Positions 1 through 64,000 of a stretch of DNA of 64,000 nucleotides are shown piece by piece. The translations under genes and the position numbers were made by a program. The notes below the pieces were generated by a model. That model did no database searches and was not told where the DNA came from. It saw nothing but the letters and a program-made list of their open reading frames with translations. The DNA is from Chloracidobacterium sp. N (lineage in GTDB: Bacteria > Acidobacteriota > Blastocatellia > Chloracidobacteriales > Chloracidobacteriaceae): the NCBI RefSeq assembly GCF_018304765.1, contig NZ_CP072642.1:1827819-1891818 (forward strand), written 5' to 3'. Positions within the stretch are counted from its first letter, which is position 1, and each line of letters starts with the position of its first letter.

Positions 1-2
1 TC

Positions 3-737
3 AGCCGACTGGGACTTACGGCAGACGCGCTCCGGTGCGGCACGCATCCGCCGTTCAACCGCGCTGCGGCCCGCCGCCTTGCCGGGGTCACCATCACGGC
101 ATTGCACAACAACTGTTCCGGCAAACACGCCGGCATGCTGGCTGGCTGTCTCGCAGCCGGTTTTGCGACCGCGGATTACGATGCTCCGACACACCCGCTT
201 CAGACTGAAATTGCCAACACCATCGCCACGATGTGCAACGTGGCAGTGGGAGCCATGCCCCGTGGCCTGGATGGCTGCACAGTGCCTACCTGGGCCGTGC
301 CACTCCAGAACCTGGCCGTTGGTTATGCCCGGCTCTTTGCCCATTCCCCTTACCCGGAGGAAAGCCGGCGGGTGGCGACGGCCATGCTGGCGCATCCCGA
401 ACTCATCGGCGGAACCGAGCGCATTGACACGGACCTGATGCGCGCCGTACCGGGGCACCTGCTCTCGAAGGTCGGCGCGGAAGGTGTCCACGCTGTTGCC
501 GTCCCGGCGAGCGATCGCTTTCCCGATGCGCTTGGTCTAGCAGTCAAGATTGAGGATGGCGACAGCTTCCGCGCCCGCAATACGGTCGTACTGGAGGTGC
601 TCCGGCACCTGGAGCTGCTCGGTGCTCAGCCGTACGCGGCGCTCATGGCAAAGTACAGCCAGCCCATTCTGACCCACCGCCAACAACCGGCCGGTGAACT
701 GCGCGCCGTGTTTCAGCTCACCCAGGCCACCCCGTAG
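3..737 (+). CDS. L-asparaginase II family protein (5' partial)
   Basis: The gene enters from the left edge in frame and ends at a TAG. Translated from base 3 it carries the asparaginase II (PF06089) signature: a Cys-Gly-x-His-Pro-Pro stretch followed by 'HNNCSGKHAGML'. That motif is the family hallmark around the nucleophile region. The family hydrolyses L-asparagine to aspartate and ammonia in the cytoplasm. About 244 residues are visible, so roughly the N-terminal quarter to third is missing. It converges on the lptC/ostA-like gene with only 4 bases between the two stops. The family call is firm; the start lies outside the window. Confidence 0.88.
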   Translation, partial: SRLGLTADALRCGTHPPFNRAAARRLAGVTITALHNNCSGKHAGMLAGCLAAGFATADYDAPTHPLQTEIANTIATMCNVAVGAMPRGLDGCTVPTWAVPLQNLAVGYARLFAHSPYPEESRRVATAMLAHPELIGGTERIDTDLMRAVPGHLLSKVGAEGVHAVAVPASDRFPDALGLAVKIEDGDSFRARNTVVLEVLRHLELLGAQPYAALMAKYSQPILTHRQQPAGELRAVFQLTQATP

Positions 738-741
738 AAAC

Positions 742-2970
742 CTATGGCTTGGGCTGGTAGGTCGTGCGGATGCGCTGACCTTTCGCGCCGCCTGAAGCCC
801 GGACACTCCCTTCTGATTTGACGAAGGAAATCTCCGGTGCCACGGACACCCCGCGCTCGACATCCTCGACCCGGGCGAGATTGCCAACCACCACGTAGCG
901 GTCGTCGGCCGCTGTGTACCGGGCGAGATCGCCCGTCACCCGGCGGCCGGGCTGGACGATGACCACCTGATTGGTGGCCGTCAGGCGCTCCAGCCGGTTC
1001 TCACGCGCAGCCAGCTCGATTTCGACTTCCCCGGCTGTCAGCGTCGTGTCGCTCTGCGTCAACCTGACATCTCCGGTGTAGCGCGCCCGCCGCTCCACAT
1101 CGCTGTAGGTAAAGGTCTGCGCCGTACCAAACACCGGGGCATCTTCGGGAGTGGATGCAGCTTTTGGTGAGGCAGGACGGGCCAGGCGGTAAAAGGCCGT
1201 GGAGACGTGCCCGGTTGCCGTCAGGCGGCGGTCAGCCTTGAACAGTTCCAACCGGTCGCCACGTACGAAGCTGTCTCCCTGCCAGCAGCGCGCTTCGCCG
1301 GTGAAGACGGCCCGCTGTGGTTCGACCTGCGCTTCCTGCGCCGTGATGAAAACAGGTGCCATTGGCTGCCCGAACATCCCCGTGTTGCCGGTCTGGCGGG
1401 CTTCGTAGTACGTCGTACGCACGTCGCCGCGCGCCACATGGGAGCGTGCCGCCGTGGACAGGTCGAGTTCCCGGGCCTCTGCCCGCAAGGTCTCGTCCCA
1501 TACGACCGGACGCTTTTCACGACCGCGCAACTCGACGACTTCCTGCGCCCGAAGAAATGTGGCCTGCTCGGCCCGCGCCTGGCGTGGACCTTCCTCGAAA
1601 GCCACCTGGCCGGTTTGCACAATACGGACCAGCTCGCCCTGCGCTGCATCAAACGTGGCTTCCGCCCGATCACTCGTCGTCCGGCGGGGAATCCGCAGTG
1701 AGTTGTCCAGCGCCGGCTCGGCCCGCATCTCGACGCCGCCGGTGGCTGTACAGGTCTGCACTTTTCCGTCGGGGTAAAAGTCTGCCGTGAGACGTGGTGC
1801 GCGGAGGATTTTGCTTTCGCTGCGCGGCGTCGGTGCCAGTGGCGCTACGGTCAGGACGGCAGCCCCATCCGCCTCGGCGCTCTGCATGACCTGTCCCCCC
1901 GGCGCAAAAGTCACGCGCAGCGTGTCGGATTGAAGGTTTTTCCGCTCCGGCGTCCGGCCAGCCGTGGTACTGACCGGCTCAATGTGCAGGTGCGCGTTGC
2001 CGGTTGCCTGCGCCCGTGTGATCTCACTGGCATTTGCGCCACGGGTAAAGGAAGCTTCCAGACGCTCGCCGGTCACTTCGCGGTGTTCAGTCCCGGTTTG
2101 CTGCCGGAGGACAGGTTGCCCCGTACCGACGGCCTGCGTCAGCCCTCCCAGGGGATCGAAGTCGAAGGTCAGCACCGAGGCCGTCAGAACAAAACCTTTT
2201 TCGGCACTCTGCAAGGTGGCCGCCGTCTGGGCTTCGACCCGGCGGAGGCGCTGGGCGTCATCGAGTTGAGCGATCAGGGTTTGCGCCGCAAGGGCATCCC
2301 CGCGTTGTGTCACCCGCGCCCCCTGGCCAAGCACGAGGCGTTTTTCGCGGGCCAGATATTCAGCCCGACCGGCAGTGATGACGGTCGTGGGCTGGGTTGG
2401 CTTTTCAGGGGTAACGGTCGTGCGCACGTCCTTTTCCAACACCAGCCGGTCGGCCTTGCCATCGAACTGCGCCCCCCTGGCTTCTCCGCTCACACGCCCG
2501 CGGACGAACTGCACCGGGTCGGACGTGGTGGCCGCTTCAGCCTCGCGGTCATAGCGGATGGACTCGGTTTTAACGGTCAGGCCCTGGGTCGTCGTCAGCA
2601 CGACGTTGCCCCTGAAATCCGAAGTCCGCGCCGTTGGATCATAGTCACAGGTTTCGGCCGTCAGCTTGCCCGTAGGCTGTCCTTGGGCGTCAAATGTCTG
2701 CAACTCAACGCCTTCGAGTTTGTGCTGTCCGTTCACAAAAGCCGTATCCCGCTTCGCCCGGAGGATCAGCCGGGTGATGTCGCCTTCTTTGTGAAGGTAC
2801 TGGAAATCGTTGGAAACAACCTCGATGTCCGGGGTGAGGTCCCGGCGTGCCACATCTGGCGGCCTGGAGGGCGCGCGCCGGGTCACGAAATAGGACAGGA
2901 GATAGGCCGTCGTCACCAGCACGCCGGTCAGCGCCAGGAATCGAAGCCACCGCTGTGCACCCAACGTCAT
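742..2970 (-). CDS. LptC/OstA-repeat lipopolysaccharide transport-like protein
   Basis: The 742-residue protein has one N-terminal membrane segment (about residues 9-27), then a region like LptC with the typical '...VVSNDFQYLHKEGDITRL' pattern near residue 52. After it come many beta-rich OstA/LptA-like repeats ('TAETCDYDPTARTSDFRGNV', 'GDRLELFKADRRLTATGHV', 'AGEVEIELAARENRLERL'). LptC and LptA bridge the periplasm and carry LPS from the inner to the outer membrane. Typical LptC is about 190 residues and LptA about 180, so this protein has several extra beta-jellyroll units and may act as a pre-fused bridge. It ends 15 bases beyond the start of nagZ, in the order nagZ then lptC/ostA. The function is inferred from domain type. 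Confidence 0.75.
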   Translation of the reverse strand: MTLGAQRWLRFLALTGVLVTTAYLLSYFVTRRAPSRPPDVARRDLTPDIEVVSNDFQYLHKEGDITRLILRAKRDTAFVNGQHKLEGVELQTFDAQGQPTGKLTAETCDYDPTARTSDFRGNVVLTTTQGLTVKTESIRYDREAEAATTSDPVQFVRGRVSGEARGAQFDGKADRLVLEKDVRTTVTPEKPTQPTTVITAGRAEYLAREKRLVLGQGARVTQRGDALAAQTLIAQLDDAQRLRRVEAQTAATLQSAEKGFVLTASVLTFDFDPLGGLTQAVGTGQPVLRQQTGTEHREVTGERLEASFTRGANASEITRAQATGNAHLHIEPVSTTAGRTPERKNLQSDTLRVTFAPGGQVMQSAEADGAAVLTVAPLAPTPRSESKILRAPRLTADFYPDGKVQTCTATGGVEMRAEPALDNSLRIPRRTTSDRAEATFDAAQGELVRIVQTGQVAFEEGPRQARAEQATFLRAQEVVELRGREKRPVVWDETLRAEARELDLSTAARSHVARGDVRTTYYEARQTGNTGMFGQPMAPVFITAQEAQVEPQRAVFTGEARCWQGDSFVRGDRLELFKADRRLTATGHVSTAFYRLARPASPKAASTPEDAPVFGTAQTFTYSDVERRARYTGDVRLTQSDTTLTAGEVEIELAARENRLERLTATNQVVIVQPGRRVTGDLARYTAADDRYVVVGNLARVEDVERGVSVAPEISFVKSEGSVRASGGAKGQRIRTTYQPKP

Positions 2971-2985
2971 GGGCCGATTTTCTCT

Positions 2986-4110
2986 TCAGGACAGACTTTC
3001 CTGTGGCGCGGCTGACCCCATCACCGCCCGGTGAAGGACGGCCAACCGCTCTGTTGCCCGGCGGAACGCTTCGGCGCTGTAGGCATAGGGAGCCATGACC
3101 ATGGCCTTGACTTTGGCAATCCGGTCAATCGAGACCTCCAGACGCGACCGGGGAATTCGCCCGGTCTCCACAGCGCGCACGAGCGTCGTCTGGGCTTCCT
3201 GCATCAGGTCAGGACGGCTACAGACAAGCAGCATATCGTTACCGGCTTCGACGGCACGGACGACAGCTTCTGAAAACTCAACGGTTTTCTGGATGGCGCC
3301 CATTTCGAGATCGTCACAAATAGCGATGCCGGAAAACTCCATGCGCTTGCGGAGCAGGTCCGTCACGACGTTGCGGGACAGCGAGGCCGGAATACCGCTG
3401 TGACCGTCAAAGGCCGGATAACTGGCATGGGCGGTCATCACCGCCGGGACACGGGTGTAGAGCGTGCTGAACAGGTCGGCATAAACCCGCAGGTCTTCCG
3501 CCAGAAGCTGCTTTTCCGAACGGTTGACGGTGGGCAGGGCGTGGTGGGAATCCACGGCTGTGTCGCCCAGACCCGGAAAGTGTTTGCCGCACCCCAGAAT
3601 GCCGTGGTTCTGCAAACCTTCGAGGTAGGTCCCGGCAAAGCGGATGACCGTCATGGCCTGCCCACCCCAGCAACGTTCTTCCAGCCCGTTGGGCTGATCG
3701 TTGGCGGCCTCGATGTCGAGCACCGGGGCAAAGTTCATGTTGAAGCCCAGCAGCCGGAGCAAATCCGCCGTCACCACCCCCAGTTCAAAGGCCAGCTTGG
3801 CATCGTCCGCAAGTGAAATTTGCTTTGCCGAGGGCATCGGCCCGGCCAGGTGGCGGAGGCGGTCCACACGCCCGCCTTCCTGGTCAATCGAGATGAGTGG
3901 CATCACCCGACTGAAGCGGCGGATGTCGGCTGTCAGTTCGGCCGTTTGCTGCGGGGACTCCAGATTACGGGCGAAGAGAATGACGCCACCCGGCTGGATG
4001 GACTTGACAAGCTGCTGTGCTTCGGCATCCAGGGTTGGACCGGGCAAGCCGATGAACAACAACTGCCCGACTTTTTGTTCCAGCGAAAACATGCGTGTTG
4101 GAGTGGTCAT
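2986..4110 (-). CDS. nagZ: Beta-N-acetylhexosaminidase (GH3, NagZ-type)
   Basis: The 374-residue protein is a single-domain glycoside hydrolase family 3 enzyme. It shows the diagnostic 'KHFPGLGD' motif, the '[12 protein letters not shown]' strand and the catalytic aspartate in '[10 protein letters not shown]'. NagZ removes N-acetylglucosamine from muropeptides during peptidoglycan recycling, normally in the cytoplasm; no signal peptide is visible. Its ATG overlaps the mtnA stop by four bases (ATGA), so translation is probably coupled to mtnA. The length is close to the 340-370 residues usual for NagZ. Confidence 0.9.
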
Positions 4111-5168
4111 GTGCCGGCCGCCAACCGGCGCAACGACACGGTAAAGGGAGGGTAGGCAACCCCACGCTCCGTAATAATCCCGGTGATGAGATCGTGTGGC
4201 GTCACGTCAAAGGCCGGGTTGGCAACGGCCACACCAGCGGGCGCCACCGGTACGGACGCAATATGCGTGACTTCCTGTGCGGCGCGGTCTTCAATCGGAA
4301 TGCCATCGCCGGTTTCAAGGGTCAGGTCCAAGGTGGAAACCGGCGCGGCCACATAGAATGGAATGCGATGGCGCTGGGCCAGCACGGCGACCATGTAGGT
4401 GCCAATCTTGTTGGCGGTGTCACCGTTGGCGGCAATCCGGTCAGCGCCGACAACAACACAGTCAATGCGCCCCAGCTTCATGAAGTGACCGGCCATGTTG
4501 TCGCAGATCAACGTCACCGGTATGCCGTCCTGCATCAGTTCCCACGTCGTCAGGCGTGCGCCCTGCAAAAAAGGACGGGTTTCGTCAGCGTAAACGGTAA
4601 TCCGCTTTCCCTGCTCGACGGCCGTGCGAATCACTCCCAGCGCCGTCCCATAGCCAGCCGTTGCCAGTGCGCCGGCGTTACAGTGGGTCAGTACGGTTGC
4701 GCCATCGGGAATGAGTTCCGCGCCGTGGCGACCAATCTGGCGGCAGGTGGCAATGTCTTCCGCATGGATGGCCTGGGCTTCCGCCAGCAGGGCTTCCGCA
4801 ATCTGTGCTTCAGGCGTCTTTTCGGCGCGCAGATGTTCAAACCTGCGACGCATGCGCTCGATGGCCCAGAACAGGTTGACGGCGGTCGGGCGGGTGGCGG
4901 CCAGCGTCTGGCAAATCCGCTCGAAAGCCGCCGGGAGGTCTTCCCCGGCGGCCACACTTGCCCGAACGCCCAAGGCAATGCCCAACGCCGCTGCCACGCC
5001 AATGGCCGGGGCCCCACGGATCACCATCGTCCGAATGGCCTCAGCAACCTCCTCATAGGTTGCGTACGTATGATATGTCTCCCTGCCGGGCAAAACGCGC
5101 TGATCAATGACACGCACGCCAGCCGGCGTCCACTCCACAGTGCGCATACAGTGTTCGGTACTTTTCAC
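4107..5168 (-). CDS. mtnA: S-methyl-5-thioribose-1-phosphate isomerase
   Basis: The 353-residue protein matches MtnA of the methionine salvage pathway. It has the N-terminal '[18 protein letters not shown]' motif, a central '[20 protein letters not shown]' with the catalytic cysteine, and the C-terminal '[18 protein letters not shown]' pattern with the '[18 protein letters not shown]' ending. The enzyme converts methylthioribose-1-phosphate to methylthioribulose-1-phosphate. eIF2B-alpha-like proteins share the fold, but the motifs fit MtnA. No other methionine-salvage genes are in the window. An internal ATG at 5147 is an alternative start. The gene overlaps nagZ by four bases. Confidence 0.93.
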
Positions 5169-5243
5169 ACCCTTACCGTCGCGGGCCAGTCTCTGGTAAT
5201 CGGCGGGCCATACTAAGCAAGTCCCGGGAGCTTGGCAAACCCG

Positions 5244-7094
5244 TCACGGCGCATGGCTTGCCGCCTCGCCGGAAGTGGCTTTACGGCGCAGCAGCGCAAT
5301 GCCAAAGGCCTCGCCAATCGGCGGCGCTCCATAGACCTGCACCACCTCATAGTGCTTGTCAACCCAGGCCAGGATGGTGCGTCCAAAGCGTGGGTCCTGT
5401 CCAAAGGGGGCCAGTCCGTATTCGTAAAAGTTACGCTGCACCAGGGCAATGTAATCGGGCGGATGAGCCGTCAGTGTTTCCACCACCCGTTCCTCCCCAC
5501 CATAGACCGCCATCAGAACGGGATCGAAAACGGTGTACGGCGTCGGGTTTTCACGCCGTAGCAGGTAGTTGAGAACAATGCCGTCCGGGATGACGACCAG
5601 CGTTGCCCCCGGTGGCATGGTCTGCGCCATGTTCTCCAGCGCCGCAGCCGTGATGCCCCCGGTCTCGCTCAGCGGCGGTCCGAAGGTCTGCATGCGGTCG
5701 GCGCCAGCGCCGAGCGGTATGGTCTTTGCCGAGTGGAAGTAGCTACGGCTTTCCTGCGCTGCCAGAAAAAAGGCCACCAACACCCCGGCGCTTCCCCAGC
5801 GGACGAGCGCACCCGTGCCCCACGCCTTCGCCCGGATGAACTCCGGCCAGAGGCTGATGGCGCTCACCGCCAGCAGCACCGTGGCCGGCAACGCCAGCGT
5901 GAAACCATACTGGCCGGCGTGGGCTGCCAGTCCGAGTTTCCCCAGCAGCAGCAGCCCGAACACGCACCAGACCGTAAGGGGAATCCACCGCTGTGCAAGC
6001 TGCGTCTGATCAGAACAGTGCATGGTCGTCCAGGCCACACCGGCGAGGATCAGTCCGGTCAGCAGTGGGAGTGGGCGCAAAAAGAAAGCCCATGGCATGC
6101 ACGTGTGGGCAATGAGCCAGGTGACCAAAAAGGCGGCCCCGGACCAAACCACCCATCCGCGTGTCACCCTGCGCAGCGCCACTTCCAGACCGGTAAATAC
6201 GCCCAGGACGCCGATAAACGCCCCGCAACCGCCCCCCATACGGAGGAGGTTTTCCCTCCAGCGCCCCAGTCCCATGACGCGCTGGTAAAACACCTGTCCG
6301 ACGGCATCCGTCCGGGCCACATTCAGCCAGTTCCCAAGCAAGCCCGTCAGGGCCACCCCCAACGGCATCTGGGTAGCAAGGTACAGGCCAAATCCAACCG
6401 GCACGACCGCGACACCGCCGACAAACCAGCCTATATCCTGTCGCCATCGTTCCCGTCGGGGCGGCAGGTAGTTGAAGCCGAGCCAGTAGCCACCAGCCAG
6501 CGCCCCGGCCAGGGCCACGGATGGTTCAATCTTTGTCAGGCAAACCGCGCCAAAGCAGAGACCAACGCCAAAGGAACGCCATTTCCCACCCTGCCTGAGA
6601 TACGTGGCAAAGATAGCCAGCCCCAGGATGGCCAACCCAAGGCCGTGAACGGCTTCATGACGATAGGGCGCGACGTAATCCCAGCTTCCGTCGGTTTCAT
6701 AGGCCTGAAAGGCAAACACGACGAGCAGGACCAACCCGGCGGTGAAGCCGGCGGCCCGCTCAATCGTCCGGGTGAAAAAGCGATAGAGCAGCACCGTCAG
6801 ACCGGCCACGAACGCGATGTTGACCAGCGACAGGGTCAGATAGGACACCCCAAACAACCGGAACCACAGTGCATTCGTGTACTGCGACAGCGGCCCGCCC
6901 AACCACACGATGTCCCGGTACAGATGCTTCCCTTCGGACAACTGCCAGGCAACATACAGCTCGATGCCAAAATCCACGAATGGATTGCCCCACCTCCGCC
7001 AGCTTCCCCACACCAGAACGGCAAAGACGAGCGCCAGCAGCAGCGGATAGAACCAGCGGGTTGCCCCGTCGGATGGCGTCGCATTCGTCGTCAT
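5244..7094 (-). CDS. Polytopic membrane protein, GT39-like glycosyltransferase
   Basis: The ATG at 7094 is chosen because it overlaps the upstream gmhB-like stop as ATGA. It gives a 616-residue protein with about ten or more hydrophobic segments, starting at residues 14-31. The first periplasmic loop has an acidic pair in 'DFGIELYVAWQ' followed by 'LYRDIVWLGGPLSQ', the arrangement seen in GT-C fold (ArnT/PMT-like, PF13231 type) glycosyltransferases that use polyprenyl-phosphate sugars. The soluble C-terminal tail (about 490-616) resembles the tails of the two paralogues at 13.7 and 31 kb ('LLRRENPTPYTVFDP'). Donor and acceptor are unknown. The neighbouring heptose phosphatase suggests envelope polysaccharide work. 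Confidence 0.7.
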   Translation of the reverse strand: MTTNATPSDGATRWFYPLLLALVFAVLVWGSWRRWGNPFVDFGIELYVAWQLSEGKHLYRDIVWLGGPLSQYTNALWFRLFGVSYLTLSLVNIAFVAGLTVLLYRFFTRTIERAAGFTAGLVLLVVFAFQAYETDGSWDYVAPYRHEAVHGLGLAILGLAIFATYLRQGGKWRSFGVGLCFGAVCLTKIEPSVALAGALAGGYWLGFNYLPPRRERWRQDIGWFVGGVAVVPVGFGLYLATQMPLGVALTGLLGNWLNVARTDAVGQVFYQRVMGLGRWRENLLRMGGGCGAFIGVLGVFTGLEVALRRVTRGWVVWSGAAFLVTWLIAHTCMPWAFFLRPLPLLTGLILAGVAWTTMHCSDQTQLAQRWIPLTVWCVFGLLLLGKLGLAAHAGQYGFTLALPATVLLAVSAISLWPEFIRAKAWGTGALVRWGSAGVLVAFFLAAQESRSYFHSAKTIPLGAGADRMQTFGPPLSETGGITAAALENMAQTMPPGATLVVIPDGIVLNYLLRRENPTPYTVFDPVLMAVYGGEERVVETLTAHPPDYIALVQRNFYEYGLAPFGQDPRFGRTILAWVDKHYEVVQVYGAPPIGEAFGIALLRRKATSGEAASHAP

Positions 7095-7708
7095 GAGCCG
7101 GCCTTCGGTGGGGCGACGGACGGGGCGCCCTGCCTCTCCAGAACCCAGGTCACGGCGTCCAGAACATCTTCGGCAACGTAGTCCGGCCAACCGGACCACT
7201 GCTCCCGTTGATACTCATACTCGCCCCGCCCGTAACCCGTAAGCACCAGCACGCCCTGCGCGCCCACCCGGTGCGCCAACTGCACGTCACTGTAGCGGTC
7301 GCCAACAACGACACACTGCGTAAGTTCCAGCCCAAAGTCACGCGCCGCCTGAAGCAGCAAACCGGGCTTGGGCTTGCGACACTCACAATCCAGCCGGTAG
7401 GGCGGCTCGCCGACGGTTGGATGGTGCGGGCAGACGTAAATCGCATCGAGCCGCGCCCCAGCGGCGGCGAGTTCTTCCCGCAACCGGGCATGGACGGCCT
7501 CAATCATCCAGCCCGGAAAATAGCCCCGCGCTGCCCCGGCCTGGTTTGTCACCACAATGGCCCGCCACCCGGCAGCATTGACGGCCCGGACGGCCGCCGC
7601 TGCCGCCGGCAGCAGGCGCAGACGGGACACGTGGTTGATGTAGCCGACTTCCTCGTTGAGCGTGCCGTCCCGGTCAAAAAAGATGGCGCGGTGGGCAACG
7701 TCCGTCAT
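7091..7708 (-). CDS. gmhB: HAD-IIIA phosphatase, D,D-heptose 1,7-bisphosphate phosphatase-like
   Basis: The 205-residue protein begins with the HAD nucleophile motif 'IFFDRDGTLN', followed by 'VVTNQAGAARGYF' (motif II). The zinc loop is 'YVCPHHP' with the distal 'CECRKPKPG', and motif III/IV is 'VVVGDRYSDVQLA'. The zinc loop and the length are typical of GmhB, which dephosphorylates heptose 1,7-bisphosphate in ADP-heptose (LPS core) synthesis. The closely related HisB N-terminal phosphatase cannot be wholly excluded, but no his genes are near. The gene starts three bases after the nuoF stop and overlaps the downstream glycosyltransferase, so the three are probably co-transcribed. Confidence 0.85.
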   Translation of the reverse strand: MTDVAHRAIFFDRDGTLNEEVGYINHVSRLRLLPAAAAAVRAVNAAGWRAIVVTNQAGAARGYFPGWMIEAVHARLREELAAAGARLDAIYVCPHHPTVGEPPYRLDCECRKPKPGLLLQAARDFGLELTQCVVVGDRYSDVQLAHRVGAQGVLVLTGYGRGEYEYQREQWSGWPDYVAEDVLDAVTWVLERQGAPSVAPPKAGS

Positions 7709-7711
7709 CGT

Positions 7712-8986
7712 TCAGGCTGCCGAGGGCACCGCCGTCGCCGGCTTGACGTGCTTGAGAAAGTCTTCGGGAAACTTCTTCATCGCACTCGTAATCGGCCACA
7801 CTGCCGCATCACCCAGCGGACAGTGTGACCGGCCCTCGATATTCGGGCACAACCGCCGGATGGTGTCCAGGTCAGCCGTCGTGCCCTCGCCGCGCGCAAT
7901 CTTTTTGAACAGCTTGAGCAGCCAGTCCGTCCCCTCCCGACATGGCGTGCACCAGCCACAGGACTCGTGGTTGTAGAAGTGGATGAGGTTGTAGGTCGTC
8001 ATGAAAACGTCCGTCGTTTCATCCATGACGATGACCCCGCCCGAACCGAGCATCGAGCCGGCCTTGACCATGCCTTCGTAGTCGAGCGTCGCCTGCTCGA
8101 CCTCCTCGGCCGTCATGATCGGAACCGATGAGCCACCCGGAATGACGGCCTTGAGCTTGCGCCCCCCACGGATGCCCCCGCAGTCCTCCTCAATGAGCTG
8201 CTTGAGCGGATAGCCCATGCGGACTTCATAGTTCCCCGGACGATTGACGTGACCGCTGACGGAAAAGATTTTTGTCCCACCGGATTTTTCCGTTCCCAAG
8301 CTGCGGTACCAGTCGCCGCCATGGACGATGATGTGCGGCACGGCGCAGAAGGTCTCGACGTTGTTGACAACCGTCGGACAGCCATACAGTCCGGCAACCG
8401 CCGGAAACGGCGGCTTGATCCGGGGATGCCCCCGGTAGCCCTCCAGTGAGTTGAGCAGCGCCGTTTCCTCGCCGCAGATGTAGGCCCCGGCCCCCGGATG
8501 CACGACGATTTCACATTCAAATGATGTGCCGCAGATGTTTTTCCCGACGAAACCATGTTCCCGGGCTTCGGCAATCGCCTGTTCGAGAATGGCGATCAGA
8601 TACCAGTATTCGCCCCGGATGTAGATGAACACCTGCTTTGACAGCAGCGCATAGGCGGCAATGAGCAGGCCTTCGATGAGCTGGTGCGGGTCTTTTTCCA
8701 TCAGCTCGCGGTCCTTGCACGTCCCCGGCTCACTTTCGTCGGCATTGCACACGACATACTTCGGTTTGGGCGAGTTGACGGGCACAAAGCCCCATTTCAT
8801 CCCGGTGGGAAAACCAGCCCCGCCGCGCCCACGCAGGGAGGACTTTTTGACTTCCTCGATGACCTCCGCCGGCTGCATGCCGGTCAGGGCCTTTTTGAGG
8901 CCGGCGTAGCCGCCATCGGCCAGGTAGGTGGCGATACTGCGTGAGTTGGGCGTATCAAAACGCCTGGTCAGGAGTTTGGTCTGCAT
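7712..8986 (-). CDS. nuoF: NADH-quinone oxidoreductase subunit F
   Basis: The ATG at 8986 gives 424 residues, the usual NuoF length; the frame stays open upstream but would run into metG. Visible features are the FMN/NADH-binding 'RGRGGAGFPTGMKWGFVP', 'VCNADESEPGTCKDRELM', 'GAGAYICGEETALLNSLEG' and the N3 iron-sulfur ligands 'SCGWCTPCREG' with a fourth cysteine about 40 residues later in 'SHCPLGDA'. NuoF is the NADH-oxidising flavoprotein of complex I. No other nuo genes are in the window, so it is separated here from the rest of the complex. A related role in a hydrogenase or formate dehydrogenase diaphorase is possible, but the length and motifs favour NuoF. Confidence 0.92.
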   Translation of the reverse strand: MQTKLLTRRFDTPNSRSIATYLADGGYAGLKKALTGMQPAEVIEEVKKSSLRGRGGAGFPTGMKWGFVPVNSPKPKYVVCNADESEPGTCKDRELMEKDPHQLIEGLLIAAYALLSKQVFIYIRGEYWYLIAILEQAIAEAREHGFVGKNICGTSFECEIVVHPGAGAYICGEETALLNSLEGYRGHPRIKPPFPAVAGLYGCPTVVNNVETFCAVPHIIVHGGDWYRSLGTEKSGGTKIFSVSGHVNRPGNYEVRMGYPLKQLIEEDCGGIRGGRKLKAVIPGGSSVPIMTAEEVEQATLDYEGMVKAGSMLGSGGVIVMDETTDVFMTTYNLIHFYNHESCGWCTPCREGTDWLLKLFKKIARGEGTTADLDTIRRLCPNIEGRSHCPLGDAAVWPITSAMKKFPEDFLKHVKPATAVPSAA

Positions 8987-9047
8987 GGTCTTTCTGAACT
9001 TCTCCGCCGCGAAATAGCACTTGCATCGGGGGGTGAAGAAACCGTCC

Positions 9048-11048
9048 CTACTTGAGCCGCGCACCGTTGGGTACGTCTTCGGCAAACGTGGCAATCACCG
9101 GCCGCCCCTGCTCTCCGACCGAAGCCGCCAGCAGCATGCCGTTGGATTCAAGCCCCCGCAGTTTGCGCGGGGCAAGGTTGGTGACGACGACGATTTTCCG
9201 TCCGATGAGCGTTTCTGGGGCATAGTACTGGGCAATGCCGGCCAGGATTTGACGCGGCGCAGTCTCGCCGACATCCACCTGCAGGCACAGCAGCTTGTCC
9301 GCCTTCGGGACGCGCTCGGCTGTCAGCACCTGCCCCACCCGCAGCTCCACTTTGGCAAAATCATCAATCGTGATGTAGCCGCTTTCACCACCTGCCGGTG
9401 ACGGTTCCGCTGCCTGGGAGGGCGCGGCCGTCAACTCCGGTGTCCCTGGCCGTGACGTGTTCTCGATGTCGTTCATAATGGCTGTTTTATCCAGACGTGG
9501 AAAAAGTCCGGGGCCGTCAGCAACCACAGCCCCCTCAAAACGCTGCCATGAGAGGTCTTCGGGCGCAACCGCCGCCGGATGTCCCGCCAGCCCCAGGCGG
9601 TTCCAGAGCTGCCCCGTGGCATCGGGCAGGAAGGGATACAGCCAGACGGCCAGATGCCGCAACCCTTCGGCGGCCGTATGCAGAATCGTGGCCAGGCGCG
9701 GCTGCGCTCCAGGGTGCGCCGTGAGTTTCCAGGGCGCAGTGTCGCTGAGATACTTGTCAAGCAGCGCCACGAGTTCCCAGGCGGTTTCAAGCGCCCGACT
9801 GAGCGCCAAACGCTCAATATGCGCCAGGAACACCGGGCGCTGGGCGGCAAACCGCTCGGCTATGGTGGCAGCCATGGCGCGGGCCTCTTCCGGCGCATCC
9901 GGCGGCACATTCGGCACAGCGCCGCCAAAGGCTTTGCGGATGAGCGTCACCGTCCGGCTGGCGAGATTCCCAAGCCCGGAAGCCAGATCACCGTTGGCGC
10001 GGTCAATGAGAGCTTCATAGGTGAAGTCACCGTCCTGCCCGTAGGCCATTTCGCGCAGGCAGAAATAACGTACGACATCGTTGGAGAAGTGGCGGCGGAG
10101 CACATCCAGATCAATCGCGTTGGAACGCCCGCTGGCATCCGGCGTCTTGGACATCTTGCGTCCGCCGGACAGCCACATGCCATGCGAAAACACGCGCCGG
10201 GGCAATGGCAACCCGGCCGCCATCAGAAACGCCGGCCAGTACACGGCATGGAAACGCAGGATGTCCTTCCCGACGAGGTGCAGCACATACGGCCAGAACC
10301 GGTCGAAGTCCTGCCGCCGCCCATTGCCGTAGCCAAGCGCGGTGATGTAGTTCGACAGCGCATCGAACCACACATACATCGTGTGCGCCGGGTCATCGGG
10401 CACCGGAATTCCCCACTTGACCGAAATGCGGCTGATGGAGAGGTCCCGCAGGTTGGCGGCGACGAAGCTTCTGACTTCGTTGCGGCGCGTGTCAGGCTGG
10501 ACGGCCTCGGGCTGCGTTTCATAAAACTCCAGCAGGCGGTCACGAAAGGCCGACAGTTTGAAAAAGTAGCTCTCTTCGGCCACCCACTCGGTCGGGCGCA
10601 GGTGAATGTCGCACACCGGCGCTTCGCCCGGCGTGACTTCCTCCTTGAACTCATTGCAGCTTGGGCAGTACCAGCCTTCGTAGTGTCCCTTGTAGATGTA
10701 GCCGCGCTCGCGTACCTGCCGCCACAGTGTCTGTGCGCCGGCAATGTGGGCGGGATCAGTCGTGCGAATCCAGTCATCGGGCTGGAGACCAAAGGCCGCG
10801 AACGTGCGCTGAAACTCGGCGACAGTGGCATCCACATAGGCTTTGACCGGCAGGTTGGCGGCCGCTGCCGCCCGCTCGATGTTCAGGCCGTGCTCATCCG
10901 TGCCGGTAAGAAAAAACGTCTCGAAGCAGCGCTGGCGATAGTGCCGCGCCAGGGTATCGGCCAGCAGGGTCGTGTAGAGATGCCCCAGATGGGGACGGGC
11001 ATTGACGTAGTAAATCGGTGTCGTGACGTAGAATCGGCGGTCGGTCAT
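9048..11048 (-). CDS. metG: Methionyl-tRNA synthetase
   Basis: The 666-residue protein has the class I HIGH-type motif 'RPHLGHLYTT' near residue 20, a zinc knuckle 'YCPSCNEFKEE' followed by a fourth ligand in 'PVCDIHL', and the 'RKMSKTPDASG' KMSKS-type motif near residue 305. A C-terminal Trbp111/EMAP-like tRNA-binding domain (about 560-666, 'VELRVGQVLTAERVPKADKL') completes the long form. It charges tRNA-Met. The ATG at 11048 is preferred; an in-frame upstream start at 11066 exists. It is transcribed divergently from the flavin monooxygenase gene across a ~200 base promoter interval. Confidence 0.95.
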   Translation of the reverse strand: MTDRRFYVTTPIYYVNARPHLGHLYTTLLADTLARHYRQRCFETFFLTGTDEHGLNIERAAAAANLPVKAYVDATVAEFQRTFAAFGLQPDDWIRTTDPAHIAGAQTLWRQVRERGYIYKGHYEGWYCPSCNEFKEEVTPGEAPVCDIHLRPTEWVAEESYFFKLSAFRDRLLEFYETQPEAVQPDTRRNEVRSFVAANLRDLSISRISVKWGIPVPDDPAHTMYVWFDALSNYITALGYGNGRRQDFDRFWPYVLHLVGKDILRFHAVYWPAFLMAAGLPLPRRVFSHGMWLSGGRKMSKTPDASGRSNAIDLDVLRRHFSNDVVRYFCLREMAYGQDGDFTYEALIDRANGDLASGLGNLASRTVTLIRKAFGGAVPNVPPDAPEEARAMAATIAERFAAQRPVFLAHIERLALSRALETAWELVALLDKYLSDTAPWKLTAHPGAQPRLATILHTAAEGLRHLAVWLYPFLPDATGQLWNRLGLAGHPAAVAPEDLSWQRFEGAVVADGPGLFPRLDKTAIMNDIENTSRPGTPELTAAPSQAAEPSPAGGESGYITIDDFAKVELRVGQVLTAERVPKADKLLCLQVDVGETAPRQILAGIAQYYAPETLIGRKIVVVTNLAPRKLRGLESNGMLLAASVGEQGRPVIATFAEDVPNGARLK

Positions 11049-11244
11049 AGCCGCATGTGATGACATAGCCCAGAGCCAAGTGCAACGTGAAGGACGCTTT
11101 CACCGGGCGGGCATTTCCGGCGGCACGCCTTTCTGCACCGGGGAGTGTCTCCGGGTTGCAGGATGCTTTACACTCCGGTTTGCGTGGACTCCCCAGGCCC
11201 ATACCTTCGTCAGTTTCACACCACCAGGCTTCTTGCATTCACCC

Positions 11245-12597
11245 ATGGCACGCACAGGTTCTGAACTTCCCAAGGTCTGCGTCATCGGCGCGGGCTGCTC
11301 CGGCATCACCGCTGCCAAGGCGCTTCACGAGCATCACTTTGACTTTGACTGCTACGAAAAAAGTGACCGCGTGGGCGGCAACTGGGTTTTCGGCAACAAA
11401 AACGGGATGTCATCGGCTTACCGCCGGCTCTTTATCAACACGTCCCGCGAGCGCATGCAGTATTCCGATTTCCCCATGCCGAAGCACTATCCGGTCTTTC
11501 CCCATCACTCGCAGATTGCCGAGTACTTCGATGCTTACGTGGATCACTTCGGCTTTCGGTCCCGCATCCGGTTCGAGACCGGCGTCAAGTGGGCCGAGCG
11601 CCGGGACGATGGGGTGTGGGTCATTACGCTCGACAACGGACAGGTGGCACACTACGACGCGCTCATTGTCGCCAACGGTCACCACTGGGACCCGCGCTAT
11701 CCAGAACCACCCTTCCCCGGAGAATTCGACGGACTGACGCTGCACTCCCACTACTACGTGGATAACGACATCTTCCGCGACAAGAACGTGGTCGTGCTGG
11801 GGATGGGCAACAGCGCCATGGACATTGCCTGCGAAGCCAGCGAAGTGGCGAAACGAACCTACCTGGCGGCGCGGCGCGGGGCGTACATCATTCCCAAATA
11901 CATTTTCGGCCGGCCCCTCGACCAGATTGTGACGACGGCCAAAATTCCGTGGTCCGTACGGCAACGCCTCTTCGAGTGGACGCTGCGGTTGACCGTAGGA
12001 CGGATGGAGGACTATGGCCTGCCCAAGCCGGACCACCGTTTCGGTGAAGCGCATCCGACGATTTCAGGACGCATCCTGGACCGCATCACCCACGGGGTCA
12101 TCACGCCAAAACCCAACATCGCCGAACTGCTGGGCAACCAGGTCCGCTTTGCCGACGGCAGCGTTGAGGATGTGGACGTGATTGTGTACTGCACCGGCTA
12201 CAAAGTGACCTTTCCCTTCTTCGATGAGCACTTCATCTCCGCGCCGGACAATGATCTGCCACTGTTTCGGCGGGTGTTCAAGCCGGACATTCCCAACATC
12301 TTCTTCATCGGCCTGCTTCAGCCGCTGGGCGCGATCATGCCGCTGGCCGAAGCGCAGGGACAGTGGGTGGCGTCCTATCTCAAGGGTGAGTATGCCCTGC
12401 CCACCCGTGAGGCGATGGAGCGGGACATCGCGCGGGAGCGGGAGCGCATGTTTGCCCGCTATGTCAGGTCCAAGCGGCACACCATGCAGGTGGATTTCGA
12501 CGACTACCTGGATGAGCTGAAACGGGAGCGGCGGAAGGGCGAAGTACGGGCCCAGCAGCAGGGTTATCCGCTGCCCGTCCCCCGCCAGATACCATAG
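11245..12597 (+). CDS. Flavin-containing monooxygenase
   Basis: From the ATG at 11245 the protein is 450 residues long. It has an FAD-binding Rossmann motif near the start ('VIGAGCSGITAAKAL'), the 'GGNWVFGNKNG' segment, and the FMO signature 'FDGLTLHSHYY' near residue 170. A second, NADPH-binding Rossmann motif reads 'VVVLGMGNSAMDIAC', and an 'IVYCTGYKV' motif lies near residue 320. Flavin-containing monooxygenases oxygenate soft nucleophiles (N or S) or ketones; the substrate is not predictable here. The upstream in-frame extension to 11080 looks non-coding. It converges on recR with 18 bases between stops. Confidence 0.9.
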   Translation: MARTGSELPKVCVIGAGCSGITAAKALHEHHFDFDCYEKSDRVGGNWVFGNKNGMSSAYRRLFINTSRERMQYSDFPMPKHYPVFPHHSQIAEYFDAYVDHFGFRSRIRFETGVKWAERRDDGVWVITLDNGQVAHYDALIVANGHHWDPRYPEPPFPGEFDGLTLHSHYYVDNDIFRDKNVVVLGMGNSAMDIACEASEVAKRTYLAARRGAYIIPKYIFGRPLDQIVTTAKIPWSVRQRLFEWTLRLTVGRMEDYGLPKPDHRFGEAHPTISGRILDRITHGVITPKPNIAELLGNQVRFADGSVEDVDVIVYCTGYKVTFPFFDEHFISAPDNDLPLFRRVFKPDIPNIFFIGLLQPLGAIMPLAEAQGQWVASYLKGEYALPTREAMERDIARERERMFARYVRSKRHTMQVDFDDYLDELKRERRKGEVRAQQQGYPLPVPRQIP

Positions 12598-12615
12598 CGC
12601 CGGAAACCGTACGGC

Positions 12616-13221
12616 TTACAATTCGCGCCGATAGGCCAGTGCCTTGTACAGCGTGACTTCATCGGCATATTCGAGGTCGCCTCCGACCGGCAGCCCCATG
12701 GCCAGCCGTGTCGTCCGAATGCCGATGGGCTTGAGCAGGCGGCCGATGTAGTTGGCCGTGGCCTCGCCTTCCGTGGTCGGGTTCGTGGCCAGAATGACTT
12801 CCGTCACCTCCAGGGTGCGCAGGCGTTCCAGCAGCGAGCGCAGGTGGATGTCGTCGGGGCCAATCCCCCGGAGGGGGGACAAGGCCCCGTGCAGGACGTG
12901 GTACAGGCCCTTGTACTCGCCGGTTCGCTCGATGGCAAAGACGTTGTATGGCTCTTCGACAACACAGAGCAGATGTTGGTCACGTGCCGGGTTTGTACAG
13001 TATGCACATGGGTCCTGCCCGATGTCGGTCAGGTTGTGGCACACCGAGCAAAAGGTCATCCGGGACTTGACTTCGGTGATGGCCAGTGCGAGCCGTTCGG
13101 CGTCTTCGGCGCTGCCGCGCAGGACGTGGAAAGCCAGCCGCTGGGCTGACTTGTGGCCAATACCCGGCAATCGCCTGAATTCGTCAATCAGGCGGGCAAT
13201 CGGTTCCGCAAATTCTGCCAT
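12616..13221 (-). CDS. recR: Recombination mediator protein RecR
   Basis: The 201-residue protein has the helix-hairpin-helix '[18 protein letters not shown]', a four-cysteine zinc finger ('CSVCHN' and 'CAYC'), and a Toprim domain ('[18 protein letters not shown]' and '[17 protein letters not shown]'). RecR acts with RecO and RecF to load RecA on SSB-coated gaps. The ATG at 13221 is used; an upstream in-frame start adds five residues. It follows the YbaB/EbfC gene, the classical ybaB-recR pairing, so the two are almost certainly one operon. Confidence 0.95.
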
Positions 13222-13246
13222 AAGAGGCTCAGGCACACGCCTGATG

Positions 13247-13579
13247 CTAGGACATACCGGGAATTTTCAGGTTGCCGAGCAGACCCGTCATCTGCTGCTG
13301 CATCTGCTGCTGGGCAACTTCATCCGCGCGGCGGCCGGCTTCGTTGACGGCAGCAACAATCAGGGCTTCGAGCATTTCCTTGTCGGCGAGCGCCTCGGCA
13401 TCGAGTTTGACCGACACAACCTGCTTGAGGCCATTAACCGTGACGCGCACCATGCCGCCGCCCGCAGTCCCCTCACACCGCGCACTTTCCAGCGCCCGCT
13501 TGATTTCCTCCTGCTTCTGCTGCATCTGTTCCATGGCGCGCTCAAAACCAGGCAGGCGGTCCAGACCGGGTAGTTTCAT
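13247..13579 (-). CDS. YbaB/EbfC family nucleoid-associated protein
   Basis: The ATG at 13579 follows a strong Shine-Dalgarno sequence (AAGGAGA) eight bases away and gives 110 residues. The N-terminal helix is rich in Gln/Met/Glu ('[19 protein letters not shown]'). A beta sheet follows ('[19 protein letters not shown]') and then a helix ending '[16 protein letters not shown]', the standard YbaB order. Such proteins bind DNA as dimers. The gene sits 25 bases upstream of recR, a widely conserved pairing. Confidence 0.9.
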
Positions 13580-13650
13580 CGTTGTCTCCTTGGTGACGAA
13601 AAATCCCACCGAACGGCGAAGCTCGGTGGAGGGATAGCATAGCGGCTTAC

Positions 13651-15700
13651 CTGCTCAGGGTGAATCAGCTTGCGCCGGAGCCGACCGATACAGAATGTCA
13701 TAGCCCTTCAGCCGCGCCACCTTGGGGTACTTTCTGGAAAAGGCCTCTGGAATGCCCTTGATCTCCTTGGCCAAAATCCAGTCCATTTGCAGCACCCGCT
13801 TGACAATCACCCAGTTCACCTGCCGGCGCCCGGCTTCTTCCACAATGCTTTCCGGGGAAAAGGGTGTCGCTGTCCGGTCAAAGATGACCATGGGAAGCGG
13901 GTTGCGGCGCCCGGTGACCACATAAAACGGTTCCTCCTGTGGGATACATACCACCGGTTCGGCTTCAGGAATGTGGTCAGCCACAAAACCCAGCAATTCG
14001 GCAAAGTTACTGAGATGAGGACTGTAGGCCGTAAAGCCGCGGAGGGGGCCCGAAGAGACGGTCTGCAACGATGCTCCCCGCTGGTCAACATAGCGCAGCC
14101 GGATGTTGTGATACACGTAGGGGATGGCCGCCAGCGTCAGGGTGAGGGCGATCCCCCAGCACACCAGCGGCTGTCGGCGGTCGCTGCCAAACGGACTCAC
14201 CGCATAGGCCACCATGAGCGCGAAACATGCCCATATTCCGTAGGATGACCGGGTGTAGCCTTGGGAGAGAAACGAAAAGAATGTCAGGATGACAGCCATC
14301 CACGGGAGCATCGCCCGAACCGGTTGTGACGCCGACAAGGCTGACGGCAGTTGCCACAACCCAACGACCAGCGTGAGGATCATGACCGGAACCCACAGCG
14401 ACAGCAGCGGATAATCGAACTCAACGAAGAAGCGGCCACAGAGCCAGGTTATGGCGCTCACCACGACAAAAGGCCCCAGCAAAAGCGCCAGACTGGCGGT
14501 TGTCACCCAGGACGGGCGTGCCCCCTCCCCTTTTCGCTGCCACAGCCACCAGCCAAGTACCAACGCCCCCCCCACAGCCCATGGCGCATAGTTTCCGTAG
14601 GTCTCTGGAATGGTAGGGCGTGCCAACCGGCGGCTGGCAGAGACAAATATCCAGAACCAATAGTTCTCCAACCCGCAGGTCAGCCCCAGCCACACCACCG
14701 CCCCGACCACGCCCGCCGCCACCCCGGCCCCAAACCACCGCAAACCCACAACATCCAGTTCCTCTGTCCCCTCTTCCTTTCTTTCTTCCTTGCTCTCTTC
14801 CTGGCTCCCCTCCCCAACATGCCCACCAGCCCACCGCTTACGCACCCACCCCCACCACACCACCACCCCCACCACCAATACCACATACGGATACCCCACA
14901 TTCTGCTTCGCCAGCGCCGGCAACACCGTCGTCACCCCACCCAAAAACGCCACCACCGCCCCCACCCGCCGCGTCGCCACCCAGTGCAGCAGGTTCAGAT
15001 TCAGCAACACCAGCCAACAGGCGTCCGGGTCATAAAACGGATGCGGATAAATACTGTGCGGTGCCAGCCATACCAGCGGCACACACAACGCCACCCCAGA
15101 CCACCCCGGCACCAAAACCCGCACCAGCCCGTACGTCAGCAGCACGTACCCCACGTTCACCACCGTGCAGTACCACGCCGTCACCCCATAGCTGAACCCA
15201 AACACCTTGATCAGCGTCGCCTGCACGTGAAACGTCAGCGGCGAGTGCGGCAACCCGAAGTCCCGGTACATCACCTCCCCCTGCGCTATCCGCCATGCCG
15301 TGTCCACGATGTAGGCATAATCCCCCAACACCCCAATCCGCCCCGTCTGCCACTGGTGCACCGCCCCAGCCCCCACCGCCAAAACACAAACGGCAAGCCA
15401 CAGAAGGGCTTGCCGCCATAACTCACGCCCACCAAAAATCGAAATCACCTCAGTCCATCCGAATGCAGATTTTCCCAAAGTGTCCACCCTGCGCCATCAA
15501 CCCAAACGCCTGCTGTGTCTCTTCAAGGGTGAAGATTCTGTCCACTACCGGACGAATCCGGTTCTGCTCCAGGGCACGGTTCATCGCCTCGAACATCTCC
15601 CGTGACCCGACGATGATGCCCTGCACGCGGATGTTCTGCATCAGCACCGGCGCAATGTCAATTTCGCCAGTCCGCCCGGACAACACTCCGATCAGGCTGA
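13651..15700 (-). repeat. Inverted 2.05 kb duplication, copy A
   Basis: Read on the minus strand, this segment starts inside the alcohol dehydrogenase gene (TCAGCCTGATCGG at 15700) and ends just past the stop of the membrane glycosyltransferase (13651). The same sequence occurs in opposite orientation at 30697-32738. The ADH tail and the first ~200 codons of the glycosyltransferase are nearly identical in the two copies, while the 3' part is clearly diverged. Beyond the borders the sequences are unrelated. No transposase or terminal repeat is present, so this is a segmental duplication. Confidence 0.93.
13655..15448 (-). CDS. Polytopic membrane glycosyltransferase-like protein, copy A
   Basis: The likely start is the GTG one base after the ADH stop (597 residues); an earlier in-frame GTG at 15487 would overlap ADH by 38 bases. 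The protein has many hydrophobic segments. Its first loop has an Asp in 'LGDYAYIVDTAWRIAQGEV' followed by 'MYRDFGLPHSPLTFH', a GT-C/GT39-like arrangement. A charged Glu/Lys hinge near residue 215-235 ('SQEESKEERKEEGTEE') is encoded by a polypurine run and differs from copy B. The C-terminal soluble part contains 'PEAEPVVCIPQEEPFYVVTG'. It is a paralogue of the genes at 5.2-7.1 kb and 31-32.7 kb. It probably transfers a lipid-linked sugar to an envelope acceptor, but the substrate is unknown. Confidence 0.7.
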   Translation of the reverse strand: MISIFGGRELWRQALLWLAVCVLAVGAGAVHQWQTGRIGVLGDYAYIVDTAWRIAQGEVMYRDFGLPHSPLTFHVQATLIKVFGFSYGVTAWYCTVVNVGYVLLTYGLVRVLVPGWSGVALCVPLVWLAPHSIYPHPFYDPDACWLVLLNLNLLHWVATRRVGAVVAFLGGVTTVLPALAKQNVGYPYVVLVVGVVVWWGWVRKRWAGGHVGEGSQEESKEERKEEGTEELDVVGLRWFGAGVAAGVVGAVVWLGLTCGLENYWFWIFVSASRRLARPTIPETYGNYAPWAVGGALVLGWWLWQRKGEGARPSWVTTASLALLLGPFVVVSAITWLCGRFFVEFDYPLLSLWVPVMILTLVVGLWQLPSALSASQPVRAMLPWMAVILTFFSFLSQGYTRSSYGIWACFALMVAYAVSPFGSDRRQPLVCWGIALTLTLAAIPYVYHNIRLRYVDQRGASLQTVSSGPLRGFTAYSPHLSNFAELLGFVADHIPEAEPVVCIPQEEPFYVVTGRRNPLPMVIFDRTATPFSPESIVEEAGRRQVNWVIVKRVLQMDWILAKEIKGIPEAFSRKYPKVARLKGYDILYRSAPAQADSP

Positions 15701-16466
15701 TATGCCCGCCAAACCGGACCGAGCGAATCGCCTTGGTCAGGGTTCCGGCTCCGCCAACTTCAACGACATGATCCACCCCCCGGCCGCCAGTCATTTCGCG
15801 CACGGCTTTGTCCCAGTCGGGGGCCTGCCGGTAGTTGATGACTTCATCCGCCCCCAGGGCTTTGGCGCGTTCGAGCTTTTCATCACTCCCGGAGGTGATG
15901 ATGACCCGGGCGCCGGCCGCTTTGGCAAACTGGAGGGCAAAGATGGAAACGCCGCCCGTCCCTTGGACGAGTACGGTATCCCCCGGCTTGAGCTGTCCGT
16001 GGGTGATGAGCGCGCTCCAGGCCGTCAGCGCCGCACAGGGCAGGGTGGCCGCTTCTTCGTCATTCAGGTAGTCCGGGACCTTGACCACCCCTTCCTGCGA
16101 AAGCGCGCGATATTCCGTCAGCATGCCATCGAGCGGGCCACCCAGGGTCGTTGTGCGCACCTTTTCCACGGCCGGCTCACCGGCGGTCCACCCCTGCGCG
16201 AAAATCCCGGCCACCCGGTCTCCAACGGCAACGCGCGTCACGCCATCCCCAACCGCCACGACTTCCCCCACACCGTCAGACAGCGGAATCAACGGGAGCG
16301 GCTGCTTGGGGTTATAAACGCCCGTTACAGTCATCAGGTCGCGGAAGTTGAGGGACGTAGCCCGTACCCGAACCAAAACCTCCCCAAACTTCAGTTCCGG
16401 GTGGGGACGCTCGGTGAGACGGAGATGCTCAATCCCAAACTGTTCAGCAAGTTCAACACACTTCAC
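15450..16466 (-). CDS. Zinc-independent MDR alcohol dehydrogenase / quinone oxidoreductase
   Basis: A GTG at 16466, nine bases after GGGAGG, gives 338 residues. The medium-chain dehydrogenase order is clear: a GroES-like N-terminal domain ('GEVLVRVRATSLNFRDLM', 'PLIPLSDGVGEVVAVG') and then a Rossmann domain ('DTVLVQGTGGVSIFALQFA', 'VIITSGSDEKLERAKALGA'). The usual structural-zinc cysteine cluster is absent, so it resembles NAD(P)-dependent alcohol dehydrogenase-like or quinone oxidoreductase members. It starts 26 bases after fabF and its stop lies one base before the glycosyltransferase GTG, suggesting an acpP-fabF-ADH-GT operon. Its last 84 codons are duplicated at 30.7 kb. Confidence 0.87.
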   Translation of the reverse strand: MKCVELAEQFGIEHLRLTERPHPELKFGEVLVRVRATSLNFRDLMTVTGVYNPKQPLPLIPLSDGVGEVVAVGDGVTRVAVGDRVAGIFAQGWTAGEPAVEKVRTTTLGGPLDGMLTEYRALSQEGVVKVPDYLNDEEAATLPCAALTAWSALITHGQLKPGDTVLVQGTGGVSIFALQFAKAAGARVIITSGSDEKLERAKALGADEVINYRQAPDWDKAVREMTGGRGVDHVVEVGGAGTLTKAIRSVRFGGHISLIGVLSGRTGEIDIAPVLMQNIRVQGIIVGSREMFEAMNRALEQNRIRPVVDRIFTLEETQQAFGLMAQGGHFGKICIRMD

Positions 16467-16492
16467 AGCAGAAGACCTCCCAACTGGAACGT

Positions 16493-17728
16493 TCAGACTT
16501 CGGCCCGCCGGAAGACCAGTGAAACGTTGACCCCACCAAAGCCAAAAGCATTGCTCATGGCATAGTCGAGGGACATTTCGCGGGCCCTGCAAGGCACACA
16601 GTCCAGGTCAAACTCCGGTTCATCGAGATTTATCGTCGGCGGGATGCGTCCATCCCGCAACGCCAGCACCGCAACGACGGCTTCCAGCGCGCCGGCTGCC
16701 CCCAGCAGGTGACCGGTCATGGATTTCGTTGAACTCACCGCCAGCGAGGTCGCCGCCCCGCCGAAAACCTGATGGATGGCCGCCACTTCGGCGGCATCCC
16801 CGGCCGGCGTGCCTGTCGCATGGGCATTGAGATAACCAACCTCGGCCGGGGCAAGGCCGGCATCGGCCAGCGCCTGCCGCATGGCCCGCGCCGCGCCGTC
16901 GCCGACCTCGCTTGGATGCGTCAGGTGAAAAGCGTCGGCGGATTGCCCAAAGCCAACAACCTCCGCCAGCGGACGCTTCCCCCGCGCCAAAGCCTGTTCC
17001 CGTTCTTCCAGAACGAGAACGGCCGCCCCCTCGCCCATGACAAAGCCATCCCGCTGCCGGTCAAATGGACGGCTGGCCCGCGCCGGTTCAGCGTTGCGCG
17101 TGGAAAGGGCGCGCATGGCCGCAAAACCGCCAATACCGGTCGGCGTTACGGGCGCTTCCGCACCCCCGCACAGCATCACATCGGCATCCCCTGCCTGAAT
17201 GATACGGAAGGATTCCCCAATGGCGTGTGCGCCGGAAGCACAGGCCGTGGCCGAAGCGAGATTCGGCCCCTTCGCCCCAAAGCGGATTGAAACCTGTCCA
17301 CTGGCAAGGTTGATGATGGCCGCCGGGATGAAAAAAGGTGAAACCCGGTGCGGGCCTTCACGGTGGAGCTTGGTGTGCTCGCGCTCGATGATGGTCAACC
17401 CCCCCAGCGCCGACCCAATGTGGACCCCCACCCGGGCCGCATTGTCGCCGCTGATGCACAACCCACTGTCGCGCATCGCTTCCTCGGCGGCGGCGATGGC
17501 GTAGTGGATGAACGGGTCCATCTTTTTGATTTCTTTTTTCTCGATGAACGTCGCCGGGTCAAAACCACGCACCTCGCCGGCGATGCGGACGGCAAACGCC
17601 GAGGCGTCGAAGCGCGTGATGGGGCCAATCCCACTCGTCCCGGCCAGCAAGGCTTCCCAGGTGGCCGGGACATCCAGCCCAAGGGGGCTCACCACCCCGA
17701 CGCCAGTGACGACGACACGCCGTTTCAT
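16493..17728 (-). CDS. fabF: 3-oxoacyl-[acyl-carrier-protein] synthase II
   Basis: The 411-residue protein has the condensing-enzyme triad: Cys163 in 'TACASGAHA', His303 in 'NAHATGTPAGD' and His340 in 'STKSMTGHLLGAAG' (with Lys335). It begins with the typical 'MKRRVVVTGVGVVSPLG' and ends with 'SNAFGFGGVNVSLVF'. It elongates acyl-ACP with malonyl-ACP in fatty acid synthesis. The gene lies 56 bases after acpP, the common acpP-fabF order. Confidence 0.95.
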   Translation of the reverse strand: MKRRVVVTGVGVVSPLGLDVPATWEALLAGTSGIGPITRFDASAFAVRIAGEVRGFDPATFIEKKEIKKMDPFIHYAIAAAEEAMRDSGLCISGDNAARVGVHIGSALGGLTIIEREHTKLHREGPHRVSPFFIPAAIINLASGQVSIRFGAKGPNLASATACASGAHAIGESFRIIQAGDADVMLCGGAEAPVTPTGIGGFAAMRALSTRNAEPARASRPFDRQRDGFVMGEGAAVLVLEEREQALARGKRPLAEVVGFGQSADAFHLTHPSEVGDGAARAMRQALADAGLAPAEVGYLNAHATGTPAGDAAEVAAIHQVFGGAATSLAVSSTKSMTGHLLGAAGALEAVVAVLALRDGRIPPTINLDEPEFDLDCVPCRAREMSLDYAMSNAFGFGGVNVSLVFRRAEV

Positions 17729-17784
17729 GACGCAAAACCTCCACGGTTGCGGTGCGCGGGCAAACAGCTTGTGGAACGCACAGT

Positions 17785-18027
17785 CTATCCGAGCTTGGAC
17801 TGGATGTAGCTTATTGCATCCTTCACGCTCAGGATCTTCTCGGCGTCCTCATCAGGAATTTCGAGTCCGAAGTCTTCCTCGAAACGCATGACGAGTTCGA
17901 CCGTATCGAGTGAATCCGCACCCAGGTCCTCGATGAACTTGGCCTCCGGGGTCACTTCACTTTCATCCACGCCGAGTTCCTCGACGATGATAGCTTTGAC
18001 TTTCTCTTCAACGGATTGCTCTGCCAT
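17785..18027 (-). CDS. acpP: Acyl carrier protein
   Basis: The ATG at 18027 gives the standard form of 80 residues, acidic and helical. The phosphopantetheine attachment serine is Ser39 in '[15 protein letters not shown]'. A purine-rich GAGAGAGG sequence lies about 12 bases upstream; an ATG at 18039 is directly abutted by it and is less likely. ACP carries growing acyl chains to FabF, encoded immediately downstream. Position and sequence both support the primary fatty-acid ACP. Confidence 0.95.
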
Positions 18028-18063
18028 GAGCGAATGCATCCTCTCTCTTCTTCAGTATTTGGC

Positions 18064-18098
18064 GTGTGCCGGCCCGTGACGGAAGCACACCGGCACAC
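18064..18098 (-). terminator. Hairpin between pyrC and acpP
   Basis: GTGTGCCGG at 18064-18072 pairs perfectly with CCGGCACAC at 18090-18098, a 9 bp stem with a 17-base loop. It lies after the pyrC stop and before acpP in the direction of transcription. No T-run follows it on the minus strand, so it could be a weak or factor-dependent terminator, a processing site or an acpP leader element. Confidence 0.4.
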
Positions 18099-18114
18099 GA
18101 AAAATCGGCGCACG

Positions 18115-19440
18115 TTAACTTGTCCCGTGGTCTGCCGCAACCGTTTCGGCAAGCACAGGCGGCAGCAGAACACTCCGCCGCTCGCCACCCACCACCACCA
18201 TGACCGGCGCGCCTTTGAGCCGCCAGCCATCGAAAGGGCAGTTGCGCGCTTTCGACTGCCACTGACGCACATCCACCACCGTTTCGCGGTGGATGTCCAG
18301 TATTGTCATATCCGCCGGGCAGCCAATTTGCAACGTCCCACCAGGCAGGTTGAAGGCACGCGCCGGGCCGGTCGAAAACAGCTCAATGAGGCGCGGCAAC
18401 GGAATGCCCTGCCGCCAGTGAAGCCGGTCAAGCATCAGGCTTACGGCGCACTCCAGTCCCACCACCCCGAAGGACGCGTGCAAAAGCACCTGGTCCTTTT
18501 CCAGCGTTGTGTGCGGCGCATGGTCGGTCGCCAGACAAGTCACCGTGCCGTCAGCCACACCTTCCAGCAGGGCTTCGACATCCCCGGCCGTACGCAGCGG
18601 CGGATTCATCTTGGCCAGTGGCCCCAGCGTCAAGACAGCGGATTCATCAAGCGTCAGATGATGCGGTGTAACTTCACAGGTAATCGGCAAGCCCTCGGCG
18701 CGGGCGCGCCGCACCAGTTCCAGCGAACCGGCCGTGCTCAGATGGGCAATGTGAATGTGCGCCCCCGTCAGGCTGGACAACACGACATCCCGCGCCACAT
18801 CCACTTCCTCGGCGGCGCGCGTCATCCCCCGTACGCCCAGGCGCGTGGACACAGCCCCTTCATTGATGACACCGCCAGCCGCCAGGTCACGATTTTCACA
18901 GTGATCAATGACCGGCAATCCAAAGTCGCTGGCATATTCCAGCGCCCGTCGCAACAGGTTGGCGTTGGCAATCCCATGTCCGTCATCCGACAGGGCCACG
19001 ACCCCGGCCGCCGCCATCCCGCCAATATCCGCCAGGGCTTCCCCCTGTAATCCCTTGGTCACAGCGCCAATGGGATACACGCGGCATGCGGCGGCTTCCT
19101 GCGCCCGGTCGAGAATGTAGCGCGTGACCAGCGGCGAGTCGTTGACCGGCGAGGTGTTCGCCATGCAGCACACGGCCGTGAAGCCGCCGGCCACAGCCGC
19201 GCGTGTTCCGGTAGCTATCGTTTCCTTCGCCGTAAAGCCCGGCTCACGCAGGTGCACGTGAACGTCAATGAACCCCGGCGCCACGACCAACCCAGTCGCA
19301 TCCACCAGTTCCGCCTGTGGAGGGATGTCCAGATTTGGCCCCAGTGCTGCAATGCGGCCGTCCACCACCAGAACATCCATGACCGCATCCAGGTTTTGCG
19401 AGGGATCGCAGACGCGGCCGTTCCGAATGACGAGTGCCAT
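18115..19440 (-). CDS. pyrC: Dihydroorotase
   Basis: The 441-residue amidohydrolase has the metal-binding 'GFIDVHVHLREPGF' near residue 57, 'NTSPVNDS', 'HIHIAHLSTAGSLELVRRA' and 'CLATDHAPHT' near residue 305. These fit the class I dihydroorotase family, which interconverts carbamoyl-aspartate and dihydroorotate in pyrimidine synthesis. It starts eight bases after the dcd stop, so dcd and pyrC look co-transcribed, a sensible pyrimidine pairing. No pyrB is adjacent. Confidence 0.93.
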   Translation of the reverse strand: MALVIRNGRVCDPSQNLDAVMDVLVVDGRIAALGPNLDIPPQAELVDATGLVVAPGFIDVHVHLREPGFTAKETIATGTRAAVAGGFTAVCCMANTSPVNDSPLVTRYILDRAQEAAACRVYPIGAVTKGLQGEALADIGGMAAAGVVALSDDGHGIANANLLRRALEYASDFGLPVIDHCENRDLAAGGVINEGAVSTRLGVRGMTRAAEEVDVARDVVLSSLTGAHIHIAHLSTAGSLELVRRARAEGLPITCEVTPHHLTLDESAVLTLGPLAKMNPPLRTAGDVEALLEGVADGTVTCLATDHAPHTTLEKDQVLLHASFGVVGLECAVSLMLDRLHWRQGIPLPRLIELFSTGPARAFNLPGGTLQIGCPADMTILDIHRETVVDVRQWQSKARNCPFDGWRLKGAPVMVVVGGERRSVLLPPVLAETVAADHGTS

Positions 19441-19448
19441 GCGCTTGC

Positions 19449-20036
19449 CTAAACCTTGGCCAGGGTCAATCCGGTCTGATGCTGATACTTGCCCGCGCGG
19501 TCACTGTAGGAAACGGCGCATTCCTCGTCCGACTCGAAGAAGATGATCTGAACGAATCCTTCTTCGGCATAGAGCCGGACTGGCAGGTTGGCCGCATTGT
19601 ACAGCTCGATGACCAGCCGCCCCTTCCAGTCGGCTTCGAGGGGCGTGGTGTTCTGAATCAGCCCACAACGCGCATAGGTGCTTTTTCCAAGGGCAATCGC
19701 CGTGACGTTGCGCGGCATCTGGAACTGCTCAATGGTCACCCCCAGCGCATAAGAGTGGGGCGGCAGCAACCAGTAGCAACTGCCGTCGGCCGCCGTTCGC
19801 AGCGGAATGTCGAGCAGGTTGTCGGGATTGAAGTTTTTGGGGTCCACTTCCGTCCCCTGAATCGGAGAAAAGACCTTGAACTCATCCCGCGCCAGACGAC
19901 AGTCATAGCCATAGCTTGACAGCCCACAGCTTATGATGCGCCGGTCTTCGACCTGCCGGATGAGCCGCCGCTCAAAGGGCGAAATCAGGTTATACTCTTC
20001 GCACATGCGAAGGATCCACTTGTCCGACTTAATCAC
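19449..20036 (-). CDS. dcd: dCTP deaminase
   Basis: The 195-residue protein shows the trimeric dUTPase/Dcd fold motifs: 'LSSYGYDCRLARDEFKVF' near residue 40, 'LPPHSYALGVTIEQFQMP', 'ALGKSTYARCGLIQNTTPLE' with the catalytic Glu, and 'KYQHQTGLTLAKV' at the C terminus. Dcd converts dCTP to dUTP, feeding thymidylate synthesis. It is the first gene of the dcd-pyrC unit and is transcribed divergently from the secreted protein gene at 20107, with 70 bases between them. Confidence 0.94.
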   Translation of the reverse strand: MIKSDKWILRMCEEYNLISPFERRLIRQVEDRRIISCGLSSYGYDCRLARDEFKVFSPIQGTEVDPKNFNPDNLLDIPLRTAADGSCYWLLPPHSYALGVTIEQFQMPRNVTAIALGKSTYARCGLIQNTTPLEADWKGRLVIELYNAANLPVRLYAEEGFVQIIFFESDEECAVSYSDRAGKYQHQTGLTLAKV

Positions 20037-20106
20037 GGTTGGTTTCCACAGCGTGTGACAGCATGGTGAGGTACAAAGGCGGTTCGTAACCCTGAGACCC
20101 GATGAT

Positions 20107-21324
20107 ATGGCAGTTCATCCCACCCGACTCAAGCTCTTTCTTGCCGTCGCCGGGCTGATGCTCCTGATGAGCCATGCCCTGCGCACCACAATCCTCGCCG
20201 GGACGGGCGGGAACAACCCTGCCTTGCAGCGTCCGCGCTCGGTGGAAACTTCGGAAAACCAGACCGGCCCGCTGTCGGAAGTGGGCTTTTACCGTCTTGT
20301 CCAGCGTGTGCGCCAGGGACAAATCACCACTGACGCGGCCATCCGGGAGTTGCGCCAACGTGGCATCGCGTTTGAAGTCACGGACGAAGTTCTCGACCGC
20401 GCCCGTCAGCTCGGCGCGCCCGGGGCACTCATCACGGCCCTGGTCGAACTGACGTTTGCCCCCTCTCAACCATCGCCAAAACCATCCCCAACGGCGCGTC
20501 CCAAACCCACCCGTACCATACCTTCGGGTAGTGCCCCTGCCACCCCGGAACCACCCCGCGATCAGGAAGACCCACCTGACAACGAGCCGCCGGCCTCATC
20601 TGAAGACGAAACGGCACGTCTCAGCCAACTGCCACTCATCGAGCAGGCCCGGTTTCATGCCCTGCGCAGCGCCGATGACCTCCCGGATTTTATCGTCACC
20701 CAAACCATCCGCCGCATGGTGCGGGATGGTCGCGGCCAGTGGCAAACGCGCGACACCCTCGAAACGGAAGTCCGGGTCGAGGGCGGACGCGAACGGGTCG
20801 AACTGCTGTCCATCAACGGACGCGCCACCCAACGGCGCTATGAAGACGTTGGCGGCGCGACTTCCGTTGGCGATTTTTCCGGTCAGCTTGCCGCGCCGTT
20901 CCTGCCCAGCACCAACACCCGGTTCCGCGAAGCCAAACGGGAACGCTACCGGGGGCGCCTCTGTCGCGTGTATGACTTCGTCGTTCCCCGGGCCAATTCC
21001 GGCTACACCCTCACCGTACGGCTCTCCGACGGCACACCGCAGCGCATTCAGGTCGGCTATCAGGGCAGCCTGTGGATTGACGAAGCCACCAAGCGCGTGC
21101 TGCGCATCGAACATACGGCAACCGATATTCCGCCGGGCTTTCCCATGTCACAGGTCGAATCCGCCGTGGATTACGACTGGGTCACGATTCTCGGCAAGAA
21201 CTACTGGATGCCGCTGACGGCCGAGACCATCCAGGTGAGCGATGCCTATCGCCAGGCCTTTCGGAATGTCAGCGAGTTTCGGAACTACCGAAAATTCGAA
21301 GGCGACGTCAAAATCATCGAGTGA
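20107..21324 (+). CDS. Secreted protein with helical and beta-rich domains, function unknown
   Basis: The 405-residue protein has a hydrophobic N-terminal segment at about 8-26 that looks like a signal peptide or anchor. A small helical domain follows at about 55-115 ('VGFYRLVQRVRQGQITTDAA'), then a Pro/Thr-rich linker (120-165). The C-terminal beta-rich region (190-405) has 'YQGSLWIDEATKRVLRIEH', reminiscent of outer-membrane lipoprotein-sorting (LolA-like) proteins common in Acidobacteriota. I do not recognise a specific function. The downstream secreted gene overlaps it by four bases (GTGA), so the two are co-translated. Confidence 0.72.
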   Translation: MAVHPTRLKLFLAVAGLMLLMSHALRTTILAGTGGNNPALQRPRSVETSENQTGPLSEVGFYRLVQRVRQGQITTDAAIRELRQRGIAFEVTDEVLDRARQLGAPGALITALVELTFAPSQPSPKPSPTARPKPTRTIPSGSAPATPEPPRDQEDPPDNEPPASSEDETARLSQLPLIEQARFHALRSADDLPDFIVTQTIRRMVRDGRGQWQTRDTLETEVRVEGGRERVELLSINGRATQRRYEDVGGATSVGDFSGQLAAPFLPSTNTRFREAKRERYRGRLCRVYDFVVPRANSGYTLTVRLSDGTPQRIQVGYQGSLWIDEATKRVLRIEHTATDIPPGFPMSQVESAVDYDWVTILGKNYWMPLTAETIQVSDAYRQAFRNVSEFRNYRKFEGDVKIIE

Positions 21325-21788
21325 AAACCACCCTGAATCCCATGCCTTTCCGACCGCTTGCCTCGTGTTTCTGTCTGCTCTGGTTTCTGCTTGGCGCAAG
21401 CCCTGCTCCGGCGCAGCCGCCATCGTCCGTGACCGCCATCCGTACGCTGCTCGACAACCAGGCAGCCGCCTGGAACCGGGGCGATCTGGAAGGTTTCATG
21501 GACGGTTACTGGCGCTCGCCGGAACTGACCTTCGTTTCCGGAACGACCGTGACCAAGGGGTGGGAAGCGACGCTGGCGCGCTACCGGCAACGCTACCAGT
21601 CCGAAGGACGCGCCATGGGAACGCTTGACTTCCAGGACCTTGTCATCGAGATGGTCGGGCCGCGCGCGGCACTCGTACGCGGGGCCTGGCGGGTCGTACT
21701 TCCCGAACAGGTCGCTTCCGGGCGCTTCACCCTCCTGGTACGGCGCTTTCCCAACGGCTGGCGCATCGTTTATGACCACACTTCCTGA
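21321..21788 (+). CDS. Secreted SnoaL/DUF4440-like (NTF2 fold) protein
   Basis: A GTG start overlapping the previous stop gives 155 residues; an ATG at 21342 is an alternative. There is a clear signal peptide ('CLLWFLLGASPAPAQ'). The mature part has the NTF2-like pattern 'IRTLLDNQAAAWNRGDLEGF', 'TKGWEATLARYRQRY' and 'RALVRGAWRV', ending 'FPNGWRIVYDHTS'. DUF4440 proteins are small cone-fold proteins with varied or unknown roles. Being coupled to the preceding secreted protein suggests a shared periplasmic task. Confidence 0.78.
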   Translation: MKTTLNPMPFRPLASCFCLLWFLLGASPAPAQPPSSVTAIRTLLDNQAAAWNRGDLEGFMDGYWRSPELTFVSGTTVTKGWEATLARYRQRYQSEGRAMGTLDFQDLVIEMVGPRAALVRGAWRVVLPEQVASGRFTLLVRRFPNGWRIVYDHTS

Positions 21789-21813
21789 TGCTCAGGCGCC
21801 CTGCCGCCAGCCG

Positions 21814-21864
21814 GCCAGTGACGGCGCCAGTGACGGCAGCCGTCGGCTTTTGTCGCTTTTGCCC
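21814..21864 (+). terminator. Tandem 12-mer and hairpin, possible terminator
   Basis: GCCAGTGACGGC occurs twice back to back (21814-21837). The second copy runs into a palindrome (GACGGCAGCCGTC) followed by GGCTTTTGTCGCTTTT. The stem followed by two T-runs is compatible with an intrinsic terminator for the two secreted-protein genes upstream. The short stem keeps confidence low. Confidence 0.4.
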
Positions 21865-21927
21865 ATAGGATGAGTTTGCTATAACGGGCGGGGAAGGCCC
21901 ATCCGGTGAACCCCGCACCGGTGGCAT

Positions 21928-23427
21928 GTGACCTCGATGAACCGTACCCTGCCCGCAGACTTCTCCATCTCACCAAACGTTCACCCACCGGTTGTCCCCA
22001 CGCGGCGGGGGGTCTGGAGTTGGCTTCGCCACTGGCAGCGAACGCTTTTTATCGTGTGGGTTCTGGGGCGCTTCGCCTGGATGCTGTACCGTGACCTCCG
22101 GCGCGCCCGGACCCATTCGGACGGCAATCTGGCGGCACTTCCAACGGAAAAACTCGAAGCCCAGGCAGCCCGGCTGCGCGAACAGCTCATCCGGCTCGGC
22201 CCGACGTTCATCAAGATCGGGCAGGCACTGGCCACCCGCGCCGACCTGCTGCCGGTGCCGTTCATTCAGGAACTGGCCAAGCTCCAGAACCGTGTGCCGC
22301 CGTTTCCGAACAGTGAAGCCTTCGCCATCATCGAGAGCGAGTTGGGCGCGCCCGTCAGCCAGCTTTTCCACACCGTTGACCCGGAACCCGTTGCCGCCGC
22401 CAGTCTGGGACAGGTCTATCGCGGCGTCCGGCACGACGGGCAGGAAGTGGCCATCAAGGTGCAACGCCCCAACCTCGTGGTGCGCATCAGCGAGGATGTG
22501 GACATCCTGCGCCGTATCGCCCGGTGGATGGCCAACTCGAAGCGGCTCTTCAAAGGCAACGACTGGGTTGGGATGATTGATGAGTTCGAGCGCACGATCT
22601 ATGCCGAACTCGATTATCGCAACGAAGGCCGCAATGCCGAACGCTTCCGGCAAAACTTCGCCGACTGGCCGCGGGTCCACGTGCCGACCATCTTCTGGGA
22701 ACAGACGACCTCGCGGGTCCTCACTATGGAGTTCCTGCGCGGCATCTGTGTGACCGATCTGGAAGGGCTGGCTGCCGCCGGCATTGACGCCAAAGAAGCC
22801 AACGAGCTGATGTATCGCACCTACTTCAAGCAACTGCTTGAAGACGGCTTCTTTCACGCCGACCCGCATCCGGGCAACATTCTCATGCTGCGCGACGGAC
22901 GGCTGGCCTTTTTCGACTTCGGCATGGTCGGGCATATCTCCCCGACCCTGCAAAGCCAGATGGTCAGCGCCTTCTTCCACCTCATCGAACGCGATGCGCC
23001 GGGCATCGTCCGGGATTTGGTCGGGCTGGGATTTCTTTCGCCTGAAGCCGACATGGAAGAGTTTGCGCGCGTCGTCGAAGACCTGTTCCGGCGCAAACTC
23101 GATGTCAACCTCTCGGAAGTCCGCTTCAAGGACCTGACTTACGACCTGGGCGACATCATCTACCGCTACCCCTTCTCGACGCCCGCCTCATTCACCTTCA
23201 TCATCCGGGCGCTGATGACTCTGGAAGGCATCAGCATCACCATGAACCCGCGTTTCAACTTCCTTGAAGTTGCCATGCCCTATGCGCGCGATTTCCTGTT
23301 CCGGCGCGAAAGCGCGCAACTGCGGGAGAAGGTCTGGGCCAGCCTGCACGATGCCCGTAATGGGAAGCTCAACTGGACGCGCGTGTGGAATCTGGCCCGG
23401 ACGGCGCTGGCGCTCTATTTCGCCTGA
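21928..23427 (+). CDS. ABC1/UbiB (AarF) family atypical kinase
   Basis: The GTG at 21928, or the ATG at 21937, gives about 499 residues. All ABC1 hallmarks are present: the KxGQ motif 'LGPTFIKIGQALATRADLLP', the Ala-rich loop 'PVAAASLGQVYRG', 'VAIKVQRPN', 'HADPHPGNILM' and the 'FFDFGMVG' metal site. These atypical kinases/ATPases support quinone biosynthesis and lipid homeostasis in bacteria. UbiB often has two C-terminal membrane helices, which are not obvious here. The gene converges on the MNIO partner gene, overlapping it by 13 bases. Confidence 0.92.
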   Translation: MTSMNRTLPADFSISPNVHPPVVPTRRGVWSWLRHWQRTLFIVWVLGRFAWMLYRDLRRARTHSDGNLAALPTEKLEAQAARLREQLIRLGPTFIKIGQALATRADLLPVPFIQELAKLQNRVPPFPNSEAFAIIESELGAPVSQLFHTVDPEPVAAASLGQVYRGVRHDGQEVAIKVQRPNLVVRISEDVDILRRIARWMANSKRLFKGNDWVGMIDEFERTIYAELDYRNEGRNAERFRQNFADWPRVHVPTIFWEQTTSRVLTMEFLRGICVTDLEGLAAAGIDAKEANELMYRTYFKQLLEDGFFHADPHPGNILMLRDGRLAFFDFGMVGHISPTLQSQMVSAFFHLIERDAPGIVRDLVGLGFLSPEADMEEFARVVEDLFRRKLDVNLSEVRFKDLTYDLGDIIYRYPFSTPASFTFIIRALMTLEGISITMNPRFNFLEVAMPYARDFLFRRESAQLREKVWASLHDARNGKLNWTRVWNLARTALALYFA

Positions 23428-23720
23428 AGGGTTGTCCGTCGGCGGTGCCGCCACTCCGCCCAGCGATCACGCCACCACCGCCGCCAGCGGGTTCGCCATC
23501 CCTGCCGGCGTTTGTACTCCGCCTTGTAGTCGAGCTTTTTGGCAAACACCCGCGCAGCCAGCTCCAGCCCCGTCAGATCAATCGCCGCCAGCGCCGCGCA
23601 TTCTTCCGGTGACAGCCCAAAGGTGCTGGCCGTGTTTTCCGGCGCGGCCAAAAACTGCTCCCGGAAAACTTCATCGGCATAGAGCCGCGCCAAAAAGGCT
23701 TCAAAGTGTGGCGACGACAT
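23415..23720 (-). CDS. Small basic protein, MNIO-associated partner (function unknown)
   Basis: The ATG at 23720 lies inside the 3' end of the MNIO gene, a 20-base overlap that implies coupled translation. The protein has 101 residues. A helical N-terminal part ('HFEAFLARLYADEVFREQFL', 'FGLSPEECAALAAIDLTG') is followed by a very basic, Trp/Arg-rich tail ('RRWWRDRWAEWRHRRR'). MNIO enzymes usually need a small partner protein that binds the peptide substrate (MbnC or BufC in characterised systems). By position this is the candidate partner, although I see no clear sequence match to those families. Confidence 0.65.
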   Translation of the reverse strand: MSSPHFEAFLARLYADEVFREQFLAAPENTASTFGLSPEECAALAAIDLTGLELAARVFAKKLDYKAEYKRRQGWRTRWRRWWRDRWAEWRHRRRTTLQAK

Positions 23721-24594
23721 CGGTGCGTACGTTCTGGTTGGCGTTCCGGTCGGCGCGCCCCCGTGCCAGGGCAGCGCGCGCAGCATCGAGTTCATCCAGA
23801 AGCTCGGCAAAGGGTGGATAGTCGCCGTCGCGCTCCAGGATGACAACCAACGGCTGGTAAGCCCGCCGTGCCACTTCTGTCAGCAGGTCAAACACTGGCT
23901 GGGGCGTCGCATGGCGGTGGTCGTCAAGCAGCCGCCGCCCCGGAAAGCGCGTCGCCTGCACCCACTTCCCGCCTGCCAGGTGAATGTAGCCAACCCGTTC
24001 CAGGGGCAGCCGGGCGATGGCTTCACGGGGGTCAAAATCGAAGTTGCAGGCGTTGGCGTACAGGTTGTGCAGGTCGAGCAGTAAACCGTTTTCCGTGGCG
24101 GCCAGGATACCTTCCAGCCAGGTCACTTCATCGAGCGCACTGCCGGGCGGCTCGATAATGGTGGAGATGTTCTCAACCAGTGGGGGGCTGCCGACAATGG
24201 TGCGTGCGGTGGTGAGATTGCGTGCCGTACCCTCGATGGTGGCAGCCGTTCGCGGCGGCGCGGCCAGGTGGCCGACTTCAACGCCGCCGCCACGTACAAA
24301 GGCGAGATGCTCCGACCACAGCCATGGCTCGACCTCGCCGATGAGGCGTGCCAGGTGGTCAAGCCGGACGGGATCAACCGGGGCAGTCGAGGCCAACCCC
24401 AGGGAAACACCGTGCAGCACCAGTGGCGACTGCCGCCCCAGCCAACGTAAAGCCTGCCGATCTTTGCGGGGCGCATCGAAGTAGTCGTCAGCAATGACTT
24501 CTATCACTTCGATGCGCTCAAGGTTCGCCATGATGTCGGCTGCCAAAGGGGCACGCCACCCCAGACCGACGCGATCAAGCCGGGTTTCCATCAT
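23701..24594 (-). CDS. DUF692 multinuclear non-heme iron oxidase (MNIO), MbnB/BufB/TglH family
   Basis: The 297-residue protein is a TIM-barrel DUF692 member with every expected metal ligand in place. These are His61 ('LHGVSLGLAS'), His96 ('LWSEHLAF'), Glu141 ('LVENISTI'), Asp174 with Asn177/Asn181 ('LLLDLHNLYAN'), His205 ('YIHLAGGK'), Asp224-x-His226 ('LLDDHRHATP') and Glu254 ('VILERDGDYP'). Characterised relatives oxidise cysteines or nearby residues in ribosomally made peptides (methanobactin, bufferins, 3-thiaglutamate). The gene lies 76 bases downstream of a membrane protein with a seven-Cys tail, the plausible substrate, and overlaps a small partner gene. Family call firm; substrate inferred. 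Confidence 0.93.
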   Translation of the reverse strand: MMETRLDRVGLGWRAPLAADIMANLERIEVIEVIADDYFDAPRKDRQALRWLGRQSPLVLHGVSLGLASTAPVDPVRLDHLARLIGEVEPWLWSEHLAFVRGGGVEVGHLAAPPRTAATIEGTARNLTTARTIVGSPPLVENISTIIEPPGSALDEVTWLEGILAATENGLLLDLHNLYANACNFDFDPREAIARLPLERVGYIHLAGGKWVQATRFPGRRLLDDHRHATPQPVFDLLTEVARRAYQPLVVILERDGDYPPFAELLDELDAARAALARGRADRNANQNVRTDVVATL

Positions 24595-24670
24595 ATTCAG
24601 CCGCCACCACCGGAGATTCAGCCATCACACAACCGGGCGCCCGGTGAAATCCGGGCAACCCGCCCAAGAC

Positions 24671-25726
24671 CTAGCTACAACCGCCACAGCCACCGCCGCA
24701 ACTGCTACAACTGCCGCCGTCGCTGCTGCACGAACTGCTGCAGGAACTTCCACAGGATGAGCTGTCGGTCGGAGCTTTGGGGAAGGCTTCCCGGACTTCA
24801 GGAAAAACCTCCGCCGGCAGAGCCGCGACACCATAGACACCGGCCAGCAGGGCAATCTGCGCCATCGAGGCGTTGGCTTTGAGAGCGGCAGCTTGGGCGC
24901 GCATCCCTTCAAACAGCGATTCCAGTGACTTCACAACATAGTCGCCAAAGCGCATCCGGTAGTCTCCGCTAAAACTCCAGGCCCAGATCGCCGCAACAAT
25001 CATGATCAGCACGGTAAAGCCGATGTTCCTGTACCCATGCCACACAGCGACACCGATCTTGGCTAAACCGACAACCAGAATAAAGATCAGGGCAAACAGC
25101 GCCCGACTGGTACGGGCCTGTTTCTGGGCTTCAGAGGGCAACAAGCCGGCTTTCTCCAACTCTTCCTTGTAAAGGTCATCCACCTGCTGCTTGAGACCGC
25201 CCTGCTCGAAGATTTCCTCCGGCTTCCGTGGAGTTGTGAAAAAGCGAAGTACGGCTCTTTCCAGAGGAAATGGCAGCGACTTCGCATCACAGTCCGGCGC
25301 GGTCACGAGCTGCTTTTCCTTTTTTTCCGACGACTCGTTCTGCAAAAGCATCAGGTGACGGGCTTCGATGAGGACGGCCGTGGCCACCCGCAGGGCTTCA
25401 TTGGCTCCCCCGCGCAGGTAGGCCAGTCGGTAGGGGTCAGAAGTATCGAACTTCGTCAGTTCCCTGACCGGCTCGGCGACGATTCGCCGCACATACAGCA
25501 TCGTGATCACGCCCGCACAAGCCAGCAGGTAAGCCAGCAGAAATCCTGTCTTGGGCAGGCAGATGATGACGACGGTGAAACACAGGAGCAGGGTAAACCA
25601 GACAATGACGAACGACCGGACCACCCAGGCGTCGTTGTCTGGAAGAGTTGTCGCTCCATTTGAGGCGGGGGTTACAGATTTCCACGAGTCGGAAGGCTTG
25701 GGGGTACTGACCGGGTAGGAACTCAT
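24671..25726 (-). CDS. Membrane protein with C-terminal Cys/Ser/Gly tail (TIGR04222-like), candidate MNIO substrate
   Basis: The ATG at 25726 follows AGGAGGT. The 351-residue protein has hydrophobic segments at about 35-57, 61-79, 208-230 and 235-252, with a soluble domain between (80-205). It ends in a low-complexity tail (321-351) with Cys at 325, 329, 333, 340, 343, 347 and 350 among Ser and Gly. As I recall, the TIGR04222 family has this architecture, with Gly/Cys-rich tails next to DUF692 genes. A tail of this type directly upstream of an MNIO gene suggests it is modified or metal-binding while attached to the membrane. A plain metal-binding tail without modification is the alternative. 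Confidence 0.78.
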   Translation of the reverse strand: MSSYPVSTPKPSDSWKSVTPASNGATTLPDNDAWVVRSFVIVWFTLLLCFTVVIICLPKTGFLLAYLLACAGVITMLYVRRIVAEPVRELTKFDTSDPYRLAYLRGGANEALRVATAVLIEARHLMLLQNESSEKKEKQLVTAPDCDAKSLPFPLERAVLRFFTTPRKPEEIFEQGGLKQQVDDLYKEELEKAGLLPSEAQKQARTSRALFALIFILVVGLAKIGVAVWHGYRNIGFTVLIMIVAAIWAWSFSGDYRMRFGDYVVKSLESLFEGMRAQAAALKANASMAQIALLAGVYGVAALPAEVFPEVREAFPKAPTDSSSCGSSCSSSCSSDGGSCSSCGGGCGGCS

Positions 25727-26026
25727 AGGCTACCTCCTGGCATCGAGCCTGCTGTTGTCAAGAAGCACATCGGTCTGAGGGGTGATGACCAACGAAACAT
25801 GACGCAGATAGGCTGGCTTACCGCGGCTTCTCTCAGCTCTGCCATTTACACCACGGTACGCAGGCGATGTGACATCCTTGTTTAAAATCCAAAGACGCCG
25901 AAGATTACCCATGGACGGCACCGGAACCGGACGCCCTGGAGCGGCAAAGGCACAGCCGCAGTCAGGGGTGTTTCGTCTTAATTTTCAGACCGACACCGCC
26001 CCACACACCACAGTCTCCCGTCCGGG
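25727..26026. other. Divergent intergenic region before the MNIO cassette and lon
   Basis: About 300 bases separate two divergent transcription units. The AGGAGGT ribosome site of the Cys-tail membrane protein gene is visible at its left edge on the minus strand. The sequence is somewhat more AT-rich in the middle (TTAAAATCC near 25885 and TCTTAATTTTC near 25980), where promoters may lie. I see no RNA gene or clear promoter consensus, and small ORFs here have no support. Confidence 0.5.
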
Positions 26027-28531
26027 ATGACTTTCCCATCCAGCCTGAAACGCGATACCTTACCGGTTTGCCAGGATATGTTCGCTCAAATCACTATGGT
26101 CTCCAAAATCCCAAGCGCCAACGTGGCGTTGCCGATGACACACGAGTTATCCGATGAACTCCCGTTGACCAACGAGGAGACAGGCGATATTCCCGACACA
26201 CTGCCGTTGTTGCCGCTGCGCGACATCGTCGTTTTTCCATTTCTCATTGTTCCCCTTTTTGTACAGCGCGAGAAATCGCAACGCGCCATCGAAAACGCCC
26301 TCCCCAACCGGCGTCTGATTGTGCTCGCCACCCAGCGCGATCCAGAGCATGAGGACCCAACCGGCGATGACCTGCACCGGGTTGGTACGATTGCGGCCGT
26401 GATGCGCCTGCTCAAAACCGGCGATGGCCGGGTGCGGATTCTCGTTCAGGGATTGGCGCGCGCAACGCTTCTGCGTGTGACCGACGAAGCCGGCTACATG
26501 CAGGCGCAGGTGCAAACCATTCCTGAAGCCTCGGTGGAGATGACCCTGGAAGTTGAAGCCCTGGTCCGCGCGGTCAAGGGATTGCTCGAACGGATTGTCA
26601 CCCTGGGCAAGCAGATTTCTGCCGAAGTGCTCGCCATTGCGGCATCCCTGGATGATCCGGGCCGCCTGGCTGATCTCTGCGCCTCCAACCTCGACGCCAA
26701 GCTCAGCGACGCCCAGGCGATTCTCGAAGAAGCCGACCCCATTGCCCGTCTGCGGCGCGTTCACGACCTCATGGCCCGCGAAGTGGGCATTCTCACGGTA
26801 CAGCAGGAAATCAGCAGCCAGGCCAAGGGTGAGATTGACCGCTCCCAGCGCGAGTTCTACCTGCGCCAGCAGCTCAAGGCCATTCAGCAGGAGTTGGGTG
26901 AAGTTTCCGATGCTGGCGACGAAGTGGCGGCCTACCAGGAGAAAATTGCCGAAGCCCGCCTTCCCGAACCGGCGCGGGAAGAAGCGACGCGCCAACTCAA
27001 ACGCCTTGAACGGCTCCACCCGGACGCCGCCGAGGCGGGGCTGCTGCGGACGTATCTGGATACCCTGCTGGCGCTTCCCTGGAACACCTTTTCGGAAGAC
27101 CACATTGACCTTCAGCACGTCAAAGCCGTCCTCGATGCCGACCATTACGGCCTCGAAAAGGTCAAGGAGCGCATTCTCGAAGCCCTGGCGGTACGGCGGC
27201 TCAAACCGGATACCAAAGGGCTGTTATTGTGTCTGGTCGGGCCGCCCGGCGTGGGCAAGACCTCTCTCGGCCGGTCGGTGGCCAAAGCCATCGGGCGCAA
27301 GTTCGTCCACATTTCACTGGGTGGCGTCCACGACGAAGCTGAAATCCGTGGGCACCGCCGAACCTACGTGGGTGCCATGCCCGGACGCATCATCCTTGGG
27401 CTTCAGCAGGCCGGGACGAAAAACCCGCTGATGCTCCTCGATGAAGTGGACAAACTGGGCAACGACTTCCGGGGCGATCCGGCCTCGGCGCTGCTGGAAG
27501 TGCTTGACCCGGAACAAAACCACGCCTTCCGTGACAACTACTTGGGTGTGCCGTTTGACCTTTCAAAAGTCATGTTCCTGCTGACGGCCAACGTCACCGA
27601 CACGATTCAACCGGCCCTGCGCGACCGGCTCGAAATTGTGCGGTTGCCGGGCTACACCCAGGAAGAAAAACTCGTCATTGCCCGGCGGCATCTCGTGCCC
27701 AAGCAGCTTGCCGAGAGCGGCCTGACCGGCAAGCATCTGGCCATCACGGAAAGCGCCCTGCGGATGACCATTGCCCGCTACACCCGTGAGGCCGGCGTCC
27801 GCCAGCTTGAACGTGAAATTGGCAAGCTGTGCCGCAAGGTGGCGCGGCGCGTCGCCGAAGGCGACAGCGGGAAAGTCACCATCACGGCCGCCAATCTGGC
27901 TGATTACCTTGGCGTTCCGAAGTTCAAAGCCGACGCCATTTTGTCCCAGGATCGCATCGGCGTGGCCGCCGGATTGGCCTGGACGAGTGTCGGCGGCGAC
28001 GTGATGCACGTCGAAGCCCTCCTGCTGCGCGGCAAGGGCGGGCTGCTTCTGACGGGCAAGCTGGGTGAAGTCATGAAGGAATCCGCCCATGCGGCACTGT
28101 CGTATGCCAAGTCCCGCGCCCGCGAACTGGGTATCGAGCCTGATGTTTTCACGCAGCATGACCTCCACATTCACGTACCGGAAGGCGCAATTCCGAAGGA
28201 CGGGCCTTCAGCCGGGATCACCATGGCCACCGCCATGGTGTCGGCGCTGTCCCGCCGTCCTGTCAGGCGCACGGTGGCGATGACAGGCGAAATCACCCTG
28301 CGCGGCGATGTCCTGCCTGTCGGCGGTATCCGCGAAAAAATCCTGGCCGCGCGGCGGGCCGGCATCAAAACCGTCATCCTTCCGGCGCAGAACCAGCCGG
28401 ATGTCAGGGACATCCCGGCGGAACTCGTCAAAGGTCTCAAATTCATCTACGTGCAGGAGGTCAGCGAAGTGTTTGCCGCAGCGCTCGGCAAGGCGGCAAA
28501 GACTTTGCCGGCCAAGGGAGTCAACAAATGA
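26027..28531 (+). CDS. lon: ATP-dependent protease Lon
   Basis: The 834-residue protein has the Lon order. The N-terminal substrate domain ('[20 protein letters not shown]' near residue 60) is followed by a coiled helical region with '[15 protein letters not shown]'. The AAA+ module has Walker A '[11 protein letters not shown]' and Walker B '[11 protein letters not shown]'. The protease domain carries the Ser-Lys dyad, Ser in '[14 protein letters not shown]' and Lys in '[15 protein letters not shown]'. Lon degrades misfolded and regulatory proteins. The first ~35 residues are not conserved, and internal ATGs at 26078 and 26099 are plausible starts. The downstream redoxin gene overlaps it by four bases. 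Confidence 0.95.
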
Positions 28532-29232
28532 AACGCAACCACTGGACGCACCTGCTCTGTCTGCTGGCACTGGCGTGGTTCAGCCTGGCGGACGCACCCG
28601 CCGTGGCAGTCCCCCGGCACATGGACATGAACACGACGGAAGACGGGCATGAGTACGCCCCGCTGCAAACCGTCAAGCTGCCCTACAAAGACTGGACCTA
28701 TCCCGGACTCGACGGCCAACCCATCAACCTGCGGACGTGGATGCAGGGCAAGAAACTCGTGCTGGTTGTGTACTTCGCGCCCTGGTGTGGCAACTGGCGC
28801 TATGAGGCCGAAGTTCTGTCCCGCCTGCACGCCAAATATCAACCGCATGGGCTGGGCATCATTGCTGTCAACGAATACGGCACTACCGACGAGACCAGGG
28901 CCTTTTTTGGTGAAGCCGGTGCGCCTTACCCGGTCGTGGTTGAATCCGAAGACCGCCGCCGGATTGGCGAAACTTCCCATGCGCTGTACCGGCGGATGAC
29001 GGGCGACTTCCGCACTTACGGTTCCCCCTACAACATCTTCCTTGAGCCGGCAGCAGTCATCGAAACGGGTGAGGTGCTGGCGGAGCAGGTCACCGTCGCC
29101 AATGGTGAACTCATCGAAGCCGAGGCCGAGGCGTTCATCCGTAAAAAGCTGGGACTGCCGGCGGCCTCCGGGCCAACAGCGAACCCTTCCCAACCGGACA
29201 AGCTAGGCTCACCCCTGTTACGCATGCGCTGA
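28528..29232 (+). CDS. Secreted redoxin/TlpA-like protein with a single active-site cysteine
   Basis: The ATG overlaps the lon stop (ATGA). The 234-residue protein has a signal peptide (about 1-28) and a thioredoxin-fold domain: 'GLDGQPINLRTWMQGKKLVL', 'YFAPWCGNWRYEAEVLSRL', 'GIIAVNEYGTTDETRAFF'. The active-site motif is WCGNW, so the second cysteine of CxxC is missing. That argues against a classical disulfide reductase and for a peroxiredoxin-like or one-cysteine role in the periplasm. Translational coupling to lon is unusual and hints at a stress-related unit with the thioesterase that follows. Confidence 0.83.
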   Translation: MKRNHWTHLLCLLALAWFSLADAPAVAVPRHMDMNTTEDGHEYAPLQTVKLPYKDWTYPGLDGQPINLRTWMQGKKLVLVVYFAPWCGNWRYEAEVLSRLHAKYQPHGLGIIAVNEYGTTDETRAFFGEAGAPYPVVVESEDRRRIGETSHALYRRMTGDFRTYGSPYNIFLEPAAVIETGEVLAEQVTVANGELIEAEAEAFIRKKLGLPAASGPTANPSQPDKLGSPLLRMR

Positions 29233-29699
29233 TGACCGCCCTGCTGCCGCGTCTGTCTGCCCAGGAACTCAATGACTTGCTGCACAACGCTTTTCCGCTT
29301 GTGCCGCCAGGGTTGTTTTGTGTCGAAACCGTAGAACCCATGCGGGTTCGGGTGCGGATGCGCAGGCTCGAAGAGCACATTCGCCCCGGCGGGACGCTTT
29401 CCGGCCCGGCGCTGTTTACGCTGGCGGACACAGCACTGTACCTGGTCGTTCTGGCCATGTGCGGCCCCGTGCTGGAAGCCGTCACCAGTGAGATGACGAT
29501 TCACTACCTGCGGCGTCCGGTCGCGCGCGACGCCATCGGCGAGGCTACCCTTTTGCGATTGAGCCAAAGATCGGCCGTCGGCGAGGTTCTCATCCGTGTT
29601 GCTGATGACCCGACACCGGTGGCTCATGCCGTCGGAACTTATGCCCTTCCAAAAAACGCTAGCTCGTTGGGGCAAGCCACCAGCGACAGCTCCGCGTGA
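29232..29699 (+). CDS. PaaI-type hotdog-fold thioesterase
   Basis: The ATG shares one base with the redoxin stop (TGATG). The 155-residue protein has the hotdog pattern: the long helix 'RPGGTLSGPALFTLADTALY' with the conserved Gly and Asp, then 'AVTSEMTIHYLRRPVARD' and 'GEVLIRVAD' strands. PaaI-type enzymes hydrolyse acyl- or aryl-CoA thioesters as dimers or tetramers. Third gene of the apparent lon-redoxin-thioesterase unit; the substrate cannot be read from sequence. Confidence 0.85.
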   Translation: MTALLPRLSAQELNDLLHNAFPLVPPGLFCVETVEPMRVRVRMRRLEEHIRPGGTLSGPALFTLADTALYLVVLAMCGPVLEAVTSEMTIHYLRRPVARDAIGEATLLRLSQRSAVGEVLIRVADDPTPVAHAVGTYALPKNASSLGQATSDSSA

Positions 29700-29732
29700 T
29701 GATATTTTTCCTGAAGACTTTGGCAAACCGGG

Positions 29733-30479
29733 TTACTTTCCGGCTTCTTCAATCCCGACTCTGGTAACAAACAGTACCTTGGGTGATTTGTCGGCATAGG
29801 ACAGGGAGCTTTTCCACACATAGCCTTTTTCTCCGTCCCGGACGTTGACCAGCAAGCCTTCCATCCTGACCATATCGCACTTCCCAAGTCTGAGAAGAAC
29901 TTCTCCGATACTCTCATCGGCTGGCAGAAGCGCCAGGTAGCTGATTGAGTTGTTGATTTCCCTGGGATCAATTTCGCCGGGGATGTAGCTGTAGTAAAAC
30001 TTTTCGGAAATCTCATCAAAGAGAATATTTCTGCAATTGCAGTTACTTCCCATTTGCCGCCACCCGACCCACAACCTGATGGGGGCAATCATTCCAAGCG
30101 GGCTGATGAAGTCAATTTCTGACTTCAAGACCCTGGCCCGGATGGCATAGTTGGCTAATGGTACGATTTCATATCCTTTGAACTGGAATGCAGTGGCTTT
30201 GGTTTCCGTCTGAAGTGGCTGGTACTTCAGCCCGTACTCTGACTCATCCACCTTCCTGATGGGCGGAGGTGTTTTGCTTACAGCCTCAGTTCTGTTTGCG
30301 CTGTTCCGATTTTCCGACAGCTTATTTCCTGCTTCTTCTTTTTCCAAAAGCTCTGAGGCTTGAAGCGAGTCCATGTTGCCGATACTCTTTTTCCAGGTCA
30401 TCGTTCCGTACGGCAGACAATGGGAGACTAGAAACGTAAGCGCAAAAGGTAAAGCAAAAAGCTGCTGTATTCCCCACAT
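29733..30479 (-). CDS. Secreted conserved hypothetical protein, lower GC
   Basis: The ATG at 30479 follows AGGAGGT and gives 248 residues with a signal peptide or anchor ('LFALPFALTFLVSHCL'). A Glu/Asn/Lys-rich spacer (30-90) leads to a C-terminal domain with 'YEIVPLANYAIRARVLKSEI', 'GMIAPIRLWVGWRQM' and 'RMEGLLVNVRDGEKGYVWKS'. I recall a widespread proteobacterial hypothetical family with the same PLA-x-Y...VL, LGWG and W-x-SSL pattern, but it has no known function. The gene is visibly AT-richer than its neighbours and abuts the right inverted-repeat border. It may therefore be a recent arrival. Confidence 0.72.
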   Translation of the reverse strand: MWGIQQLFALPFALTFLVSHCLPYGTMTWKKSIGNMDSLQASELLEKEEAGNKLSENRNSANRTEAVSKTPPPIRKVDESEYGLKYQPLQTETKATAFQFKGYEIVPLANYAIRARVLKSEIDFISPLGMIAPIRLWVGWRQMGSNCNCRNILFDEISEKFYYSYIPGEIDPREINNSISYLALLPADESIGEVLLRLGKCDMVRMEGLLVNVRDGEKGYVWKSSLSYADKSPKVLFVTRVGIEEAGK

Positions 30480-30696
30480 ACGGCTACCTCCTAAATCTTG
30501 TGTGAAATCCAGGAATTGAAATCTGGAACCGATAGCTGTTTTCAGAAACCAACTCACCGGTTTCTTCTTGCGTGGGAAAACGGCTGCTGTGTTACAGCAA
30601 TGAAAAATTGGCAAAGATCAACTGGAACACGCCCGGAGAATGCTTCATTGCCCACTTGGATGCCTGCTGGCTTTTGCTTAGGCTGTCCTGAATGGG

Positions 30697-30948
30697 TCAG
30701 CCTGATCGGGGGTATTGTCCGGGCGGACTGGCGAAATTGACATTGCGCCGGTGCTGATGCAGAACATCCGCGTGCAGGGCATCATCGTCGGGTCACGGGA
30801 GATGTTCGAGGCGATGAACCGTGCCCTGGAGCAGAACCGGATTCGTCCGGTAGTGGACAGAATCTTCACCCTTGAAGAGACACAGCAGGCGTTTGGGTTG
30901 ATGGCGCAGGGTGGACACTTTGGGAAAATCTGCATTCGGATGGACTGA
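30697..30948 (+). pseudogene. 3' fragment of the MDR alcohol dehydrogenase gene
   Basis: This matches the last ~84 codons of the intact gene at 15450-16466. Homology begins abruptly at TCAGCCTGATCGG. Within the first 25 bases there is a one-base difference in length (CGGAGTG in the intact gene, CGGGGGTA here) that breaks the frame. From about 30715 the frame is open to the same stop and reads 'PVLMQNIRVQGIIVGSRE'. No catalytic domain is present, so it cannot act as a dehydrogenase. It is a by-product of the duplication. Confidence 0.9.
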
Positions 30949-30949
30949 G

Positions 30950-32734
30950 GTGATTTCGATTTTTGGTGGGCGTGAGTTATGGCGGCAAGCCCTTCTGTGG
31001 CTTGCCGTTTGTGTTTTGGCGGTGGGGGCTGGGGCGGTGCACCAGTGGCAGACGGGGCGGATTGGGGTGTTGGGGGATTATGCCTACATTGTGGACACGG
31101 CATGGCGGATAGCGCAGGGGGAGGTGATGTACCGGGACTTCGGGTTGCCGCACTCGCCGCTGACGTTTCACGTGCAGGCGACGCTGATCAAGGTGTTTGG
31201 GTTCAGCTATGGGGTGACGGCGTGGTACTGCACGGTGGTGAACGTGGGGTACGTGCTGCTGACGTACGGGCTGGTGCGGGTTTTGGTGCCGGGGTGGTCT
31301 GGGGTGGCGTTGTGTGTGCCGCTGGTATGGCTGGCACCGCACAGTATTTATCCGCATCCGTTTTATGACCCGGACGCCTGTTGGCTGGTGTTGCTGAATC
31401 TGAACCTGCTGCACTGGGTGGCGACGCGGCGGGTGGGGGCGGTGGTGGCGTTTTTGGGTGGGGTGACGACGGTGTTGCCGGCGCTGGCGAAGCAGAATGT
31501 GGGGTATCCGTATGTGGCGTTGGTGGTGGTGGCGGTGGTGTGGTGGGGGTGGTTGCGTGGGCGGTGGGTAGGTGCTGGGGCGGGCAGCCGGGGAGAGGGC
31601 AAGGGGGAGAGCAAGGCAGAGGGGACAGCAGAGCTGGATGTTGTGGGTTTGCGGTGGTTTGGGGCAGGAGTGGTGGTGGGCGTGGTTGGGGCGGCGGTGT
31701 GGCTGGGGCTGACCTGTGGGTTGGGCAACTACTGGCGGTGGGTGTTTGCCTCTGCCAGCCGCCGGTTGGCAGACCTGACGTTCATTTTGGAGACTTATGG
31801 AAACTATGAGTCGTGGGTGCTGGGTGGGCTGATGGTGTTGGGGTGGTGGCTGTGGCAGCGAAAAGGCGAGGGGGCGCGCCCGTTCTGGGTGGCAACCGCA
31901 AGTGCGACACTTTTGCTGGGGCCTTTTGTCGTGGTGAGCGCCATAACCTGGCTCTGCGGACGCTTCTTCGTTGGGTTCGATTATCCGCTGTTGTCGCTGT
32001 GGGTTCCGGTCATGATCCTCACGCTGGTCGTTGGATTATGGCAACTGCCGGCAGTCTTGTCGGCGTCACAGCCGGTTCGGACGATGCTCCCGTGGATAGC
32101 CGTCATCCTGACGTTCTTTTCATTTCTTTCCCAAGGGCATACCGGATCGTCCTACGGGATATGGGCACTTTTTGTGCTTATGATGGCATATGCAATGCCG
32201 CTACCTGGCAAATGCTGGCAATTACTGATGTGTTGGACTTTCGCTACCACCCTGACACTTGCAGCTATTCCCTATGTATATCGCAATATTCGGTTACGCT
32301 ACATTGACAGGCGCGGAAAAACACTGCAAACCGTTACTTCTGGTTCATTCCGTGGCTTTACAGTTCATGTTCCTCACCTCAGTAACTTTTTTGAACTGTT
32401 GGATTTTGTGACTAAATACATTCCCGAATCCGAGCCAGTGGTATGTGTTCCGCAGGAGGATCCGTTTTACGTGATGACAGGGCGACGCAATCCCCTTCCG
32501 ATGGTCATCTTTGACCGCACAGCTACGCCTCTTTCCCCAGAAGAGATTGTAGAAGAAGCCGAGCGCCGTCAGGTGAAATGGGTGATTGTCAAGCGCGTAC
32601 TGCAATTTGGTGGCCTTGCAGGAGAGACCAAAGGACTCCCGGAAGTGTTCTCGGAGAAGTACTCAAGGGTGGCACGGCTGAAGGGTTATGACATCCTCTA
32701 TCGGTCGGCTCCAGCGCAAGTTGATTCCCCCTGA
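30950..32734 (+). CDS. Polytopic membrane glycosyltransferase-like protein, copy B
   Basis: The GTG at 30950 lies one base after the ADH-fragment stop and gives 594 residues. The first ~200 residues are almost identical to copy A, including the 'VDTAWRIAQGEVMYRDFGLP' loop. The charged hinge is changed ('SRGEGKGESKAEGTAE'), and the C-terminal half has many substitutions and AT-richer codons (for example around 32190-32450). It ends in the same 'ARLKGYDILYRSAPAQ' tail. Predicted to be an inner-membrane GT39-like enzyme or polymer-related protein. Unlike copy A it has no intact gene upstream on its strand, so whether and from where it is transcribed is unclear. Confidence 0.7.
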   Translation: MISIFGGRELWRQALLWLAVCVLAVGAGAVHQWQTGRIGVLGDYAYIVDTAWRIAQGEVMYRDFGLPHSPLTFHVQATLIKVFGFSYGVTAWYCTVVNVGYVLLTYGLVRVLVPGWSGVALCVPLVWLAPHSIYPHPFYDPDACWLVLLNLNLLHWVATRRVGAVVAFLGGVTTVLPALAKQNVGYPYVALVVVAVVWWGWLRGRWVGAGAGSRGEGKGESKAEGTAELDVVGLRWFGAGVVVGVVGAAVWLGLTCGLGNYWRWVFASASRRLADLTFILETYGNYESWVLGGLMVLGWWLWQRKGEGARPFWVATASATLLLGPFVVVSAITWLCGRFFVGFDYPLLSLWVPVMILTLVVGLWQLPAVLSASQPVRTMLPWIAVILTFFSFLSQGHTGSSYGIWALFVLMMAYAMPLPGKCWQLLMCWTFATTLTLAAIPYVYRNIRLRYIDRRGKTLQTVTSGSFRGFTVHVPHLSNFFELLDFVTKYIPESEPVVCVPQEDPFYVMTGRRNPLPMVIFDRTATPLSPEEIVEEAERRQVKWVIVKRVLQFGGLAGETKGLPEVFSEKYSRVARLKGYDILYRSAPAQVDSP

Positions 32735-32786
32735 ACAGGCAGGCCGTCGCGCTGTCCTTCCGACAAACTTCGATGCCAGGGGAGTT

Positions 32787-34040
32787 TTATTTCCAACTGA
32801 GCAGTGGCCGGGCGTCCGGTCGCCGGAATGAGGCCAACGCCCCTGCCGCCAGGATGATGAAATACACATCCAGGTAACTCCGGTGGCTGGTATGCGCCCA
32901 GAAAACCGCCGTGACCACACTGAAAGCCAAGACGTGCGCCACGCACAGAAGCAGCGCCGGCCAGTTTTTCCGGCGTCCCAGAAGCCATAGTCCAACTCCG
33001 GCCAGCAGCATCACGGGCACGTAAGACACCCCATAGATGAGCTGTTCCATCCGGCCTTTGACCGGATTGAGCTGCCACCAGAACGCTGCGCCCAGCTTGC
33101 GGCACGCTCCCCAGGCAGTCGCCCCCGGATGTGACCGGATATAGGCCCACGCCCGGGCGCGAAACCAGTCGTCAAGGTCCGTTTCACGGCGCGTGGCCCG
33201 TTCGACTTCGGCCAGTTCGGCTGGTGTCATGGCAGCCCAGGCCGCCGCCGTGCTGCGGTCAATGCTTTCGACCGGATAATGGGTAAAGGTCTGGGGATTA
33301 TTCGCTATCCAGAGCGAGTGTCCCAGACGGGTCGTCAGCACCGGACGCCCCACGACCAGCCAGTTGCGCGCCAGCCATGGGAGTAGCACAAACAACAACG
33401 CCAAGGCATAGCCGCCAACTACCGGCCACCGCCGGTTTGATGAAATAGCCTGGCAACTCCACCAGAGCCAGCCAAGTGCCAACGGAACAACCGGCGCCAA
33501 AGAAGGACGTACGAGCATCGCCACGCCGGTCAGGCTGCCCGCCAAAAGCGCCTGACGCAGTGGATGACTGGATACCGGCACAAGGGCCAGCGCCAGCGTC
33601 GCCAGGGCAACGGTTGCCGTGTAGAGTCCTGTTTCCTGAAGCGCCGTGTCATGGACGACAAAGTAGGGATACAGCGCCGTACCTACAGCAGCCAGCCACC
33701 CGGCCGGCGCGCTGAACCACAGCCGCGCCAAATGGTAGGCGCACCAGACCGTTACCACGCCAACGGCCGACTGTGCGGCCGCAATGGACAGAAAGTTTCG
33801 TTCGCCGCCAGTGACAAGCGCCAGGAATACCGGATACAGCGGCGTCCAGTAGGCGCAGGTGAGCGCGTCCAGACAGAAGGTGTGCTCCCGGACGAGCTTC
33901 TGGGCCAGATCGAAATAAAAGCCGTAGCTTTGTTCCCAGAAGGTGGCATCGCCACGCGCCACCCGAACGCCAAAGCGCACCCCACCAGCCAGAAACGCCA
34001 CGGTGAGGAACCCGGCCAGGTGTCGCCAGCGGTCAGGCAT
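32787..34040 (-). CDS. Membrane glycosyltransferase, GT39/ArnT-like
   Basis: From the ATG at 34040 (overlapping the ribBX stop by eight bases) the protein has 417 residues and about nine hydrophobic segments. The N-terminal loop reads '[17 protein letters not shown]' and '[11 protein letters not shown]'. A second marker is '[20 protein letters not shown]', with the acidic residue placed as in dolichyl/polyprenyl-phosphate-mannose transferases. A soluble segment (about 255-320) has 'YPVESIDRS' and '[13 protein letters not shown]'. It likely glycosylates a lipid or protein on the periplasmic side. It converges on copy B of the duplicated gene and is unrelated to it beyond the broad fold. Confidence 0.72.
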
Positions 34041-35148
34041 CGAGGGGCACCGTCTCGACAAACACCAGACCAAACCCTTCCAGCGCCGTCAGGCGGCGGG
34101 GATGATTGGTGAGCAGGCGGATGCGATGCAGCCCCAGTGCACGCAGGATTTGCGCCCCGGTGCCATAGTCGCGGACGCTCCCGTGAACGACAGATTGACC
34201 GTTGGCAATCGCCCGCAGATGCTCCTCCAGGTGCGTTCCGGCATGTTTCTGCCGGAGATAGAGCAGGACGCCACTCCCTTCAGCCGCAATTTTGTCGAGC
34301 GCACACCGCAGCCACCGGCCGGCCTCGTCGCTGGCTTCTTCAAACACGTCGCCAAGCAGGGTTTGCGAGTGCACCCGCACCAGCGCGGCCTCTTTCTTTT
34401 CGGGTTCTCCCATCACCAGCGCCAGATGCACCTCATCGGTGATGTCACTGCGAAATGTCATGGCGCGAAACCGCCCACTGGGCAGGTTCACTATGGCCTC
34501 GGCCGTGCAGCGGACGTGGATTTCATTGGCGAGCCGGTACCGGATCAGATCGGCAACCGAGACGATTTTCAGCCCATGCCGGCGGGCAAACTCAATGAGT
34601 TGCGGCAAGCGCGCCATCGTACCGTCGTCATTCATGATTTCGCAAATCACTCCGGCCGGCGTTAGTCCTGCGAGGCGCGCCAGGTCCACGCTGGCTTCCG
34701 TCTGCCCCGGACGTACCAGCACGCCGCCACGCCGGGCGCGCAGGGGGAACACGTGGCCGGGACGCGCCAGGTCCTCCGGGCGCGTAGCCGGGTTGACGGC
34801 CGTGAGAATCGTCGTGGCGCGGTCGGCTGCCGAAATTCCGGTTGTCACACCCCGTTTGGCTTCGATGGAGACGGTAAAGGCCGTCCCAAACCCGGAGGTG
34901 TTGTTGGCGACCTGAAGGGGTAGATCGAGTTCGTCACAGCGTTCTTCCGTCAGTGAAAGACAGATGAGGCCGCGCCCATACTTGGCCATGAAGTTGATGA
35001 TGTCCGGTGTGACCTTCTCGGCGGCGCAGACGAGATCGCCCTCGTTTTCACGGTCTTCATCATCCACAACGATGACCATGCGCCCGGCCCGGATGTCGGC
35101 AATGGCTTCCTCAATAGGAGCAAGTGCCATAAGACTTGGATTTTTCAT
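34033..35148 (-). CDS. ribB: 3,4-dihydroxy-2-butanone-4-phosphate synthase with degenerate RibA domain (RibBX-type)
   Basis: The N-terminal domain (1-205) is RibB, with '[19 protein letters not shown]', '[19 protein letters not shown]' and '[16 protein letters not shown]'; the last has Gln where E. coli RibB has the ligand His. It makes the four-carbon precursor of riboflavin from ribulose 5-phosphate. The C-terminal domain (206-371) aligns with GTP cyclohydrolase II but reads '[18 protein letters not shown]' where active RibA has the zinc cysteines of CLTGD...RCDCG. All three zinc ligands are gone, so this half is very likely catalytically dead, as in the described RibBX proteins. A separate RibA should exist elsewhere. 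Confidence 0.88.
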
Positions 35149-35262
35149 TTCTCTCTTGTGCGGTGGCTGGCAACGGTGTCATCTCCGTTTGTAGTGTTTG
35201 TCCACATCGGACGCAACGCCACCCAACTGATTTCACTCGTTTACCGCTCCCGCCAACAGCAA

Positions 35263-35283
35263 GAGTGGCGAGTGGTGAGTGGC
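35263..35283. repeat. Tandem heptamer GAGTGGY x3
   Basis: GAGTGGC, GAGTGGT and GAGTGGC follow one another exactly, then decay into GATGGTG. Short tandem heptamers of this kind are common in intergenic DNA of cyanobacteria and some other phototrophs. Function unknown. Confidence 0.7.
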
Positions 35284-35416
35284 GATGGTGATAGGAGGTG
35301 CCGGCGGAATGTGGAAAAAGCAATCCCTGGCAGCTTTGCGGGCCTGGCCTGGAATGCAGACAGAAAATAGCAGGCGAAGAAGGGCTACCTGCACTCAGGT
35401 TTTCAGGCAAAACTTT

Positions 35417-35449
35417 GGGTGGGAGTCGCCGTTCGGCTGACGCCCACCC
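35417..35449 (-). terminator. Strong hairpin downstream of bchY
   Basis: GGGTGGG (35417-35423) pairs with CCCACCC (35443-35449). An inner stem of GTC/GAC and GCCG/CGGC with an A bulge makes a near-continuous helix. On the minus strand it lies about 95 bases after the bchY stop and is followed by AAAGTTTTG, a short T-run a few bases late. It is a plausible terminator for bchY. Confidence 0.5.
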
Positions 35450-35543
35450 TAACCCGACTGAAACAACACCCAACATCCAGCGCAAATGACAACCCTGCTT
35501 TCAAAACCAGGTTGCCTGTGCCAGGCCGTGGCCTTACCTCCGC

Positions 35544-36893
35544 CTAAACACTGGGGACAGCCGTGCCCTCAGTCGGCAATGGCTCGGCTGCTTCTGCGTA
35601 CTCATCCACATCGGCAAAAAATTCCGTCAGATGCTGGTACGCCGACCGACGCGCAATCGCCTGGCTGACCAGCTCGGCAATCGTCTGCGCCCCCTGCGCC
35701 AAAAAGAGCGGGCGGGAAGCAAAAATGTTGGTGAAGTACATGCTCGGAATCCCGCGCTCTTTGGCATAGGCGGCCAGCGCCGTCGTCCCCAGCACCAGGT
35801 CCGGCTTGTATTCATCCACGGCAATCACATCCTGGTCGAACGTCTTGCGAAACACGACCGTGGCGCCATGCGCGGCCAGCCACGCCTCGTCTTCTTTTGT
35901 AAATGGCGTCTGCCCGATGTTGGTTGACACATAAGGCACCTCCGCACCGGCTTCTATGAGCAGGCGCGCCACCATAAGTTCACTGCCCTCGTACCCCGCG
36001 ACAATGATGCGTCCCCGCACCGGCGTGCGGGCAAAGACCTCCGCAACGGCCCGGGATTCCGTCTCGGCCAGCGTCGCGACGAGGTCGGAACGGACGTTGA
36101 AGGCCTTGCCGATGCGTTCAATCCAGGTACGGGTGCCTTCGACGCCAACCGGCGTGCAGCCCATGGAGGGAATCTTGTACTTCGCCAGCAACGCACAGGT
36201 CTTCGTGTAAAACGGATGCAGCGTGACGTTGACCCCGACGCCAAGCACTTTGCGGAAATCCCCAATCGTCCGCGATGGGATGTGGGCCACGAGCCGAATG
36301 TCCATCTTTGCCAGCAACTGTTCCAGATACAGCGGATCGGCCGGGAAGACCTCCCCAATGGTCGAGGCCGTATCCGCCTGACGCGGCGGCAGTCCGTCCC
36401 GTTCCACCAGGCACTTCAGAAGCTGGGAGGCCGCAATGTCCTTCGCCTCGGCATGGGATTTGACCCCATAGCCCGGCACGTGCATGGGCACGACGAGCGG
36501 AAAGGTCGGATCATCTTTGGCGCGGGCGGCATAGTCTTTGGCAATGGCATCAATGGCCAACCCGACCGTTTCCTCATTGCACAGGGTAATCAGCGCAATG
36601 ACGCGGGGATTGAACTGGGCAATCGTTTCGGCCACGGCCGCCCGCGTCCGGTCTTCAATCCGGCCGTTGGTCAGGTCGGCCGCCGTATAGACCGGCGTCA
36701 GCACCGACTTCCGCGCCGCATAAAAGTGCGACACAAAATCCAGACCATACACACAGCCGGCATTGCCAACCAGAATCGGAACAATGCCTTCGACGCGCAT
36801 CATGACGCGCAGGCTGCCAAAAGCCTGACACATCGAAAGGGGGGCGTGTTTGGAACTACAGGCGTTGATACGTTGCAGAACGTTGAGTTGCAT
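35544..36893 (-). CDS. bchY: Chlorophyllide a reductase subunit Y
   Basis: The ATG at 36893 gives 449 residues. The nitrogenase-like BchY signatures are clear: 'PLSMCQAFGSLRVMMRVEG', 'NAGCVYGLDFVSHFYAARKS' and 'ALITLCNEETVGLAIDAI', which supply the three cysteines expected for the iron-sulfur cluster. They are followed by 'VPMHVPGYGVKSHAEAKDIA'. BchY with BchZ, fed electrons by BchX, reduces ring B of chlorophyllide a, the step committed to bacteriochlorophyll a. BchZ and BchX are not in the window, so the gene is split from its partners. The N terminus is shorter than in many purple-bacterial BchY proteins. This is the best evidence that the organism is phototrophic. Confidence 0.92.
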   Translation of the reverse strand: MQLNVLQRINACSSKHAPLSMCQAFGSLRVMMRVEGIVPILVGNAGCVYGLDFVSHFYAARKSVLTPVYTAADLTNGRIEDRTRAAVAETIAQFNPRVIALITLCNEETVGLAIDAIAKDYAARAKDDPTFPLVVPMHVPGYGVKSHAEAKDIAASQLLKCLVERDGLPPRQADTASTIGEVFPADPLYLEQLLAKMDIRLVAHIPSRTIGDFRKVLGVGVNVTLHPFYTKTCALLAKYKIPSMGCTPVGVEGTRTWIERIGKAFNVRSDLVATLAETESRAVAEVFARTPVRGRIIVAGYEGSELMVARLLIEAGAEVPYVSTNIGQTPFTKEDEAWLAAHGATVVFRKTFDQDVIAVDEYKPDLVLGTTALAAYAKERGIPSMYFTNIFASRPLFLAQGAQTIAELVSQAIARRSAYQHLTEFFADVDEYAEAAEPLPTEGTAVPSV

Positions 36894-37034
36894 CCGCTTC
36901 ACAGGCGGGGACGGATGGATCACGGGCCGCGCCAGCCGCGGCCTTGCTTCCAACCTACAGTGTCCAGCCGGCCAAACGAAGGGCGACTTTCCACCTTTTG
37001 CCGTAACCTGATACGGCAGCCTGTGGGACTCCGC

Positions 37035-38012
37035 CTACCAGCCCAGGATGCAGGCAAACATCAGGGGCGCCACAATCGAGGCATCCGATTCAATGATGAA
37101 CTTCGGCGTCTCGACCGCAAGTTTGCCCCAGGTGATTTTTTCATTCGGGACCGCCCCGGAATATGAGCCATAGGAGGTCGTCGAGTCACTGATCTGACAG
37201 AAGTAGCCCCAGACCGGCACGTTTTCCCGGCGCAGGTCCTGGTGCAGCATGGGGACGACGCAAATCGGAAAGTCCCCCGCAATGCCGCCGCCAATCTGGA
37301 AGAAACCGATGGAAGCCGTGACGCTGGTTTCGGTGTACCAGTTCGCCAGTTCGATCATGTACTCGATGCCTGTCCGCACCGTGTGCACGTGCTTGATGTC
37401 ACCGGTGATGCAGTGCCCGGCGTACATATTGCCCAGCGTGGAGTCTTCCCAGCCCGGCACGAACATGGGCAGTCGTTTCTCCTTGGCCGCCAGCACCCAG
37501 CTATCTTTCGGGTCAATCTGGTAGTTGGCCTGCAGCCGGGGGTTGTCGAGAATCCGCCAGAAAAACTCGTGCGGGAACAGCCGTTCACCGCGCGCATCGG
37601 ACGCCATCCATTCTTCAAGAATGAACGACTCGATGCGCCGCATCGCCTCCCCTTCCGGGATACAGGTATCCGTGACCCGGTTGAGATGCCGCTCCAGCAG
37701 CGCCTTTTCATCCTGTGGTGTCAGGTCACGGTAGTGCGGGATGCGCTCGTAGTAGTCGTGGGCGACAAGATTGAACACATCCTCTTCCAGGTTGGCTCCG
37801 GTACAGGAAATGGCATGCACCTTGTCCTGGCGGATCATTTCGGCGAGGGACAAACCCAGCTCGGCTGTGCTCATTGCCCCGGCCAGCGTCACCATCATTT
37901 TCCCGCCGGAGTCCAGATGGCGGCGGTAGGCTTCAGCCGCCTCGACCAGCGCCGCCGCGTTGAAATGGCGAAAATGGTGCTTGATAAAGTTGGTAATCGG
38001 TTGTGCATTCAT
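37035..38012 (-). CDS. Deoxyhypusine synthase-like protein
   Basis: The ATG at 38012 gives 325 residues. The protein shows the DHS fold: an NAD-binding 'VTLAGAMSTAELGLSLAEMI', 'ISCTGANLEEDVFNLVAHDY', 'ASIGFFQIGGGIAGDFPICV' and the catalytic-lysine segment 'NEKITWGKLAVE'. Eukaryotic DHS moves an aminobutyl group from spermidine to eIF5A, which bacteria lack. Bacterial members are thought to act in polyamine synthesis (homospermidine-like products). It ends 141 bases upstream of bchY, and both are followed by the ribBX region. Family firm, reaction inferred. Confidence 0.85.
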   Translation of the reverse strand: MNAQPITNFIKHHFRHFNAAALVEAAEAYRRHLDSGGKMMVTLAGAMSTAELGLSLAEMIRQDKVHAISCTGANLEEDVFNLVAHDYYERIPHYRDLTPQDEKALLERHLNRVTDTCIPEGEAMRRIESFILEEWMASDARGERLFPHEFFWRILDNPRLQANYQIDPKDSWVLAAKEKRLPMFVPGWEDSTLGNMYAGHCITGDIKHVHTVRTGIEYMIELANWYTETSVTASIGFFQIGGGIAGDFPICVVPMLHQDLRRENVPVWGYFCQISDSTTSYGSYSGAVPNEKITWGKLAVETPKFIIESDASIVAPLMFACILGW

Positions 38013-38131
38013 CAGCTCATAACCTCTACAGCACTTCATCCAGCCGCCACAGGGGAAGCGCACCGGGCGTCAACCCGGCGCAGGTATTCCCAACTGGCGC
38101 AGGCAGGCCCGCCGTGGCGGCCATCCGTGGC

Positions 38132-41134
<3,003 letters not shown>

Positions 41135-41541
41135 ATTTGGAGCTATTCCTCAGATATGTTTCCGTTGTGGCCGTCGCGGCAACGCACAAACGCCGGTGTC
41201 ATCCTTGACCATCGGCGCGTCGTCCATCTCGCGGCAGCGCCGGCTTGTGTCAGGCAGACCCGCCGGCACACGGCCGGGTCAGGGCCGGTGCGTCCCGGAA
41301 AGCCACAGGTATGCTTGCGGATAGCGACGAGAACCAGTCAGCGAATAGGGCAAGGGAAACACGCATCCAGAAGCGCCGGCAGCCAAAACCTGTCGTTGTG
41401 CCTGGAATCACCAGTCTGGCATCGCCGGTGAAGTGTTCCAAGCTCACGATGGCCACACCCGGCAACCATCACCGCTGAAACTCCATTGGCGGCGGGTCAA
41501 ACTTTTTCTTTCATCACCCTCGACCCGGGGGGTATCGTGTC
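41135..41541 (-). other. 407 bp rne upstream region
   Basis: No gene is supported between the rodA stop and the rne start, although several short ORFs occur. On the minus strand it would form a long 5' leader for rne if transcription continues from rodA. GC-rich inverted segments occur around 41220-41300 (GCCGGC...GCCGGC), but no single dominant hairpin stands out. RNase E leaders are autoregulatory in some bacteria; whether this one is cannot be judged. Confidence 0.45.
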
Positions 41542-42687
41542 CTAATTCGAGAAGCGCCTTCCGTACACGTTCGCCACCAAACCCAAACTCACGAACGTCA
41601 TCAACAATGACGAGCCGCCTGCACTCAACAACGGTAACGGTATCCCGATGATGGGAACAAGCCCCACGACCATGCCGAAGTTGACGATGACATGAAACGC
41701 CAGAAGCGTCATGTAGCCGGCCAGGACGAGCATTGAAAATCGTTCTCGTGAACGTCCCGCAACGTTGGCAGAGTGTAGTATGACGAAAAGAAGCAGCGCA
41801 AGAACCCCCAGAGACCCCACCAGCCCAAACTCCTCGGCAATCACGGAAGCAATGAAATCCGAGTGATGGGCTGGAACAAAACCGCCCTGACTCTGGGTGC
41901 CGCCCCGAAACCCGCGTCCCAGAATCCCGCCTGACCCGACGGCAATCATGGACTGCAGGGTTTGATAGCCAAACCCCTCCCGTGTCTGCCGGTCCTGAAG
42001 GCGTTCGGGATGAAAAATGGCATTCCAGGTGACGTTGATTCGGTCCCGCTGGTACTGCTTGAGCCGGGGTTCAATCACAAACACAAAGAGCAGCGGGCCG
42101 ATGACCAGCCCCGTCAGGGCCGACCCCACCACCCACCGTACGGAGATGCCGCTCAAAAAGACCATGACGAGCACCGGCGGGAAGAAGGTCAGGGCCGTCC
42201 CGGTGTCCGGCTGCCGGAGTGTCAGCCCGACCGGAATCAGCGTCACGACCGCGACCAGCGCCAGTTGCGGCCACGTCACCCCCTGGATACTGATGGGGCG
42301 CAGAATCCGCGCCACCAGCAGGATGGTGCCCAGTTTGGCAAATTCCGAAGGCTGAAGCGTCCCCAACGGCCCAAGCCGAATCCAGCACCGCTGACCATTG
42401 ATTTTCACCCCGACAATGAGAACGGCGACAAGCAACAGGACCGTGACGGCGTAGATGTATGGCGCAGCATCGAAGACCCGCTGAAAGTTCAGGCGCGTCA
42501 CCCAAAAAAAGAGGACGTAGCCGATGCTGCACCACAGAAGCTGCTTGAACCAGAACTTCTGATGCCAGTCGGTCGCCTCGCCCGGCGCAGCATCAATGCT
42601 GTAGAGCGCCACCAGACTGACCCCACACAACAGGGTCAGCGCTGTCAGCAATGGCCAATCAAAGTCGCGCCAGGGACGTTCCTGCAT
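41542..42687 (-). CDS. mrdB: Rod shape-determining SEDS protein RodA (MrdB)
   Basis: The ATG at 42687, with AGGAGG 12 bases upstream, gives 381 residues, the normal RodA size; the frame remains open upstream inside mrdA. About ten membrane helices are visible. SEDS hallmarks include 'GPLGTLQPSEFAKLGTILLV', 'LRQPDTGTALTFFPPVLVM' with the essential Asp, 'HHSDFIASVIAEEFGLVGSL' and 'LPLLSAGGSSLLMTFVSLGL'. RodA is the peptidoglycan glycosyltransferase of the elongasome and pairs with PBP2, encoded just upstream. Confidence 0.95.
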   Translation of the reverse strand: MQERPWRDFDWPLLTALTLLCGVSLVALYSIDAAPGEATDWHQKFWFKQLLWCSIGYVLFFWVTRLNFQRVFDAAPYIYAVTVLLLVAVLIVGVKINGQRCWIRLGPLGTLQPSEFAKLGTILLVARILRPISIQGVTWPQLALVAVVTLIPVGLTLRQPDTGTALTFFPPVLVMVFLSGISVRWVVGSALTGLVIGPLLFVFVIEPRLKQYQRDRINVTWNAIFHPERLQDRQTREGFGYQTLQSMIAVGSGGILGRGFRGGTQSQGGFVPAHHSDFIASVIAEEFGLVGSLGVLALLLFVILHSANVAGRSRERFSMLVLAGYMTLLAFHVIVNFGMVVGLVPIIGIPLPLLSAGGSSLLMTFVSLGLVANVYGRRFSN

Positions 42688-42716
42688 GTGCCGTACCTGC
42701 CTCCTTGGGGACGGAC

Positions 42717-44654
42717 TCAACGCGCCGGCGTCTGGGCTGGCGTCTGGGGCCGGGGCGTCGGACGCGCCGCCGGACGGACGGGTCCCGGAGCCTCGGCTGC
42801 CCCGACCTGCACCGGGAGGCCCTTTTTCTTTCTCAGCCACACCTCAAACACCGCCCGCACATTGGGCGCAGAGGCCTTGGCGCCAAAACCGCCGTGCTCA
42901 ACCAGCGAAATGGCCGCGATTTCCGGTTTCTCGCGTGGGCCAAAACCGACGAACCACGAGTGATCGCGCTCTTCGAGCTTGGAAGCCTTGAGCTTGCTGA
43001 CCACCTGGGCCGTCCCCGTCTTGCCACACATCTCAAAGCCGGTTTCCGGGTCGCGCAGCGCCGAACCGGAGGCCGTTCCACCGGCATTGACCGCCCCCCA
43101 CATCCCTTCTATCACGGCCTCCCAGTAGTCATCCGGGAGTTCAATCCGCTTGACCTGGTCCTTGAAGGTCACACCGGGGCGTTCCTGCGTGGGACGCGCT
43201 TCAAGCAGAAAGTGCGGGGTATGAAACTCCCCCCGCATGGCAATGCCGGCGACCGACCGCAGCATCTGCAGGGGCGTCGGGCGCACCATGGCCTGCCCGA
43301 TGGAAGCATAGACGGAATCCGCATCTGTCCAGCGGTACTGGGCCGGCGTGGCGTTGGGCATCGTACGGCGAACGGTCGCCGCCTTGAGTTCGAGACTCGG
43401 AATATAGCCCTTGAACTCATTGGGCAGATCGATACCGGTGTACTCTCCGGCGCCCAACTCCGAAGCGTAGGTGCGGAGATTGTCCAGACCGAGCTTGATG
43501 CCCAGCCGGTAGAACCAGCCGTCACATGACTTGGCAATGGCCGTGGACAGCGGTGGCGTCCCGTGACTGCCCATGCATCGGACATGGCGACCACCGACGT
43601 TGATCCCTCCACCACACAGCAGGCGGTCCGTCGGCTTGAGCACGCCAGCCCGCATGCCGGCCACGGCCATGATGATTTTCCAGGTCGAACCCGGCGGATA
43701 AATGTCCTGGATGGCGCGATTGCGCAGCGGCTTGTGTTTGTCGTTGGCATACCGCGCATAATCTGCCCGCGAAATGCCGCCCGCAAACAGGTTCGGGTCA
43801 TAGCCCGGCATCGAGGCCAGCGCCAGCATTTCACCATTGCGCGGGTCCATGACGGCAATCGTTCCATTCAGTTTCAGGGCCTTGAGCCGCTCCTCCGCCA
43901 CCCGCTGCAGGTCCAGATCGAGCGTGGTCACAATGTCTTGGCCGGCAATGGGGGGAACCGTCTCGATTTCACGCACGAAGCGTCCGCGCCGGTCCACGAT
44001 GATGCGCCGGTAGCCGTCGCGCCCCATGAGAATGCGGTTGTAGAACCGCTCCAGCCCCGCCTGCCCAACCTTGTCCCCCGGACGACAGTAGTCAAACTCC
44101 GGGCGCTTGAGCTGGGCTTCACTGACTTCGGTCACGTAACCCAGAATGTGGCAGGCCAGCTCCCCGTGGGGATACTTGCGCTGGGGACGCAACTCGACGA
44201 GAAACTCCGGGTGTTCATAGTCCAGCACCGAAACCTTGGCGCGGTCGGCATCCGTGATGTTGGACTTGACCTCGACCGGACGGGTTCTGGCCGCCGGCGA
44301 GCGGAGTTGCTGCCGGGCATACTCCGGCGCCACCCCAAACTCTTCCGCCAGAATGCGCAGCGTTTCGGCTTCATCCTGAATGTCTTCCCGGTTCACCATC
44401 AGGCTGAACGTCGGCCGGCTGTCCACGAGGACGTTTCCATGGCGGTCAAGGATATTGCCGCGCGGCGCGACAATGGGAATCTTGCGCTCGCGGTTGTTTT
44501 CGGCCTGTTTGACATAGTCCTCGTGGTGCACGACCTGCATGCTCCACAGGCGCAGGGCCAGGACGACGAAAGCCGCCACGATGCCGGCCTGAAGCGCCAG
44601 CAACCGGAGCCGTGGATTGAAAGAGGGTGGCGGACCTGAAAAGTGCGGCGTCAT
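42717..44654 (-). CDS. mrdA: Penicillin-binding protein 2 (MrdA)
   Basis: The 645-residue class B PBP has an N-terminal membrane helix (about 19-38), the dimerisation domain ('RGNILDRHGNVLVDSRPTFS') and a transpeptidase domain. The active-site motifs are 'YPPGSTWKII' (SxxK), 'AIAKSCDGWFYRLG' (SxN position, here Ser-Cys-Asp as in many PBP2) and 'MCGKTGTAQVV' (KTG). The last ~40 residues are Pro/Ala/Arg-rich and probably unstructured. It cross-links peptidoglycan during elongation and is activated by MreC. The cluster order mreB-mreC-mreD-mrdA-mrdB is the classical one. Confidence 0.96.
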   Translation of the reverse strand: MTPHFSGPPPSFNPRLRLLALQAGIVAAFVVLALRLWSMQVVHHEDYVKQAENNRERKIPIVAPRGNILDRHGNVLVDSRPTFSLMVNREDIQDEAETLRILAEEFGVAPEYARQQLRSPAARTRPVEVKSNITDADRAKVSVLDYEHPEFLVELRPQRKYPHGELACHILGYVTEVSEAQLKRPEFDYCRPGDKVGQAGLERFYNRILMGRDGYRRIIVDRRGRFVREIETVPPIAGQDIVTTLDLDLQRVAEERLKALKLNGTIAVMDPRNGEMLALASMPGYDPNLFAGGISRADYARYANDKHKPLRNRAIQDIYPPGSTWKIIMAVAGMRAGVLKPTDRLLCGGGINVGGRHVRCMGSHGTPPLSTAIAKSCDGWFYRLGIKLGLDNLRTYASELGAGEYTGIDLPNEFKGYIPSLELKAATVRRTMPNATPAQYRWTDADSVYASIGQAMVRPTPLQMLRSVAGIAMRGEFHTPHFLLEARPTQERPGVTFKDQVKRIELPDDYWEAVIEGMWGAVNAGGTASGSALRDPETGFEMCGKTGTAQVVSKLKASKLEERDHSWFVGFGPREKPEIAAISLVEHGGFGAKASAPNVRAVFEVWLRKKKGLPVQVGAAEAPGPVRPAARPTPRPQTPAQTPAR

Positions 44655-44712
44655 GGGAAATAGACTTCAGGAAAACATCCGCAGCGCCGGGTCTCAGATG
44701 CAGAAGGTCAGA

Positions 44713-44777
44713 TCAAAAGGCGCGTGGCGCCGGTGTCAAAAGGCACGCGGTGCCGGTGTCAAAAGGCACGCGGTGCC
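44713..44777 (-). repeat. Three 23 bp tandem hairpin repeats over the mreD stop
   Basis: The unit is repeated at 44713, 44736 and 44759 with a 23-base period. On the minus strand each copy reads as a 5 bp stem with a 3-base loop followed by TTTT: GGCAC-CGC-GTGCC-TTTT in two copies and GGCGC-CAC-GCGCC-TTTT in the third. The first copy encodes the last four residues and the TGA of mreD. The stem change in the third copy is compensated on both arms. The repeats lie between mreD and mrdA. Confidence 0.85.
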
Positions 44778-45370
44778 AGGGGTTCATCGGTGCTGCGGAC
44801 CGCAATCCACTTACCCAACCAGCGATCACCCAGGGGAAACAGGGCCAACCCGGCCAGACCATTCCCCAACAAGGCGAACATTCCCACCCGGACGACATCC
44901 CGAAACGTCGTTCCCGGCGGCAGCATCGAAAAAAAGTACAGAAAAAAGGCAAACAGTCCAGTGTTGACGACGGAACACAGCGGTAGCACCAGCAGGCGTG
45001 TCACCTTGCTGTCCAGTGAAAACTTGACACTGACCACGGCGAGCGCGTAGCCGATGAGCATCTTGGTAAAGCCACTGGCGCCATACAGCACGCCCCACAC
45101 CAGGTCCTGCAACAGGCCACCGGTCATCCCGACCAGGGCGGCGCGCAGGGCACGTGGCTGCACCCCGACAAAGACGGTCAGGATGAGGATGAAGTCCACG
45201 TGCTCAAAAACAAAACCAAAATAGGGAAGGCGCACCAGAGTGGTTTGCAGCGCCACCATGAGCAACAGCGCAACGGTGACACGCGCCGTTGGCCCAAGCT
45301 CCAGCACGATGAGGTTGGTACTGGCGCGGCGCTGGGGGAGGGACTGGCGCATGACGTAAGGTGATAACAT
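44759..45370 (-). CDS. mreD: Rod shape-determining protein MreD
   Basis: The 203-residue hydrophobic protein has about five or six membrane helices and an N-terminal pattern typical of MreD ('VALLLMVALQTTLVRLPYF' and 'VDFILILTVFVGVQPRALRA', then 'GGLLQDLVWGVLYGASGFTK'). MreD is an integral membrane partner of MreC in the elongasome. The last codons are part of a tandem repeat, so the exact C terminus may vary among strains. It starts 47 bases after mreC. Confidence 0.9.
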   Translation of the reverse strand: MLSPYVMRQSLPQRRASTNLIVLELGPTARVTVALLLMVALQTTLVRLPYFGFVFEHVDFILILTVFVGVQPRALRAALVGMTGGLLQDLVWGVLYGASGFTKMLIGYALAVVSVKFSLDSKVTRLLVLPLCSVVNTGLFAFFLYFFSMLPPGTTFRDVVRVGMFALLGNGLAGLALFPLGDRWLGKWIAVRSTDEPLAPRAF

Positions 45371-45417
45371 AGCGTACCGATGGATTTCTTCACTGACGAC
45401 GGTTCACTGGCGCTTGG

Positions 45418-46323
45418 TTATTTGCTTTTGGCCGGTGACTTGGTTGCTGGTGAAGGGCGCAGCAGATCGGAAACCGTCACCCGGATGGTTGGTGGGAGAA
45501 CAGCTACTTCCTCCAGGCGCTCGAGGGGCACCGCCGGGCGAACCTGGATGCGATGAAGGCCCGCGCCGGAGCCACGCTCGACGGTTTCCACCATACCGAT
45601 GATGAGTCCCTTCGGATACACACCATCGAGGCCGCTGGTCAGCACCATCTCACCTTCACTGACGTCCGTCAGGCCCGAAACATTGTCCAACCGGCACAGC
45701 GGCTGATTTTGTCCGCGCAGCTCACCATTCACCCGCGATACCGCGAGGGTGGCACCCACTCCGGCCTGCCCGTCCGCAATGGTCTGCACGACGGCGACGT
45801 TCGGGCCAACGGCCACCACCCGCCCGACCAGTCCCTGGGGCGTGACGACCGGCGCATTGACGAGCACCCCATCCAGCGAGCCTTTGTCGAGCAGGATTTG
45901 CCGAAACCAGGGAGTGCCGTCGCCGCCAATGACATTGGCCACAACCGTCGGTGCCGGCGCGGACTGCTTCAGGGCCAGCAGTTCACGCAACCGCTGCCCG
46001 TCGAGCGCCTCGCGCTCGCGCTCCACCAGCAACAGCCGCAGGCGATCATTTTCAGCCTGCAAACGCTGGTTGGTGGCATACACTCCGCGTAAATCCACAT
46101 ACCCCTTCCAGGCGGCTACCACCGTGGTGATCACGGCATCCGATGCCTTCTGGAGCGGCTGGAGCACCGTCAGGAGTGCCACCCGCGGCACGCTCTGCCC
46201 AAGGGCGCGGGCGCGGGCGTGGAGGGACATCAGAAAAAACTGCGCCAGAAGCAGACCAGCCACCAGCAAGGCAATCCGGCGCGCCGGATCGAGCTTCTGC
46301 AATGGGGAGGGCAAGCTCAACAT
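45418..46323 (-). CDS. mreC: Rod shape-determining protein MreC
   Basis: The ATG at 46323, 13 bases after the mreB stop, gives 301 residues. There is one N-terminal membrane helix ('ARRIALLVAGLLLAQFFLM') and a periplasmic coiled coil ('NQRLQAENDRLRLLLVERE'). The two beta-barrel domains follow ('GSLDGVLVNAPVVTPQGLVG', 'GEMVLTSGLDGVYPKGLIIG'). MreC links the cytoskeleton to PBP2. The C terminus ends in a Ser/Pro/Lys-rich tail. Confidence 0.95.
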   Translation of the reverse strand: MLSLPSPLQKLDPARRIALLVAGLLLAQFFLMSLHARARALGQSVPRVALLTVLQPLQKASDAVITTVVAAWKGYVDLRGVYATNQRLQAENDRLRLLLVEREREALDGQRLRELLALKQSAPAPTVVANVIGGDGTPWFRQILLDKGSLDGVLVNAPVVTPQGLVGRVVAVGPNVAVVQTIADGQAGVGATLAVSRVNGELRGQNQPLCRLDNVSGLTDVSEGEMVLTSGLDGVYPKGLIIGMVETVERGSGAGLHRIQVRPAVPLERLEEVAVLPPTIRVTVSDLLRPSPATKSPAKSK

Positions 46324-46336
46324 CTGGCCCCCAAAC

Positions 46337-47392
46337 TCAGTTGGCAATCATGTGCTTGGCGTAGGCGCCTCCCAGGCTCACCCGTTTGAGCAGCTCAAAG
46401 TCACCCAACATCTTGCCGGTTCCAAGCACAACGGACGACAACGGGTTTTCAGCCAGAGTCACGGGAACGCGCGTTTCTTTCATCAGAAGTTTGTCGAGCC
46501 CCTTGAGCAACGCCCCACCACCGGTCAGGACAATGCCCCGGTCGGCAATATCGGCGGAGAGTTCCGGTGGCGTGCGCTCCAGCGCCACCCGCACGGCATT
46601 GACGATGGTGGCAATCGGCTCCGCCATCGCCTCGCGCACTTCCTCGTCAGAAATGGTGATCGTTTTGGGAATCCCCTCGATGAGGTCACGCCCGCGAATC
46701 TCCATGGTGAGGCGCTCTTCCAGGCGGTAGGCCGACCCCAGCTCAATCTTGACCTGCTCGGCCGTTCGTTCGCCAATGAGCAGATTGTACTTGCGCTTGA
46801 TGAACTGGGCGATGGCCTCGTCGAGTTCGTTGCCGGCCACCCGCACGGCACGGGAATACACAATGCCGGAAAGCGAAATCACGGCAATGTCGGTTGTGCC
46901 GCCGCCGATGTCCACAATCATGTTGCCGTATGGTTCAGTGATGGGCAGCCCCGCGCCAATGGCCGCGGCCATGGCTTCCTCGACCAGATAGACTTCCGCC
47001 GCCCGCGCCCGGTAGGCGGCATCCTCGACCGCACGCAGTTCGACCTGGGTAATCTCGCCCGGCACGCCGATGACCACCCGTGGCGACACCCACGACTTTC
47101 CGTTGTGCGCACGCCGGATGAAGTGCTGGAGCATTTTCTCGGTCACTTCAAAATCGGCGATGACACCATCTTTCATCGGACGAATCGCCACGATGTTTCC
47201 TGGCGTCCGCCCAATCATTTCCTTGGCTTCCTTACCAACGGCCTCGACCTGGTGAGTGATTTTGTTGATGGCGACAATGGATGGCTCACTGACGACGACC
47301 CCGCGGCCTTTGGCATACACCAGCGTGTTGGCCGTTCCCAGGTCAATTGCCAGGTCATTGGAAAAGTAGTTGAAGATAGAACGCAGTTTCAT
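46337..47392 (-). CDS. mreB: Rod shape-determining actin MreB
   Basis: The 351-residue actin homologue has all five nucleotide-site motifs, including 'LAIDLGTANTLVYAKGRGVV', 'VEEAMAAAIGAGLPI' and 'MIVDIGGGTTDIAVISL', and the C-terminal 'GIVLTGGGALLKGLDKLL'. The N-terminal 'SIFNYFSNDLAI' includes the amphipathic membrane-binding stretch. It organises lateral wall synthesis. It is the first gene of the mre-mrd cluster, after a 278-base gap containing a candidate promoter. Confidence 0.97.
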   Translation of the reverse strand: MKLRSIFNYFSNDLAIDLGTANTLVYAKGRGVVVSEPSIVAINKITHQVEAVGKEAKEMIGRTPGNIVAIRPMKDGVIADFEVTEKMLQHFIRRAHNGKSWVSPRVVIGVPGEITQVELRAVEDAAYRARAAEVYLVEEAMAAAIGAGLPITEPYGNMIVDIGGGTTDIAVISLSGIVYSRAVRVAGNELDEAIAQFIKRKYNLLIGERTAEQVKIELGSAYRLEERLTMEIRGRDLIEGIPKTITISDEEVREAMAEPIATIVNAVRVALERTPPELSADIADRGIVLTGGGALLKGLDKLLMKETRVPVTLAENPLSSVVLGTGKMLGDFELLKRVSLGGAYAKHMIAN

Positions 47393-47507
47393 CAGTTAAA
47401 CGTATCATTCCCAGCCGACAGGTTCAGAGCGGCCGTGACAGCCGCCCAAGCGCAGCTTTTGGCGAGGCCCAGCAGAGCGCCCGGCTTTTCAAAAACACTG
47501 CTCTTGA

Positions 47508-47536
47508 AAGCTTGTTCACTTTTGAACCATTGTCAA
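47508..47536 (-). promoter_or_regulatory. Candidate sigma-70 -35 element upstream of mreB
   Basis: On the minus strand a perfect TTGACA (47536-47531) lies about 140 bases upstream of the mreB ATG. Seventeen bases on, the expected -10 position reads AAGCTT, a poor match to TATAAT. The rest of the 278-base gap up to the FecR gene shows nothing else. Only the -35 match is persuasive. Confidence 0.35.
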
Positions 47537-47670
47537 GAAACGTAGCGCCCAAGGCTCGGAAATTTTTCCGACAGTCAGCAGCCCGGATTAACACAGAGGC
47601 GACCGGGCGGCCACGGCGCAGCCACCACCGGCACGTACCGGCAGGCAGCCTGCAAAGAGTTCAGGCCCAT

Positions 47671-48903
47671 TCAGTTCGTGACGACTTTTTCCCCCCGTCG
47701 CCCAAGGGCATCCATGGCGGCGATACGAAAGGTTTGTCCCGGCATGACAATGGAAAATCGCCCGTCACTATCCACGGGAACCGCCCGCCCGTTGATGCGG
47801 ATTTCAGCCCCCGGCTCCGTTTCACCCGAAACTTTGTGAATACCGGACGCCACCCGTGATACCTGCACTTTCCCGATGTAGATAGGCGTGTCAGAGAGTC
47901 CTGGCTGCCGGGGAACGAACGTCAGGCGGAACTCCTCGCTCCACACCCCGGGCCGCCCATCCCGCGCTACGGCCCGCACCCGCCACCAGTAGGTACCGCT
48001 CTGCGAGTTGACGTTCCACGTAAATCCGGGGGTGTCGGTATCCTTTTCAAAAACCAGCGCCCGTTCGAGAAAGTATTGGGAATTAGCCACCTGGAGCTGA
48101 TACCGGGGCGCTTCCGTCACCGTCCCCCAGGCAAAGGTCACCGGCAGCGGCTTGCCATACTCCAGCGGAATGATACGCGCGTTTTCGGGCAGCGACAGAC
48201 GCGGCGGCGACAGCAGGGTGTACTGCCCCACTTTTTGGTCCCGGTCATACTCCACACTCGTGCTGGTACGGATACTTTCCGTCACGCCCCGGTCCGTCGT
48301 CGAGCGGAGTTCCCCGCGCTCCACACTGACGCGCACGCGATCCCCGGCCACATTGACTTCCGCGCTGGAGTTCTGCGTTACGCTGAACTTGACACTCTTT
48401 GACGCCAGCTCGTTGACATCCTCGGCCGTCTGAATGGTCCCCGTGCTGATGTTGACCGTGCCGCCTTCGACCCGGTTGCGCACCACCTGCTGGTCGGTCT
48501 TGGCGTTCTTGGCGTTTTCCTGAACCATGACCGTCGAATCCGACTTCATCTTCAGAACGCTGCGGTCAACATACTGGATGACGGCGGCCCCGTCCGAAGC
48601 TGTATAAATGACATCACCTGGCTCAAGGATGGTGTTGGGGGTCGCCGGTTCAAGCTGATTGGTCCGTGCCCGCTTGATGTTGACTGTGCCCAGCACCTGA
48701 ACCAGGCGGGCCCCTTGAGTTTCAAATTGTCCGGCAAGGGCTTCCTGGTGACGTTTCCAGAGATACAACCCGACAATTGCGCCAACAAGCAGTAAAAACC
48801 CGGCAATAATTTGATAAAACGTCCGGCGGGAGATGAGATACCAGTCCACAATCGGACGCTTGAATTTGGTTGCGGCGTTTTTATTGCCCGGCTGGACGTA
48901 CAT
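47671..48903 (-). CDS. Membrane-anchored FecR-domain protein with C-terminal Ig-like region
   Basis: From the ATG at 48903 the protein has 410 residues. A single membrane helix lies at about 29-48 ('IIAGFLLLVGAIVGLYLW'). Then comes a FecR-type domain ('VQVLGTVNIKRARTNQLEPA', 'LEPGDVIYTASDGAAVIQYV'). A fibronectin-like part ('FAWGTVTEAPRYQLQVANSQ', 'TYWWRVRAVARDGRPGVWSE') and a C-terminal Ig-like module ('SGETEPGAEIRINGRAVPVD') follow. FecR domains here more likely sense or bind wall components than regulate iron transport, since no sigma/TonB partner is adjacent. It is divergent from pepA. Confidence 0.8.
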   Translation of the reverse strand: MYVQPGNKNAATKFKRPIVDWYLISRRTFYQIIAGFLLLVGAIVGLYLWKRHQEALAGQFETQGARLVQVLGTVNIKRARTNQLEPATPNTILEPGDVIYTASDGAAVIQYVDRSVLKMKSDSTVMVQENAKNAKTDQQVVRNRVEGGTVNISTGTIQTAEDVNELASKSVKFSVTQNSSAEVNVAGDRVRVSVERGELRSTTDRGVTESIRTSTSVEYDRDQKVGQYTLLSPPRLSLPENARIIPLEYGKPLPVTFAWGTVTEAPRYQLQVANSQYFLERALVFEKDTDTPGFTWNVNSQSGTYWWRVRAVARDGRPGVWSEEFRLTFVPRQPGLSDTPIYIGKVQVSRVASGIHKVSGETEPGAEIRINGRAVPVDSDGRFSIVMPGQTFRIAAMDALGRRGEKVVTN

Positions 48904-49057
48904 TGAACATCGTCCACATGACTGACCAAATCCGTTGACCCGTGAGACGCCAGGGAGCGTCCTCACCACACGCTATCGCTATAGCACAGCCAACTATGCA
49001 AAATCAAAACGTGCTTGAAACCTGTCACCTTGCCATGTACCTGGAGTCACCCACACC

Positions 49058-50572
49058 ATGACCTTGTCCGCCCATTGTCAACCTCTGGCACAAACCACCG
49101 TTGATGTCCTTCTCGTTCCGGTTTTCACCGATGACATATCCGACCCCAGCCGCCTCAGCGAAAGCCTCCCATGGGCTGGCGAGCGCCTTTCGGCGGTGCT
49201 CGGCACGGCCGAAATGCGCGGCAAGCCGGGACAGACGCTTACCCTGCACCTTGCGCCCGGTGCAGCCGCTGGCAAGCTGGTGCTGATGGGTATCGGCGCG
49301 GCCGACAAGCTGACGACCCAGACGCTCCGTGAAAGCGTGGCCGCCGCGATTCGCGCCCATGGAATGCAGGGCGCACGGCGCTTTGGTCTCCTCCCCCGGT
49401 GGGGCGCGCTCACACCCCGGACCTTTGCCCAGACGGCTGTGGCCGGCACGCACCTGGCCACCTTCCCCGTGGACTGTTACCGCACTGAGGACACCCGCCC
49501 GGTCCAGGTCGAGACACTGACGTTTGTAACCGAAACCACCGATGATCCCGCCCTCCACGAGGGCATCCGCCGGGGCAGCATCCTTGGAGAAGCCATCAAC
49601 TTTGCGCGGTTTCTCGTCAATGAGCCGGCCAACCGGATGACCCCCACCCACCTTGCCCATCACGCCCAGGAAATGGCCAATGACGTGGGCCTGCAAACCG
49701 ACATCCTCAACGAAGACAAAATGCGCGACCTTGGAATGGAGGCGCTGCTGGCCGTGGCGCGCGGCTCGGTCGAGGAACCACGGCTGATTACCGTACGCTA
49801 TAGCCCTCCCAACGGCGGCGGACGTGAAACCATCGGTCTCATCGGCAAGGGCATTACCTTCGACACCGGCGGTATCTCGCTCAAACCGGCCGAAAACATG
49901 GAAAAGATGAAGTACGACATGGCCGGCGGGGCGGCTGTCCTTGGGGCGATGCGCGCCATTGCCCAGCTCAAGCCCAACCTCAACGTCATTGGCATCGTTC
50001 CGAGCTGTGAGAACATGCCTTCCGGCAAAGCCACCCGTCCGGGCGATGTCGTGCGGACCATGCTGGGGAAAACCGTCGAAATTATCAACACGGATGCCGA
50101 AGGACGGCTCATTCTGTGCGATGCCATGGCTTATGCGCGCCGGCTGGGTGTCACCTGCATGGTGGACCTGGCGACCCTGACCGGGGCCATTGCCGTTGCG
50201 CTGGGACTTCGCTACGCCGGACTGTTCAGCCACCATCCCAACATGGTTGAGGAACTCCAGGCAGCCGCCCGTGCGGCCGATGAACGGGTGTGGCCGCTGC
50301 CGCTCGATGACGAGTACCGGGAACTCATCAAAAGCGACATTGCGGACATCAAAAACGTCGGCGGCAAATACGGCGGCAGCATCACGGCGGCCTGGTTTCT
50401 GCGGGAATTTGCGGGCGATGTCCCCTGGGCGCACCTCGACATCGCCAACATGGCCTGGAACATGGAAAACAAACCGCATCTTCCCAAAGGGCCGACGGGC
50501 TTTGGCGTGGGAACGCTGGTTGAGTTCGTCATGGCACGCGCCCACGCCGCCAACGGCACTCCCGGCTCATAG
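49058..50572 (+). CDS. pepA: Leucyl (cytosol) aminopeptidase, M17 family
   Basis: The 504-residue protein has the M17 catalytic half with 'GLIGKGITFDTGGISLKPA' (first metal Lys/Asp), 'KYDMAGGAAVLGAM' and the signature 'NTDAEGRLILCDAMAYAR', followed by 'VDLATLTGAIAVALG'. The N-terminal domain begins near residue 14. It removes N-terminal residues from peptides and in some bacteria also binds DNA. The gene overlaps the convergent ThiF-like gene by six bases. Confidence 0.95.
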   Translation: MTLSAHCQPLAQTTVDVLLVPVFTDDISDPSRLSESLPWAGERLSAVLGTAEMRGKPGQTLTLHLAPGAAAGKLVLMGIGAADKLTTQTLRESVAAAIRAHGMQGARRFGLLPRWGALTPRTFAQTAVAGTHLATFPVDCYRTEDTRPVQVETLTFVTETTDDPALHEGIRRGSILGEAINFARFLVNEPANRMTPTHLAHHAQEMANDVGLQTDILNEDKMRDLGMEALLAVARGSVEEPRLITVRYSPPNGGGRETIGLIGKGITFDTGGISLKPAENMEKMKYDMAGGAAVLGAMRAIAQLKPNLNVIGIVPSCENMPSGKATRPGDVVRTMLGKTVEIINTDAEGRLILCDAMAYARRLGVTCMVDLATLTGAIAVALGLRYAGLFSHHPNMVEELQAAARAADERVWPLPLDDEYRELIKSDIADIKNVGGKYGGSITAAWFLREFAGDVPWAHLDIANMAWNMENKPHLPKGPTGFGVGTLVEFVMARAHAANGTPGS

Positions 50573-51598
50573 CCCGAAGTATCGGGCATAAAAAGCGCGC
50601 GCCCGGTCAGGGCTGGAAGTCCCTTTGATGATGGCACGGCCATCCTGAAACAGTGTGGCTTCCAGCCCCTCGACGGTAAAGCGCAGCACCTCGGCGTTAT
50701 GCCGGACCTCGCCGAGGGGCCGCAGGCGTTCGGCCAGAGAAAAAAAATCGAGTGCGCCGGCGGGCGTGCGCGCCGGACGTACCTGCACGGCCTCACGTCC
50801 GCACAGCGTGGCGGCGAACGTCGTTTGTTCGACCGTCAGGAAATCAAACCGCCGAAGCTGGCAGCAGGGACAATCCGCGCGGCGGCGGTTGGGCGACAGG
50901 GCCAGCGTCGTCTGCCGCCCGCTCCAGACATCCACCTGCCAGAGGTTGTGCCGACAGGCTGCCGCCTGGCCCGTCAGCAGCTTCAGGGCCTCGACCACCT
51001 GGGCAGCCGCCACCGTCTGGATCACCGGCAGAATGACTCCGGCCGTCTCACAGGTTGGCATCAGGGCCGCGTCCGGCGGTTCTTCAAAAACACAGCGCAG
51101 GCAGGGCGTTTCACCCGGCCGGATGGTCATCGTCGCCCCCTGGCTGCCGACAGCCGCGCCATAAATCCACGGTTTCCCGTGCTTGACGCAGGCATCGTTG
51201 AGGACATAGCGCGTCTCGAAGTTGTCCGTGCCATCGAGGACAACATCGGCCGCGGCCACGAGGGCTTCCACCGTATCCGGCGCGACATCGGCAATGATGC
51301 CCTCGACCCTGACGGCGCTGTTGACAGCCCGCAGCCGCTGTTCGGCCGCGCGCGCCTTGGGACGGTGCTCCCGCGCATCAGCTTCATCAAACAGGATTTG
51401 CCGGTTGAGATTCGACCACTCGACGAAATCCCGGTCCACGAGACGGACCGTACCGACGCCGGCCCGCACGAGCATATCGGCCAGCGCACAGCCCAACGCA
51501 CCGCATCCCACGACCAGCGCCCGCCCTTGGGCAAGCCGCGCCTGCCCTTCCGGGCCGATTTCGGCAAACCGTTCCTGGCGGGAGTACCGTTCACGCAT
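50567..51598 (-). CDS. ThiF/MoeB/HesA family adenylyltransferase
   Basis: From the ATG at 51598 the protein has 343 residues. The E1-like domain shows 'RYSRQERFAEIGPEGQARL', the nucleotide loop 'LVVGCGALGCALADMLVRAG', 'LVDRDFVEWSNLNRQILFDE' and 'VVLDGTDNFETRYVLND'. A structural zinc site is formed by CLRC and CPCC. These enzymes adenylate the C-terminal Gly of ThiS/MoaD-type sulfur carriers. The ~90-residue C-terminal extension after the zinc site ('RPAGA...RLRPLGEVRHNAE' region) looks like a beta-grasp or MoaD-like module rather than rhodanese. It follows the enoyl-CoA hydratase gene by 11 bases. Confidence 0.85.
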   Translation of the reverse strand: MRERYSRQERFAEIGPEGQARLAQGRALVVGCGALGCALADMLVRAGVGTVRLVDRDFVEWSNLNRQILFDEADAREHRPKARAAEQRLRAVNSAVRVEGIIADVAPDTVEALVAAADVVLDGTDNFETRYVLNDACVKHGKPWIYGAAVGSQGATMTIRPGETPCLRCVFEEPPDAALMPTCETAGVILPVIQTVAAAQVVEALKLLTGQAAACRHNLWQVDVWSGRQTTLALSPNRRRADCPCCQLRRFDFLTVEQTTFAATLCGREAVQVRPARTPAGALDFFSLAERLRPLGEVRHNAEVLRFTVEGLEATLFQDGRAIIKGTSSPDRARAFYARYFGL

Positions 51599-51609
51599 CC
51601 CGTCCGCCG

Positions 51610-52380
51610 TCAGCCTTTCCTGAGAAATTTGGCGACGCCGGCGCGGCAATCGGCCGTATGCCGGGCAATGACGTTGACATCGGCGCCGCTGCGCAGCGCG
51701 GCTTCAAAGCTGAGGCCGTCCATGTGGTAGAGCAGCCGCTTCGTCAGATGCATGGCCGAGCTGCTTCGGGCTGCGAGCTGTTTGATGTATGCCGCAAAGG
51801 CTTCATCAAAGGTATCGCCCGGCAGGACGCGGTTGACCAGTCCCCACTCGTGGGCCTGCCGGGCCGAAAGAATCTCCCCGGTGAGCACCCATTCGAGCGC
51901 CCGCTTTTCGCCCAGATTGCGTCGCAGAATGGCCATGACCATGGCCGGGACGAAGCCGATGTTGACTTCGGGATAACCAAACTGCGCCGTTTCCTCTGCC
52001 ACAATGAGGTCGCAGGCCGAAGCCAGCCCACAGCCGCCCGCCAGCGCCCGTCCCCGGACACGCGCTACAATCGGCTTCGGACAGGCGCGCATGGCGGTGA
52101 ACAGATGAACAAGGGTTTCGGCATCCCCCAAGTGCTGCATGATGTCCTGCTCAGCCATGGCTTCCAGTGCCGCCAGATCAGCTCCGGCGCAGAAGTCCTT
52201 TCCGGCGCCGGTCACCACCAGAACGCGCACGTCCGGGTCCTGCGCGGCCGACTGCACTGCTGCCCGCAGCCCGTTCAGGATGCCGGCATCAAGCGCGTTG
52301 CGTTTTTCAGGACGGTTCAGCGTCGCCGTGGCAATCCCGTCGGCAACGTCGTAGAGAAGGCTATTCGGTGTGTCGCTCAT
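51610..52380 (-). CDS. Enoyl-CoA hydratase/isomerase family protein
   Basis: The ATG at 52380 follows GGAAGAAACC and gives 256 residues. Crotonase-fold motifs are 'ATLNRPEKRNALDAGIL', the oxyanion-hole 'GKDFCAGADLAALEAM' and 'RGRALAGGCGLASACDLIVA', and 'FGYPEVNIGFVPAMV'. The two catalytic Glu positions of classical hydratases are only partly matched, so isomerase or other crotonase chemistry is possible. It probably forms a two-gene unit with the ThiF-like gene downstream. Confidence 0.87.
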   Translation of the reverse strand: MSDTPNSLLYDVADGIATATLNRPEKRNALDAGILNGLRAAVQSAAQDPDVRVLVVTGAGKDFCAGADLAALEAMAEQDIMQHLGDAETLVHLFTAMRACPKPIVARVRGRALAGGCGLASACDLIVAEETAQFGYPEVNIGFVPAMVMAILRRNLGEKRALEWVLTGEILSARQAHEWGLVNRVLPGDTFDEAFAAYIKQLAARSSSAMHLTKRLLYHMDGLSFEAALRSGADVNVIARHTADCRAGVAKFLRKG

Positions 52381-52516
52381 GGTTTCTTCCTTCGGCGCGG
52401 CCAAAGGCGGCACCGAATCTCTCCAGAAATGAATGGCTATCCGCCACAAGGGACTTTCGCTAGATTACCCGCCATTCACCATGCCTTCCAAATTTCCCCA
52501 CAGTGACTGACGCCTG

Positions 52517-54352
52517 ATGTCCACCCATCCTCACTTTCACCCTGCCGTGTGGCGGCGGATGTGCACGCCGTACACCTGGCTCTGGCTTACTCTCCTTTTC
52601 GCACTTGCCGGGTCAGGGCAGGCCCAACCCGCCAGACCGACCGTGGTCTATGACCTCGTTCCACAGACGCCGAACAGTCATCTCATCACCGTCACCCTGC
52701 GTTACGCCCCCCCGGAACCGGTCAAACATCTCGATGTGGCCCTTCCGGCCTGGCGTCCGGGACGGTATCAGATTCAAAACTACGCACGGAACATCCGTGA
52801 TTTCCGGGCCACCGACCAGACCGGGCGGCCGCTGCCATGGGAAAAAACTGACAAATCCACGTGGCGCATCCAGTGCGGCGCGGCTCGGGAAGTCCGCGTC
52901 TCCTATGCCTGCTATGCCAACACCCTCGATGCCGGCTCGACGCTCTGGAACGACGAGGAACTGTACTGGAACGGCACCAACCTGCTGATGTATGTCGTTG
53001 GGAAAAAAGACCTTTTGGCGCGCCTGTCGCTGACGCTGCCCGCCGGCTGGCGCTGTGCCTGTCCGCTCAGAAAAGTCGCCGAACCGTTTGTCTATGAAGC
53101 GCCCGACTACGACACGCTGGCGGACGCACCCGGCATTGCCAGCCCAACGCTCGACATCGTTCGGTTTGAGCACGCCGGCACGACCTACCTTGTGGCGTTC
53201 CAGGGTCCGGTGAGCGTTCCACTGAACGAACTGGCCGAGTCCATACGGCGCATCGTGGCGGTGACGGTGGAGATGTTCGGCGGCAAAGCGCCCTTTGCCG
53301 ACTACTGGTTTCTCTACCACGTCATCCCCGGCGGCCGTTTTCACGGCGTCGAGCACCTCAACTCGACGAGCATCACCGTCCCGGCAAGCGTGTTTACGGA
53401 ACGTATCCAGCGTTTCTACAGCATTACCGCGCACGAGTTTTTTCATGCGTGGAACGTCAAGCGCATCCGTCCGCAGGTGCTGGGGCCCTTTGATTACAGC
53501 CAGGAAGTGTACACCCGCAACCTCTGGGTGGCGGAAGGGGTGACGAGTTACTACGACGATCTGCTGTGTCGGCGGGCGGGCGTGCTGTCGGTTGAGGACT
53601 ACCTGCGCGCCCTGGGAACGACGATTGCCACGCAGCAACGGACGCCGGGGCGACTTGTCACACCGGTCACGGCTGCCAGTTTTGACGCCTGGCTGACGCC
53701 GGACGACACGAATGTGCGGGTGGATTTCTACACCAAGGGGGCGCTGGTGGCGCTGCTGCTCGACCTTGACATCCGGCGACGCACTGACGGCGCCAAATCC
53801 CTCGACGACGCCATGCGCTGGCTGTACACCACTTATGCCGAACGCGGGCGCGGCTATCCCGAAAACGGCATGCAACTGGCCGTTGAAGCCGTAGCCGGAA
53901 CGAGTTACGCCGACTTCTTCGCGCGGTATGTGGACGGCACGGACGAACTGCCTTATGGGGAGTACCTGGCAGCCGTCGGGCTGGAACTCGTCGAGACGCT
54001 GTCGCCCACGCAGCCCAAAGCGTCGCTGGGCATCGAGTTGTCCGGGGATGAGAAACAGACCGTGATTGCCAATGTCTTTCCCGGCGAGGCCGGTTTCCAG
54101 GCGGGTCTCGACCGGGGCGACATCCTCGTGGCGCTTGACGGCGAACAGGCTACGCTGACCACAGTGCCCCAGTTGCTGAAACAGCGGCAACCCGGCGAGA
54201 CCGTCAGAGTGCTGGTGTTCCGGCGCGGCAGGCTGCGGGAATTCGCAGTGACGCTTCAGAAAGAAACGCGCCTGGATGTCCAGGTGCGCCCTGTGTCAAC
54301 GCCAACGCCCACCCAGACCCGGCTCTACCGGACATGGCTCGGTTTGTCCTGA
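52517..54352 (+). CDS. M61 family metallopeptidase with C-terminal PDZ domain
   Basis: The 611-residue secreted protein has a signal segment ('WLWLTLLFALAGSGQAQPA', residues 20-38) and an N-terminal beta domain. The zinc motif is 'SITAHEFFHAWNVKRIRP' (HExxH near residue 311), with the third ligand Glu in 'NLWVAEGVTSYYDDL'. A PDZ domain at about 490-585 ('ANVFPGEAGFQAGLDRGDIL') completes the M61 glycyl-aminopeptidase architecture. It probably trims Gly/Ala-rich peptides in the periplasm. It converges on ftsH across a terminator region. Confidence 0.92.
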   Translation: MSTHPHFHPAVWRRMCTPYTWLWLTLLFALAGSGQAQPARPTVVYDLVPQTPNSHLITVTLRYAPPEPVKHLDVALPAWRPGRYQIQNYARNIRDFRATDQTGRPLPWEKTDKSTWRIQCGAAREVRVSYACYANTLDAGSTLWNDEELYWNGTNLLMYVVGKKDLLARLSLTLPAGWRCACPLRKVAEPFVYEAPDYDTLADAPGIASPTLDIVRFEHAGTTYLVAFQGPVSVPLNELAESIRRIVAVTVEMFGGKAPFADYWFLYHVIPGGRFHGVEHLNSTSITVPASVFTERIQRFYSITAHEFFHAWNVKRIRPQVLGPFDYSQEVYTRNLWVAEGVTSYYDDLLCRRAGVLSVEDYLRALGTTIATQQRTPGRLVTPVTAASFDAWLTPDDTNVRVDFYTKGALVALLLDLDIRRRTDGAKSLDDAMRWLYTTYAERGRGYPENGMQLAVEAVAGTSYADFFARYVDGTDELPYGEYLAAVGLELVETLSPTQPKASLGIELSGDEKQTVIANVFPGEAGFQAGLDRGDILVALDGEQATLTTVPQLLKQRQPGETVRVLVFRRGRLREFAVTLQKETRLDVQVRPVSTPTPTQTRLYRTWLGLS

Positions 54353-54376
54353 CGCAGAGCTGACTGGCTCCGGTTG

Positions 54377-54399
54377 CCGGCGTGATGTGGTCACGCCGG
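54377..54399 (+). terminator. Perfect 9 bp hairpin after the M61 peptidase gene
   Basis: CCGGCGTGA (54377-54385) and TCACGCCGG (54391-54399) form a perfect stem with a five-base loop, 25 bases after the peptidase stop. There is no following T-run, so termination may be factor-assisted. Confidence 0.5.
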
Positions 54400-54421
54400 T
54401 GTCAGCCGGAAGCGCCAAAAC

Positions 54422-54462
54422 AAAAACCTCCACGCCGCTTCAACCGGGCTGCGACGTGGAGG
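54422..54462 (-). terminator. Intrinsic terminator of ftsH
   Basis: On the minus strand CCTCCACG and CGTGGAGG pair (54462-54455 with 54434-54427) around a 20-base loop and are followed directly by TTTTTG. It lies 37 bases after the ftsH stop, the textbook arrangement for a rho-independent terminator. Confidence 0.75.
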
Positions 54463-54498
54463 CTCAGGTTATCGGTTATCGGTCAGGCATCCATCGCA

Positions 54499-56418
<1,920 letters not shown>

Positions 56419-56616
56419 CGTCGCGCCTGCCTTTCCGTTTTCAGTCGTCGGTTGTCCTGCTGTAAAGCTGACCGGGAATGAGCTTGTGACGTGCGCGGGG
56501 TCGGCACGCCGGGTTGGGCCGATGACTTTACACGAACGGCTTTTCCGAGGAAAAGCCATCACGTCGTTTCTCTCCGGCGGGAGCGCACTCCCGCCTGCCT
56601 GCAATATAAGCCACCA

Positions 56617-57651
56617 TCACGCCTGGGTGAACACCAGCGCGTCGGCGATCCGTCGCACTTGGCGTCCACCCGTCAACTCAACGCACTTTCCAATCGCATC
56701 CGTGGGGAGAAGAATCTGCTCGATGGCGGCCACATGCCGGGAGGCCACAGCCGGATATTCTGCCTGCTGTGCCACGGCATGCAAGACCCGGCGGCGGATG
56801 GGTGGTGGCAACGCCAGTAACTCCATCACCGGCAGCGCCAGTCGCCCGCCAGCGCGGCGCGCATGGCGTTCCAGCCAGGACTGGGCCATCTCCATGAGGT
56901 ACTGCTGGTCTTCACGCGCCTGGGCAGCCAGCCGCGCCAGGGCGCTTCCGACTTGCGGATTGAGCTGTTCGAGTTCCGGCAGCACGCGGTGGCGCAGCCG
57001 ATTGCGCGCCCGTGACAGGTCGTGGTTGGTGGCATCTTCCCGAAACCGCACTCCATGGTGCTGGGCATAGGCGACAATCTGCCGGCGCGAGGTATTCAGA
57101 AAAGGACGAATCACCTGCACCGGCGTTCCGGCGGCAAGCGGCCGTAAAGGGGCGATGGCGGTCAGACCGGCAAGACTGGTCCCCCGCACCAGACGGAGCA
57201 GAACCGTCTCCGCCTGATCGCTCTTGGTATGTGCGGTGGCGACGAAAGCCGCGCCCAGACGCTCTGCCGTCCGCCGCAGAAACGCATACCGCACCTGTCG
57301 GGCCACGGCTTCCAGGTTGCCGCCGGAGGTCACAAGGTGGGGAATGTCGGCGCGCTCCACGGTCCAGTCCAGCCCCATCTGCGCGGCCGTTTCCGCAACC
57401 AACTGCGCGTCCGCCGCCGCGGCTGCACCACGCAGGCCATGGTCGAGATGGGCCACGTGCAGGTCTGGTGCCCGATTGTCTCCACACCAGGTGTGCAGGG
57501 CGTGGAGCAGGGTCATGGAATCGAGTCCGCCCGACACGGCCACCACCACCCCGGCGGAGGGGAACCCCGCCACCTGACGCAGCCAGGTCACATTCAAAAT
57601 GGATTCAGCCGTGAACTTCATCCCAAACCACGCAGAAACGGCGGCGGTCAC
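56617..57651 (-). CDS. tilS: tRNA(Ile)-lysidine synthase
   Basis: The 344-residue N-type PP-loop ATPase has 'VVAVSGGLDSMTLLHAL', 'AHLDHGLRG', 'FVATAHTKSDQAETVLLRLV' and 'RPFLNTSRRQIVAYAQ', with 'DATNHDLSRARNRLRHRVLP' as the second catalytic block. It converts cytidine 34 of tRNA-Ile2 to lysidine. It is shorter than E. coli TilS and lacks most of the C-terminal domain. The GTG at 57651 overlaps the preceding stop as GTGA; an ATG at 57621 is an alternative start. Confidence 0.92.
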   Translation of the reverse strand: MTAAVSAWFGMKFTAESILNVTWLRQVAGFPSAGVVVAVSGGLDSMTLLHALHTWCGDNRAPDLHVAHLDHGLRGAAAAADAQLVAETAAQMGLDWTVERADIPHLVTSGGNLEAVARQVRYAFLRRTAERLGAAFVATAHTKSDQAETVLLRLVRGTSLAGLTAIAPLRPLAAGTPVQVIRPFLNTSRRQIVAYAQHHGVRFREDATNHDLSRARNRLRHRVLPELEQLNPQVGSALARLAAQAREDQQYLMEMAQSWLERHARRAGGRLALPVMELLALPPPIRRRVLHAVAQQAEYPAVASRHVAAIEQILLPTDAIGKCVELTGGRQVRRIADALVFTQA

Positions 57652-59006
57652 TCGTCAGCGAGCGGTGGGTAATCAAAGGGATGGTTGGCCAGTACGGCCC
57701 GCATGTTGATTTGTCCGAGCAGGGTTTCCAGAAAGGTCGAGAGCAGATGGATGGTCTTGAGCAGTTCTTCGAGATTGCGTGCTGACTGGACGGTATCCAG
57801 AAAACGGTCGTATTCGTCCCAGTCCTTATACATCAGAAAACGCAGGGACGTGTCCCGAAAGAGCGTGATGCGCTCAATGAGCGGGGCAACGGCGGTCTTT
57901 TCCGGCCGGGACTCGAAACGGCGCAGGTGGCAGAGCAACCGCCAGATGTCCTCGCGCAGGTGGAGGGACTGTTCGAGTTTGGTCTGGAACATGTCGAAAG
58001 CCGCGGCCCCGTCGAAACCCGGATCGAAGACCACGGCCAGCGCCACCAGCGATTGCTGGAAACAGTCACGGAGCAGCCCGTGGGCATTTTCCACGCGCGC
58101 ATAAATGGGTGGCGCCTGATTGAGTTCAGCAAAGCCAGTCAGCTCCCGTCCGTAAATTTTCTGGAGTTCCATCTCCAGGGCGTACACCGTGGCGTCAAAC
58201 GCATCGGTGACATCCGGCAGCAGATTGGGCAGGCGCATCAGGCGGGTTTCGATGAACTCAATCAGGGCTTCCGTCTCCGCCCGCACCAGGATAAAAACGG
58301 GCAGGGTGCCTTTGAGCGGGCGGTCCTGGCGCAGGTCATCCTGGATGAAGTCCAGGTAGCGCAGGAAACGATAAAAACAACCGAACACATGCCGCAGGTC
58401 CTGGCGCAGGGGAAGGTCGGACAACCCCAGCAGCAGCTTCCGTAGCGCCTCAGACTGGATTTCCGGCTTGCGCGTCTGCATCTCCGGCTGGATAGCCAGA
58501 TGACAACCACTCCGTTCAATGGACTGATTCAGCAGCCGTCCGACCGCTGTGAAGGTGTGATAGCCAACCGGTTTCGTCCGCACCAAATCATCCACAACGG
58601 TCCGCACATCGAAGAGCGCTTCCGTCAACTGGTACAGCGCCGTGACCAGTGCTGCATTCGGGGCCGCCAGCTTTGGGGGCGGCACGGTTTCGCTCTTTGG
58701 TGTCGGTGTCTGCAGGGCCCCGATGATTTCGGTGGACAGATAATTCAGCCGCAGCAGCGACTGGCGCACAATCCGCAGCTCTTCGGTAAAGTCCCGCTGG
58801 GCAAGGGTGGCCCGGCCCTGTTCGGAAAGCGGATGGAGTTCGACCCGAAAAAAACACGCCAGGCTTTGAAGCAGCATGTCGAGTTCAAACAGCCACCGCT
58901 GCCCGGCCCCGGTCAGTGTCGTTTCACGGACAAGGGCCGGCAACGGTGCGGTTGTCTCCGCTACGACCTCATCCGCCGTCGTCGTTACTGGCTGGGCATC
59001 GTTCAT
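57648..59006 (-). CDS. Conserved helical protein of unknown function, coupled to tilS
   Basis: The 452-residue protein is soluble, Leu-rich and almost entirely helical by composition, with no signal or membrane segment. Features are an N-terminal Ala/Thr/Val-rich lead (1-30), 'LFELDMLLQSLACFFRVELH', a short Pro/Lys linker near 105-115, and repeated helical hairpins such as 'LRHVFGCFYRFLRYLDFIQD'. I recognise no family. Base composition and codon use match its neighbours, and the four-base overlap with tilS shows it is a real translated gene. It may be a lineage-specific acidobacterial protein. Confidence 0.7.
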   Translation of the reverse strand: MNDAQPVTTTADEVVAETTAPLPALVRETTLTGAGQRWLFELDMLLQSLACFFRVELHPLSEQGRATLAQRDFTEELRIVRQSLLRLNYLSTEIIGALQTPTPKSETVPPPKLAAPNAALVTALYQLTEALFDVRTVVDDLVRTKPVGYHTFTAVGRLLNQSIERSGCHLAIQPEMQTRKPEIQSEALRKLLLGLSDLPLRQDLRHVFGCFYRFLRYLDFIQDDLRQDRPLKGTLPVFILVRAETEALIEFIETRLMRLPNLLPDVTDAFDATVYALEMELQKIYGRELTGFAELNQAPPIYARVENAHGLLRDCFQQSLVALAVVFDPGFDGAAAFDMFQTKLEQSLHLREDIWRLLCHLRRFESRPEKTAVAPLIERITLFRDTSLRFLMYKDWDEYDRFLDTVQSARNLEELLKTIHLLSTFLETLLGQINMRAVLANHPFDYPPLADE

Positions 59007-59144
59007 GGGACAGGGCTGGAGTGCGGGAACAGAGGTGAAAGAAAACCAACCGGCTAAAGGTAAGACGGAAAAATAATGTAAACCGGCGGGATTGTATAGC
59101 CACCCCCCTTGGGGGCCCCGGACTGGCGTCAGGCGGCCCCGGAT

Positions 59145-59723
59145 TCAATCAGCCGGGCTGGATGGGGAGGCAAAAAACGCCGCCAGATGCCGCTTCAGCT
59201 CCAGTTTGGCACGAAACAGGCGGGATTTGACCGTGCCGACGGCCACGCCCAGCACTTCGGCAATCTCCTCACAACTGAGGCCGTCGTATTCCTTCAGCAC
59301 GAGGGTATCCCGAAACTCCGGCGACAGACGTTCCAAGGCCTCGCGCACCAGCCGGGCCCGTTCCTGAGTCTCGAACACCACGTCCGGCCGCTCCGCGGCC
59401 TGTGGCTCCCGGGCCGGCGCCGGTTCGTCGTCCGGCGCCGGCGCGACCATCACCCGGTGTTCACTGCGGCGCGTATCGCTGACCAGACGATTGAACGCGA
59501 TCCGGTACAGATAGGTTTTGACCGAAGCCTCACCACGCCAGCTCCCGGCGTGTTCCACCAGGGCGACAAAGACATCCTGACACAGCTCCTCAGCCCGTAC
59601 GGATGAAGACAGGCGCCGCGCCAGAAAACGGTAGATCGCCATCCGGTGGCGTTGGTAAAGCTGGCTGAACGCCTGTTCATCACCCTGCTGAAACGCGCGC
59701 AGGAGTTCTTCATCAGTAGCCAT
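59145..59723 (-). CDS. ECF-type RNA polymerase sigma factor
   Basis: The 192-residue protein has region 2 ('QAFSQLYQRHRMAIYRFLAR', 'AEELCQDVFVALVEHAGSWR', 'SVKTYLYRIAFNRLVSDTRR') and region 4 ('RLSPEFRDTLVLKEYDGLSC', 'EIAEVLGVAVGTVKSRLFRA'). The linker is Pro/Ala-rich. No anti-sigma gene is adjacent; the next upstream gene encodes a DUF4388-DnaJ-TPR protein about 100 bases away. Regulation may therefore be by other means, such as transcription or an unlinked partner. Confidence 0.93.
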   Translation of the reverse strand: MATDEELLRAFQQGDEQAFSQLYQRHRMAIYRFLARRLSSSVRAEELCQDVFVALVEHAGSWRGEASVKTYLYRIAFNRLVSDTRRSEHRVMVAPAPDDEPAPAREPQAAERPDVVFETQERARLVREALERLSPEFRDTLVLKEYDGLSCEEIAEVLGVAVGTVKSRLFRAKLELKRHLAAFFASPSSPAD

Positions 59724-59826
59724 GACCGGCTCGTGGGGTGACGAGCGTTTCTTTCAGCGGGTGGTGGCCGGACCGGGCAGAAGCCGCCTTCCGCTCCGCC
59801 GGCGGTGGTGCCCGGGGCCACGCCCG

Positions 59827-61407
59827 CTACTTCTTGAACAGCTTGTCAAAAAACCCGCCGCCTTTGGTGGACTTGATGGCATCGAGTCCCTTGCGCGCCG
59901 CTTTGGACTCAGGATCGAGGCGCAGGGCTTCATTGAACATTTTTTCCGCCTGAATATTCATGTTGGCGCGGGCATAAAGCTGCCCCAGCGCAACGAGGGG
60001 CGCGGCGTTGAACTGGTCCAGTTCGGCCGCTTTCTTGAGGGCATGTTCAGCTTCCCGCTGCATCTTGGGATGCGCCGCGAGCGTCGTGCCCAACAGCAGG
60101 TGATAGCGGGAGGCGTCGGGGTTGAGGGTCACGGCCTCCCGCAGCAAAGCCACGGCACTGACAAAATCGCGGTTGGCAATTTTGGCGCGGGCGTCCTGAA
60201 AAGCCTTCTCTGCCCGGGCCTCGCGCTGGGCCGTGGTCTCACCCGGTGGTGCCGACGGCAGCGGGGCACTCCCCCGTGGCGCCGGGGTGGCGGAAGCCAG
60301 CGGCATGGGCGTCAGCACCGAGGACTTGTCCCCACCATCCCGGATGGCCTCATAGGCCTCCGTAATCCGCGCGAAAATGGCATCCACCTGGCGGCGGGTC
60401 TCCAGCGTGGCGTTGAGGTGGCGGTCGGGATGAAAGTCCTTGGCCAGCCGGTAGTAAGCATCCCGAATCTCATCCCGCGTGGCATGGGGCGAGACGCCGA
60501 GAATTTCATGCGGATCATTCGTCGTATCGAGCCGGGCCTGCATCGCCAGCAGCATGTTGACGGCCTTGAGCGAGCCGGTCCGCTTGGCGGCAGCGTCCGC
60601 CTCCCGTGGGGGAATCACCGGCGGCGCACTCACCGCCTGCTCGACCACTTCAGCCGGAATTTCCATCTGCCCGGTCTCCCGGTTGACAACCGGCGCGGCG
60701 TGACGCTCCAGAATTCCGGCCGAGATCAAACCGTACAGCGCCTGAAGAACGGCGTTGGGCGGGGCGCTGACCAGCATCATCGCCTGCAACACGTTCATGG
60801 GAATGTTGATACCGTTCACCAACTGCCGCTCGATGGGCTTGAGCGACAACGACTGGGTCCGCAGCAGAGGGTTGCTCGCCGGGCCGATGAGACGGTTCAG
60901 ATCCCCCATCCCACGCTGGATAACACTGAAATCCCGGATGCGGCGGACGCCTTCCAGAATGATGTTCGCCGTCGAAAGCTCCAGCCGCAGGTCATCCGGT
61001 ACGGGTTTTTCCTGGTTGGTAAAGCGATACTGCCCGCTCGTCCACTCGAACATCGAGTAGATGATACCCAGAATCTGAAAGGTGACGGCGTTGGACAGCT
61101 CCCGCTCGGAAATGATGCCCTGCTCGACCAGCACGCGGCCAAACCGCTTCCCACGGGTCATGGCTTCTGAGGCGCGCAGGAAGTTCTCCTGCGACAGCAG
61201 GCCGTGACGCATCATGCTTTCGCCAATGCGGTCGGCGCGGTCATTGCTCCGCGCAAAGACAATGGCGCCGAGTTCAAAGTAGATGGACTTGGTGAGCGCC
61301 TGGTGGTTCACTGTCAGTTCACCGCTCAGACGCCGGGTGTAAATCCGCCGGATGACATCCGGCAGCGCATCCTGAATGAGATCACCCTGCAACAGTGGAC
61401 TCGTCAC
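59827..61407 (-). CDS. DUF4388-DnaJ-TPR multidomain protein
   Basis: A GTG at 61407 preceded by GAGGAG gives 526 residues. The N-terminal DUF4388/PATAN-like part (1-240: 'DVIRRIYTRRLSGELTVNHQ', 'FELGAIVFARSNDRADRIGE') is followed by a DnaJ domain at about 310-375 ('HEILGVSPHATRDEIRDAYY' and the HPD in 'AKDFHPDRHLN'), a Pro-rich linker and C-terminal TPR repeats (430-520). DUF4388 occurs in response-regulator and gliding-related proteins of deltaproteobacteria and relatives. The J-domain suggests recruitment of DnaK. It sits between the pilin-like secreted protein and the ECF sigma factor. Confidence 0.85.
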   Translation of the reverse strand: MTSPLLQGDLIQDALPDVIRRIYTRRLSGELTVNHQALTKSIYFELGAIVFARSNDRADRIGESMMRHGLLSQENFLRASEAMTRGKRFGRVLVEQGIISERELSNAVTFQILGIIYSMFEWTSGQYRFTNQEKPVPDDLRLELSTANIILEGVRRIRDFSVIQRGMGDLNRLIGPASNPLLRTQSLSLKPIERQLVNGINIPMNVLQAMMLVSAPPNAVLQALYGLISAGILERHAAPVVNRETGQMEIPAEVVEQAVSAPPVIPPREADAAAKRTGSLKAVNMLLAMQARLDTTNDPHEILGVSPHATRDEIRDAYYRLAKDFHPDRHLNATLETRRQVDAIFARITEAYEAIRDGGDKSSVLTPMPLASATPAPRGSAPLPSAPPGETTAQREARAEKAFQDARAKIANRDFVSAVALLREAVTLNPDASRYHLLLGTTLAAHPKMQREAEHALKKAAELDQFNAAPLVALGQLYARANMNIQAEKMFNEALRLDPESKAARKGLDAIKSTKGGGFFDKLFKK

Positions 61408-61472
61408 AGCACACTCCTCATTGTGTTCAGGCAGGCAGGGCGGACGCCCCGGATGGCCATACCCGCCGCACC

Positions 61473-62540
61473 TCATTCGACTTCCACGGTCTCACCGTCC
61501 TTGCCCCTGACGACCGGGTCAGACGGTCGCGCCCGCTCTCCCTGGCGATCAGCTCCACGCAAGACACCACTATCATCCATGAGAAACGAACGCCGCCCGG
61601 TTTCCCGGTAGCGTTCCGGCACCGCATGAATCTGAAACGTTGGGGGAACCGTCTGGTTGTTGACCACCACCTCGATGCGATAGCCCCGGTAACGCCCATC
61701 GGCGAGTCCGGTGATCTCCCCTGCCCGGCGCAACTCGGCCAGCGTGCCAAAACGATTCTGCCCGACGCCTAACGCATAGCGTGCCTGGGCTTCCTGCAAC
61801 TGACTGAGCAAAGGTAACACGGCCGCTTCATTGGCGGCGACCCGGATTTCAAACAACCGGTCGAGATCAAACACTTCATCGGTTTGCCCGCCAAAATCGG
61901 CGGCGTACAGGGCAACGATGCGCCAGGTCTTGAGTTTCCGGTCACGGGTGAGCACCACACTGATCACCACGGGCCTGGCTTCTTCGCTGTTGAGGGACGC
62001 CCGCAACTCGACCACGGACAGATTTTCTTCCGTGATGTCCCGGAAGGCGATGTTGCCGACGATGCGCGTTCCCGAACGCAGCAGCATCTCGCGCGCGCCG
62101 GTCCCCGTGGTGATGGACTCCACCCGGACGCCCCGTTCGGCCAGCCGGCCGAGCGGGTGATCGCCCAGCAGGGCCTGCCGAATGTCGTTGTAGGCGCTGT
62201 TGTCGTTGGTGGCCAGACTGGAGAGCGTCGCCTGGGCGCGTTCGGTAAAAAAGGCCCGGATGGCCGGGTCATCCCCCCGAAAGAAGGCTTCGACACAGGC
62301 GGCGACAATATCCACCGGGCGCAGTTCGCGGGAACGCTGGGAAGGCGTCGCCGCAGCGACCGACCCGGCCAAGGGACCGGCCAGGGGCCCGGACAAGGAC
62401 CCGGCCAGGGACACTGGAAGAAGCGCACTGGACAGGGCAAGGGCGCTGACGCCCAGAACAGAGGTGAGACGCAAAAGACGCCAACCACAGACCGGCGTGC
62501 GTATTTGAGAAAGACAAAGAACCTGCATGGGCATCATCAT
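61473..62540 (-). CDS. Secreted protein with pseudopilin-like C terminus
   Basis: The 355-residue protein has a signal peptide (about 20-50; several possible ATGs within the first six codons) and a repetitive Gly/Pro/Leu/Ala stretch ('SGPLAGPLAGS'). A helical/beta central domain (70-215) follows. The C-terminal ~115 residues have a pilin-like pattern: 'LLSQLQEAQARYALGVGQNR', 'FGTLAELRRAGEITGLADGR', 'YRGYRIEV' and 'ERYRETGRRSFLMDDSGVLR'. This is the signature of major type IV pilin-like globular domains, but no N-terminal prepilin motif is present. It probably acts outside the inner membrane. Function unknown. Confidence 0.7.
   Translation of the reverse strand: MMMPMQVLCLSQIRTPVCGWRLLRLTSVLGVSALALSSALLPVSLAGSLSGPLAGPLAGSVAAATPSQRSRELRPVDIVAACVEAFFRGDDPAIRAFFTERAQATLSSLATNDNSAYNDIRQALLGDHPLGRLAERGVRVESITTGTGAREMLLRSGTRIVGNIAFRDITEENLSVVELRASLNSEEARPVVISVVLTRDRKLKTWRIVALYAADFGGQTDEVFDLDRLFEIRVAANEAAVLPLLSQLQEAQARYALGVGQNRFGTLAELRRAGEITGLADGRYRGYRIEVVVNNQTVPPTFQIHAVPERYRETGRRSFLMDDSGVLRGADRQGERARPSDPVVRGKDGETVEVE
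62362..62412 (-). repeat. Degenerate 12 bp coding minisatellite
   Basis: About four imperfect copies of a unit like ACCGGCCAGGGG lie in tandem. They encode the Ser-Gly-Pro-Leu-Ala repeats just after the signal peptide of the secreted protein. The in-frame unit length would allow the copy number to vary without breaking the gene. Confidence 0.6.
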
Positions 62541-62783
62541 TATGGATTGTTACGGCTCGTTTCAAGCCGGTATTCGGGCAAGGTCATTTGACAGCGCCAA
62601 TGGATGCGTTCACCTTGTCATGGCGTATCATACGTCTCATAGGTCGCCCCAGAGGAGTGACCGCTTTGGGAATGACACCTGCTTGGAAAAACAGCCTGGA
62701 GTGGGCATTCAAACGCTGGACGTGAGGGCATCTGCATAGAGGTGGGAAACCACCCTTTGGGTTGCCGCATCGCATGCCGTGCC

Positions 62784-63092
62784 ATGTACGACCGAGTGAT
62801 CCGCCTCCGCGGGAGTGAAACCTACGAACTGGCGACCCGCACCCGTTTCGGTTACGAACTCGATCCCAGCCGCAACTTCGGCATCCGGCTCGTCGTGCGG
62901 GCGTATGTCGTCGCCGAGGACTACAGTATTGAAGATTTCGCCGCCCTGGTCCGAAACGAAGCGGCGCGCCACGAAGAAACGCAGCGTTTTCGGGCGGCCT
63001 TTGCGCTCGACAGCCGCGACCTCGACCTGCCCACCCCGGAAGACCAGCCGCCCGCAACCACGCCCTCCGCTGACACACCACCTGAGCCATGA
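62784..63092 (+). CDS. Small conserved hypothetical protein
   Basis: From the ATG at 62784 the protein has 102 residues: 'MYDRVIRLRGSETYELATR', then 'RFGYELDPSRNFGIRLVVRA', a helical 'DYSIEDFAALVRNEAARHEE' and a Pro/Thr-rich tail. Third positions are strongly GC-rich as in neighbouring genes, and the stop overlaps the cupin start by four bases, both supporting a real gene. I recognise no family. Confidence 0.62.
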   Translation: MYDRVIRLRGSETYELATRTRFGYELDPSRNFGIRLVVRAYVVAEDYSIEDFAALVRNEAARHEETQRFRAAFALDSRDLDLPTPEDQPPATTPSADTPPEP

Positions 63093-63781
63093 CGCCTGAT
63101 GCGTGCCACGGCGGTGCGACGCGGCCGCCCTCCGGGAAACCAACCGCATTGCAGATGATGTTCCGGGATAGCCCCATACGAAGGAATGACGGTCACACCA
63201 TGGAAATGCCCCTCCCACCACTGAACCCCCACTCCCCTTCCGAACCGGTGGAAGCCCCACCAGCCCGGCAGGATACCCCTTCCGCCGCGCCTCCGGTTCA
63301 CCGTTTCACACCGTGCACGGAGCCTTTCCGGTGGGAAGGCGTCCCTGTCACGGCGTACCAGTCCACGCCCGCGACCGCCGCCGACTTTGCCGGCATCACC
63401 CGGCAAACGCTGTTCGGCCACGGCGGCGAAACCATCGGCTTTGAAGTGCGCTACTTCGAGATTGCCCCCGGCGGCTGGTCATCCCTCGAATGCCACGAGC
63501 ATGCCCACGCCGTCATTGGGCTGCGCGGGGTGGGGAAAGTGCTGCTGGGGGACACCGTACAGACACTGGGGTTTCTCGATCTGGCCTACATCGGGGCCAA
63601 CTGCGTCCACCGCCTGGTCAACGACGGCCCGACGCCGTTCGGCTTCCTGTGCATTGTGGATGCGAAGCGCGACCGTCCGCGCCGTCTCCGTCCGGCTGAT
63701 GTGCCGGAGCTGCTGGACAATCCCGCGTTGGCTCCACTCATTCAGCGGGCAGCGGTGCAGACGACACCTTGCCCGGAGTAG
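63089..63781 (+). CDS. Cupin-domain protein
   Basis: The ATGA overlap suggests a start at 63089 (230 residues), although the first ~37 residues look non-conserved and an ATG at 63200 is plausible. After a Pro-rich segment the cupin core (about 100-205) has 'GWSSLECHEHAHAVIGLRGV' with the metal-binding histidines and 'VLLGDTVQTLGFLDLAYIGA', then 'NCVHRLVNDGPTPFGFLCIV'. Cupins bind a metal and act as small-molecule enzymes or sensors; the substrate is unknown. Coupled with the small gene upstream. Confidence 0.82.
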   Translation: MTPDACHGGATRPPSGKPTALQMMFRDSPIRRNDGHTMEMPLPPLNPHSPSEPVEAPPARQDTPSAAPPVHRFTPCTEPFRWEGVPVTAYQSTPATAADFAGITRQTLFGHGGETIGFEVRYFEIAPGGWSSLECHEHAHAVIGLRGVGKVLLGDTVQTLGFLDLAYIGANCVHRLVNDGPTPFGFLCIVDAKRDRPRRLRPADVPELLDNPALAPLIQRAAVQTTPCPE

Positions 63782-63799
63782 CCGGAGACAGAGCGCGGC

Positions 63800-63829
63800 T
63801 TGACACTTTTTTTTGACCGGTGCTAGTTT
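63800..63829 (+). promoter_or_regulatory. Candidate promoter upstream of hrcA
   Basis: TTGACA at 63800-63805 is followed 17-18 bases later by CTAGTT/TAGTTT. The spacer contains eight T residues and a second T8 run follows, giving an AT-rich island unlike the surroundings. No CIRCE inverted repeat is visible. Confidence 0.5.
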
Positions 63830-63866
63830 TTTTTCGACATCTTTTTTCCAAAAAAACCAATGGTTT

Positions 63867-64000
63867 ATGGGCAAACGGCGGGCAGTTCACGGACTTGATG
63901 AACGTAGTCACGAGCTACTTCTGACGCTCGTTCGCCTCCACATTGCCACGGGCGAACCCATTGGCTCGCGGACGCTCTCCAAACAAGCCGGCCAAACGCT
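63867..64000 (+). CDS. hrcA: Heat-inducible transcription repressor HrcA (3' partial)
   Basis: The 44 visible codons read 'GLDERSHELLLTLVRLHIAT' and then 'GEPIGSRTLSKQAGQTL'. This matches the HrcA N-terminal winged helix (the family pattern R-x-x-x-L-L-x-x-V...I-x-T-G-x-P-V/I-G-S-R-x-L-S). HrcA represses groEL and dnaK operons through CIRCE elements. The gene continues past the window. No good ribosome site precedes the ATG at 63867. Confidence 0.8.
   Translation, partial: MGKRRAVHGLDERSHELLLTLVRLHIATGEPIGSRTLSKQAGQT

Follow-up and report, generated by a model that had tools for sequence, protein, structure and literature searches.

A cysteine tail on a TIGR04222 membrane protein of Chloracidobacterium, probably an enzyme-modified, putative metal-binding tag

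The cysteine tail at the C-terminus of a TIGR04222 membrane protein of Chloracidobacterium sp. N is probably a membrane-anchored, enzyme-modified, putative metal-binding tag. Its gene stands in one operon with the genes for an MNIO (DUF692) enzyme and for a small NHLP/LigA-like protein, within the window that we analysed, a stretch of 64 000 nucleotides whose relevant features are collected in Table 1. The reading that we prefer, in which the tail is a substrate of this MNIO and undergoes heterocycle chemistry at its cysteines, has in our estimate a probability of about 0.7. Taken by parts, it is very likely that the tail is acted on by the neighbouring MNIO and rather probable that the product formed on its cysteines is a thiooxazole, while the binding of copper or another soft metal is a tentative suggestion.

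Table 1. Features of the locus, in coordinates of the window
Feature	Position	Strand	Basis
TIGR04222 domain-containing membrane protein, putative MNIO substrate; 351 aa	24671..25726	(-)	NCBIfam TIGR04222, 75.6 bits
TIGR04222 domain, residues 66-304	24815..25531	(-)	Profile match and AlphaFold2 helices/strands
Cys/Ser/Gly tail, 7 Cys, stop codon included; proposed modified region	24671..24754	(-)	Translation and spacing statistics
MNIO / DUF692 enzyme, proposed tail-modifying oxidase	23701..24594	(-)	PF05114, 230.9 bits
101-aa helical NHLP/LigA-like protein, proposed MNIO partner	23415..23720	(-)	NF038399, 40.4 bits for longer ORF
UbiB/ABC1-type kinase, flanking gene	21928-23427	Opposite to operon	Family search
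Long ORF, flanking beyond TIGR04222 gene	26027-28531	Opposite to operon	ORF list

Translation of the minus-strand ORF gives a protein that ends in ...SSSCGSSCSSSCSSDGGSCSSCGGGCGGCS. Its last 27 residues are CGSSCSSSCSSDGGSCSSCGGGCGGCS, with spacers of 3, 3, 6, 2, 3 and 2, so that the seven cysteines which the first-pass annotation had read there, as CX3CX3CX6CX2CX3CX2C among Ser and Gly, are confirmed. The tail proper occupies 24674-24754 plus the stop codon; the 90-bp interval 24671-24760 also takes in the two Ser codons before it. Of the 11 Cys in the whole protein, four lie outside the tail. The TIGR04222 match exceeds the cut-off of 43 bits and covers positions 2-229 of the 229 in the NCBIfam profile, which places the protein in the family, and it is the sole such match in the genome (3.7 Mb, two contigs). 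The protein also has two traits of the proposed MNIO-substrate subset of TIGR04222, a C-proximal Cys-rich Ser/Gly segment and an MNIO gene 3' of its own. The long ORF beyond it looks by eye like a Lon protease, and an AhpC/TSA thioredoxin-like protein is encoded at 28528-29232 on the plus strand (PF00578, 34.1 bits).

The AlphaFold2 model of the TIGR04222 protein (7 sequences, mean pLDDT 74.1) has helices of transmembrane (TM) length at residues 31-56, 59-84, 199-230 and 235-253, a helix-helix-hairpin unit at 98-142 with strands at 125-129 and 138-142, and a tail that is disordered from residue 318. The TIGR04222 domain takes in part of a TM helix, a soluble helix-helix-hairpin domain, a TM hairpin and a second soluble part. 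Foldseek gave no match to the model at E <= 0.001, and a profile search of the PDB (A1) gave five weak matches, the best with an E of 0.0058. A likeness to GOLPH3/Vps74 is not claimed, the VIA-align Z of 7.2-8.3 over model residues about 91-320 falling short of the values that the tool recommends for helical models.

On the side of the membrane that the tail faces, we give the cytoplasm even odds. For the charge analysis our own TM borders were mapped by alignment onto 22 proteins, leaving out G001 as a near-duplicate and G004 for its partial N-terminus. Lys plus Arg came to 0.208 per residue on the side of the loop and the segment after TM4 versus 0.097 on the other side, the former being higher in 20 proteins, all but G005 and G021. 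This contrast comes from the flank before TM2 alone, where the value is 0.05 against 0.18-0.23 in the flanks formed by the loop and the segment after TM4 (the inner side exceeds it in 21 of 22 proteins). The TM3-TM4 turn, at 0.204, is no less rich in Lys and Arg than the proposed inner side, which exceeds it in only 11 of 22. With the loop inside and two TM segments after it, the tail would be cytoplasmic, where an MNIO without a signal peptide would also be. The N-termini of two homologues (G007 and G009) have two CxxC pairs each, and paired CxxC motifs are typical of cytoplasmic zinc ribbons, which likewise speaks for an inner location. A variant of the preferred reading that differs only in membrane side would make the protein a bufferin-like periplasmic metallophore with its tail exposed to the periplasm; we hold this to be possible, at somewhat less than even odds. 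It agrees with the topology given for the family, whose tails are read as periplasmic (PMC12452194), with the basic TM3-TM4 turn, and with a hydrophobic stretch at residues 290-309 of our own protein (mean hydropathy 1.66) that could be a further TM segment, although the helix that AlphaFold2 models there, at 288-298, is only 11 residues long. The charge at one flank and the model thus favour a cytoplasmic tail, and the hydropathy of 290-309 and the TM3-TM4 turn do not.

The operon runs in the order TIGR04222-MNIO-NHLP on one strand, with 76 nt between the first two genes and an overlap of 20 nt between the last two. A promoter scan returned 0 sigma-70-like sites, and terminator-like sites numbered 5 versus 3.0 expected. 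The enzyme scores over the cut-off of PF05114, which places it in the MNIO superfamily, and is the only match to that family in the genome. It falls below every NCBIfam equivalog cut-off listed; the best equivalog is BufB (NF050167), at 190.8 bits with a cut-off of 310, and the product can therefore not be read from the family name. It aligns with the solved structures 3BWW and TglH, and has the motifs LHGVSL (residue 60), SEHLAF (94), VENIS (140), LDLHNLY (173), IHLAGG (204), LLDDHRH (222) and LERDG (253), whose His, Asp, Glu and Asn positions are kept in all six aligned sequences. Some of these residues presumably bind iron. In HvfB the metal-site residues include N175, D242 and H244 (PMC13419390).

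The first-pass annotation had proposed a metal-binding site, a set of modification sites or both, as in copper-binding bufferins. The enzyme half of this comparison stands, in that a gene of the bufferin-maturing MNIO class lies directly downstream; the carrier half falls, the protein being a multi-pass TIGR04222 member in which no bufferin domain (e.g. DUF2282) was found at E up to 1 in Pfam and NCBIfam. Without a family match and with the BufB cut-off missed, bufferin membership is rejected. No DUF2063 match was found at the locus in Pfam or NCBIfam, and no copper gene was recognised beside the operon among the five window proteins searched.

The gene pair recurs. From 28 stretches we dropped L030, which repeats the gene of L053, and L032, in which TIGR04222 had no match, leaving 26 distinct loci, and an MNIO gene adjoins the TIGR04222 gene in 22 of these, a count that includes our own and the near-identical G001. 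The loci without an adjoining MNIO are L031, L056, L062 and L069, the last cut by a contig end. L031, from genome G028, has a Gly/Ala-rich tail without Cys and no MNIO in the genome (1.5-kb flanks viewed), which counts for the proposal that the MNIO acts on the tail. Among 396 Acidobacteriota genomes, TIGR04222 was over its cut-off in 18; 14 of the 18 have an MNIO, adjacent in 14 of 14, versus 106 of 396 overall (Fisher p = 5.5e-6). These family searches scored few candidates per genome (up to 7 for TIGR04222 among the matches listed, 3 for SbtM), so that absences are not absolute. The TIGR04222 search used the domain profile, whose match in our own protein stops before the tail, while the homologue search within the genus used the whole protein including the tail and may favour Cys-tailed homologues. 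The same six of seven genomes of the genus, our own included, have both TIGR04222 and MNIO, and neither was found in the seventh, which is 85% complete. No homologue of the TIGR04222 protein was found in the viral contigs or plasmids searched. Outside our sample the link looks looser, because 490 of 1372 complete genomes with TIGR04222 have no MNIO genes; C-proximal Cys are absent from over a quarter of TIGR04222 proteins (PMC12452194).

Other neighbours were seen in the same survey. In 9 of the 28 stretches (L054, L056, L057, L058, L059, L064, L065, L068 and L069; three of the 28 repeat other loci) a nucleotidyltransferase-like gene is found immediately 5' of TIGR04222, its products being weak kin of aminoglycoside nucleotidyltransferases (2 of 9 scanned), and no match of this kind was found in the window stretch searched. 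TrkA_N/ion-channel genes are near TIGR04222 in 3 of the 28 (L056:2008-3849, L068:2374-4119 and L059:4238-5863), the first two of which were scanned for their domains.

The strongest clue to the product comes from a locus with a different enzyme. The TIGR04222 protein of L056 (genome G115) has a 7-Cys tail that ends in CGGC plus GGG, and its genome has no MNIO match. In the same run of same-strand genes, after the TrkA_N/ion-channel gene, lies a radical-SAM/SPASM gene (L056:1007-2011, minus) that matches SbtM, TIGR04082, with 496.8 bits (cut-off 350; profile 195-516 of 516). SbtM, of the 'thio(seleno)oxazole modification radical SAM maturase' family, turns Cys into thiooxazole (PMC11002830), and FonB, HvfB and related MNIOs form 5-thiooxazoles on peptides linked to copper or Cu binding (PMC12668002); a copper-binding thiooxazole product has been described by authors who are hesitant on copper protection (PMC12538549). 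Tails of one kind are thus found beside two unrelated enzymes, each of which is known for this heterocycle, and the SbtM gene of L056, a single case, points to thiooxazole chemistry on TIGR04222 tails. What our locus has in common with the SbtM/SbtA system (TIGR04082) is this SbtM gene near a homologue of our protein and the thiooxazole formed on Cys in that system; what sets it apart is that our own enzyme is an MNIO.

SbtM is rare by the same search, over its cut-off in 2 of 396 genomes with few candidates per genome scored; weaker TIGR04082 matches in 352 of 396 are expected, because the radical-SAM superfamily is large. Our own genome has no TIGR04082 match over the cut-off. Of the 38 genomes of its class that were searched, one has the L056 TIGR04222 protein; the second SbtM genome, G284, is among the other 37 and has no homologue of it, and a pattern search of ORFs of at least 45 aa found no Cys-rich tail within 1.5 kb on each side of its SbtM gene (L070). 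We found no mention of TIGR04222 together with SbtM in the open-licence literature, and PMC12452194 does not mention SbtM. Against the call of a thiooxazole it must be said that MNIO products vary and that our own MNIO stays under the equivalog cut-offs. The 5-thiooxazole-forming MNIOs described in PMC12668002 pair with DUF2063-type (PME1) partners, and MbnB, which is without PME1, yields another product (PMC12668002); our own partner is NHLP-like, which counts against the 5-thiooxazole reading.

The tail might instead be an unmodified thiol-rich tag for metal binding or redox, with the adjoining MNIO acting on something else. A flexible Ser/Gly chain with close-set Cys can bind metals by itself, and the G112 genome, with no MNIO and no SbtM over the cut-off, encodes a 3-Cys tail, but the one other MNIO-less Cys tail with complete surroundings, that of G115, has SbtM in the same run. 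The adjacency of TIGR04222 and MNIO in every one of the 14 sampled genomes that have both also argues against an unmodified tag, as does our own operon, in which no second Cys-rich ORF was apparent by eye, and we consider such a tag unlikely. We maintain the proposal that the MNIO modifies the tail because of the adjacency at 22 of 26 loci and in 14 of 14 genomes, the kept motifs, the fusion of the partner described below and the replacement by SbtM; the G112 tail, the single SbtM case and the 490 of 1372 genomes count against it.

The 101-aa protein is proposed as the MNIO partner, and the best sign of this is L057:354-1574 (minus), where a single open frame joins the small protein to the C-terminus of the MNIO. 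The small protein is present in 20 of the 22 MNIO loci; L052 stops at a contig end, and in L054 the expected place of the NHLP-like gene, 3' of the MNIO, is taken by another ORF (L054:5698-6282, 194 aa, no Pfam/NCBIfam match), which may encode another kind of partner. In the published scheme, helical 'PME-type 2' proteins make up many of the short MNIO partners (PMC12452194), and the model of the 101-aa protein is all helical. A profile comparison of the 101-aa family with TIGR04222 gave no match, and 3DEE is not among the matches listed for the 101-aa protein, which may nonetheless be of the DUF2063-like PME-type 2 kind.

This small protein could also be the true RiPP precursor, with the TIGR04222 protein as its scaffold or transporter, a reading that we regard as improbable. 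Its longer, 143-aa ORF scores just over the cut-off of 40 bits of the precursor family NF038399 (Os1348 NHLP clan), a borderline membership, and homologues score 42.7, 36.2 and 34.8. The model resembles the borosin precursor SonA, which gives the best Foldseek matches (E 0.26, not significant) and to which VIA-align gave a best Z of 8.1 over 46 residues (1.6 A), a value that the tool itself rates as weak; sequence profiles gave weak pointers to nitrile hydratase alpha, LigA and SonA (best E 0.019). The protein has, however, a single Cys, at residue 41, common to one of six aligned homologues and with none in the other five. The C-terminus of the family is variable in length and mostly basic, and this, with the fusion to the modifying enzyme in L057, also separates it from the split borosin SonA.

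Judged from the aligned sequences, what is conserved in the tail itself is the spacing style and the number of Cys and not the formula. Tails were defined by chaining Cys at no more than 15 residues, and 24 homologous tails minus the near-duplicate G001 gave a set of 23 with 126 spacers. L069 (contig ends before the tail), L031 (no Cys tail), L030 (repeated gene) and the sub-cut-off matches L033-L036 were left out, and L032 (genome G188), where a long ORF matches only positions 28-126 of the 229 in the profile, was set aside. For our own tail alone, the probability of having no spacer below 2 is 0.019 with the first and last Cys fixed, which is modest by itself. Over the 126 spacers, X0-X1 was found twice (1.6%, both in G003) versus 33% expected, X2-X3 made up 60% versus 23%, and X2-X5 84% versus 40%, with 0 of 5000 randomisations as low in the first case or as extreme in the other two. 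Five to nine Cys are present in 22 of the 23 tails (the exception is G112 with three), one to three residues follow the last Cys in all 23, and the last spacer is X2 in 16.

The exact 7-Cys formula was found again, among the homologous tails compared, only in G001, the nearest species. In the congeners G004, G005 and G006, C3C3C is followed by a linker of Gly/Asp, 8-12 residues long, and then by C3C with or without one more Cys, while G003 has CCC-X3-C, a 7-residue linker, and C3C3C. Since the formula differs within the genus, the exact formula as a conserved metal site is rejected. The regular, ordered spacing claimed in the first-pass annotation holds across homologues for Cys number and style, and its exact form extends to G001; the orthologue alignment that it had called for, here of the 23 non-duplicate tails, neither keeps the formula nor randomises Cys number and spacing, as the formula varies but 5-9 Cys (in 22 of 23) and, almost always, spacers of at least 2 are kept. 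Between our protein and that of G001, all 8 changes in the 34 codons of the tail are synonymous and none is non-synonymous, and the 317 codons of the body have 41 synonymous and 24 non-synonymous changes, a difference with a Fisher p of 0.047 on changed codons and of 0.15 per codon, the latter not significant. The repeat codons are mixed (Cys TGT/TGC; Ser AGT/AGC/TCC/TCG), and recent slippage of one DNA unit is therefore rejected. Low-complexity drift, a Ser/Gly tail with incidental Cys, would fit a Cys number and spacing that differ in detail even within the genus, and is nonetheless extremely unlikely in view of the near absence of close Cys pairs, the narrow range of Cys number, the mixed codons and a tail without amino-acid change relative to G001.

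In the preferred reading, modification by the MNIO, the TIGR04222 protein would insert into the inner membrane and the NHLP/LigA-like protein would dock with the MNIO or activate it. The iron centre of the MNIO would then oxidise the tail Cys together with the preceding residue, most likely to 5-thiooxazoles, and the row of close-set heterocycles and thiols would serve at the membrane as a buffer or a sensor that binds a soft metal, Cu(I) being the most likely one. A wider proposal, of which we are rather doubtful, is that membrane-anchored TIGR04222 carriers of poly-thiooxazole tails, whose chemistry either MNIO or SbtM can install, are retained in the cell, tail on the cytoplasmic side, and act as fixed metal or redox sensors or buffers, some of them beside TrkA-type channels, and are not released as small peptides.

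TIGR04222 tails have already been proposed as MNIO substrates, in a paper by which the modification and role of these proteins are still to be investigated (PMC12452194). Our locus agrees with that set in its unstructured Ser/Gly/Cys C-terminus, in the position of the gene directly before the MNIO gene and in having no DUF2063 match. It differs in coming from Acidobacteriota, where the published set is mostly from Actinomycetota, in its NHLP/LigA-like small partner, in one homologue with SbtM for MNIO, and in a membrane side that we hold to be less certain than stated there (PMC12452194). With bufferins and captophorins (BufA, FonA and HvfA, with MNIO and DUF2063 partner) it shares a BufB-like MNIO beside a multi-Cys substrate candidate, but it lacks a bufferin family match, a small secreted precursor and a DUF2063 match. 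No relevant literature on Chloracidobacterium with RiPP was among the matches listed. What is known already is thus the TIGR04222 Cys tail as a putative MNIO substrate; what is added is a member in Chloracidobacterium and an SbtM variant among its relatives.

The replacement by SbtM and the fusion of MNIO and partner lead to two predictions, thiooxazole on the tail Cys and an NHLP-like partner that acts in trans. If the preferred reading is true, full-length membrane proteins, and not only peptides, would carry metal-binding heterocycles.
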